Assembly (NCBI GenBank): GCA_902776955.1
Contig: CACYSG010000019.1
Coordinates: 1-39,216 of the forward strand
Origin: an uncultured Bacteroidales bacterium
GTDB taxonomy: Bacteria > Bacteroidota > Bacteroidia > Bacteroidales > Muribaculaceae
DNA: 39,216 nt
Reading direction: 5' to 3'
This document shows, piece by piece, positions 1 through 39,216 of the stretch. Every line of letters starts with the position of its first letter. Within the stretch, counting starts at the first letter, position 1. Below the pieces are notes generated by a model. That model saw only the letters and a program-made list of their open reading frames with translations. It had not been told where the DNA came from and searched no databases. The translations under genes were made by a program, and so were the position numbers.

Positions 1-60
1 AAAGGGAAAATTTCCCTTTAAAACCCTTTAGATGACTGGATATCAGCTATTAGCAGATTT
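1..60. repeat. Partial copy of a diverged intergenic repeat
   Basis: The window opens with AAAGGGAAAATTTCCC, then ACCCTTTA and a TATCAGCTATTAGC segment. The same order (small GGGA/TCCC hairpin, ACCCT, TGAT-ATCA segment) recurs at about 361-400 and 845-890. The copy is cut by the window edge. Confidence 0.5.
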
Positions 61-284
61 CAAAATAGGAATTTTGGTGATTTTTCTAAAAACTTGCTTA
101 TAATTCCGTCTGCTAACTTGCTGATATAGGAGTTTTTGAGGGCTCCAAATTTCTGCACCTTTCTGCAACATCTTGCCCAACAAATAAAGGCATCTCAGAG
201 TCATAGCGGAACCTCTATGGATGAGTCGAAACCGATACTTCGTGTCGAATTTGCTTACGCACGTCGGCCTCTGTACCGCCCATC

Positions 285-400
285 CTCCTGCATATAGCGC
301 TTTGACGAAGACACGATTTCGGAAGCGCTCCGTAGGGCGGATGGGGGGTACCAAGAGAGAGACCGGGACTACCGTCCCGTAACCCTGTAAATAGCTGATT
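285..400. repeat. Diverged intergenic repeat, copy 2
   Basis: It contains GCATATAGCGCTTT, then GCGCTCCGTAGGGC, GGGGGGTACC and AGAGAGAGAC, followed by a GGGAC-TACC-GTCCC hairpin, ACCCT and TGATTATCA. Every element has a counterpart in the same order at 766-895. The hairpin is kept while its stem bases differ between copies. Confidence 0.6.
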
Positions 401-612
401 ATCAGCCAAAATTTTCTTTGAATGCTTGACAACTCGAAAAATAACGTAAAAATCGTCTGAAATAATACAAGCTAACTCGTTGATATGAGTGTTTTTACGT
501 CACCCATAAAAATGGCGTTTTTTGGCACTTTTCGGCCTTTGCTGGGTCTCTGTACCATTTCGATGAGTTTGCATTTATGTTTTTGTAACAGACGCCTACA
601 AAATATACCGCC

Positions 613-646
613 GCGACCGCCGCCACTCCGGAGCGGCAGCGGTCGC
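613..646. other. GC-rich hairpin
   Basis: GCGACCGC at 613-620 pairs perfectly with GCGGTCGC at 639-646. An inner GCC/GGC pair (622-624 with 635-637) encloses a CTCCGGAG-containing loop. There is no T-tract and no adjacent gene, so its role is unknown. Confidence 0.5.
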
Positions 647-765
647 ATCGATATCATCGTTCGTTTGTAGCACTATAACATATATCATAATTCCAGGAAT
701 GGTATGGACGAAACCAATCGGTCGTTGGGATTCGTCCACGCATGTGAGCCGATTACCGTACATTC

Positions 766-895
766 GCCTTGCATATAGCGCTTTTTCATCAAGTGATTTT
801 CAGAAACGCTCCGCAGGGCAGTAGGGGGATCCTGAGAGAGAAACAAAGGGAAAAATTTCCCTTTTCAACCCTTTAATGATTGATAATCAAGTATT
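766..895. repeat. Diverged intergenic repeat, copy 3
   Basis: It matches the block at 285-400: GCATATAGCGCTTTT, then ACGCTCCGCAGGGC, TAGGGGGATCC and GAGAGAGAAAC, then AAAGGGAAAAATTTCCC, ACCCTTTAA and TGATAATCA. The stem here is GGGAA/TTCCC in place of GGGAC/GTCCC, a compensatory change. The spacing between the GCATATAGCGC motifs of the two copies is about 481 bp. Confidence 0.6.
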
Positions 896-1231
896 TGATT
901 ATTTCAATCCTTTACAAATCGTAATTTCGCGTAATTTTGTAAATGTCTTCGTTTGAACGACTCGAAAATTACACCTTATTTTTCGGTAAGGAGAGAGAAG
1001 GAGAGGGTTGAATTCTTGTCCGCTAAAGCGTGTTATGCCTTTTTAGTATCTCGTCGCCATCTATCGGGGAACAGCTCTCTGAAGACTTTACCATTCCATT
1101 ATCATGACATTGTTGTCATTGCTTTTCATCGTTTTGTTTTTATGACAACAGTATGACAACGGATTGGATTTTGGTTAAAATAAAAACTGCTTAATTCGCT
1201 GTTTTATAGCCAATTAAGCAGTTATAGGTTG

Positions 1232-1304
1232 TGGAGCATAGCGGACTCGAACCGCTTACCTCAACACTGCCAGTGTTGCGCTCTACCAGATGAGCTAATG
1301 CCCC
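1232..1304 (-). tRNA. tRNA-Ala(GGC)
   Basis: The reverse complement folds as a complete 73-nt cloverleaf. The acceptor stem is GGGGCAT/ATGCTCC with discriminator A, the D arm is GCTC-ATCTGGTA-GAGC, the anticodon stem CAACA/TGTTG encloses CTGGCAG (anticodon GGC, reading GCC for alanine), and the T arm is AGCGG-TTCGAGT-CCGCT. The CCA end is not encoded (CAA follows the discriminator), so it depends on the CCA-adding enzyme, which is itself encoded in this window. Confidence 0.95.
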
Positions 1305-1368
1305 GAGGATGCTGTTTTTGGGCCTTATTGCGCCCTGGAATGAGCAAAATGTAAAATAATTTGGTTGA

Positions 1369-1403
1369 TTTGGCACTGTTTTTGAAAAATAATTGTAATT
1401 TTG
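1369..1403 (+). promoter_or_regulatory. Candidate promoter for the coiled-coil/zapA genes
   Basis: TAATTTTG at 1396-1403 fits the Bacteroidetes -7 box. A TTTG at 1369-1372 could be the -33 box, although the 23-nt spacer is longer than the usual 19-21. The first start codon is at 1423. Confidence 0.5.
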
Positions 1404-1422
1404 CAACTGAATTTGGACAACT

Positions 1423-1719
1423 ATGCAACCGATGGAACTGAACGATAAGCTGCAGAACTTGTCCCGCAAGGTGGAAATCTTGAGGGAGCGGCATGTCGCG
1501 CTCGGGAAAGAGAATTCCGAGTTGAAAAGGACCGTCGAACGACAGGAACTGGAAATCGCAAAGCTGGAAAAGGAATTGAAACAGCTGCGCATCGATAATG
1601 AGTTCCTCAAGGTGGCTCACTCGGTGCCCCGGGACAGGGACACCATTGCACGCTACAAGCAGCAGGTTGCCAAGATGGTGCGGGACATTGACCGATGCAT
1701 CAAACAATTGAACGCTTGA
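1423..1719 (+). CDS. Small coiled-coil protein upstream of ZapA
   Basis: A 98-residue protein with no signal peptide. Residues about 4-65 are a near-continuous heptad-rich, charged helix (many Leu, Glu, Lys and Arg), expected to form a parallel coiled coil; a short basic helix follows. I do not recognise a named enzyme family. It begins just downstream of a -7-like box and ends 17 nt before the zapA start, so the two are probably co-transcribed. By position and build it could be a ZapB-like partner that works with ZapA at the division ring, but that is inference from context; the sequence shows only the coiled coil. Confidence 0.75.
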   Translation: MQPMELNDKLQNLSRKVEILRERHVALGKENSELKRTVERQELEIAKLEKELKQLRIDNEFLKVAHSVPRDRDTIARYKQQVAKMVRDIDRCIKQLNA

Positions 1720-1736
1720 CACGACTCGATACCGTT

Positions 1737-2033
1737 ATGGCCGACAATAATAAAGAGAAAATATGGATACAACTCGCCGATGCGGAAAAACCGATTGCTC
1801 TGAGCATCAATCCTGAGGAAGAGGAGAATTACCGCAAAGCCGAGGAACTTGTCAACACGCTCTGGCGCAAATGGATGAACCGCTTTAACGGGAAGTCCGA
1901 AGACGTGCTTGGCAGGGTTGCTTTCCAGTTCGCTCGCCTCTATCTTGAGGCTTATGGTGAAAACCGCCAGGTCAATGAGTTCCTGACTGATTTGGACAAA
2001 CAGCTCGATGCCATTATTGGTGACGAGAAGTGA
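1737..2033 (+). CDS. zapA: Cell division protein ZapA
   Basis: A 98-residue cytoplasmic protein of ZapA type. The N-terminal half carries the short beta segment typical of the family (KIWIQLADAEKPIALSI), followed by a long helix that includes the conserved stretch around FARLYLEAYGENRQ and ends in a Leu/Asp-rich coiled coil. ZapA binds FtsZ and bundles its filaments at the Z ring. I chose the ATG at 1737 over the in-frame ATG at 1695 because the earlier one lies inside the preceding gene and adds residues foreign to the family. The 219-nt gap before rny probably holds an RNA gene. Confidence 0.85.
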   Translation: MADNNKEKIWIQLADAEKPIALSINPEEEENYRKAEELVNTLWRKWMNRFNGKSEDVLGRVAFQFARLYLEAYGENRQVNEFLTDLDKQLDAIIGDEK

Positions 2034-2044
2034 CATGATTGTGC

Positions 2045-2235
2045 CTCGTTCTGTCTGACCGCTGGATAAGGCGACAGACTCGATCCACTTGATTTTTAGG
2101 CGCACAGCCCATCAAGGCCGGCACTGACATAGAAGATAATTAGGTTCCTGCACCACTTTAGGAAAGATGATACATGATGCTGAAAATCAGCATCCAATGT
2201 CGTCTTGCAATCCGAAAAGTGGCGCGTTTTGTTTA
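2045..2235 (+). ncRNA. ssrS: Candidate 6S RNA (ssrS) between zapA and rny
   Basis: The gap between zapA and RNase Y contains several inverted repeats. GTCTG...CAGAC with an inner CGC/GCG lies near 2055-2085. A perfect GATGCTG-AAAAT-CAGCATC hairpin lies at 2176-2194 and can be extended by CAT/ATG across a 2-nt bulge. A gene for 6S RNA, the RNA that sequesters housekeeping RNA polymerase, often follows zapA in other bacteria. I did not reconstruct the full closing stem and central bubble, so the limits and the identity are tentative. Confidence 0.42.
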
Positions 2236-2252
2236 ATATTTTATATAAAGTA

Positions 2253-3794
2253 ATGAATATAGTTATAATTGTAATTGTAGCCATCCTGGCGATGGCGATT
2301 GGATGTGGATTGGCGTTGTACTTTTCACGCAAGAATGCCAAGTCACAAGCCAACGAGATTATTGAGAAAGCCCGCCTTGAAGCCGAGGTGCTCAAGAATA
2401 ACGAGGTGATGAAGGGTAAGGAGGCCGGAATGTCTATCAAGAGCGCTGCCGAGAAAGAGGCTAACGCACGATTGTCAAAGGTTCAGACCAGCGAGGCTAA
2501 GCTCAAACAGCGCGAGATGACCCTCAACCAGCAGCAGGGCGAACTCAAGCGCCGCAGTAACGAGGTTGAGAACCTCAAGGTGAATGTGGACAACCAGATG
2601 GCCATGCTCGACCAGCGCAAGGCCGAAGTGGACAAGATGGAGAAGAGCGTGCGCGACACCCTCGAGCACGTCAGCGGACTGTCTGCCGAGGAAGCCAAGG
2701 AAAAGCTCATCGAGTCGCTCAAGGACGAGGCTAAGACCAATGCGGCCAGCTACATCAACGATATCATGGATGATGCTAAGATGACGGCCAACAAGGAGGC
2801 CAAACGCATCATCATCGAGACCATCCAGCGCGTAGCCACCGAGACCGCTATCGAGAATGCGGTAACGGTGTTCCATATCGACAATGACGAGATCAAGGGA
2901 CGCATCATCGGTCGCGAGGGCCGCAACATCCGCGCCCTCGAGGCAGCCACGGGTGTTGAAATCGTGGTTGACGACACGCCCGAAGCTATCGTCCTGTCGG
3001 GCTTCGACCCCGTGCGTCGTGAAATCGCACGCTTGGCTCTCCATCAGCTGGTGAGCGACGGACGCATCCACCCCGCACGCATCGAGGAAGTGGTTGCCAA
3101 GGTGCGCCGCCAGGTCGAGGAGGAGGTCATCGAGACTGGTAAGCGTACGGCTATCGACATGGGTATCCATGGCCTGCATCCCGAACTCATCCGCCTCATC
3201 GGTAAGATGAAATATCGTTCCAGCTATGGACAGAACCTGCTGCAGCACTCGCGCGAAACCGCCAACCTGTGCGCTATCATGGCTAGCGAGCTGGGCTTGA
3301 ACCCCAAGAAGGCACGCCGTGCAGGTCTGTTGCATGATATCGGCAAGGTGCCCGACGACGAGCCCGAACTGCCGCACGCTCAACTGGGTATGAAGCTGGC
3401 CGAGAAATACAAGGAGAAAGCCGACATCTGCAACGCTATCGGTGCTCACCACGACGAGGAGGAGGCCACAAGCCTCTATGCTCCGATTGTTCAAGTGTGT
3501 GACGCCATCAGCGGTGCACGTCCCGGTGCACGCCGCGAGATTGTTGAGGCTTACATCAAGCGCCTCAATGACCTTGAGCACTTGGCTTTGTCCTATCCCG
3601 GTGTGGTGAAGACCTACGCTATCCAGGCAGGACGCGAGCTGCGCGTGATTGTCGGTGCCGACAAGATCAGTGATGAGGAGACCGAGAAACTCTCAAACGA
3701 GATCGCTCAGAAGATTCAGGACGAGATGACCTATCCCGGACAGGTGCGCATCACCGTCATCCGCGAGACGCGTGCCGTGAGCTACGCCAAATAA
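2253..3794 (+). CDS. rny: Ribonuclease Y
   Basis: A 513-residue endoribonuclease that starts mRNA decay from the membrane. Residues about 2-24 form a single N-terminal membrane anchor; about 30-190 are a long charged coiled coil; about 205-265 are a KH RNA-binding domain with [10 protein letters not shown]; about 325-425 are the HD domain with the metal-binding LLHDIGK. The length is normal for the family. I set the start at the ATG at 2253, directly before the anchor; the upstream in-frame ATG at 2205 would add 16 residues encoded by the RNA-like leader. The next gene encodes a RicT-like protein only a few bases downstream, matching the known link between RNase Y and RicT. Confidence 0.93.
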
Positions 3795-3809
3795 AGTGTG
3801 AGCGCCGCA

Positions 3810-5240
3810 ATGGACGAGAACAAGAACTCTCAAGTGAACTTGCCCGAAACCACCGACTCCTGCGTGAAATGTGACGCGGGGGCGTGCAGCGGGGGATGCT
3901 GCGACGGGGACGTGGGGCGTTGTAACCTCACCAGCACCAACTGGCTTGAAGATGTGCCCGAGAATGACTTCGAAATTGTCGAGGTGCTCTTCAAGAACAC
4001 GCGCCGTGGCTTCTACCGCAACAGCACACACATCCCGCTCAAGAGGGGTGACTGGGTGGCCGTTGAAGCCAATCCGGGCCATGACATCGGCCGTGTAGGG
4101 CTTACCGGACGACTGGTCAAGAACCAGATGAAGCGGGTCAACCTGCGCAAGGACGCCGAGATACTGCGCGTCTTCCGCAAGGCCAAGCCCGCCGACATGG
4201 AACGCTACGAGCAGGCCAAAGCGCGCGAGGAGGATACGATGATCCGCTCGCGCAAGATAGCCGTGGACCTGGGCTTGAAAATGAAAATCGGCGACGTCGA
4301 GTATCAGGGCGACGGCAACAAGGCGATTTTCTACTATATTGCCGACGAGCGAGTTGATTTCCGTCAACTCATCAAGGTACTGGCCGATGTCTTCAAGATC
4401 CGTGTCGAGATGAAGCAGATCGGCGCCCGTCAAGAGGCGGGACGCATCGGCGGCATCGGACCCTGTGGCAGACCTCTGTGTTGCGCTACATGGATGTCGA
4501 GTTTCGTGTCTGTGGCCACGAGTGCCGCACGATTCCAGGACATCTCCCTCAATCCGCAGAACCTTGCCGGACAATGTGCCAAGTTGAAGTGTTGTATCAA
4601 CTTCGAGGTAAATACCTATGTCGAGGCCGTTCGACAGCTGCCGGCCAAGGACGTGCACCTCGAAACCAAGGATAACACTTATTACTACTTCAAGGCCGAC
4701 GCCCTCAAGCGCGAGGTGACCTATTCCACCGAGCGCAACGCGCCTGTCAATACCGTCATACTGACTGCCGCCGAGGCTTTTGAGATTATCGCGTTGAACA
4801 AGAATGGCATTAAACCCGATAGCCTCAAGCCCGATGACAACGGCAAGAAGGGCTCTTCTCCCTTTGGCGACTTGTTGAATCAGGATGCCATTAACAGGTT
4901 CGACAAGAAGAAAAAGAAAAAGAAGAAAAAATCGGGAGGTGAGAAATCTGCCGATAATGTGCCCAACAGCAAGGGCGGTGACAAGCCTGGCAAAGGCGAC
5001 AAGCCCAATAATAAGCCCAAACAGTCCGAGGGCGGTGAAGGCGGCAAGGGTAGGCAGGACCGCAAGCAACGTCCGCCCAAGCCCAAACGCCCGCAGCAGG
5101 CCGATCAACCCTCGCATGGTGAGAACGGGCAGCGTCAACCGCGTCCGCTCAAGACGTTCCGACCCAGGCAGCCCAAGGATGCCAATGCTTCTCAAAACGG
5201 TAATGTGCAGGGCGAGAAAGGAAACGGCGCTGGCGATTGA
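3810..5240 (+). CDS. ricT: PSP1-domain protein, RicT/YaaT-like
   Basis: About 476 residues. The PSP1 core (about residues 50-310) carries the family signatures GPCGRPLCCATW and LKCCINFE. A Cys cluster near the N terminus (CVKC...CSGGCC) adds more possible metal ligands. In Bacillus subtilis the relative RicT belongs to an iron-sulfur-containing complex that adjusts RNase Y activity. The C-terminal 120 residues are low-complexity: a run of lysines, then Gly/Lys/Pro/Gln-rich sequence, likely disordered and able to touch RNA. Start taken as the ATG at 3810; a GTG at 3798 is possible. It lies 15 nt after rny and 25 nt before gldH, clearly one operon. Confidence 0.88.
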   Translation: MDENKNSQVNLPETTDSCVKCDAGACSGGCCDGDVGRCNLTSTNWLEDVPENDFEIVEVLFKNTRRGFYRNSTHIPLKRGDWVAVEANPGHDIGRVGLTGRLVKNQMKRVNLRKDAEILRVFRKAKPADMERYEQAKAREEDTMIRSRKIAVDLGLKMKIGDVEYQGDGNKAIFYYIADERVDFRQLIKVLADVFKIRVEMKQIGARQEAGRIGGIGPCGRPLCCATWMSSFVSVATSAARFQDISLNPQNLAGQCAKLKCCINFEVNTYVEAVRQLPAKDVHLETKDNTYYYFKADALKREVTYSTERNAPVNTVILTAAEAFEIIALNKNGIKPDSLKPDDNGKKGSSPFGDLLNQDAINRFDKKKKKKKKKSGGEKSADNVPNSKGGDKPGKGDKPNNKPKQSEGGEGGKGRQDRKQRPPKPKRPQQADQPSHGENGQRQPRPLKTFRPRQPKDANASQNGNVQGEKGNGAGD

Positions 5241-5265
5241 CCGCTCCCATCGGACGAATCAACGC

Positions 5266-5736
5266 ATGACGGTGGTGATGACTTGGGTAATCGCCACCGC
5301 TGTCATGCTCATGATGGCTGCTTGTGACCATCGTCCGGTTCTGTCTCAATCTCATTTTGTGCACATCTCCAATGATGGCTGGCTGAGTTCGGCGCCCGTT
5401 TCTTTCAAGCCGGAATATGCCGACTCCAATGCCATCTATAGCCTCGCTCTTGCCTACAGGCACACCAACAGTTACGCCTATAGCAATCTCTCGCTCGTCG
5501 TTGACGTGATCGACGCCGACTCGATAGTGAACCGGCGGCAGATGGATATCACATTGGCCGATGAGTATGGCAATTGGCGTGGGGGCGGATTCGGTGCGCT
5601 GTATCAGGACACGGTGATGATAGCCCATGCCGTTGAACCCGATGATGCGCTCACCGTGGTCGTCTGGCAGACGATGCAGGGATGTGACACGCTCATGGGA
5701 TTGACCGATATAGGACTGATAGTCAAGAAGCTTTGA
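5266..5736 (+). CDS. gldH: GldH-like lipoprotein
   Basis: About 156 residues with a lipoprotein signal peptide: a hydrophobic segment ending in LMMAAC, with the lipidated Cys near residue 20. The mature part is a small beta-rich domain. Position directly after a PSP1/RicT-like gene is the usual place of gldH in Bacteroidetes, and the size fits. GldH is needed for gliding motility in Flavobacterium; in non-gliding Bacteroidales its role is unclear, perhaps tied to the type IX secretion machinery. The start at 5266 is 25 nt after ricT; ATG 5278 in the same frame is an alternative. Residue-level similarity could not be checked by search. Confidence 0.7.
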   Translation: MTVVMTWVIATAVMLMMAACDHRPVLSQSHFVHISNDGWLSSAPVSFKPEYADSNAIYSLALAYRHTNSYAYSNLSLVVDVIDADSIVNRRQMDITLADEYGNWRGGGFGALYQDTVMIAHAVEPDDALTVVVWQTMQGCDTLMGLTDIGLIVKKL

Positions 5737-5764
5737 GGCCCTAGTGAAGTGAGTCGTAAAAAGA

Positions 5765-5796
5765 TTTGGTCAGTTCGTTAAAATTACCTAATTTTG
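5765..5796 (+). promoter_or_regulatory. Promoter of the GtrA-like gene
   Basis: TTTGG at 5765-5769 and TAATTTTG at 5789-5796 match the Bacteroidetes -33/-7 consensus with a 20-nt spacer. The start codon at 5817 lies 20 nt downstream. This promoter supports the later start for the gene. Confidence 0.8.
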
Positions 5797-5816
5797 CACG
5801 GTTAAAAACTGTTATC

Positions 5817-6293
5817 ATGAAGATTGACAAAGACGAAGCAAGACAAACGGGCATTCAACTGCTCAAATATGCTGTGATTGGCGTGCTGAACACGCTCATC
5901 ACGCTTGTCGTCTTCTATGTGATGAATACCAAGATGGGTCTTTCCTATGGTATATCCAACGTTGTCGGATACATCTTCGGTGTCATCAATAGTTTCCTAT
6001 GGAACCGCAACTGGGTTTTCAAGACCAAGAACAACTTCCGCCGTGAATTGCTGCTGTTTGTTTGCGGTTTCTTGATTTGTCTGGCCCTGCAGCTCTGTGT
6101 TAGCTGGATTCTGCTCGAAGGCCTCGGCTGGAAGAATCTGCCTGATGACATTATCCCGTTCTTCCCGATGGAGAAGGCTGGCCAGAACATCGTTATGATT
6201 GTCGCTATGGTTGCCTACACCCTGGCCAACTACGTCTACAACCGCACGGTCACCTTCCGCGTTGACCCCAAGGGTGACAAACTCAAGTCATAA
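5817..6293 (+). CDS. GtrA-family membrane protein
   Basis: A 158-residue polytopic membrane protein with four predicted helices (about residues 14-35, 43-62, 77-98 and 120-141). Between helices 2 and 3 it carries the family's NSFLWNRNWVFK segment, and near the C terminus the matching NYVYNRTVTF. GtrA-like proteins are thought to help move lipid-linked sugars, such as undecaprenyl-phosphate glucose, across the inner membrane for surface glycan modification. No glycosyltransferase partner is adjacent, so the substrate is unknown. The ATG at 5817 is chosen because a good promoter ends at 5796. Confidence 0.85.
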   Translation: MKIDKDEARQTGIQLLKYAVIGVLNTLITLVVFYVMNTKMGLSYGISNVVGYIFGVINSFLWNRNWVFKTKNNFRRELLLFVCGFLICLALQLCVSWILLEGLGWKNLPDDIIPFFPMEKAGQNIVMIVAMVAYTLANYVYNRTVTFRVDPKGDKLKS

Positions 6294-6315
6294 CACATAA
6301 CATCACGACAAAACA

Positions 6316-6343
6316 AAAGCGCGCCTTCATCGAGGCGCGCTTT
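6316..6343. terminator. Bidirectional Rho-independent terminator
   Basis: AAAGCGCGCCT at 6316-6326 pairs perfectly with AGGCGCGCTTT at 6333-6343 around a 6-nt loop. It lies between the convergent GtrA-like and CCA/MGMT genes, with A-rich and T-rich flanks that serve both strands. Confidence 0.85.
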
Positions 6344-6352
6344 CTAATGCTA

Positions 6353-8275
6353 TCACTTGTGTTCTTTCTCTAGATTCAGCAGGAATTGCTTGATGTGAGG
6401 CCCTGAGGCGTAGCCCCCGAGGCTGCCGTCGGCGTTGATGACGCGGTGGCAGGGTACGATGATAGACACGGGATTGCAGTGGTTGGCTCCCGCAACGGCG
6501 CGTGAGGCCTTGGCGTTACCCATGCGGGTAGCTTGCTGGCCGTAGCTGATGGTTTCGCCGTAAGGTATCTTCTGCAGTTCCTCCCATGCTTTGAGTTGAT
6601 GTTCCGTGCCCTTGAGATACAGGGGAAGCGAGAACACCTGCCGTGTGCCGTCGAAGTATTCGCCGAGTTGCTTGACGCACTGCGAGAGTAGGGGAGTGAC
6701 GGCCTCAACGGGCTTCAACTTCAGTTTCTTGGCAATCTGGTCGAGTTCATCACCGCTCCAGCCCACATAAGCGATTCCTTGGGTGGTGCTTGCGATGGTC
6801 AGTACGCCAGCTGGCGTGTCCATCGTCGTGTAGCACAGTTCGTCCTTGTGTAGAGGCTCGATTTCCAATTCCTTGGCTTTGTCGAGCATCAGTTGATAAG
6901 CCGAAGCATAATCGTTGCTGATGATTCCGTCCAGGATGGCATCCTTGATGGCGTCCTTGATATATCCCACCGAGCGAGAGGGCGTGAGGCCGAAGGTAGT
7001 CATGATTTCCTCGCCGTCAACAGGAGGCTGGAAATTGCGTACTCGGTCCTTCTCCTCGATGTCCACGAGCTTGCGCTTCACCAGGTCAAAGTTTTCGCGG
7101 AACCGCTGCACCTTGTGCTGGTTCTTGCTGGTGATGTCGGCCTTACACAGGGTCATCAGGTCGTCGATGTCATCGCCTGCATCAAACAGCAACCGCCTGA
7201 CGGCGCTGTCGGTCACCTCGTCCTCGACAAGGGCGATGGGACGCATGTGCAACCCGACGAGTTTTTTCACATATTTCATGTGGTCGTTGAGCGGAAGGCG
7301 CATCTTGGCAAAGATCTTGGGAATCATCTTCTCGCCGATGAAATTGTGGTTGTGGAAAGTCCAACCCAGTTGAGGGTCCCATCGCTTGGTGCGGGCCTTG
7401 CCCACGTCATGAAGCAACGCGGCCCAGCGCAGCCACACGTCATCCGACGACTGCGCCACGTTGTCGAGCACCTGCAACGTGTGCATGAAATTATCCTTAT
7501 GGCCGCGGCCGTTGACGGTCTCGACGCCTTTCAGGGCGGCAAGTTCCGGGAAAATGAGCGGGAGCAGGTCACACTGGTCAAGCAGCATCCATCCTCGTGA
7601 AGGATTGGCGGAATGCATGATTTTCATCAGCTCCTCGGCAATGCGCTCGCGGGTGATGATGTTGATGCGCTTGGCGTTTCGACGGATGGCCTCAAACGTC
7701 TCGGGGTAGATGTCAAAGTCCAGCTGTGTGGCGAAGCGTATGGCGCGCATCATCCTCAACGGGTCGTCGCTGAAGGTGATGTCTGGGTCGAGTGGGGTGC
7801 GGATGATGCGGCGGCCCATGTCGCCGATGCCGTCAAACGGATCGAGCAATTCGCCATAGCGCTCCTTGTTCAGGCAGATGGCCATGGCGTTGATGGTGAA
7901 GTCGCGGCGGCGCTGGTCGTCATCCAGGGTCCCGTCCTCAACGATAGGGTTACGGCTCTCACGACGATAGGACTCGCGGCGCGCTCCCACAAACTCCAAT
8001 TCCCATTGACGGGTCTTGACCTGAGCGGTGCCGTAGGTGCGGAACACCGATAGGTGTGCGCGCTTGCCCAAGCGGGGCGCGACGGCTTTGGCCACCTGGA
8101 TGCCGCTGCCGACGGTAACGAAGTCCATGTCGTTGCTGGGGCGGTTCAGGAAGATGTCCCTGACATATCCGCCCACGACGTAACATTCGCGGCCCAGTTC
8201 ATCGGCTACGTTACCCACAAGTCGCATGATGGGCAAATTGATGTGCTCTGCGATTTTTTGACGGTTTAAATCCAT
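6353..8275 (-). CDS. CCA-adding tRNA nucleotidyltransferase fused to O6-alkylguanine-DNA alkyltransferase
   Basis: A 640-residue fusion. Residues about 20-480 are a class II CCA-adding/poly(A) polymerase-type enzyme: GGYVRD and DMDF (nucleotidyl-transfer site), DDQRRRDFTINAMA, DDPLRMMRAIRFA, then an HD domain with LLHDVGK near 288. It adds CCA to tRNA 3' ends. Residues about 485-640 form a complete MGMT domain, with PCHRV around Cys609 (the methyl-acceptor Cys), the GETISYGQ helix before it and GGYASG after it; this repairs O6-alkylguanine in DNA by suicide transfer. The frame is open across the joint. I set the start at 8275 because a -7 box lies just upstream; the ATG at 8344 would precede transcription. 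An internal Met485 could give free MGMT. Confidence 0.93.
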   Translation of the reverse strand: MDLNRQKIAEHINLPIMRLVGNVADELGRECYVVGGYVRDIFLNRPSNDMDFVTVGSGIQVAKAVAPRLGKRAHLSVFRTYGTAQVKTRQWELEFVGARRESYRRESRNPIVEDGTLDDDQRRRDFTINAMAICLNKERYGELLDPFDGIGDMGRRIIRTPLDPDITFSDDPLRMMRAIRFATQLDFDIYPETFEAIRRNAKRINIITRERIAEELMKIMHSANPSRGWMLLDQCDLLPLIFPELAALKGVETVNGRGHKDNFMHTLQVLDNVAQSSDDVWLRWAALLHDVGKARTKRWDPQLGWTFHNHNFIGEKMIPKIFAKMRLPLNDHMKYVKKLVGLHMRPIALVEDEVTDSAVRRLLFDAGDDIDDLMTLCKADITSKNQHKVQRFRENFDLVKRKLVDIEEKDRVRNFQPPVDGEEIMTTFGLTPSRSVGYIKDAIKDAILDGIISNDYASAYQLMLDKAKELEIEPLHKDELCYTTMDTPAGVLTIASTTQGIAYVGWSGDELDQIAKKLKLKPVEAVTPLLSQCVKQLGEYFDGTRQVFSLPLYLKGTEHQLKAWEELQKIPYGETISYGQQATRMGNAKASRAVAGANHCNPVSIIVPCHRVINADGSLGGYASGPHIKQFLLNLEKEHK

Positions 8276-8293
8276 TTTTTTGCTTTTAGGCTG

Positions 8294-8301
8294 CAAAAAT
8301 A
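8294..8301 (-). promoter_or_regulatory. -7 box of the CCA/MGMT gene
   Basis: CAAAAATA on the plus strand reads TATTTTTG on the minus strand, matching TAnnTTTG. It would place the transcript start about 13 nt before the ATG at 8275. No clear -33 box is visible. Confidence 0.5.
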
Positions 8302-8321
8302 CGGCTTTTTTTGCGCTTTTC

Positions 8322-8352
8322 TTGTGCATGTTGACAAAAAACATTAATTTTG
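8322..8352 (+). promoter_or_regulatory. Promoter of rho
   Basis: TTG at 8322-8324 and TAATTTTG at 8345-8352 are separated by 20 nt, a good Bacteroidetes promoter. It predicts a leader of about 260 nt before the rho start codon. Confidence 0.7.
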
Positions 8353-8359
8353 CAACGCA

Positions 8360-8620
8360 AAATGAACCCTAAAAGGTGTTTTGTGGCGAAAACATCAATT
8401 CTTTAAACCCCAGAGATTTCCCGTATTACAATTATCGCGGTATTGGCAATCCATCTTAACTTTTGTCATTCACGTATTCTGGCATTTGGGATTGATGAAA
8501 ATAGCCTAAATTATTTTTTAACGATAAATCAATAATTAATGGACTGTCATGCACGGGAGTGCATGATAAAGTGTGGTGCTGGATAGTGCCGCATTTTCCT
8601 CAAACATTTATAATTACAAT
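8360..8620 (+). promoter_or_regulatory. Long 5' leader of rho with a hairpin
   Basis: No coding frame is evident between the promoter and rho. The leader contains a perfect hairpin, TCATGCAC-GGGA-GTGCATGA, at 8547-8566, about 55 nt before the start codon. Elsewhere rho is controlled by its own product acting on its leader, so a similar role is possible here; that is inference. Confidence 0.5.
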
Positions 8621-10783
8621 ATGTATAACATCGATGAATTGAGTGCGATGAGCGACGATCAACTTCGTGAGATCGCTAACTCCATGGGTATCAAAAAAAT
8701 TGATTCATTGGAACATGATGCTCTCGTGTACGAGGTTTTGGACCATCAGGCAGTTGCCGAGGCCAAGGCCGAGACTGCCATTACGCCTGAGCCCCCACGC
8801 CGTCGCCGTGAGCGCATTCGTCAACCGGCCGCCCAAGCCAAAGGCAATGAAGTCATCAAGGATGACGCGGTAGCCACCAAAGACAAGAAAAAGACCAAGG
8901 AAAATAAAAGCAAAAAGAATAGTAAAGAGGAACCGGTGATTGTCGCTGACAATAACGAATCAGCAAAAGCCGAAAACGTAATTGTCGAGGACAAGACTGC
9001 CGAACCCGTTTTGGAGAATCCCGAAGTCGTGGAAAAACCCAAACGCAAGCGCGGACGCCCATCGGCTGCCGAGAAAGCGGCGCGTGACGCCTCGCTCCTG
9101 GCGACAGAAAACGAAGCGGCTGCCAACGAAGTGGCACAACAACCCGCCGTGGAGCCCCAAGCCGAGCCCGAACCCGTGGCCGAAAAGCCAGCTCGCCGTC
9201 GTAGCCGCAAGGCCAAGCAGCAGGTAGAGGTTGAGCAGCCCGTTCTTCCGTTTGATAATATGGAAAACGAGTTTGAACCGCAGCCCGAGGATATGACTGA
9301 TGTCGAGCCGCCGATGGACGAGCAATACGAAGTCATGGACGTAGAGGATATGCCCGTTGAGCAAAATGATGTTCCCTCATCTGAGCCGTCGATGCGCGAG
9401 AGGGAAGACGTATCATTGAATTCCTTCTTCAATACTGGCAGCGGATTCACATTCAAACCCCGCTCACAGGAAGAGCGCGAAGAGGCCATGAGAAGGGCCG
9501 AGGAACAGCGCCGCAAGGCCGCCGCCGAGGCTGCCGTGGCACCGATTGTCATCCAGGAGCCTAAGGTTGTCAAGGAGAGCAAGAACAAGAAACGCAAGAT
9601 GAAGCAGCAACAACAGCAACAGATTGCCGAGGTGAATCCCTATCTTGACCAGCCTTATAACTTTGACGGAATACTCGAGGCGCAAGGCGTGCTTGATGTG
9701 GCTCCCGAGGGATACGGCTTCCTGCGTTCCAGCGACTACAACTACCTCACCTCTCCCGATGATATCTACGTGCAGCAGTCCCAAATCAAGGCTTACGGCC
9801 TCAAGACCGGTGATGTCATCGAGGGAACGATCCGTCCCCCCATGGAGGGCGAGAAATACTTCCCGTTGAGCGAGATTCGACTGATTAACGGACGCACACC
9901 CGCCTACGTGCGTGACCGCGTGCCGTTCGAGCATCTGGTACCCTTGTTCCCTGACGAGAAGTTTGATTTGGTCAGCAAGCGTCACCCGACCGTTTCTCAG
10001 CGCGTGGTGGACATGTTCTCTCCCATCGGCAAGGGACAGCGCGGATTGATCGTGGCACAGCCCAAGACCGGTAAAACCATGCTGCTGAAGGAAATCGCCA
10101 ACGCCATCTCCGAGAACCACCCCGAGACCTACATGATCATTCTGCTCATCGATGAGCGTCCCGAGGAGGTTACCGACATGGCCCGTAGCGTCAATGCCGA
10201 GGTCATCGCTTCAACCTTTGATGAGCCGGCCGACCGCCATGTCAAGATTGCCGACCTGGTGTTGAGCAAGGCAAAACGCCTGGTAGAGTGTGGTCATGAC
10301 GTGGTGATCCTGCTTGACTCGATTACACGTCTGGCACGTGCCTACAACACGATTGCACCGGCTTCGGGCAAGATCCTCACTGGTGGTGTGGACGCCAACG
10401 CGTTGCAGCGCCCCAAACGTTTCTTCGGCGCCGCGCGTAACATCGAGGGCGGTGGCAGCTTGACCATCATTGCTACGGCACTGACCGAGACCGGTTCCAA
10501 GATGGATGAGGTCATCTTCGAGGAATTCAAGGGAACGGGTAACATGGAGCTGCAGCTCGACCGCAAGCTGTCCAATAAACGTATCTTCCCCGCTGTCGAT
10601 GTCATGGCATCGAGCACCCGCCGCGATGACCTGCTCTTGCCGCAGGATACATTGAACAAGATGTGGATTATCCGCCGCTTCCTCAGCGACCGCACCTCGG
10701 TCGAGGCGATGGAGTTCGTGAAGGAGCGCATGGATCGCACACGCGACAACGAGGAGTTCCTCCTCACGATGCAACAGGGATAA
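8621..10783 (+). CDS. rho: Transcription termination factor Rho with a large disordered insertion
   Basis: 720 residues, far longer than the usual ~420. Residues 1-50 are the Rho N-terminal helical domain. About 52-336 are a low-complexity, highly charged region rich in Glu, Lys, Ala and Pro, with an AT-hook-like KRGRP and a QQQQQ run. About 337-430 are the RNA-binding cold-shock-like domain, followed by the hexameric ATPase with Walker A AQPKTGKT near 481, Walker B VVILLDS and the Q/R-loop regions. Rho uses ATP to pull RNA and stop transcription. Long Rho insertions in gut Bacteroides have been reported to drive condensate formation. I chose ATG 8621 because it gives the normal MYNIDEL N terminus. 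Confidence 0.95.
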
Positions 10784-10815
10784 AGCGCTATTTCTCATTG
10801 TGATTGTTGAGGGCG

Positions 10816-11253
10816 ATGGGACGAATCCTGGGAATAGACTATGGACGCAAGCGCACGGGCGTGGCTGTCACCGATTCGCTGCAGATTGTTGCGGGGAATC
10901 TGGCGACTGTGCCCACCCACACGCTCATGCAGTTCATCAAGGACTACATCTCGCGCGAAACGGTTGACCGCATCGTCATCGGACAACCCACCCAGCTCAA
11001 TGGCGAGCCCAGCGAGAGCATGAAGTATATCACGCCATTCGTTAACCGCCTGAGGCGCGAGTTGCCCGACATGCCCGTCGTGATGTATGACGAGCGCTTC
11101 ACGAGTACCATAGCCCATCAGGCGATGATCGACGGCGGCATGAAGAAGAGCGACCGCCGCGACAAGGCCCGCGTCGACGCCATCGCGGCCACCATCATCC
11201 TCAACGATTATCTGCAAAGTAAATACAATCAACCCGAAAATACTGAATCATGA
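10816..11253 (+). CDS. ruvX: RuvX/YqgF-family putative pre-16S rRNA nuclease
   Basis: 145 residues with an RNase H-like fold: GRILGIDYGRKRTGVA at the N terminus provides the first catalytic Asp, then VIGQP, a YDERFTS segment (second acidic site) and a C-terminal DAIAATIIL helix with the third Asp. The family is annotated both as a Holliday-junction resolvase and as the nuclease that finishes the 16S rRNA 5' end; the latter role is better supported in E. coli. Start at ATG 10816; an upstream TTG at 10804 would only add four residues. It follows rho by 32 nt and overlaps def by 4 nt (ATGA), so translation of def is probably coupled. Confidence 0.9.
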   Translation: MGRILGIDYGRKRTGVAVTDSLQIVAGNLATVPTHTLMQFIKDYISRETVDRIVIGQPTQLNGEPSESMKYITPFVNRLRRELPDMPVVMYDERFTSTIAHQAMIDGGMKKSDRRDKARVDAIAATIILNDYLQSKYNQPENTES

Positions 11254-11822
11254 TTTTACCGATTTATATTTATGGCCATCCCGTGCTCCGCGCCGAGAAC
11301 GCCACTGTAACCCCCGATTATCCCAATCTGCACGAGCTGATTGAGAATATGAAGGAGACCATGTATCATACACAGGGAATAGGCATTGCCGCTCCTCAGG
11401 TGGGCGTGAATGCCCGAATCGTCTATATCGATGTGGATGTCCTGGCCGAGGATTTCCCCGAACTGAAGGATCGCCGCATGGTGCTCATCAATCCCGAAAT
11501 CACCATCGACGAGACGGCGCCTGAGATTTCCCGCGAGGAAGGTTGCCTGAGCGTGCCCGGCATTCACGAGAATGTGTCTAGGCGCGAGAAAATCCATCTG
11601 CACTGGCAAGATGAGCAGTTCCAGGACCACGACGAGGACATCGAGGGCTATCTGGCCCGTGTGGTGCAGCACGAGTGTGACCACCTGGAAAAGACGCTGT
11701 TTATCGACCGCATCTCACCGATACGCAAACAGCTCATCCGCAGTAAATTGAATAATATGGTCAAAGGGAAGATTTCGTGCAAATACCGCTGCAAAGTGGC
11801 TCCGCACAACCGAAAGAAATAA
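11250..11822 (+). CDS. def: Peptide deformylase
   Basis: 190 residues. It removes the formyl group from the N-terminal Met of new proteins. All three motifs are present: GIGIAAPQVG, EGCLSVPG (metal-binding Cys) and QHECDHL (two metal-binding His and the catalytic Glu). The residue after the last motif is Glu, in a place where many family members have Asn or Asp followed by Gly, which should not affect catalysis. It overlaps the end of ruvX by 4 nt, so rho-ruvX-def behave as one unit. A basic tail (KVAPHNRKK) ends the protein. Confidence 0.95.
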   Translation: MILPIYIYGHPVLRAENATVTPDYPNLHELIENMKETMYHTQGIGIAAPQVGVNARIVYIDVDVLAEDFPELKDRRMVLINPEITIDETAPEISREEGCLSVPGIHENVSRREKIHLHWQDEQFQDHDEDIEGYLARVVQHECDHLEKTLFIDRISPIRKQLIRSKLNNMVKGKISCKYRCKVAPHNRKK

Positions 11823-11960
11823 AAAGTGGAAGATGTCTCACGACAGCCTCCACAAACCTTAAATCTAATACCATGAAAAACACACATGCAAATGTACAAC
11901 CCTTTTTTTGAATTGTACAAATAATTTAAGAAATTTTTATATTTTTATATAAAAATTTAG
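11823..11960. other. AT-rich intergenic region with inverted repeats
   Basis: After def there are two striking symmetric elements. TGTACAA at 11893-11899 and TTGTACA at 11913-11919 form an inverted pair around a T-run. AAATTTTTATAT at 11931-11942 pairs with ATATAAAAATTT at 11947-11958 around TTTT. No gene is visible. They could terminate def or bind a regulator. Confidence 0.45.
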
Positions 11961-11989
11961 AAATTCCCAACATTAAGTAAATAGAAATA

Positions 11990-12020
11990 GCGGCTGCTCC
12001 GTCTAGTACGGGGCAGCCGC
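11990..12020 (-). terminator. Terminator of the tandem beta-barrel genes
   Basis: GCGGCTGC at 11990-11997 and GCAGCCGC at 12013-12020 form an 8-bp stem, continued inward through a T-G wobble to CCGT/ACGG around CTAGT. On the minus strand it lies 54 nt beyond the stop codon at 12074 and is followed by a U-rich stretch. Confidence 0.7.
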
Positions 12021-12073
12021 CGTTCACAATCATCTAAAACCCTTATATTTGACTGTTTTTCAGTTTCAGTCTA

Positions 12074-12688
12074 TCAGAACTTCATACCGAAGGCAATCTG
12101 TACATTGCCGTTCTTGGCTTTGTTCTCGCCCAGGACATACTCTTCCTTGAATACCTTGGTAAGACCCAGGGTGTAACGGGCCTGAACAAAGGCGTTGTCG
12201 GTGATGTTGAAGGTGGCACCCAGACCCATACCGAAGTCAACAGGCTTGGTGCCGTCCTTCAAGTCGTAGGTCTCATCATCGCCCTTGACTTTCACCTTGT
12301 TATATACATTGAAACCTACTTGCGGGCCCAAGTCGATGCTGAACTCGGGAGTTGCATAGTACTTGAACATCACGGGAACATTGATGTAGTTGGCATTATA
12401 TTTAATGTCGGTCGACGTGAGCTCAAGGCCGTGGTTATTGATGTCAAAAGCAAGAGCCTTGGACTTACCACCCTGCGCGGCAAACACGACTTCGGGAGCA
12501 ATGCCGAACTTCGGAGAAACCTTGTACTCCATGATCAGACCCACCTGATAGCCGGGCTTCATGCCGTGCTCGACATTAGGACCCCAGAAGTTGGTCATGT
12601 CAACGCCGACCTTTCCTCCGAACTGGACTTGAGCCATTGCGCTCACACTAACGATCGCGGCTGCAATCAAGACAACGAACTTCTTCAT
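12074..12688 (-). CDS. Outer-membrane beta-barrel protein (PorT-like), copy 1
   Basis: 204 residues. A classic signal peptide (about 1-20, ending AMAQ) is followed by a small beta-barrel of the kind annotated as outer-membrane beta-barrel/PorT family: QFGGKVGVDMTNFWG first strand, repeated amphipathic strands with GPQVGFNVY and GLGATFNITDNAFVQARYTLG, and a C-terminal IAFGMKF strand ending in Phe. Likely eight strands. Function beyond a membrane barrel is unknown. It lies 41 bp from a close paralogue on the same strand and has no promoter of its own that I can see, so both are probably co-transcribed and end at the hairpin at 11990-12020. Confidence 0.85.
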   Translation of the reverse strand: MKKFVVLIAAAIVSVSAMAQVQFGGKVGVDMTNFWGPNVEHGMKPGYQVGLIMEYKVSPKFGIAPEVVFAAQGGKSKALAFDINNHGLELTSTDIKYNANYINVPVMFKYYATPEFSIDLGPQVGFNVYNKVKVKGDDETYDLKDGTKPVDFGMGLGATFNITDNAFVQARYTLGLTKVFKEEYVLGENKAKNGNVQIAFGMKF

Positions 12689-12729
12689 AGATACTGAAAA
12701 CGTTAAATGGTTATCTTTCTGTTAACCAA

Positions 12730-13359
12730 TCAGAACTTCATACCGAAGGCAATCTGTGCATTGCCGTTCTTCTCGTGGCTCTCATTAACATCAAATACAT
12801 TGGTCAAGCCCAGGGTGTAACGAGCCTGTACAAATGCGTTGTCGGTCAGGTTGTAGGTAGCACCCAGGCCTACACCGAAGTCGACAGTCTTGGTGGCTTC
12901 CTTCAGATCGAGAGTCTCTTTTGCCTCAAGCGATGAGACTTTGCCCGATGCGGTGACTTTGCTATACACGTTGAAGCCCACCTGAGGACCAAAGTCGATG
13001 CTGAAATTAGGAGTAGCATAGCACTTGAGCATCACGGGGACATTGATATAGTTGGTGTGGAAGGTGCCCTTGGCCTTAACCGACAAACCGCCAGTGATGC
13101 CGGGGATACCCTCTTCTTCATAAGTTCCGGTTGCTTTACCACCCTGTGAAGCAAAAACGACCTCAGGAGCGATGGCAAACCTGGGATTGAACTTGTACTC
13201 CATGATCAAACCCACCTGATAGTTGGGCTGCACGCCGTGAGGTGCATCTTCACCCCAAAAATGAGTCAAGTCAAAACCAACTTTTCCACCAAACTGAACT
13301 TGAGCGCTAGCGCTCATGCTAACGATTGCAGCGGCAATCAAAACAAAAACTTTCTTCAT
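12730..13359 (-). CDS. Outer-membrane beta-barrel protein (PorT-like), copy 2
   Basis: 209 residues, paralogue of the gene just downstream: the same signal peptide pattern (ending SASAQ), QFGGKVGFDLTHFWG, GPQVGFNVY, VDFGVGLGATYNLTDNAFVQARYTLG and C-terminal IAFGMKF. The two differ most in the extracellular-loop-like segment around residues 75-100 and 140-160, as expected for barrels under surface selection. It is upstream in the pair, so the promoter should lie in the AT-rich stretch 13360-13520, although I find no clean TAnnTTTG box there. Function is unknown. Confidence 0.85.
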   Translation of the reverse strand: MKKVFVLIAAAIVSMSASAQVQFGGKVGFDLTHFWGEDAPHGVQPNYQVGLIMEYKFNPRFAIAPEVVFASQGGKATGTYEEEGIPGITGGLSVKAKGTFHTNYINVPVMLKCYATPNFSIDFGPQVGFNVYSKVTASGKVSSLEAKETLDLKEATKTVDFGVGLGATYNLTDNAFVQARYTLGLTNVFDVNESHEKNGNAQIAFGMKF

Positions 13360-13529
13360 GAAAACTGATTTTTAATAAAACTTATTCTTATTATCTTGTT
13401 AAAATCGTTCTTTTTGCAAAAACGCATCTTAGACACAAAATATTATGTCAGGTTTAATCACACCTAACAAAAAAATATCAATTTAATGAAATATGGGACA
13501 TTTTGAGGCGCAAATCGGACACGAATTCC

Positions 13530-14162
13530 TCATGATTTGCCGTATTGCTTGCAATACTGCTGGATGCCGCAGTTCAGGCAATCGGGGCGCAAGGCCTTGC
13601 ACACGTAGCGCCCGTGGAGCAATATCCAGTGATGGGCCTTGAAGCGCAGGTCTTCGGGGATATGCCTGGTCAGGTCACGTTCCACGTCGTTGGGCGTCTT
13701 GCCCTGCGACAGTCCCACGCGGTGCGACACGCGATAGACGTGGGTGTCGACCGGGATGGTCGCTTTGCCGAAGGCGGCGCCCATCACCACGTTGGCCGTC
13801 TTGCGTCCCACGCCGGGCAGGGACGTCAGGTCCTTCATGTTGTCGGGCACCTGGCCGTCAAACTCATCGACCAGTTTCTGGGCCATCGCTTGCAGGTGGG
13901 CCGCCTTGCTGTTAGGATAAGACACGCTCTTGACATACTCCAGGATGTCCTCCACGCTGGCCTGGGCCATCGCCTGAGCGTTGGGAAAGGCCTCAAACAG
14001 CAGAGGAGTCACCATGTTCACCCGCTTGTCGGTGCACTGGGCGCTCAGCATCACAGCCACCAGCAGCTCAAACGGGTCGCGATGCTGCAACTCCGTCTCG
14101 GGATTAGGCTGATTCACCTGGAAATACGCCAAAATCCCCTCATATCTCTCCTTAATGGTCAT
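13530..14162 (-). CDS. nth: Endonuclease III
   Basis: 210 residues. It is a DNA glycosylase/AP-lyase that removes oxidised pyrimidines in base-excision repair. The helix-hairpin-helix LPGVGRKTANVV carries the catalytic Lys, and VDTHVYRV provides the catalytic Asp. The C-terminal iron-sulfur loop has the C-x6-C-x2-C-x5-C spacing (Cys near residues 188-204). Length and order match the family. It follows pheS on the same strand, separated by a palindrome and heptamer repeats. Confidence 0.95.
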   Translation of the reverse strand: MTIKERYEGILAYFQVNQPNPETELQHRDPFELLVAVMLSAQCTDKRVNMVTPLLFEAFPNAQAMAQASVEDILEYVKSVSYPNSKAAHLQAMAQKLVDEFDGQVPDNMKDLTSLPGVGRKTANVVMGAAFGKATIPVDTHVYRVSHRVGLSQGKTPNDVERDLTRHIPEDLRFKAHHWILLHGRYVCKALRPDCLNCGIQQYCKQYGKS

Positions 14163-14192
14163 CTCAGATAATATGTCTTATTTATATAATGT

Positions 14193-14216
14193 AGAGACGC
14201 AAAATCTTGCGTCTCT
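14193..14216. repeat. GAGACGCAA palindrome, copy 1
   Basis: AGAGACGCAA at 14193-14202 pairs perfectly with TTGCGTCTCT at 14207-14216 around AATC. The same palindrome occurs at 36021-36042 between two other genes. It is therefore a dispersed element, not a gene-specific terminator. Confidence 0.75.
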
Positions 14217-14228
14217 TTATCTTGGTCC

Positions 14229-14291
14229 TTAGCCATTAGCCTTTAGCCTTTAGCCGTCAGCCTCTAAACTCTAAACCCTAAACTCTAAACT
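14229..14291. repeat. Heptanucleotide-period repeat upstream of nth
   Basis: A run of 7-nt units: TTAGCCA, TTAGCCT (twice), TTAGCCG, TCAGCCT, then CTAAACT and CTAAACC units. Related 7-nt repeats lie at four other intergenic places in the window. Confidence 0.8.
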
Positions 14292-14317
14292 ATTTTGCCG
14301 CCGCAAGGCGGCAAAAT
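14292..14317 (-). terminator. Hairpin directly after pheS
   Basis: ATTTTGCCGCC at 14292-14302 pairs with GGCGGCAAAAT at 14307-14317 around GCAA, adjoining the pheS stop codon. There is no T-tract beyond the stem, so termination is plausible but not canonical. Confidence 0.5.
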
Positions 14318-14318
14318 A

Positions 14319-15356
14319 TCAATGTGCGCTCTTGAACTCGTCGAGGAAGCGAACGTCGTTCTCGCTGAACATGCGCAGGTCCTTCACCATGTACTTCAGG
14401 TTGGTGATGCGCTCCACGCCCAGTCCGAAGGCATAGCCGCTATACACGGTGCTGTCGATGCCGCTGGCCTCAAGCACGGCAGGATCCACCATGCCGCAGC
14501 CCAGAATCTCGACCCAGCCCGTGTGCTTGCAGAAACCGCAGCCCTTGCCGCCGCACAGCATGCACGTCACGTCCATCTCGGCGCTCGGCTCGGTGAACGG
14601 GAAATAGCTGGGACGCAGACGGATCTCGGTCTCGGTGCCGAACAGCTCCTTGGCGAAGTGCAACAGCACCTGCTTCAGGTCGGCAAAGGTCACGTTCTTG
14701 TCGATATACAGTCCCTCGATCTGGTGGAAGAAGCAGTGGGCGCGAGCCGTGATGGCCTCGTTGCGGTAAACGCGGCCCGGGCAGATGATGCGGATGGGCG
14801 GCTGCTGGCGTTCCATCGTGCGCACCTGCACCGAGCTGGTGTGGCTCCTCAGCACGATGTTGCGGGTCACGTCCTGCTCGTTTTTCTCGATGAAGAAGGT
14901 GTCCTGCATGTCGCGAGCGGGATGGTCGGCGGCAAAGTTCAGCGCGCTGAACACGTGCCAGTCGTCCTCCACCTCGGGACCGTCGGCAATGGTGAATCCC
15001 AGGCGCGAGAAGATGTCGATAATCTGCTTACGAACCACCGAGATCGGGTGCCTCGTGCCCAGCTCGGCCGGGAAGGCCGGGCGGGTGATATCGATCTTGT
15101 TCTGCTCCTTGGCCTGCTGCTTCGTGGCCTCACGCAGGGCATTGATCTTGTCGGTAGCGAGGTTCTTCAGCTCGTTGAGCTTCTGGCCCAACTCGCGTTT
15201 CTCCTCGGGAGCCACCTCACGGAACTCGTTGAACAGAGCGGTAATCTCACCTTTCTTACTCAGGTATTTGATACGCAACGCCTCAAGGGCCTCTTCATTC
15301 TCGGCCTTGAGTTCAGCAATCTGCGCCTTCAGCGCTTCTATCTTATCCTTTAACAT
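14319..15356 (-). CDS. pheS: Phenylalanyl-tRNA synthetase alpha subunit
   Basis: 345 residues. With PheT it charges tRNA-Phe. Residues 1-90 are the N-terminal coiled-coil arm that grips tRNA; the rest is the class II catalytic core with motif 2 (GRVYRNEAITARAHCFFHQIEG) and motif 3 (GYAFGLGVERI). Residues about 270-290 hold a Cys cluster, CMLCGGKGCGFC, which looks like a bound zinc site and replaces a plain loop of the E. coli enzyme. PheT is not adjacent, as is common in this phylum. A -7 box at 15381-15388 lies 25 nt upstream of the start. Confidence 0.96.
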   Translation of the reverse strand: MLKDKIEALKAQIAELKAENEEALEALRIKYLSKKGEITALFNEFREVAPEEKRELGQKLNELKNLATDKINALREATKQQAKEQNKIDITRPAFPAELGTRHPISVVRKQIIDIFSRLGFTIADGPEVEDDWHVFSALNFAADHPARDMQDTFFIEKNEQDVTRNIVLRSHTSSVQVRTMERQQPPIRIICPGRVYRNEAITARAHCFFHQIEGLYIDKNVTFADLKQVLLHFAKELFGTETEIRLRPSYFPFTEPSAEMDVTCMLCGGKGCGFCKHTGWVEILGCGMVDPAVLEASGIDSTVYSGYAFGLGVERITNLKYMVKDLRMFSENDVRFLDEFKSAH

Positions 15357-15380
15357 AGTCTAACTCTAAGTTTTAACGTG

Positions 15381-15388
15381 CAAAGGTA
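15381..15388 (-). promoter_or_regulatory. -7 box of pheS
   Basis: CAAAGGTA on the plus strand reads TACCTTTG, matching TAnnTTTG, 25 nt before the pheS start. I see no convincing -33 box at the expected distance. Confidence 0.5.
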
Positions 15389-15454
15389 CGAAATAGTTTT
15401 CAGTTAGGCGCTAAGAGTGCACAGTTTTTTCAGCACCCCCGCGACTTTATCGCC

Positions 15455-16093
15455 CTAATCGTTGTTCAGGATGTTGCTGATGAGGATGGTGAGGTCGCTG
15501 ATGTTGATGGCCCCGTCGCCGTTCATGTCGGCATAGGGGTATTGCGCGGCCTCCAGGTCTTCATTGTTCAAAATCATGTTCACCAACAAAGTGACATCAC
15601 TCACATTGACAACCCCATCCCCATTCATGTCACCCAGGCGGCCTGCCGTGATGTTGCAGGTCTCGTCGGCAAAAGCTACCTCCACGCCGCTTGTGGTGGT
15701 GAACAGCGTGTGGCGCAGCTCGATGACACCGTTGCCGCCGAAGTCGTCGCCAGCTGTCACGTCAAACGTCACCAGCGCACCGCTGTTGCCCTTATAGGGC
15801 TTGACGTTGAGCGAATAGGACAACAGGCGGGTGACGTTGTCGGGAAACGGGGTCGCCGTGAGGGTGTGGGTGGCGTTCTTGCGCGAGGTCAGGGCGAAGT
15901 TGCTGGCGGTGAGGCCGTCGGGCAGGTAAATGTCGCTCTGGAAGGCGGTGTACTCGGCCTCGTTGTCCAGCAGGATGCTCACCGTGCAAGTCTCGCCGGG
16001 GGTGATATTGAAATCCTCGATATAGAAGCGGTCGGTAGCGGCGGCAAACAATGCCGCCACTCCCAGCGCTGCGAATAACAAAAGTCTCTTCAT
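15455..16093 (-). CDS. Secreted protein with cohesin-like domain and dockerin repeats
   Basis: 212 residues. Signal peptide about 1-20. Residues about 22-150 form a beta-sandwich of the cohesin/CBM-like type (TVSILLDNEAEYTAFQSDIYLP, then GNSGALVTFDVTAG). Residues about 153-212 are a type I dockerin made of two calcium-loop repeats, each starting DMNGDG. Dockerins bind cohesin modules to build extracellular complexes; in Bacteroidetes their partners are mostly unknown. The dockerin DNA is nearly identical to that at 19257-19431, implying recent copying or gene conversion. It lies 28 bp after a large LRR gene that carries two similar cohesin-like modules. Confidence 0.8.
   Translation of the reverse strand: MKRLLLFAALGVAALFAAATDRFYIEDFNITPGETCTVSILLDNEAEYTAFQSDIYLPDGLTASNFALTSRKNATHTLTATPFPDNVTRLLSYSLNVKPYKGNSGALVTFDVTAGDDFGGNGVIELRHTLFTTTSGVEVAFADETCNITAGRLGDMNGDGVVNVSDVTLLVNMILNNEDLEAAQYPYADMNGDGAINISDLTILISNILNND
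15462..15631 (-). repeat. Dockerin-coding segment shared with 19257-19431
   Basis: About 170 bp that differ by only a few bases from the dockerin-coding end of the LRR gene at 19248. The similarity spans both calcium loops and stops at the domain border. Confidence 0.75.
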
Positions 16094-16121
16094 GATCTCT
16101 TTAATTACAGGGTTTTGGGTG

Positions 16122-19115
16122 TTAACGGATGACCTTGGTGACGGTGCGGGTGCCGTCGTTGTAGGTGGTTACGACGATGTTCATGCCTGTGGCGGGTTGC
16201 GACAGTTGCTGGCCGGCGGCGTTGAAGTAGTCCACGCGTGTGATGGCCTTGCCGGCCACCGTCTCGCTCACGGCGGTGACGTTGTCCACGCCGATGGTGA
16301 AGGCGTCGAGGCGCACGGTCTCGCAGGCCGTGGTTACCAGCTCGATGCCGTCCACGGTGATGTCGCCCATGACGTTGCCTGTGGCCGTGACGTTAAAGGT
16401 CAGCAGGGCTCCCTCGTGGCCGCCGATGGCAGTCAGGGCCGGGGTGTAGCACAGCGCGCGGATGTTGCCGCCGTCGATCGTGTTCACGTCGAGGATGTGG
16501 CTGCCGGCGCGGTCGGTCAGTGCGAAATTAGTCGCGGTCAAGCCCTCGGGCAGGTTCAGGTCAAGTTGGAAGGCGCAGTAGTCCATCGCGTTGTCGAGCA
16601 GGATGCTCACGGTGCGTGTCTCGCCGTTGGCCAGGCAGACGCTCTCGCCACTCATGCGATCGTTGCCGTTTTCTAGCATTGCCGCGCGGCGAGGAGCACG
16701 TTGCGGCACCCTGTTGATTTCGCTTGCGATGAGCATGATGTCGGTCACGGTGATGTTGCCGTCGCCATTCATGTCGGCAGCCTCAAAGACGAACGGGCTG
16801 GGATGCTGCTGCATCACATACTGGGCGGTGACGACGATGTCGGTCACGGTGACGGTGTGGCTGTCGTTGGCGTCGCCAGGGATAAAGGTGGTCACCGTGA
16901 TGACGGCCCCGGCGTTGGGGAGGTACAGCTCCTGGTAGTTCACTTTCGTGAGCAACGAGTTGCGCAAGTAGATGCTATAGTCGCCGGCAGCCTCCTGAGA
17001 CACGGCCACGTTGATGTAGAACAGGGCTCCGTCATTGCCCGTGATGGGCACCGACCACGGCGTGTAGCACAGCACGCGCACGGCCCCGTCTTCCATGCGG
17101 TCGACGATGAGGATGTGGTCATCACTCAATCGGTCGGAGGGCGTGACGTCGTACTCGTCATCATCGTTGGTCACAACGTTAAATCCCTCGGGCAGATAGA
17201 TGTCGGTCTGGAACGCGAGAATCGTCTCGCTGTTGTTCAGATATACTGGGATGGTGATGGTGTCGCCATGCAGGGCCTCGTCGCCATACATATAGAAGGC
17301 ATTGTCGGCACTCAAGCTCTTGACCGAGACATAGCATGACGCAATGAGGTTACTACCGTCGGTCGTCGCCGCCGTGATGGTCGCCTGGCCCACAGCAACG
17401 CCCGTCACCAGTCCATTCTCGTCAACCGTGGCCACACTCGGGTCACTAGACGACCAAGCAACCGTCTTGTTCGCCGTATTCTTCGGCAAGACCGTCGCAT
17501 TTAACTGCAACGTCTCCCCCTCAATAACCACTGCCTCCGTCCTATCGACCTCAATCGAAGAAGCGACCGCATCCATCTCCACAATAGAGCCGAAATATGG
17601 CCCCCAATCGCTGTCTGCTTGATAGGCCGCAGAGGTGCCAGCGGGCACATACAACGTGCGACCGCTGTAGTCTCCTTGATAGATGTAAAAGACCGAACTG
17701 CCCATCGTTATCTTCGATAAATCGACAATAAATGAATACACCTCATTGAGAGCGGAGCAGCCGGAGAACGCGTAGGTGCCGATATTTGTGACGGAGTTAG
17801 GGATGTTGATGCTGATGCTGGTGAGGGAGGAGCAGCCATAGAATGCTTGAAGGCCAATATTTGCGACGGAGTTAGGTATGGTGATGCTCGTCAGTGAGGA
17901 GCAGCCATAGAATGCTTGACTGCCAATATTTGCGACGGAGTTAGGTATGGTGATGCTCGTCAGTGAGGAGCAGCCTGAGAATGCCTCCTGGTCGATGTCT
18001 GTTACGGAGTTGGGAATGGTGATGCTTTTCAGAGCGGAGCAACCTGAGAATGCCCTCATACCGATTGAGGTGACGGAGCTGGGGAGGAAGAGGCTAGTCA
18101 GTGCTGAGCATTCGAAGAACGCGTAGTTGCCGATGGTGGTGACGGAGTTGGGAATTGTAGTGTTCATACAGCCCTGAATCAAGGTATTAGACGCCGTTTC
18201 AATAATTGCATTGCAGTTGTCGCGGGAGTCGTATTTTGGGTTATCTCTAGCCACGGTGATGCTGGTTAGTCCTGTGCATCCAAAGAACGCGGAGTTGTCG
18301 ATGTTTGTGACGGAATTAGGGATGTTGATGCTGGTCAGTGCGGTGCATGAACTGAACGCGTAGTTGCCGATGGTGGTGACGGAGTTGGGAATTGTAGTGT
18401 TCATACAGCCCTGAATCAAGGTATTAGACTCTGTTTCAATCAAGGCATTGCAATTGTCGCGGGAGTCGTATGTCGGGTTATCGCTAGCTACGGTAATGCT
18501 TGTCAGAGCGGAGCAACCTTTGAACGCGTAGTTGCCAATGTTTGTGACGGAATTAGGGATGTTGATGCTGGTCAGTGCGGTGCATGAACTGAACGCGTAG
18601 TTGCCGATGGTGGTGACGGAGTTGGGAATGTCAATGCTGGTGAGTGCGGTGCAGCCATTGAACGCGCCGTAGCCGATGTTTGTGACAGAATTGGGGATGT
18701 TGATGCTTGTCAGTGCGGAGCATTTATAAAATGCGTAGTCGCCGATGGTTGTGACAGAGTTGGGGATGCTGATTGTTTTCAGGTTTCGGCATTCATAGAA
18801 CGCGTTGGTACCGATGGTAGTGACGGAGTTGGGAATGTCAATGCTGGCTAGTTCTTTGCATTCATAGAACGCACCGTAGTCGATGCATGTGACTGAGTAG
18901 GTTGAGCCGTTGTAGGTGACTGTGGCAGGGATGGTGACGTCGCCTGAATATTCGTTAGTGTACTGAGAAGAATAACCTCCTTTATAGGTTACTTTGGCTT
19001 CGTTGTAGTTGAGGATGTTGTAGTAGATGCCGTCAACTTCGAAGTCGTGGGCGGTGGCGGTGGCTGGCATCAGGATGGCCAGCAGGAGTAATGTAGCAGT
19101 AAAGAGGTGTTTCAT
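16122..19115 (-). CDS. BspA-type LRR protein with Big_2, two cohesin-like modules and a dockerin
   Basis: 997 residues, secreted. Signal peptide 1-22; about 40-500 are LRR_5 (BspA-type) repeats of 23 residues, IPNSVTxIGxxAFxxCxxLTSI; about 517-598 a bacterial Ig-like Big_2 domain; about 602-743 a cohesin-like module; about 745-797 a dockerin whose first calcium loop is weak (GDANDSHT) and second is intact (DMNGDG); about 822-945 a second cohesin-like module; about 948-997 a tail resembling a type IX secretion sorting domain (VDYFNAAGQQL...GMNIVV). BspA-like proteins bind host matrix or other bacteria. I chose ATG 19115 because it begins the signal peptide and sits about 48 nt after a good promoter. 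Domain names are by eye. Confidence 0.85.
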   Translation of the reverse strand: MKHLFTATLLLLAILMPATATAHDFEVDGIYYNILNYNEAKVTYKGGYSSQYTNEYSGDVTIPATVTYNGSTYSVTCIDYGAFYECKELASIDIPNSVTTIGTNAFYECRNLKTISIPNSVTTIGDYAFYKCSALTSINIPNSVTNIGYGAFNGCTALTSIDIPNSVTTIGNYAFSSCTALTSINIPNSVTNIGNYAFKGCSALTSITVASDNPTYDSRDNCNALIETESNTLIQGCMNTTIPNSVTTIGNYAFSSCTALTSINIPNSVTNIDNSAFFGCTGLTSITVARDNPKYDSRDNCNAIIETASNTLIQGCMNTTIPNSVTTIGNYAFFECSALTSLFLPSSVTSIGMRAFSGCSALKSITIPNSVTDIDQEAFSGCSSLTSITIPNSVANIGSQAFYGCSSLTSITIPNSVANIGLQAFYGCSSLTSISINIPNSVTNIGTYAFSGCSALNEVYSFIVDLSKITMGSSVFYIYQGDYSGRTLYVPAGTSAAYQADSDWGPYFGSIVEMDAVASSIEVDRTEAVVIEGETLQLNATVLPKNTANKTVAWSSSDPSVATVDENGLVTGVAVGQATITAATTDGSNLIASCYVSVKSLSADNAFYMYGDEALHGDTITIPVYLNNSETILAFQTDIYLPEGFNVVTNDDDEYDVTPSDRLSDDHILIVDRMEDGAVRVLCYTPWSVPITGNDGALFYINVAVSQEAAGDYSIYLRNSLLTKVNYQELYLPNAGAVITVTTFIPGDANDSHTVTVTDIVVTAQYVMQQHPSPFVFEAADMNGDGNITVTDIMLIASEINRVPQRAPRRAAMLENGNDRMSGESVCLANGETRTVSILLDNAMDYCAFQLDLNLPEGLTATNFALTDRAGSHILDVNTIDGGNIRALCYTPALTAIGGHEGALLTFNVTATGNVMGDITVDGIELVTTACETVRLDAFTIGVDNVTAVSETVAGKAITRVDYFNAAGQQLSQPATGMNIVVTTYNDGTRTVTKVIR
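18118..18591 (-). repeat. 237-bp tandem duplication inside the LRR gene
   Basis: The block 18118-18354 is repeated at 18355-18591 with a few differences. The period of 237 bp equals 79 codons, so the frame is kept. Each block contains the TVAxDNPxYDSRDNCNA insert flanked by LRR units. Confidence 0.8.
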
Positions 19116-19162
19116 TGTTGTATCGTTTTTATGGTTAATGTTCTGGGTGTTTTTATATCTTG

Positions 19163-19193
19163 CAAAGTTACTGAAAATCATTAAGAAATGCAA
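19163..19193 (-). promoter_or_regulatory. Promoter of the large LRR gene
   Basis: On the minus strand TTG (19191-19193), a 20-nt spacer and TAACTTTG (19163-19170) match the consensus. A duplicate lies before the neighbouring LRR gene at 20900-20930 but reads TTACTTTG. Confidence 0.7.
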
Positions 19194-19198
19194 GGGAT

Positions 19199-19225
19199 GG
19201 CACGATTTTATCGGAAAATCGTGCC
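19199..19225. terminator. Hairpin between the two LRR genes
   Basis: GGCACGATTTT at 19199-19209 pairs perfectly with AAAATCGTGCC at 19215-19225 around ATCGG. It lies 22 nt past the stop of the LRR gene at 19248 and directly upstream of the next promoter, so it probably insulates them. Confidence 0.55.
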
Positions 19226-19247
19226 TGAGAGTGCGGCGGTTGTCGGT

Positions 19248-20852
19248 CTAATCGTTGTTGTTCAGGATGTTGCCGATGAGGATGGTCAGGTCGCTGATGT
19301 TGATGGCGCCGTCGCCGTTCATGTCGGCATAAGGGTATTGCGTGGCCTCCAGGTCATTGTTGTTCAAAATCATGTTCACCAACAAGGTGACATCACTCAC
19401 ATTGACAACCCCATCCCCATTCATGTCACCATTGTCAATGACGGGATCGGGACCCATTTCGACGATGTCGTTGAAATAAGCGCTCCACCTGTTGTCGGCT
19501 TGATAGGCCGCAGAGGTGCCTGCCGGCACATAAAGCGTGCGCCTGCTGTAGTTCCCTTGTTGGAGCTCAAAGACGTAAATGCCCATCGTGATATTAGATA
19601 AATCGCTGATATAGGAATACACCTTTTTCAGCGCAAAGCAGCCATAGAACGCCCCGTAGTCGATGCGTGTGACGGAGTTGGGGATGATGATGCTGGCCAG
19701 TGAGGTGCAGCCGGCGAATGCTGCGTCGTCGATGGTAGTGACTGAATTGGGGATGTTGATGCTGGTGAGTCCTGTGCACCTTTGGAACGCGCCAGAGCCG
19801 ATGGTCGTGACGGAATTGGGGATGTTGATGCTGGTCAGTGAGGTACAGTCATAGAACGCATCATCGCCAATTTTTGTGACAGAGTTGGGTATGCTGATGT
19901 TTGCCAGGGACGAGCATCCAAAGAATGCATAATCGCTGATGGTAGTGACGGAGTTGGGGATGTCAATGCTGGTGAGTCTTTTACAGTTACTGAACGCATT
20001 GTCGCCGATGCATGTGACGGAGTTGGGGATTGTGGTGTTGATGCACCCGGCAAACAAGGTATTGGACGCCGTTTCAATAATTGCATTGCAGTTGTCACGG
20101 GAGTCGTATTTTGGGTTATCGCCAGCCACGGTGATGCTGGTCAAGCCCGAGCATCTACCGAATGCCCTCATACCGATTGAAGTGACGGAGCTGGGGAGGA
20201 AGAGGCTAGTCAGTGCTGAGCATTCGAAGAACGCGTAGTTGCCGATGGTTGTGACGGAGTTGGGAATGTCAATGCTGGTGAGCGCGGAGCAGCCCTGGAA
20301 CGCGCCGCGGCCGATGCTTGTGACGGAGCTGGGGATGTTGATGCTGGTCAAGGCGGAGCGGAAGGAGAACGCTTCGTTGCCGATGGCTGTGACAGAGTTG
20401 GGTATTACGGTGTCGAAGCACCCGACAATCAAGGTGTTAGACGCCGTTTCAATCAAGGCATTGCAGTTGTCGCGGGAGTCGTATTTTGGGTTATCGCTAG
20501 CCACGGTGATGCTAGTCAGGACGGAACAATGATAGAAAGCGCCAAGGCCGATGGCTGCAACGGAATTGGGAATGCTGATGCTGGTCAGTGCGGTGCAATT
20601 CTCGAACGTGTCGTCGCCGATAGCCGTGACGGCGTAAGTTGAGCCGTCGTAAGTGACGGTAGCGGGGATGATGATGTCGCCTGAATAATCCTCAGTATAT
20701 TCATTAAAGAAATGTCCTCTAAAGGTTACGGCGACCTCGTTGTCGTTGAGGATGTTGTAGTAGATGCCGTCGACTTCAAAGTCGTGGGCGGTGGCGGTGG
20801 CTGGCATCAGCAGGGCCAGCAGGAGTAATGTGGCAGTAAAGAGGTGTTTCAT
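19248..20852 (-). CDS. BspA-type LRR protein with C-terminal dockerin
   Basis: 534 residues, secreted. Signal peptide 1-22, nearly identical to that of the large LRR protein downstream; about 40-440 are 23-residue LRR_5 repeats, with three inserts of the TVAxDNPKYDSRDNCNA type; then the TLYVPAGTSAAYQ closing segment; about 475-534 a two-loop type I dockerin (both loops DMNGDG). Unlike the neighbour it has no Big_2 domain, no cohesin-like module and no sorting tail, so it could be held at the surface through dockerin-cohesin pairing. Start is ATG 20852; the frame stays open upstream but only through the duplicated promoter region. Confidence 0.85.
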   Translation of the reverse strand: MKHLFTATLLLLALLMPATATAHDFEVDGIYYNILNDNEVAVTFRGHFFNEYTEDYSGDIIIPATVTYDGSTYAVTAIGDDTFENCTALTSISIPNSVAAIGLGAFYHCSVLTSITVASDNPKYDSRDNCNALIETASNTLIVGCFDTVIPNSVTAIGNEAFSFRSALTSINIPSSVTSIGRGAFQGCSALTSIDIPNSVTTIGNYAFFECSALTSLFLPSSVTSIGMRAFGRCSGLTSITVAGDNPKYDSRDNCNAIIETASNTLFAGCINTTIPNSVTCIGDNAFSNCKRLTSIDIPNSVTTISDYAFFGCSSLANISIPNSVTKIGDDAFYDCTSLTSINIPNSVTTIGSGAFQRCTGLTSINIPNSVTTIDDAAFAGCTSLASIIIPNSVTRIDYGAFYGCFALKKVYSYISDLSNITMGIYVFELQQGNYSRRTLYVPAGTSAAYQADNRWSAYFNDIVEMGPDPVIDNGDMNGDGVVNVSDVTLLVNMILNNNDLEATQYPYADMNGDGAINISDLTILIGNILNNND

Positions 20853-20899
20853 TGTCGTATCGTTTTTATGGTTAATGTTTTGGGTGTTTTTATATCTTG

Positions 20900-20930
20900 C
20901 AAAGTAACTGAAAATCATTAAGAAATGCAA
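20900..20930 (-). promoter_or_regulatory. Duplicated promoter region with an altered -7 box
   Basis: The sequence upstream of this LRR gene is almost the same as at 19116-19198. The -7 box reads TTACTTTG here instead of TAACTTTG; TTG and the 20-nt spacer are kept. The change hits the usually conserved A, so activity may be lower. Confidence 0.5.
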
Positions 20931-21087
20931 GGAAAGGGCGGGAATTTTTCCCGGAAAGCCTTGCCCGTGAGCGCGGCCACTATCATTGCGACTCGTCCTA
21001 TTTGATCGCGCTAACGCGCGAGAAATCAAAAAAAATATTGATTAAAACCGTGTCGAGCAGAGTTTTACAACAGCCCCGCTGAGCGAT
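20931..21087. other. Intergenic stretch with two hairpins
   Basis: CGGGAA-TTT-TTCCCG lies at 20939-20953. TCGCGC-TAAC-GCGCGA lies at 21006-21021 and is followed by an A-run. No gene is visible. Confidence 0.5.
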
Positions 21088-21262
21088 GGGGCCGCGATGG
21101 CATCGCGGCATACGGAACGGAGAGGCGGGGGTGCAAGCCGGAGGCTTGCAATACATCGACGGGGCGGGCTCATGGGGCCGCGACTCAGTCGCGGCACAGA
21201 GGACCGGGCGGGCGCTGTGGGGCCGAGATGGCATCACGGCATACGGGACTTGCGGGGAACAG
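21088..21262. repeat. Left palindromic repeat array
   Basis: Units begin at 21088 (86 bp, full), 21174 (45 bp, short form with GACTCAGTC) and 21219 (decayed). A full unit has the palindrome GCCGCGATG-G-CATCGCGGC and then TGCAAGCC-N3-GGCTTGCA. The array runs into the 3' end of the ATPase gene, so that protein's last residues are repeat-derived. Confidence 0.85.
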
Positions 21263-22349
21263 TTGGCATCATGGCATCGTGGTGGACTGGATTGAGGAGG
21301 GGCGGAAGTGTTAAAGTATTGTTATGAGGGTCGCCAGTGTAGTGGAGGAGGTTGAGTTTTAGGGCTTGGTCTACAAGGAGTTGGGCTTGATGGTGGTGCC
21401 GGGCCTGGCGGAGGTGGGCGGTGACTTTCTTGAGGAGGTCGTCGGGGTGGATGGTTTCTCCTGGCTGGAGGACTGAGGTGATGACAGTGCGCAAGGTGTC
21501 GTCGCTGAAGGGGGCCTGGGTCGTGGGCTGCGGGTCGGCCTCGTGTGGGAGGTTGTCTGGGCCGATGGTGAATTGTACCTGGGTGTTGAGTGAGGCGTTG
21601 CTGAGGTCGTAGCTGCGGACGAGCCGTGCGGTGGTGACCTCGCGCTGGGTGGAGAGCGAGAAAACGTTGGTGGTGCTGAGGAAGAGGAGTTTACCCAGGT
21701 TGCCTGTGGTGCTGGCCTTCTTGCTGAGGTTGTTGTACCCGATGAAGAGGAAGCTGGTCTCGGAGTGGTTGGTGACGTCGCGGACGATGCGGCAGAACTC
21801 GGATGCGATGTTCACACCGCAGCAAGGCATGAAGTGGTCGATGTCGTCGATGACGACAAGGGCGGGATTGAGCTGGTTGATGGTGTGCTCGATGTTGCGG
21901 GTGAGGGCATAGACGTTGTCGCGCTCGACGCCGAGGATGTCAAGGCAGATGTAGTTGAGGCTGTCCTTGTTGGTGGCGTGGGCCGCGAGTTCGCGGTAGA
22001 TCTGGGCGCTGGTGTGCGGGCCGTTGACGGTGTCGATCCAGAGGACGGAGCGCGGCGTGGTCTTGGAGGGGCCGTTGACGGTGACGGTGTCGTTGACGTG
22101 GGCCGAAGGGAAGGTGGAACATTGATTGGAGAGGACTGCGCTGGCGAGGAGCTTGGCGAAGTGATGGGCTCGGCAGGTTTCCTTGCCGGTGAGGTAGGTG
22201 CTCTGGTGCTGGCGCAGTATGGGCTGGCCGTTGATGGTGATGAGCGGCTCGACGGTGAGGTGGTCGAGGTTGGTGTCGGCATTGAACAGGCAGTCTTGCC
22301 AGGGGTCGTTGTCGGAGAGATCGGGCTTGCGGAAATAGTGGATGTTCAT
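21234..22349 (-). CDS. RepA-like (AAA_25-type) ATPase with eroded nucleotide-binding motifs
   Basis: 371 residues, cytoplasmic. The layout resembles the RepA-like ATPases of Bacteroidetes mobile elements: PLITINGQPIL strand, a P-loop position, VLWIDT strand, LVVIDDIDHF (Walker B-like, intact acidic pair) and a later Asn-rich sensor region, then a small C-terminal helical domain. But the P-loop reads TGKETCRAHHF where active relatives have Lys-Ser/Thr at the end, the usual DTEQ is DTVN, and the sensor stretch has changed too. Nucleotide hydrolysis is therefore doubtful. The reading frame and a good promoter (22396-22426) are intact, arguing against a plain pseudogene. The C terminus is encoded by the flanking repeat array. 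Confidence 0.65.
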   Translation of the reverse strand: MNIHYFRKPDLSDNDPWQDCLFNADTNLDHLTVEPLITINGQPILRQHQSTYLTGKETCRAHHFAKLLASAVLSNQCSTFPSAHVNDTVTVNGPSKTTPRSVLWIDTVNGPHTSAQIYRELAAHATNKDSLNYICLDILGVERDNVYALTRNIEHTINQLNPALVVIDDIDHFMPCCGVNIASEFCRIVRDVTNHSETSFLFIGYNNLSKKASTTGNLGKLLFLSTTNVFSLSTQREVTTARLVRSYDLSNASLNTQVQFTIGPDNLPHEADPQPTTQAPFSDDTLRTVITSVLQPGETIHPDDLLKKVTAHLRQARHHHQAQLLVDQALKLNLLHYTGDPHNNTLTLPPLLNPVHHDAMMPTVPRKSRMP

Positions 22350-22395
22350 GGTTGCTTGGATTTAATGATGTGTTTAACTTGGTATTACTTGGGTG

Positions 22396-22426
22396 CAAAG
22401 ATAGTGAATTGACAGGGGGTTGTCAA
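22396..22426 (-). promoter_or_regulatory. Promoter of the RepA-like gene
   Basis: On the minus strand TTG (22424-22426), a 20-nt spacer and TATCTTTG (22396-22403) fit the consensus, 47 nt before the start codon. The repeat array begins just upstream of it. Confidence 0.7.
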
Positions 22427-22451
22427 GAGGGAGGAGGGGATTTTTTGTCTT

Positions 22452-22774
22452 GGGGCCGCGATGGCATCGCGGCAAACGGAACGGGAGGCGGGGGTGCAAG
22501 CCTGAGGCTTGCAATACACTGACGGGGCGGGCTCGTGGGGCCGCGATGGCATCGCGGCAAACGGAACGGGAGGCGGGGGGTGCAAGCCTGAGGCTTGCAA
22601 TACACCGACGGGGCGGGCGATGGGGCCGCGACTGAGTCGCGGCACAGGGGGACCGGGCGGGCGCGGAGGGGCCGCGATGGCATCGCGGCAAACGGAACGG
22701 GGAGGCGGGGGTGCAAGCCTGAGGCTTGCAATACACCGACGAGGCGGGCGATGGGGGCGTGATGGCATCGCGGC
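22452..22774. repeat. Right palindromic repeat array, 85-bp period
   Basis: Units begin at 22452, 22537, 22622 (46-bp short form with GACTGAGTC), 22668 and 22753 (partial). Full units are exactly 85 bp and hold two palindromes, GCCGCGATG-G-CATCGCGGC and TGCAAGCC-TGA-GGCTTGCA, plus GGGCGGGC linkers. The order full-short-full repeats that of the left array, in the same orientation. There is no gene in this stretch. Confidence 0.9.
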
Positions 22775-22809
22775 TACCAGCGCTCTTGTTTAGAGGATTT
22801 ATTACAAAA

Positions 22810-22845
22810 ACAACTGTACTTGACTCCCCGGTCAAGTACAGTTGT
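22810..22845 (-). terminator. Rho-independent terminator of ackA
   Basis: ACAACTGTACTTGAC at 22810-22824 pairs over 15 bp with GTCAAGTACAGTTGT at 22831-22845. On the minus strand the stem is followed by TTTTTG, 25 nt past the ackA stop. Confidence 0.9.
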
Positions 22846-22870
22846 TGGATGGATGGGGGAAGAGGGTTGT

Positions 22871-24085
22871 TTAGGGCTCGCGGCCTTCGATGATGGCCTC
22901 GGTGTCGCGGGCGATCATGTATTCCTCGTCGGTGAGGACGACAACGACCTTGACCTTGCTGTCGGGGGTGCTGATTTCGCCTTCCTTGCCGCGCCAGAGG
23001 GTGTCGTTGAGTTCCTCGTTAATCTTCACGCCCAGGTATTCCAGCTGACGGCAGACGCGCTTGCGGGTCTGGAACTGGTTCTCGCCGACGCCGCCGGTGA
23101 AGGCGATGATGTCCACGCCGCCGAGTTCGGCTGCATAGGCGCCGATGTACTTGAGGATGCGGAGCTCGTACATGTCGAGGGCGAGCTGTGCGCGCTTGTC
23201 GTTCTTCTCCTCGGCAGCGTCAACGACGTCGCGCATGTCGCTGCTGAGTCCGGTGATGCCGAGGACACCGCTCTTCTTGTTGATGATGTTGAGCATCTCG
23301 GCAGGGGTGAGGTTGTACTTCTCCATGAGGAAGAGGAGTGCACCGGGATCGACGTCGCCCGAGCGTGTGCCCATCATCAGGCCCTCGGTGGGAGTGAGTC
23401 CCATGGTGGTGTCGATGCTCTTGCCGTCCTTGATGGCGCTGATGCTGGCACCGTTGCCGATGTGGCAGCAGATGATGCGCTTGCCCTGGGGGGTAGTGCC
23501 GAGCATCTCACAGACGCGCTGTGTGATGAAGCGGTGGCTCGTGCCGTGGAAGCCATAGCGGCGCACGTGGTCGGTGGTGTAATACTCCATGGGCAGGGGA
23601 TACATGTAGGCAGCCTTGGGCATGGTCTGGTGGAAGGCGGTGTCAAACACGCCGACCTGGGGAACGCCGGGCAGCACGGCCTCGATGGCCTCGATGCCTG
23701 CCATGTTAACGGGGTTGTGCAGCGGGGCGATGCCGTAGCACTCGCGAATCATCTCCTTCACCTCGTCGGTGATGAGGACGCTGCGGCTGAACTTCTCGCC
23801 GCCATGTACCACGCGGTGACCCACGGCGTCGATTTCCTTGAGGTCCTTGATGCAGCCGTACTCGGGATTTACCAGCGCGTCGAGGATGGCCTTGATGGCA
23901 CCCTTGTGGTCGGTAAGACCGAGGTCGATGTTCTTTTTGCTGCCGTCATCAAACTTGAGCTTGATGAAGCCGTCGGGCAGACCGATTTTTTCCACACCAC
24001 CCTCGGCGAGGGTCTTGTTCTCCTTGATCTCGATGAGTTTGTACTTGGCAGAGCTGCTGCCGCAGTTAAGCACTAAGATATTCAT
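22871..24085 (-). CDS. ackA: Acetate kinase
   Basis: 404 residues. It converts acetyl phosphate and ADP to acetate and ATP, the last step of acetate fermentation. Motifs seen: LNCGSSSAKYKL at the N terminus, GHRVVHGG, FDTAFHQTMP, the phosphate-binding HIGNGAS, GTRSGDVDPG and FTGGVGEN. Length is normal. It follows pta on the same strand by 171 bp filled with 7- and 9-nt repeats, and ends at a strong terminator, so it is either co-transcribed with pta or driven from a promoter hidden in the repeats. Confidence 0.97.
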   Translation of the reverse strand: MNILVLNCGSSSAKYKLIEIKENKTLAEGGVEKIGLPDGFIKLKFDDGSKKNIDLGLTDHKGAIKAILDALVNPEYGCIKDLKEIDAVGHRVVHGGEKFSRSVLITDEVKEMIRECYGIAPLHNPVNMAGIEAIEAVLPGVPQVGVFDTAFHQTMPKAAYMYPLPMEYYTTDHVRRYGFHGTSHRFITQRVCEMLGTTPQGKRIICCHIGNGASISAIKDGKSIDTTMGLTPTEGLMMGTRSGDVDPGALLFLMEKYNLTPAEMLNIINKKSGVLGITGLSSDMRDVVDAAEEKNDKRAQLALDMYELRILKYIGAYAAELGGVDIIAFTGGVGENQFQTRKRVCRQLEYLGVKINEELNDTLWRGKEGEISTPDSKVKVVVVLTDEEYMIARDTEAIIEGREP

Positions 24086-24121
24086 TTTTTATTTAGTTGT
24101 TAGTTGTTGGTTTTTAATCTT

Positions 24122-24256
24122 TTTTTATTGGGGCCTTAAAGTCTTTAAGGTCTTTAAGGACTTTAAGGACTTTAAGGTCTTTAAGGATAGCGTTGACACC
24201 TAAGGTCTAATGTCTAATGTCTAATGTCTAAAGTCTAAGGTCTAAGGTCTAAAGTC
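24122..24256. repeat. 9-nt and 7-nt period repeats between pta and ackA
   Basis: Five CTTTAAGGT/A units of 9 nt are followed, after a short break, by eight 7-nt units of the GTCTAAT/GTCTAAG/GTCTAAA type. The repeat fills nearly the whole gap and abuts the pta stop codon. Confidence 0.85.
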
Positions 24257-25267
24257 TTACCTGTTGATGGCCTGGTTGCAGGTGAGGATGACGGTGCGGT
24301 AGATGTCGTCCTCGTTGCAGCCGCGTGACAGGTCGTTGACGGGAGCGGCGAGACCTTGCAGGACGGGACCTACGGCCTTGGCTCCGGCGATGCGCTGAAC
24401 GAGCTTGTAAGCGATGTTGCCGACACCCAGGTCGGGGAAGACGAGCACGTTGGCGTTGCCGGCGATGTCGCTACCGGGAGCCTTGCTGGCGCCTACGCTG
24501 GGCACGATGGCTGCGTCGGCCTGGAGTTCGCCGTCAATCTTCAGGTTGGGGTTCATCTCCTTGGCGATGCGGGTTGCCTCGACCACCTTGTCGACGCGCT
24601 CATGCTTGGCGCTGCCCTTGGTCGAGAAGCTCAGCATGGCGATTTTGGGATCGTCGATTTCGGCAAGGGCGCGTGCGGTGCGGTCGGCGCTCACGGCGAT
24701 CTGAGCCAGCTGCTGGGCGTCGGGATCGGGAACGACGGCGCAGTCGGCAAATACCATCACGCCATTGTGTCCGTAGGGCGAACCCTCGGGGAGGAGCATC
24801 AGGAATGCGCCGCTGACGGTGCTGATGCCGGGAGCCGTCTTCAGTACCTGGAAGGCAGCACGCAGCACGTTGCCCGTGGTGTTCATCGCACCGGCCACCT
24901 GTCCGTCGGCGTCGCCAGCCTTGATGAGGAGGCAACCCAGATAGAGCGGGTCAAGCACCTTCTTGTGTGCGTCCTCGATGGTGACGCCCTTGGCCTTGCG
25001 GAGCTCGTAGAACAGTTGTGCGTATTTCTCGACGCCCTCGCTGTCGTTGGGGTTGATCACTTGGGCCTTGTCGATGTTCTTGAGACCGAGTTCGGCGGCT
25101 TTGGCGAGGATTTCGGCCTTGTCGCCAATGAGCACGATGTCGGCGATGCCGTCGGCGATGATGCGCTCGGCAGCGGTCAATGTGCGGGGTTCGGTACTCT
25201 CGGGAAGAACGATGCGCTGCCTGTTGGCAATCGCGTTGCTTTTGAGTTTCTCAAATAAAGGTTCCAT
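24257..25267 (-). CDS. pta: Phosphate acetyltransferase
   Basis: 336 residues, the short form containing only the PTA/PTB catalytic domain. It makes acetyl phosphate from acetyl-CoA for the acetate kinase encoded next door. Seen: VLPESTEPRTL near the start, the conserved central GAMNTTGNVLRAAFQ stretch, MLSFSTKGSAKHERV and NVLVFPDLGVGNIAYKL toward the C terminus. I chose ATG 25267 (MEPLFEKL) because it fits the family N terminus and lies after a -7 box; the open frame extends upstream through that promoter. Confidence 0.96.
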   Translation of the reverse strand: MEPLFEKLKSNAIANRQRIVLPESTEPRTLTAAERIIADGIADIVLIGDKAEILAKAAELGLKNIDKAQVINPNDSEGVEKYAQLFYELRKAKGVTIEDAHKKVLDPLYLGCLLIKAGDADGQVAGAMNTTGNVLRAAFQVLKTAPGISTVSGAFLMLLPEGSPYGHNGVMVFADCAVVPDPDAQQLAQIAVSADRTARALAEIDDPKIAMLSFSTKGSAKHERVDKVVEATRIAKEMNPNLKIDGELQADAAIVPSVGASKAPGSDIAGNANVLVFPDLGVGNIAYKLVQRIAGAKAVGPVLQGLAAPVNDLSRGCNEDDIYRTVILTCNQAINR

Positions 25268-25322
25268 GTTTCTTTTTAGATAGTATTTTAGGAAAACTGA
25301 TTTGTTATTGGTTTGATTGCCC

Positions 25323-25330
25323 CAAAGGTA
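25323..25330 (-). promoter_or_regulatory. -7 box of pta
   Basis: CAAAGGTA reads TACCTTTG on the minus strand, 56 nt before the pta start and just after the pgk terminator. No good -33 box is visible. Confidence 0.5.
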
Positions 25331-25375
25331 CTGCTTTTTTGTCAATAAGAAGTTATAATGAGGACAAAAAAACAA

Positions 25376-25409
25376 ACAACTTGGGTAACATTTGTGTTGC
25401 CCAAGTTGT
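25376..25409 (-). terminator. Rho-independent terminator of pgk
   Basis: ACAACTTGGG at 25376-25385 pairs with CCCAAGTTGT at 25400-25409; an inner AAC/GTT pair continues the stem. On the minus strand it is followed by TTGTTTTTTT, 23 nt past the pgk stop. Confidence 0.85.
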
Positions 25410-25431
25410 CTGATAAGTTTCAATGACGGGA

Positions 25432-26685
25432 TTACTCGCCGAGGATGGCTGCTACGCCGGGCAGGGTCTTGCCCTCGATGGCCTCGAGCATGGCGCCGCC
25501 GCCGGTCGAAACGTAGGAAACCTTGTCGGCCAGGCCGAACTTGTTGACGGCTGCTACCGAGTCGCCACCGCCCACGAGCGAGTAGGCGCCGTTCTGGGTT
25601 GCCTCGGCCACATATTTGGCGATCTCGCCGGTGCCGTGAGCGAAGTTCTCGAACTCAAACACGCCGACGGGACCGTTCCACAGGATGGTCTTGCTGTCGA
25701 GGATGATCTTCTTCCAGTTCTCAAGCGAAGCCTCGCTGGCATCCATGCCCTCCCATCCGTCGGGGATGTTGTAGATGTCCACGGTCTGGCGGTTGGCGTC
25801 GTTAGAGAAGCTGTCGCCGGCCACGGTAGCTACCGAGAGGCTCAGGTTCACGCCTTTCTCCTTGGCAGCCGCGATCACGTTCAGTGCCTCGGGCATCAGG
25901 TCGTCCTCATGCAGCGAGTCGCCGATGTGGCCACCCTGTGCCTTGATGAAGGTATAGCCCATGCCGCCGCCGATGATGAGGTTGTCCACCTTGTCGAGCA
26001 GGTTCTTGATGACCGACAGCTTGGAAGAAACCTTGCTGCCGCCGATGATGGCGGTGAAGGGGTGCTGAGCGTTCTTCATCACGTTGTCGATGGCGGTCAC
26101 CTCTTTCTCCATGAGGTAGCCCAGCATCTTGTGGTCGTTGTCAAAGAAGTCGGCGATGACGGCCGTCGAAGCGTGGCGACGGTGTGCGGTGCCGAAAGCG
26201 TCGTTCACATAGACGTCGGCATAGCTGGCGAGCGTCTTGGCGAACTCGGTCTGACGGGCCTTCATCTCCTTCTTGGCGGCGTCGTAGTTGGGATCATCCT
26301 TCTCGATGCCCACGGGCTTGCCTTCCTCCTCGGGGTGGAAGCGCAGGTTCTCGAGCAGCAGCACTTCACCGGGCTTGAGCGCGGCGGCCTGGTTGTAAGC
26401 CTCGGCGCTGTCCTGGGCGAATTGAACGGGACGGCACAGAGCAGCGGCCACGGCGCTGGTGATCTGGTTCAGTGAGAGCTTGTGGTTGATTTTGCCCTTG
26501 GGCTTGCCCATGTGTGACATGATGATGAGAGCACCGCCGTCAGCGAGGATTTTTTTCAGGGTGGGAACTGCTCCGCGGATGCGGGTGTCGTCGGTGATTT
26601 CACCTTTCTCGTTCAGGGGCACGTTAAAGTCAACGCGCACGATTGCCTTGTGTCCGGCAAAGTTAAAGTCATTGATTTTAGCCAT
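25432..26685 (-). CDS. pgk: Phosphoglycerate kinase
   Basis: 417 residues. It transfers phosphate from 1,3-bisphosphoglycerate to ADP in glycolysis. Seen: VRVDFNVPL near the N terminus, [12 protein letters not shown], the hinge and nucleotide region [18 protein letters not shown], and GGGDSVAA with STGGGAMLE at the C terminus. Length is normal. It has its own -7 box (26740-26747) and its own terminator, so it is a single-gene unit next to the acetate-forming pta-ackA pair; together they yield ATP by substrate-level phosphorylation. Confidence 0.97.
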
Positions 26686-26739
26686 TTGTAAAAAAATTAT
26701 TTCTTGAAATATTATTTAGTGCTTTGTATAATCAAACTG

Positions 26740-26747
26740 CAAAATTA
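26740..26747 (-). promoter_or_regulatory. -7 box of pgk
   Basis: CAAAATTA reads TAATTTTG on the minus strand, 54 nt before the pgk start. The -33 box is not clear. Confidence 0.55.
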
Positions 26748-26863
26748 AGAAATTATTCTTTGATACCATCCATTTTTATGGAAAAAACCAAATTTTTGTG
26801 GAAATATCTTACTATTTTGTCATTTTTAAGAATAAACAACCACTGCGTCCCGACTTTTTACGC

Positions 26864-26871
26864 TATATTTG
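26864..26871 (+). promoter_or_regulatory. -7 box of the DUF4252 gene
   Basis: TATATTTG matches TAnnTTTG 30 nt before the start codon at 26902. The -33 box is not clear. Confidence 0.55.
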
Positions 26872-26901
26872 CATGCGACAAACTAAAATGAGTATATCTA
26901 T

Positions 26902-27384
26902 ATGAAGAAATTATTATTTGTGTTGATGTCGTCGGTATTGTTGATTTCTTGTGGCATGCTGTCACACAATGCTGATGATATCATTAACGACATGCGCGAT
27001 GCCAGGCATGCGCAATATGTCAACGTGGGCAGTGGCCTGTTGGGCCTTGGTCGCCTGATCTCGCCGACGCTGTCCGAGGCCAGCCTTGGCATCTCGTCGG
27101 TGCAGGTGCTTGACTTGAGCCGTTGTGACGGACACGTGCGTGACAAGTTCAGGAAGCGTATCCAGAACCTTTACAAGAACCGCTACTATGAGGAGATTAT
27201 CACCAGCCAGAGCGGTTATGATACCAAGACGGCGCTCGTGCACCGCGATGGCCAGTATGTGAATGAGATCGTGCTTGCCAGCTCGAGCGATATGAACGAT
27301 GTGATGATCCTCATCTTCGGTCACATCAACCTCGAGAACCTGCAACGCATCGTCAACGACCAGAGCAACTATTTCATCAAATAG
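26902..27384 (+). CDS. DUF4252-type lipoprotein
   Basis: 160 residues. A lipoprotein signal peptide ends in LLISCG (lipidated Cys17), so it should sit in the inner or outer membrane facing the periplasm. The rest resembles DUF4252 proteins: a helical N-terminal part, then the alternating strands of VQVLDLSRC, a central YEEIITSQSGYDTKTALVHRDGQ segment and a C-terminal DVMILIFGHINLENLQRIV. Function of the family is unknown. It lies 78 nt before galK on the same strand, but its own promoter and unrelated build suggest neighbourhood, not pathway. Confidence 0.7.
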   Translation: MKKLLFVLMSSVLLISCGMLSHNADDIINDMRDARHAQYVNVGSGLLGLGRLISPTLSEASLGISSVQVLDLSRCDGHVRDKFRKRIQNLYKNRYYEEIITSQSGYDTKTALVHRDGQYVNEIVLASSSDMNDVMILIFGHINLENLQRIVNDQSNYFIK

Positions 27385-27462
27385 TGCCCGAATCAAGGGT
27401 TATGAAAATAGAGAATAACATCCAATAGAAACATTAACATTAACATAGCATTAATTATCATT

Positions 27463-28602
27463 ATGATGAAAGAGAAGATTAAAGAGCAATTCAAACAGCG
27501 TTTTGGCACTGATTGTGTCATCTATGCGTCGGCAGGGCGCATCAACCTGATTGGCGAGCACACCGACTACAATGGCGGTTTTGTGTTCCCGGGTGCCATC
27601 AACAAGTATATCATGGCTGCTATCAACATTAACGGTACCGACAAGGTGCGTGTCTACAGTATGGACATGGACGCCTACTGCGAGTTCGGCCTCAACGAGG
27701 AGGATGCTCCCGCCGATCAGTGGGCCCGCTACATCTTCGGCGTGTGCCGCGAGACCATCAAGCGTGGCGGCGTTGTCAAGGGCTTTGACACCGTGTTTGC
27801 CGGCAACGTTCCCCTGGGCGCAGGCCTGTCGTCCTCGGCAGCCCTGGAGTCCTGCTTTGCCTTCGCGCTGAACGACATGTTCAACGACAACAAGATTGAC
27901 AAGTTTGAGCTGGCCAAGATCGGTCAGAGCACCGAGCATAACTACTGCGGCGTGAACTGCGGTATCATGGACCAGTTTGCCAGCGTGTTCGGCAAGAAGG
28001 ACTGCCTGATGCGCCTCGACTGCCGCTCGCTGGAGCACGCCTATTTCCCCTTCCATCCCGAGGGCTACAAGCTGGTGTTGCTCAACAGCAAGGTGAAACA
28101 CGAGCTGGTGGATTCGCCGTACAACAAGCGCCGCGAGTCGTGTGAGCGCGTGGCCGCTGCGCTGGGCGTGGAGACCCTGCGCGACGCCACTTACACCATG
28201 CTGGCCGACATCCGCGACAAGGTGAGCGACGAGGACTATCGTCGTGCCCGCTTTGTCATCGGCGAGAAGCAGCGCGTGCTCGACGTGTGCGACGCCCTGG
28301 AGCGTGGCGACTACGAGACCGTGGGCCGTTGCATGTTTGAGACCCACGACGGCCTCTCACGCGACTATGAGGTGAGCTGCGAGGAGCTGGATTACCTCAA
28401 CGACGTGGCCCGCGAGTGTGGCGTGACCGGTTCGCGCATTATGGGCGGCGGCTTCGGCGGTTGCACCATCAACCTGGTGAAGGACGAGCGCTATGACAAC
28501 TTCATTGCCACGGCCAAGGAGAAATTTAACGCCAAATACGGACATGAGCCCGAGGTGATCAACGTCATCATCAGCGACGGCGCTCACAAGGAGATGGATT
28601 GA
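27463..28602 (+). CDS. galK: Galactokinase
   Basis: 379 residues of the GHMP kinase family. It phosphorylates galactose at C1. Seen: GRINLIGEHTDYNGG (galactokinase signature, residues about 25-40), the ATP-binding GNVPLGAGLSSSAALE (about 118-134), GIMDQFASVFG and the C-terminal GSRIMGGGFGGCTINL. Start at 27463 or the next ATG (MM). It is followed within 2 nt by galM and then by a nucleotidyltransferase; a galT is not present in the window. Confidence 0.96.
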   Translation: MMKEKIKEQFKQRFGTDCVIYASAGRINLIGEHTDYNGGFVFPGAINKYIMAAININGTDKVRVYSMDMDAYCEFGLNEEDAPADQWARYIFGVCRETIKRGGVVKGFDTVFAGNVPLGAGLSSSAALESCFAFALNDMFNDNKIDKFELAKIGQSTEHNYCGVNCGIMDQFASVFGKKDCLMRLDCRSLEHAYFPFHPEGYKLVLLNSKVKHELVDSPYNKRRESCERVAAALGVETLRDATYTMLADIRDKVSDEDYRRARFVIGEKQRVLDVCDALERGDYETVGRCMFETHDGLSRDYEVSCEELDYLNDVARECGVTGSRIMGGGFGGCTINLVKDERYDNFIATAKEKFNAKYGHEPEVINVIISDGAHKEMD

Positions 28603-28603
28603 G

Positions 28604-29653
28604 ATGAAAAGCATCCGCATTGATACCCACGACACCGAGCGTGGCGAAATCACTACCTATGAACTCATCAACGCCAGCGGCGCGAGCGTGAAACTCTCGT
28701 CGCTGGGCGCTGGTATCCTGGAAATCAAGGTGCCCGACCGTGACGGCAATCTCGCCGACGTGGTGCTGGGCTACAAGGACGTGGCCGACTACTTCTATGA
28801 CGGCCCCTGCGCCGGTAAGGTGCCCGGCCGTTATGCCAACCGCATCTGCAAGGGACATCTCGACATCGACGGTAAGGTCTATCAGTTGAACATCAACAAC
28901 GGCCCTAACCACCTGCATGGCGGTCCCGAGAATTTCTCTAACAAGATTTGGGACTGCGAGATGGACGGCGACACCGTCGTGTTCTCGCTGGAGAGCCCCG
29001 ACGGAGACGAGAAGTATCCCGGTAACCTCACGGCCCGCATCGCCTATAGCTGGAGTGACGACAATGTGCTCAAGATCACCCTTGGCGCAGTGACCGATGC
29101 TCCCACGGTGGTCAACCTGACCAATCACACCTATTTTAATATGGCCGGTGAGGATAAGGAGGGCACAGCCCTTGAACAGGTGCTCCAGCTCAACTGCTCG
29201 CGTTACTTGCCCACCGACGACACGCTCATCCCCAGCGGCGAGATGGCTCCTGTCGAGGGCACGCCGATGGACTTCATCGAGCCCAAGGTCGTTGGCCAGG
29301 ACATCAAGCAGGACTTCCCCGCCTTGAAATACGGCAAGGGTTACGATAACTGCTGGGTCATTGACGGCTATGAGGACGGTGACGTGCACCTGGCAGCCGT
29401 GCTGTGTGACAAGAAGTCGGGCCGCGTGGTCGAGGTCAGCACCGACCAGCCTGCGGTACAGGTATATTCCGGCAACTGGCTTGGGGGTTCGCCTGTGAGC
29501 AAGAGCGGCAAGCAGTATCAAGACTATGACGGTGTGGCCATCGAGTGCCAGGGCATGCCCGATGCACCCAACCACGCCAATTTCCCGTCGCAGCTCCTTC
29601 GCCCCGACGAGGAATACCGCCGCGTTATCTTCTTTGATTTCAAAACACTATAA
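28604..29653 (+). CDS. galM: Aldose 1-epimerase (galactose mutarotase)
   Basis: 349 residues. It interconverts the alpha and beta anomers of galactose so that galactokinase receives the alpha form. Seen: GPCAGKVPGRYANRI and NGPNHLHGG (substrate-binding region and first His), NLTNHTYFNM with the catalytic His, and a late VQVYSGNWLGG with IECQGMPDAPNH. There is no signal peptide, so it is cytoplasmic. Its ATG at 28604 directly follows the galK stop (TGAGATG), which indicates one transcript and probable translational coupling. Confidence 0.95.
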   Translation: MKSIRIDTHDTERGEITTYELINASGASVKLSSLGAGILEIKVPDRDGNLADVVLGYKDVADYFYDGPCAGKVPGRYANRICKGHLDIDGKVYQLNINNGPNHLHGGPENFSNKIWDCEMDGDTVVFSLESPDGDEKYPGNLTARIAYSWSDDNVLKITLGAVTDAPTVVNLTNHTYFNMAGEDKEGTALEQVLQLNCSRYLPTDDTLIPSGEMAPVEGTPMDFIEPKVVGQDIKQDFPALKYGKGYDNCWVIDGYEDGDVHLAAVLCDKKSGRVVEVSTDQPAVQVYSGNWLGGSPVSKSGKQYQDYDGVAIECQGMPDAPNHANFPSQLLRPDEEYRRVIFFDFKTL

Positions 29654-29669
29654 CCTTTAAACTTTAATA

Positions 29670-30575
29670 ATGAAACCGACACTTTTTGTACTTGCTGCTG
29701 GCATGGGTAGCCGCTATGGTGGCCTCAAGCAGCTCGATGGCCTGGGCCCTCATGGCGAGACCATCATGGATTATTCGATTTATGACGCTATTCACAGCGG
29801 ATTCGGCAAGGTGGTCTTTGTGATTCGCAAGGACTTTGAGGCCGACTTCCGCGAGAAGATTTTATCCAAATACGAGGGTCACATTCCCGTCGAGGTGGTT
29901 TTCCAGGGGCTGAACGACCTGCCCGAGGGCTTCACCTGTCCTGCCGAGCGCGTTAAGCCGTGGGGTACCAATCACGCCCTGCTGATGGGTAAGGACGCCA
30001 TCCATGAGCCGTTTGCCATCATCAATGCCGATGATTACTATGGCCGCAACAGTTTTGAGGTCATGGCCGCCGAGCTGTCGTCACTTCCCGAGGGCAGCAA
30101 GAACCATTACAGCATGGTGGGCTTCAAGGTGGGTAACACCATGAGCGAGAGCGGCACCGTGGCCCGCGGCGTGTGCGAGACCCGTGACAGTCTGCTCACC
30201 GGCGTAGTTGAGCGCACCGACATCGGCTATGACGCCGACCACAACATCACCTTCACCGACGAGAACGGCGAGGTTCAGCATCTGGCTTTTGAAACTCCCG
30301 TGTCGATGAACTTCTGGGGCTTCACTCCCGATTACTTTGAGTACAGCGAGAAGTGCTTTATCGAGTTCCTCAAGGAGAACATCGAGAAGCCCAAAGCCGA
30401 GTTCTTCATCCCGACGTTGGTCAACCAGCTCGTCAATAGCGGCACCGCCCAGGTGAAGGTCCTCACGACCGAGAGCCGCTGGTTTGGCGTGACCTATGCC
30501 GCCGACCGTCAGGGCGTGGTGGACAAGTTTGCCGAGCTGCACGCTACAGGCGTCTATCCCGACAAGATGTTCTAA
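29670..30575 (+). CDS. Sugar-phosphate nucleotidyltransferase in the gal operon
   Basis: 301 residues. The N terminus has the nucleotidyltransferase signature LAAGMGSRYGGLKQL, and INADDYYG near residue 115 is the metal-binding acidic site. The family joins an NTP to a sugar 1-phosphate to give an NDP-sugar. The exact sugar is not evident from sequence. It follows galM by 16 nt, with the heptad motif AACCTTTAAACTTTAA in the gap, and ends before a good terminator, so it belongs to galKM. It could make UDP-sugars from galactose 1-phosphate in place of, or beside, GalT; this is inference from position. Confidence 0.85.
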   Translation: MKPTLFVLAAGMGSRYGGLKQLDGLGPHGETIMDYSIYDAIHSGFGKVVFVIRKDFEADFREKILSKYEGHIPVEVVFQGLNDLPEGFTCPAERVKPWGTNHALLMGKDAIHEPFAIINADDYYGRNSFEVMAAELSSLPEGSKNHYSMVGFKVGNTMSESGTVARGVCETRDSLLTGVVERTDIGYDADHNITFTDENGEVQHLAFETPVSMNFWGFTPDYFEYSEKCFIEFLKENIEKPKAEFFIPTLVNQLVNSGTAQVKVLTTESRWFGVTYAADRQGVVDKFAELHATGVYPDKMF

Positions 30576-30599
30576 AGAAGAATAGAGACATTATTTATT

Positions 30600-30903
30600 G
30601 CACGGCGGAGTTACCGTCGTGCGACAGAATCAGAAATCCCGAGAAGGCTAGCGCCTAATCGGGGTTTTTGATCATTAGGGTGCCCAGAAAAATCATATTT
30701 TACATTGTAGTGTATTTGAAAATAAAAGAGGCATAATGGGCTTACCCGTGGCCCTGCTAACTGCTCTAGGTTGCGAGGTTACGGGGGGACGGTTCTCATG
30801 TCCGAAAAATGCAAGCATTTTTCATTCATGAGAGCCGTCCCCGTTTGCTGGTGGAAACGGCCACGCCAAGGCGAGGCCCTACATCCGGCGGTTACTGGAT
30901 ACC
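30600..30903. other. Highly structured intergenic element of unknown nature
   Basis: The gap between two convergent genes holds a chain of strong hairpins: GCACGGCGG/CCGTCGTGC at about 30600-30622; the terminator stem; a 16-bp stem GGGGACGGTTCTCATG/CATGAGAGCCGTCCCC (about 30786-30843) with an inner AAAAATGC/GCATTTTT; GGCCACGCC-AA-GGCGAGGCC at about 30860-30880; and ATCC/GGAT near the end. A GTGCGAC lies at 30619-30625, as at a group II intron 5' end, but no reverse transcriptase and no clear domain V is present. There is no coding frame. Confidence 0.6.
30636..30669 (+). terminator. Terminator of the gal operon
   Basis: ATCCCGA at 30636-30642 pairs with TCGGGGT at 30659-30665; an inner AGGC-TAGC-GCCT continues the stem, and the 3' arm ends in TTTTT. 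The stem can be lengthened outward (ATCAGAAA with TTTTTGAT), which is more than a simple terminator needs. Confidence 0.7.
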
Positions 30904-32580
30904 CTAATCGTTTTTGGTGAAATGCCAGATGGCGGCGTTGTGGGCGTCGATGTGGCAGTCAAATTGGCTGCTGTCGCCTGATAAATTGGCTACGGTGGAA
31001 TTGTCGGTGAGCAGTTCTACGCATCGGTAGGCACCATCGGCCATGCCGGCACACTCGAGGGCGTGCCTGGGGATGCGGATGCTTACCGATGCCGGCTCGT
31101 CCGCAAAGTTAACGACGATGAGCGTCATCTCGCCCTTGCAGTGCCGCAGGTAGGCGTACTGGCGGTGAGGATTTAACGTGTCTTGATTGACGTACATCAA
31201 ATCGAAGAAGTCGCCCTGCTGGAGCGTTTTCTTGCTGTTGCACAGTCGCAGAATCTTGCGGTAAAGAGCCCGCAGGTGGCGTTCGTTGGGCGTGGGGTGT
31301 CCCTGGTGCCAGCGGCGCAGGGAGGGAACGCTCCAGTAATCAAAGATGGTCGTGCGCCCGTCATGGCCGCTGAAGCCCTCGGCGTCGGCTGCAGGTTCGC
31401 CCAATTCCTGGCCAGCGTAGAGCATGAACGGGCCGGATGTCATCGTAGCGCTCACGACCAGTGCCGGCAGGGCCTTGAACGGGTCGCCCAGGAATTGAGA
31501 TGAGGCTATGCGCTGCTCGTCGTGATTTTCGAGGAAGTTGAGCGTGTGTCCCTTGATGCCTTCCACCGTCTGCCAGCATCGGGTGAGGTCATTAGCTGAC
31601 CAGTTGTCACACGAAATGCCGCGCAGGGTATCATAGAGGGTTACTTTGTCGTAAAGGAAGTCAAATCCGGCGTCAAACACGTAACTGTGGTAGAGCGACA
31701 CGTCATAAATCTCGGCGATGAAGATTATGTCGGGGTTGATTTCCTTGATTTTCCTGATGGCCCAACTCCAGAAGGCGACAGGCACCATGTGGGCCATGTC
31801 GCAGCGGAAAGCGTCAACGCCCTTGCCGGTCCAGAACTTGAGGATGTCGAGCATCTTGCGCCAAGTGTTGGGGATGGGGTCGAAGTGCGTGCTGCCGTTC
31901 CACGGGTCGATGCCATAGTTGAGTTTGATGGTCTCGTACCAGTCGTCCCGTCCGGGAGAAGCCGTGAAGCAGTCGTTGCCGGTGGCGCGGGCAGGAAACT
32001 CGCGGTAGGCATCGTCACCCTGTCCCAAATCCACCCCGTGAGGCGCGAAATCCTGGCCAGTGAGATAAAAGAAGTTGTTGCTCGGGTCAAAGAACATCAT
32101 CGGGTTGTCGCCCTCGCCCAAGTCTAGGACTCCTGCAGGCTTGGCATCGCTCTCGTACTCGCGTGCCACATGATTGGGCACAAAGTCGATGATGACCTTG
32201 AGGCCCTCGTTGTGGGTGCGCTCGACAAGCGCCTCAAACTCGGCCATGCGGTTCTTTACCTTTACCGCAAAGTCGGGGCAGACGTCGTAGTAGTCCCGAA
32301 TGGCGTAAGGTGAGCCGGCCTTGCCTTTCACCACATGCGGGTTGCAGGGCATGATGCCTTGTCGGGAGTAGTTGGTCGCGGTGGCATGCTCGATGACACC
32401 TGTGAACCACACGTGGGTTGCTCCCAGCGACTTGATGGAACGCAACTTGGTCTCGTCAATCTCGTTGAACTTGCCGCAGCCGTTTTGCTTGATTGTGCCA
32501 TTGGGGATGCACTTCTCGTTGAGGTTGGTGAACCAGCGGGGCATTAATTGGTAGATGATGGGCTTGATATTCTGTTTCAT
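30904..32580 (-). CDS. Cytoplasmic GH13 alpha-amylase-family enzyme
   Basis: 558 residues, no signal peptide. A (beta/alpha)8 barrel of glycoside hydrolase family 13 with IIDFVPNHV (region I), GVDAFRCDMAH (nucleophile Asp near 260), FIAEIYD (acid/base Glu near 288) and LENHDEQR (transition-state Asp near 351). The last 100 residues form a beta-rich C domain. It should act on internal alpha-glucans such as glycogen or imported maltodextrins; hydrolysis or transglycosylation cannot be told from sequence. It is convergent with the gal operon and separated from it by the structured element. The first ATG fits the family start (IIYQLMPRWF follows). Confidence 0.92.
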   Translation of the reverse strand: MKQNIKPIIYQLMPRWFTNLNEKCIPNGTIKQNGCGKFNEIDETKLRSIKSLGATHVWFTGVIEHATATNYSRQGIMPCNPHVVKGKAGSPYAIRDYYDVCPDFAVKVKNRMAEFEALVERTHNEGLKVIIDFVPNHVAREYESDAKPAGVLDLGEGDNPMMFFDPSNNFFYLTGQDFAPHGVDLGQGDDAYREFPARATGNDCFTASPGRDDWYETIKLNYGIDPWNGSTHFDPIPNTWRKMLDILKFWTGKGVDAFRCDMAHMVPVAFWSWAIRKIKEINPDIIFIAEIYDVSLYHSYVFDAGFDFLYDKVTLYDTLRGISCDNWSANDLTRCWQTVEGIKGHTLNFLENHDEQRIASSQFLGDPFKALPALVVSATMTSGPFMLYAGQELGEPAADAEGFSGHDGRTTIFDYWSVPSLRRWHQGHPTPNERHLRALYRKILRLCNSKKTLQQGDFFDLMYVNQDTLNPHRQYAYLRHCKGEMTLIVVNFADEPASVSIRIPRHALECAGMADGAYRCVELLTDNSTVANLSGDSSQFDCHIDAHNAAIWHFTKND

Positions 32581-32633
32581 ACTGCAAATGTAAGGATTTT
32601 TGAATTATCTGGGAAATTTTTGAGATTAAAGTT

Positions 32634-32685
32634 TGGTGGTTAAGTTTAAAGGTTAAAGTTTAAAGGTTAAGGGTTAGAGGTTGGT
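32634..32685. repeat. Heptanucleotide-period repeat upstream of the GH13 gene
   Basis: Units GGTTAAG, TTTAAAG, GTTAAAG, TTTAAAG, GTTAAGG and GTTAGAG follow each other with a 7-nt period. Read on the minus strand they equal the CTTTAAC/CTTTAAA units before glmM. Confidence 0.8.
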
Positions 32686-32742
32686 TTTTTTGTGAGGTGT
32701 GGTATAGAGTTGATGGTATTAACTTAAATTAATCGTCTTTTC

Positions 32743-32775
32743 TTGCCCGGGTGTGGTAAAAAAGCGCTAAATTTG
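32743..32775 (+). promoter_or_regulatory. Promoter of the DHH phosphoesterase gene
   Basis: TTG at 32743-32745 and TAAATTTG at 32768-32775, 22 nt apart, lie 25 nt before the start codon at 32801. Confidence 0.6.
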
Positions 32776-32800
32776 CCGATTATTCTGTTTATAAGAGCTG

Positions 32801-33874
32801 ATGATAAGTTCCATCATAGACCAAAATACTGTCGACCGGCTGCGCTCGCTCATCAACGGTGTGCATCGAATCGTTATCACATGCCACAAGTCGCCTGACG
32901 GAGATGCGTTGGGGTCGACGTTGGCGTTGTGCCATGTGCTCAGGCGCTTGGGCAAGGAGGCTTATGTGGTCACGCCCGATATGGCGCCCAAGGCACTGGA
33001 GTTCATCCCCGGTGTTCGCGACATTGCCGTGTTCACTAAGCATGAGGCGCGCGTGCGTCACTATCTGGAGCAAGCCGAATTGCTGTTCTGCCTCGACTTC
33101 AATGCGATGCATCGCATTGACCGTCTGGGCGAGTTGATTGAGCCCTTGAAGATCAAGCGCGTGCTTATTGACCACCACCTTGATCCAGATGATGTCTTTG
33201 ACGTGAAGATTTCTGTCCCCGAGGCATCTTCGACCTGTGAGCTGGTGTTCCGCGTGTTCATGCAGATGGGCCTGTTGCGCTTCATGGACCGTCATGCGGC
33301 CAGTTGCCTGTATGTGGGCCTGCTGACCGATACCGGCGGGTTTGCCTACAGCTGCGACAACCCCGAGTTCTACGAGATCATGGCGTCGGTGATGCGTCGC
33401 AACTTTGACCGCATCACGCTCTATAACAAGGCGATGAACACCTTCAGTGCCGACAGTCTGCGTCTTCAGGGCTATGCCATGAGTGAGAAGATGAAACTTT
33501 TCCCCCAGCATGGCGCTTCGCTCATTGTCCTGAGCAAGGAAGAGCTCGAGCGCTTCAATTACAGCCGTGGCGACACCGAGACCCTCGTCAACAAGCCACT
33601 GGCCATCCCCGAGATCTATTGGAGCGTGTTCCTGCGCGAGGACGTTGACCGCATCAAGGTCTCCTGCCGTTCCCAGGGCGATTTCTCGGTCAGCGACATC
33701 TGCGCCAAGTATTTCAACGGCGGTGGCCATCAGAATGCAGCCGGCGGTGACTTCATGGGTACACTAGCCGAGGCCGAGGCACTGTTTTACAAGGTGCTCG
33801 GTGACCTTTTCCCTGATATTCCCGTGAATGAAACGTTAACACCATCCCAAGAACAACAAGAACAAACACCATAA
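32801..33874 (+). CDS. nrnA: DHH-family phosphoesterase (NrnA-like)
   Basis: 357 residues. Residues about 25-160 are the DHH domain with HKSPDGDALGS, LDFNA and LIDHHLDP (metal ligands); about 240-340 are the DHHA1 domain with GGGHQNAAGG. NrnA-type enzymes degrade very short RNAs and remove the 3' phosphate from pAp; related proteins cleave cyclic dinucleotides, so the substrate is not certain. The last 15 residues are Gln/Glu-rich and probably loose. A DUF4827 gene starts 2 nt after its stop, and glmM follows. Confidence 0.88.
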   Translation: MISSIIDQNTVDRLRSLINGVHRIVITCHKSPDGDALGSTLALCHVLRRLGKEAYVVTPDMAPKALEFIPGVRDIAVFTKHEARVRHYLEQAELLFCLDFNAMHRIDRLGELIEPLKIKRVLIDHHLDPDDVFDVKISVPEASSTCELVFRVFMQMGLLRFMDRHAASCLYVGLLTDTGGFAYSCDNPEFYEIMASVMRRNFDRITLYNKAMNTFSADSLRLQGYAMSEKMKLFPQHGASLIVLSKEELERFNYSRGDTETLVNKPLAIPEIYWSVFLREDVDRIKVSCRSQGDFSVSDICAKYFNGGGHQNAAGGDFMGTLAEAEALFYKVLGDLFPDIPVNETLTPSQEQQEQTP

Positions 33875-33876
33875 TT

Positions 33877-34464
33877 ATGATCATGAAAAGATTTTCTACG
33901 GTTTACATGCTGATGTGCGGACTGTGTGCCATCACGCTGTTCACCGCTTGTAACAACGACCAGAGTTATGCCGACCGCTTGAACGACGAGCGTAATGCCG
34001 TGAATGCCTATCTTGCCGATCACCGCGTTGAGATGAAGATTCCCGAGGATTCGGTCTTTGAGGTGGGCGAGAACGCGCCGTTCTACCGCATCGACGCCGA
34101 CGGTAATGTCTTTATGCAGGTGCTCAACGCCGGTAACCGCGTTACCGACCGCGCAAAGAAAGGAGAACCGATATACTTCCGTTACTCGCGTTATAACCTG
34201 GCCACGTGGTATGCCGATGGCATCATGGCCCTCACCAGCGGAAACGAGAACACAATGGATGCCGCGTCGTGCTCCTTCAATTTCTCGGACTATACCTTGC
34301 CGTCCTCATCGCAGTGGGGTTACGGCATACAATATCCGTTGTTGTTCCTGGGCGTCGAGTGTGAGGTGAACCTCGTCGTCAAGTCGCAGTACGGCTTTAC
34401 CAGCGAGATTTCCTACGTTACGCCCTTCCTCTTCCACGTGCGTTACTACCACAGTCAAATCTAA
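33877..34464 (+). CDS. DUF4827-type lipoprotein
   Basis: 195 residues. Signal peptide with lipobox-like FTACNND (Cys near residue 25), so it is a membrane-anchored periplasmic or surface protein. The mature domain resembles DUF4827, which looks like a peptidyl-prolyl isomerase of the FKBP fold: KKGEPIYFRYSRYNLATW, then SSQWGYGIQYPLLFLGVECEVNLVV. Whether it has isomerase activity is unknown. Start at 33877; ATG 33883 in the same frame is equally possible. It sits 2 nt after the DHH gene, hence one operon, and is followed by heptad repeats and glmM. Confidence 0.75.
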   Translation: MIMKRFSTVYMLMCGLCAITLFTACNNDQSYADRLNDERNAVNAYLADHRVEMKIPEDSVFEVGENAPFYRIDADGNVFMQVLNAGNRVTDRAKKGEPIYFRYSRYNLATWYADGIMALTSGNENTMDAASCSFNFSDYTLPSSSQWGYGIQYPLLFLGVECEVNLVVKSQYGFTSEISYVTPFLFHVRYYHSQI

Positions 34465-34478
34465 CTTCTAAAATAGCT

Positions 34479-34542
34479 GTTAGCTATTAGCCGTTAGCCT
34501 TTAGCTGTTAGCTTTAACCTTTAAACTTTAACCTTTAAACTA
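34479..34542. repeat. Heptanucleotide-period repeat upstream of glmM
   Basis: GTTAGCTATTAGCCG-type units with a 7-nt period change into CTTTAAC/CTTTAAA units just before the glmM start. It fills most of the 86-bp gap. Confidence 0.8.
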
Positions 34543-34550
34543 CACTAATC

Positions 34551-35936
34551 ATGTCACTGATTAAATCAATATCCGGAATTCGCGGAACCATCGGCGGAAG
34601 GGCCGGTGATGGTCTGTCGCCACTCGATATCGTCAAGTTCGCATCGGCATATGCCACCTTTATGCGTCGCAACTCGCCCGTTCAGTCCAATGTCATTGTT
34701 GTGGGCCGTGATGCCCGCCTGTCGGGCCGCATGGTGCTGAATACCGTTGTCGGCACCCTCACGGGCATGGGCTTTGACGTGGTAAACATCGGCCTGGCCA
34801 CCACACCGACTACCGAGCTTGCCGTTGTCGGCGAGCATGCCTGCGGCGGAATCATTATCACCGCTTCCCATAATCCCAAACAGTGGAACGCCCTCAAACT
34901 CCTCAACCACAACGGCGAGTTCCTCACCGATGCCGAGGGACGCGAGGTGCTGCGCCTGGCCGAAGCCGAGGACTTTGACTATGCTGACGTTGACCACTTG
35001 GGCCGCGAACAGAAAAACTACACGTGGCTGCGCCGCCACATCGAGCATGTGCTCGCACTTGACCTGGTAGATGTCGAGGCCATCCGCAAGGCCGACTTCA
35101 CCGTTGCCGTCGATGCCGTCAACTCGGTGGGCGGTATCGCCATTCCTCAACTTCTCGAGGCCTTGGGCGTGAAGAAGGTAGAGAAACTCTTCTGTGACCC
35201 GACCGGTAACTTCGGCCACACGCCGGAGCCTATTCCCGAGAACCTGACTGCCATCAGCGACTTCATGCGCCAGGGCAAGGCCGATGTGGGCTTTGTCGTG
35301 GATCCCGATGTGGACCGCTTGGCCATCGTGATGGAGAACGGCGAGTTCTTTGTCGAGGAATACACCCTGGTTGCCGTAGCCGACTACGTGCTGTCCCATA
35401 CCCCTGGCTCGACCGTGAGCAACCTCTCGTCGTCGCGCGCCCTGCGTGACGTGACCGTTAACCACGGCTGCACCTACACTGCCGCAGCGGTGGGTGAGGT
35501 GAATGTCACTACGGAGATGCGCCGCACGGGTGCCGTCATCGGTGGCGAGGGCAACGGAGGCGTCATCTATCCTGCCAGCCACTATGGCCGCGATGCCCTC
35601 GTGGGCGTTGCACTATTCCTGTCGTTGCTTGCCCATAGCGGCAAGACCGTCAGCCAGCTCAAGCAGACTTACCCGCAGTACAGCATCGCCAAAACCAAGC
35701 TCGAACTCAAGCCCGAGATGGATGTTGACGCCATCCTCAAGGCCGTTGAGAACCACTATCAGGGCGAGCAGATGACGACCATTGACGGCGTTAAGATCGA
35801 CTTTGCCGACGGTTGGGTGCACCTGCGCAAGAGCAATACCGAGCCCATCATCCGCATCTACAGCGAGGCTCACTCGATGGAAGAGGCCGAGCGACTGGGT
35901 GAGGATGTGAAGAAGATTGTCCTGTCGTTGATCTGA
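34551..35936 (+). CDS. glmM: Phosphoglucosamine mutase
   Basis: 461 residues of the alpha-D-phosphohexomutase family. It converts glucosamine 6-phosphate to the 1-phosphate for UDP-GlcNAc, needed for peptidoglycan and LPS. Seen: IKSISGIRGTIGG at the N terminus, the active-site TASHNP (phospho-Ser near 106), the metal loop DPDVDR, the sugar-binding GEGNGGV and the C-terminal phosphate loop RKSNTEPIIRIY. Phosphoglucomutase/phosphomannomutase activity cannot be excluded, but the N terminus and length fit the GlmM annotated in Bacteroidetes. It follows the DUF4827 gene and ends before a palindromic element. Confidence 0.9.
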   Translation: MSLIKSISGIRGTIGGRAGDGLSPLDIVKFASAYATFMRRNSPVQSNVIVVGRDARLSGRMVLNTVVGTLTGMGFDVVNIGLATTPTTELAVVGEHACGGIIITASHNPKQWNALKLLNHNGEFLTDAEGREVLRLAEAEDFDYADVDHLGREQKNYTWLRRHIEHVLALDLVDVEAIRKADFTVAVDAVNSVGGIAIPQLLEALGVKKVEKLFCDPTGNFGHTPEPIPENLTAISDFMRQGKADVGFVVDPDVDRLAIVMENGEFFVEEYTLVAVADYVLSHTPGSTVSNLSSSRALRDVTVNHGCTYTAAAVGEVNVTTEMRRTGAVIGGEGNGGVIYPASHYGRDALVGVALFLSLLAHSGKTVSQLKQTYPQYSIAKTKLELKPEMDVDAILKAVENHYQGEQMTTIDGVKIDFADGWVHLRKSNTEPIIRIYSEAHSMEEAERLGEDVKKIVLSLI

Positions 35937-35977
35937 TGCGAAATTGACAAGGATAAAAGGCTGATATTTAGCTTTAT

Positions 35978-36045
35978 ATAGACGCAAAACGCCATCACAG
36001 AGACGCAAGATCTTGCCTAGGAGACGCAAGATTTTGCGTCTCTAC
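35978..36045. repeat. GAGACGCAA palindrome, copy 2, with partial copies
   Basis: GAGACGCAA at 36021-36029 pairs with TTGCGTCTC at 36034-36042 around GATT. Two partial copies precede it: AGACGCAAGATCTTGC near 36000-36016 and TAGACGCAAAACG near 35980. It lies between convergent genes and may act as a terminator for both. Confidence 0.75.
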
Positions 36046-36093
36046 TGTGAGGGTGTTTTTTTGTGTGACTATCGTTAATTTGAGGAAATAGCG

Positions 36094-37185
36094 CTACTTG
36101 TTTGGCGTGACGGTGATGACGGCATATTCCGAGTCGGTGCCGATGCGGAATTTGCCGCCCCAGATGCCGATGCCCGAGCTGACGTAGTAGTCGGTGTTGC
36201 CGCGTTTCCACTGCCCGTAATCACACTCATACATCGCCCGAGTGACCCAGTTCAGGGGCCACACCTGTCCGCGATGGGTGTGTCCGCTCAGCTGCAGGTC
36301 CACACCGCAATGCTCTGCCTCCTCGAGATGGTAGGGCTGGTGGTCGAGCAAGATGATGTATTGATCGCGGTTCACGCCGTTCACCAGTTGCTCGACGCTC
36401 TTGCGAGAGCGGTTGCTGCGGTCGTCTCGTCCCACGATGGTCACGCCCGGCGCCACACTGGCCGTATCGTCGCGCAGGATGCGGATTCCTGTCTCTTGTA
36501 GCAGGTCCAACGCCTTGTCGATGCCGGTGATGTACTCGTGGTTGCCCAGGCAAGCGACGACAGGCGCCTGCAGGCGTTGCAGCTGGGCGGCGGTGCCTTG
36601 TGCCTTCAACGGGCGCACGTTGCCGTCAATCATGTCGCCCGCGATGAGAATCAGGTCGGGCTGCTCGGCATTAATCATATCCACCCATCGTCCCACCTCG
36701 TCGCTGCGGTTGTGGAAACCGGCGTGCAGGTCGCTGAGCATCACGATCTTGAGCGGGTGCTCCAGGTGTTTATCGGTCGTGAGGTTGATTTCCTGGCGTT
36801 GCTTGTTGCGGTAGTGCATGTTGCCGGCGATGATGGTGGTGAGCATCAATCCCGTCAGCACCACCGTCGTGATGGCGTTGTCCTTGAGCCAAGAGCCCGG
36901 CACCAGATGCACCAGTCGGCCGATGTCCAGCAGCAGGAAAGCCATCAGGAGATAGAACATGATGATCAGCCAGGAATTGCCGATCTCATACATCGCCGTA
37001 GCCACAGCCAAGGGCAGGCTGTCGCTCTTGAATTGCATCACCATGCAGGCCAGCGCAGCGAACATGAGCACGATGACAACCGTCTTGACTGCCGTCGAGA
37101 AAGGCAGCACGCGCCACACGTGCCATGATACATAGCCCAGCATGACCAGCATCACGGTCAATGCAATGATGAAGAATTTTGCCAT
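36094..37185 (-). CDS. Membrane-anchored metallophosphoesterase
   Basis: 363 residues. Four hydrophobic helices occupy residues about 3-23, 31-51, 68-92 and 103-123. A calcineurin-like phosphoesterase domain follows: IVMLSDLHAG (near 150), LILIAGDMIDG, CLGNHEY and LSGHTHRGQVW, all two-metal ligands. The domain probably faces the periplasm. Substrate is unknown; similar proteins include UDP-diacylglucosamine and nucleotide-cleaving enzymes, but no such gene is adjacent. A -7 box at 37205-37212 lies 20 nt upstream of the start, and the gene diverges from the helicase. Confidence 0.88.
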   Translation of the reverse strand: MAKFFIIALTVMLVMLGYVSWHVWRVLPFSTAVKTVVIVLMFAALACMVMQFKSDSLPLAVATAMYEIGNSWLIIMFYLLMAFLLLDIGRLVHLVPGSWLKDNAITTVVLTGLMLTTIIAGNMHYRNKQRQEINLTTDKHLEHPLKIVMLSDLHAGFHNRSDEVGRWVDMINAEQPDLILIAGDMIDGNVRPLKAQGTAAQLQRLQAPVVACLGNHEYITGIDKALDLLQETGIRILRDDTASVAPGVTIVGRDDRSNRSRKSVEQLVNGVNRDQYIILLDHQPYHLEEAEHCGVDLQLSGHTHRGQVWPLNWVTRAMYECDYGQWKRGNTDYYVSSGIGIWGGKFRIGTDSEYAVITVTPNK

Positions 37186-37204
37186 ATCTGTCTAATTTTG
37201 TCGA

Positions 37205-37212
37205 CAAAAGTA
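37205..37212 (-). promoter_or_regulatory. -7 box of the metallophosphoesterase gene
   Basis: CAAAAGTA reads TACTTTTG on the minus strand, 20 nt before the start codon. No clear -33 box. Confidence 0.5.
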
Positions 37213-37255
37213 ATAAAAAATCCCATCTAGCACCATCGGTATGGGTAATAATCAT

Positions 37256-37263
37256 TAATTTTG
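37256..37263 (+). promoter_or_regulatory. -7 box of the helicase gene
   Basis: TAATTTTG fits the consensus and lies 30 nt before the start codon at 37293. No clear -33 box. Confidence 0.55.
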
Positions 37264-37292
37264 TGTTTTATATTGACTCAGAGCAATTCCAC

Positions 37293-38615
37293 ATGAAGGA
37301 GAAAGAGATATTGCAGACGGTAAAGCAACGCATGGGCATCGATGCGCTCAACGACATGCAGCAGCGGGCCCTGGAGGCGTGGAAGTCGGGCGGGGGAGAC
37401 CTGATCCTCTATTCACCCACGGGAACGGGCAAGACGCTCGCATTTGTCATGTGCCTGTTGCAGGCGCTCAAGCCGCCGATGCAGCAGTTGCAGGCTGTCG
37501 TGCTGTCGCCTTCGCGCGAACTGGTGATGCAGACCGAGCGCGTCTTGCGAACTCTCGCCACCGGCTACAAGGTGACCGCTTGTTACGGCGGTCATGCCGT
37601 GAGCGACGAGAAGGCGTCGCTGGCTGTCGTTCCCGATGTCGTCGTCGCCACTCCGGGCCGCCTGCTGGACCACCAGCGTCGAGGGCATATCGACCTGGGC
37701 GGCACGCGCCTGCTGGTGCTTGACGAGATGGACAAATCGCTGGAGTTGGGGTTTGAGGACGAGATGCGTCACCTGTTGAAGCACATGCCGCGCATCAACC
37801 GCCGCATCCTCGCATCGGCAACAGTGCTGGATGTGGTTCCCGACTATGTGCGGCTCCACAATCCCACCACGCTCAACGTGCTGGAACAGGCCGAACAGCC
37901 CGCCGAGCGGATTACCGTGTGGCAGGTGGAATCGGACAGCAAGGACAAACTCCAGGCCTTGCACGACCTGTTGCTCAGCCTCGACGGCGGCAAAGCCATC
38001 GTGTTTGCCAACTACCGCGAGAGCGCCGAGCGCATCCATCAGTCGCTCGTCAAGGGACACATCCATGCGGCCCTCTATCACGGAGCGATGGAGCAACAAG
38101 ACCGTGAGCGCGCCGTGTCCATCCTCAACAACGGCACCGTCGACGTGATGGTGTCGACTGACCTGGCCTCCCGCGGCCTCGACATCGACTCGGTGGAGCA
38201 CATCATCCACTATCACCTGCCGGTGAGCGAGCAGGTTTATGTGCACCGTAACGGTCGTACTGCCCGTGTGGATGCAGAGGGCAACGCCTATGTGATTACC
38301 GCCCCCGACGAGTCCTTGCCCGCCTGGGTGACCATCGACAAGAAGTTTTCCCTCCACCCCGCGTCAGCGATGCGTCGCCCGCCGATGCTGACGCTCTATT
38401 TCCAGGCCGGCAAGAAGGAGAAAATCTCACGAGGGGACATCCTGGGATTCATCGCAGCCAACACCGAGGTAGATGCAGCCGAAATCGGCCGCATCGACGT
38501 GCGCGACCACTATGCCCTTGCCGCTGTGCCGCGCGGACGTGCCCGCGAGATTCTCGACACCCTTAAATCGGCCAAAATTAAGGGCAAAAAGGTGAGAATC
38601 TCCCTGCTTGGATAA
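37293..38615 (+). CDS. DEAD-box RNA helicase, DbpA-like
   Basis: 440 residues. Two RecA-like domains with SPTGTGKT (near 42), PSRELVMQ, TPGRLLDH, DEMD (near 144; the family's DEAD with Met), SAT, STDLASRGLDID and HRNGRTAR. Residues about 370-440 form a DbpA-type RNA-binding domain (ISRGDILGFIAAN...KGKKVRISLLG), which in E. coli guides DbpA to 23S rRNA hairpin 92 during 50S assembly. A similar role in ribosome assembly is therefore likely. I chose ATG 37293 because a -7 box lies upstream; the frame extends further but through that promoter. Confidence 0.92.
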   Translation: MKEKEILQTVKQRMGIDALNDMQQRALEAWKSGGGDLILYSPTGTGKTLAFVMCLLQALKPPMQQLQAVVLSPSRELVMQTERVLRTLATGYKVTACYGGHAVSDEKASLAVVPDVVVATPGRLLDHQRRGHIDLGGTRLLVLDEMDKSLELGFEDEMRHLLKHMPRINRRILASATVLDVVPDYVRLHNPTTLNVLEQAEQPAERITVWQVESDSKDKLQALHDLLLSLDGGKAIVFANYRESAERIHQSLVKGHIHAALYHGAMEQQDRERAVSILNNGTVDVMVSTDLASRGLDIDSVEHIIHYHLPVSEQVYVHRNGRTARVDAEGNAYVITAPDESLPAWVTIDKKFSLHPASAMRRPPMLTLYFQAGKKEKISRGDILGFIAANTEVDAAEIGRIDVRDHYALAAVPRGRAREILDTLKSAKIKGKKVRISLLG

Positions 38616-38683
38616 TATTTTTTAACTTTTCACGTTATGATATATATTAACGCCTTAAACTTAAATCAAGCAATTGCATAACT

Positions 38684-39216
38684 ATGAAACCTGAAGAAAG
38701 AAAACGAGACCTTTATTTCCTGAAGCTGCTATCCCGCAGTTTCCCGAATGTGGCTACCGCCAGCACCGAGATCATCAATCTCGAGGCCATTCTCAACTTG
38801 CCCAAGGGCACTGAGCACTTCCTGGCCGACCTTCACGGAGAGTACCTGGCTTTCCAGCACGTGCTGCGCAACGCCAGCGGTACCATTAAGCGCAAAGTGG
38901 GTGAGATCTTCAGCGACTCGCTCAGCACGCGTGAGCAGAAAGACCTGTGCACGCTCATCTACTATCCAGCCGAGAAACTTGAGCTCGTCAAAGACGAAAT
39001 CACCGACAAGGAAGAGCTTAACGACTGGTACTTCATCACCATCAACAGGCTGGTCAAGGTTTGCCGCAACGTGTCATCCAAATACAGCCGCTCCAAGGTT
39101 CACAAAGCGCTGCCCCAGGATTTCTCCTACATCATCCAGGAGCTGTTGCACGAACACAGCAGCGACCCGAACAAGCAGGCCTATGTTGACGTGATCATCA
39201 AGACCATCATCTCGAC
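38684..39216 (+). CDS. fbp: Fructose-1,6-bisphosphatase class III, N-terminal part
   Basis: The first 177 residues of a protein cut off by the window edge. It begins MKPEERKRDLYFLKLLSRSF, then PNVATASTEIINLEAILNLP and FLADLHGEYLAFQHVLRNASG; the DLHGE is the first metal-binding site of the phosphoesterase domain. This start and order match class III fructose bisphosphatases (about 650 residues), which serve gluconeogenesis in Firmicutes and Bacteroidetes. It follows the helicase by 68 nt on the same strand. The frame is open to the last base, with no sign of damage. Confidence 0.9.
   Translation, partial: MKPEERKRDLYFLKLLSRSFPNVATASTEIINLEAILNLPKGTEHFLADLHGEYLAFQHVLRNASGTIKRKVGEIFSDSLSTREQKDLCTLIYYPAEKLELVKDEITDKEELNDWYFITINRLVKVCRNVSSKYSRSKVHKALPQDFSYIIQELLHEHSSDPNKQAYVDVIIKTIIS

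Follow-up and report, generated by a model that had tools for sequence, protein, structure and literature searches.

Why a tRNA-maturing enzyme and a DNA repair protein should be encoded in one frame is the question raised by a locus in the 39,216-nucleotide stretch of DNA analyzed here (the window; contig CACYSG010000019.1 of assembly GCA_902776955.1), which comes from an uncultured member of the family Muribaculaceae, apparently of the genus Sodaliphilus. The first-pass annotation of this DNA had described an uninterrupted frame with a complete CCA-adding enzyme followed by a complete O6-alkylguanine alkyltransferase (Ogt/MGMT type). This was borne out on the minus strand, where all five Pfam domains of the 640-residue product scored above cut-off and the PCHRV motif with Cys609 lies where it had been placed (Table 1). 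In most genomes of a bacterial genus, a single chain joins two household enzymes of different pathways, and we consider it probable that the protein is bifunctional, with a suicide DNA-repair domain riding on an essential housekeeping gene.

Table 1. Features of the fusion gene and its surroundings (positions in the window)
Feature	Position	Strand	Details
CCA-adding enzyme/MGMT fusion CDS	6353..8275 (including stop)	minus	640 aa; ATG at 8275; stop TGA, then TAG
Nucleotidyltransferase head, PolyA_pol, residues 31-159	7799..8185	minus	GG 35-36, D49/D51, R123-R124-D125; Pfam
RNA-binding neck, PolyA_pol_RNAbd, residues 186-247	7535..7720	minus	Pfam
HD domain, residues 263-348	7232..7489	minus	H289-D290; Pfam
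Joint, residues A467-G490	6806..6877	minus	24 residues in 76/77 genus-type distinct fused proteins
Internal ATG, codon 485	6821..6823	minus	Met in 38/85 distinct fused proteins, not conserved
MGMT N-terminal ribonuclease-like domain, Methyltransf_1N, residues 481-552	6620..6835	minus	Pfam
MGMT DNA-binding/catalytic domain, DNA_binding_1, residues 560-637	6365..6598	minus	Pfam
PCHRV active site, acceptor Cys609	6440..6454	minus	Sequence and alignment
rho, divergent neighbor (Rho_RNA_bind, ATP-synt_ab)	8573..10783	plus	Domain matches
GtrA-type membrane protein, convergent neighbor	5766..6293	plus	
Terminator-like hairpin just past the fusion stop	6315..6344	minus	12 pairs, 7 G-C

An in-frame ATG further upstream, at 8344, would give an alternative product of 663 residues, but several homologues (e.g., L112, L017, and L023) carry a stop at, or within two codons ahead of, residue 1. 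The joint is free of stops at residues ~470-482 (window ~6830-6868). The N-terminal part has the complete head, neck, and HD set of a class II CCA-adding enzyme (tRNA nucleotidyltransferase) as well as its fold, and differs from such an enzyme in carrying a C-terminal MGMT and in scoring under the NCBIfam CCA equivalog cut-offs (355 vs. 438.8 bits for the best, TIGR02692, and likewise below for the other CCA models listed). It is predicted to be a class II CCA-adding enzyme, with a specificity that would be for CCA rather than for CC, A, or poly(A). The C-terminal part passed the NCBIfam model TIGR00589 (ogt; 105.7 bits vs. a cut-off of 46.4) and has both MGMT domains, the PCHR active site, the arginine finger, and the fold, from which alkyl transfer from DNA to Cys609 is predicted. 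Unlike Ogt/MGMT, this domain is not free. The only nearby start Met, codon 485, had been suggested as a source of free MGMT; the ATG does exist, but it is unlikely to serve so as a general feature because the residue varies among fused proteins (Table 1). AlphaFold2 gave both folds with confidence (mean pLDDT 91), and Foldseek matched the model to CCA/A-adding enzymes (3wfr, 1vfg, and 3h37) and to Ogt of Mycobacterium tuberculosis (4bhb), while the overall pTM of 0.67 points to uncertainty in how the two modeled halves lie relative to each other.

In the window genome, which is 89.7% complete, there was one match to the whole fusion protein, one to DNA_binding_1, and none to Ada_Zn_binding (PF02805), a domain also absent from the 640-residue protein by Pfam. 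An encoded CCA end was absent in 29 of the 32 distinct tRNA genes predicted by aragorn (from 30 loci of 44 tRNA matches). These single matches, together with the tRNA genes that lack CCA, indicate, subject to the tenth of the genome that is missing, that the fusion very probably is the CCA-adding enzyme of this cell and also its only O6-alkylguanine alkyltransferase. A second, distant CCA-type enzyme (33-36% identity; L153 and L261-L265) is carried by 6 of the 101 genomes of the genus (G578, G594, G233, G017, G005, and G045), four of which also have an intact fusion.

The same domain order was sought in related genomes and was found widely. The fusion is complete in a single frame in 77 of the 101 genomes of the genus, including G043, in which a stop was flagged in the match, yet the retrieved frame reaches the end of the MGMT match. 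In five more, the joint between CCA tail and MGMT lies in one frame although the gene is incomplete at another point (G585 and G046, which stop at contig ends; G028, broken and likewise at a contig end; G596, by a frame break inside the CCA part; G045, with the head missing), so that 82/101 have a single-frame joint overall. Eleven genomes carry an unfused CCA enzyme that ends in a stop close to the joint. The rest comprise one cut by a contig end (G598), one with the distant CCA-type enzyme only (G017), and six without any match, these being 62-83% complete. Beyond the genus, the fusion was found in two other genera among the matches listed for a family sample of 297 genomes, namely g28 (5/5 sampled) and g23 (3/9 sampled; five further genomes were unfused, the eight examined being all but G169). 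No additional CCA-MGMT fusion was among the matches listed for the order (344 genomes) and phylum (296 genomes) samples; in these searches, as in the family search, absence means absence among the matches listed, where a weaker case could be hidden. Of 470 matching plasmid records, none covered >80% of the query at one place. An 898-residue CCA frame in G343 was rejected as a fusion because it continues into another gene across an assembly gap (letters X). MGMT as such is common across the family (match in 71 of 79 genomes), by the listed lengths mostly as short separate frames. The first-pass annotation had also offered a simple read-through after stop loss; confined to this assembly, that reading is refuted by the genus-wide conservation, whereas an old in-frame fusion of neighboring genes is a likely origin.

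Both halves are conserved among the 85 distinct fused proteins, drawn from 112 fused records, that were aligned. In the MGMT half, PCHR (C609 and H610), R592, N601, and E636 are present in 85/85 and Y578 in 84/85, and we take these to be the acceptor Cys, arginine finger, Asn, Glu, and Tyr of the active site. Of the distinct fused proteins that reach the head region, 80/80 have GG35-36 and D49 and 79/80 have D51, presumably as the GG motif and catalytic carboxylates. Among the 535 pairs passing the dS filter, the five closest had dN/dS of 0.02-0.10 for the CCA half and 0.09-0.24 for the MGMT half; the medians over all 535 pairs, in many of which dS is near or >1, were 0.14 and 0.26, respectively, with a largest MGMT value of 0.85. 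Purifying selection is acting on both halves. The MGMT/CCA rate ratio had a median of 3.0 in fused proteins (interquartile 2.6-3.6; 1,652 pairs) and was 2.5 for free MGMTs of the same genus (interquartile 2.3-2.6; 14 pairs from 6 genomes), indicating that the fast rate is mostly MGMT's own, with a possible small loosening of MGMT constraint through fusion.

The history of the fusion was approached with two trees made by a quick method. On the CCA tree (93 rows, several long branches), the 11 CCA-only genomes nest among the fused ones in groups of nine and two, each with support 97, and the branches that set them inside have support 81-92. Two such nested groups mean two losses of the MGMT half on that tree, and we regard it as likely, though not certain, that this half was lost twice within the genus. 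The label "fused" takes six changes on the CCA tree, three of which are forced by strongly supported branches. On the MGMT tree (109 rows, with 30 fused domains of the genus picked by hand), the fused domains fall into two groups, one from the genus (support 74, with one free row next to it) and one from g28 and g23 (support 94). The linkers fit the same two kinds: the single genus-type protein that departs from the usual length between A467 and G490 has 25 residues, while the eight g28/g23 proteins have 28-36, and the MGMT stretch G490-559 has 63-64 residues in g28/g23 proteins against 70 or more. There was possibly more than one fusion event. A single clade of all fused MGMTs was not rejected (AU p 0.515; 38 rows).

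A possible precursor state is seen in one genome, G086 of the genus g27, in which separate cca and MGMT genes overlap by stop and start in ATGA; its MGMT is not clearly placed with the fused MGMTs on the MGMT tree. In G070 (g11), an MGMT gene lies ~0.9 kb downstream of cca. Seven of the 11 CCA-only genomes have a separate MGMT (G226, G593, G039, G040, G047, G015, and G592); among the remaining four there is a single weak MGMT match, in G327, and none in G588, G580, or G583. Fission was rejected as the source of the free MGMTs, since none of the seven groups with fused MGMTs: six fall in a clade with G077, G065, G080, and G545, and the seventh (G226), in which MGMT stands behind an AraC-like helix-turn-helix scoring below the Pfam cut-off, is found among AraC-type MGMT proteins. 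The free MGMTs of the genus are of other kinds and are therefore not the freed fusion domain. A tblastn search for MGMT remnants behind cca in the CCA-only members gave a best E of 0.28 within up to 2,500 bases downstream (92 bases for G047 and 1,143 for G583). The opposite case, a protein with HD, tail, and MGMT but an absent nucleotidyltransferase head, is found in G045 (L148, 3796-5307, plus strand), a single fragmented genome on which the case rests and which carries a second CCA-type enzyme (L265; 34% identity). With 11 relatives lacking the MGMT half and one lacking the CCA head, the link between the halves is not obligatory.

According to the explanation that we prefer, a short linker connects the only CCA-adding enzyme found in the genome to the only O6-alkylguanine alkyltransferase found there, which comes second in the chain; both halves would be active, each with its usual chemistry, and would operate largely independently. 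The fusion would have arisen when a translationally coupled cca-MGMT pair became a single frame. It would then have been kept for the sake of supply: the repair protein, stoichiometric and single-use, is made as steadily as the product of an essential housekeeping gene, and since each reaction consumes an alkyltransferase, such a steady stoichiometric supply matters. The separability of the halves, as observed in the 11 CCA-only relatives and the headless G045, speaks against a needed partnership. The near-invariance of linker length in the genus exceeds what a free tether needs and counts against this explanation, although common descent may account for it.

It is also quite possible, though less likely, that the fusion is itself neutral and simply inherited, with both halves active. 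This reading differs from the preferred one solely in why the fusion is kept, and the odds of the two overlap. In its favor, either half can be missing alone, and in the same order one genome has MGMT joined to LpxB and another has it joined to a SLOG-type protein, an indication that proteins readily tolerate a C-terminal MGMT. A merely neutral fusion is harder to reconcile with its presence in three genera, possibly from several events (linkers of 24-25 vs. 28-36 residues), with both halves conserved; the point from several genera is in turn weakened by the AU result, which leaves one origin unrejected.

The first-pass annotation had further suggested that the fusion may link tRNA-end repair to alkylation damage. 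In one form of this idea, irreversible alkylation of Cys609 would destabilize the whole chain, and the level of CCA enzyme, and with it translation, would drop with the alkylation dose. Alkylated human MGMT is reported to be destabilized and degraded (PMC10814553); the joint is kept in most of the genus with a linker of near-constant length, and the fusion carries the only CCA enzyme and the only MGMT found in the window genome. Against this, there are relatives with CCA only and one without the head, the degradation is described there for the human protein and not for bacterial Ogt, and the model leaves it uncertain how the halves are placed. We judge such functional coupling unlikely. Its more specific version, a one-way fuse in which alkylated Cys609 depletes the sole CCA enzyme proportionally to the DNA alkylation and slows tRNA 3'-end repair until the damage is over, would be very unlikely. 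The suggested link gained no support, considering the relatives that lack either half, the pTM, and an MGMT active site of the ordinary kind.

Another form has the MGMT half, recruited by the CCA enzyme, repairing alkylated tRNA, which we hold to be highly improbable. MGMT is tethered to a tRNA enzyme, and Gln at residue 596 (window 6488-6490), four residues past the arginine finger and in the helix that follows it, is typical of the fused MGMTs of the genus (27/30 rows vs. 1/71 free rows) and could be a change in substrate contact; the window protein departs from this and has Gly here. Residue 595 presumably corresponds to Gly131 of human MGMT. It is Ala in 29/30 fused genus rows and Gly in 8/8 fused g28/g23 rows, and free rows have Ala in 41 and Gly in 29 of 71; with Ala and Gly in fused and free rows alike, there is no sign of RNA adaptation. 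For the human protein, RNA repair is impeded by a clash of the 2'-OH at Gly131, according to a review (PMC10814553). Lastly, a sequencing or assembly artifact, by which a stop was lost or a frameshift introduced at the joint, has a negligible chance of being correct, for even though the window genome is fragmented (123 contigs), the same frame recurs in 77 of the 101 genomes of the genus and in eight genomes of two other genera.

MGMT fusions are already known, and it is the CCA-enzyme partner that is new. The first-pass annotation did not know this as a standard fusion, and no report of such a partner was found in the open-licence literature searched, at the level of title or abstract start for the items listed. 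The AGT-EndoV protein of Ferroplasma acidarmanus likewise joins an alkyltransferase to a second enzyme that acts on nucleic acids; its partner is a DNA repair nuclease, and hence the functional link is direct (PMC10779285), in contrast to the tRNA enzyme here. Ada is a known kind of MGMT fusion as well (PMC4437013). Ada and the AraC-type/MGMT proteins also carry MGMT at the C-terminus of a multidomain protein, but their partner is a regulator, and Ada_Zn_binding is without a match in the window genome. If the halves of the fusion are independent, as in the bifunctional, hitched-domain explanation that we favor, this would be a clean example from nature of how a one-shot repair protein can be supplied by attachment to an essential gene; if they communicate, DNA alkylation would directly set tRNA maturation. 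Automatic annotation may name one half only, and an MGMT or a CCA gene may thereby be missed.

Around the fusion gene, the terminator-like hairpin (Table 1) is one of four such matches in the whole region, no excess over the mean of 3.9 in shuffled sequence. A Bacteroidetes-type promoter pattern had three matches in the window and none in front of the fusion gene. The window also contains a tRNA gene (1232-1304, minus strand), assigned to tRNA-Ala by aragorn, without encoded CCA.

Several other unusual arrangements were encountered. In the phylum sample, the CCA open frames of L276, L278, L279, and L281 extend ~90-320 residues before the head, and L277 is similar; Pfam gave no domain in the extensions of the first four, which may be real or chance open frames. 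The LpxB fusion (G556; L232, 3947-5611, minus strand) is a 555-residue frame with a complete MGMT and all domains above cut-off, and the SLOG fusion (G531; L236, 2980-3930, minus strand) is a 317-residue frame of SLOG cluster4 and the MGMT DNA-binding domain. What appears by eye to be an AlkA-like DNA glycosylase is fused to MGMT in a 393-residue protein of G094 (L238, 2302-3480, plus strand). In the genus g29 of the same family, the CCA enzyme has a HAD-type phosphatase domain as an N-terminal partner: HAD_2 (residues 7-181) precedes PolyA_pol (238-363) in L164 (766-2805), and the same fusion was recognized by reading in L163 (3287-5380).
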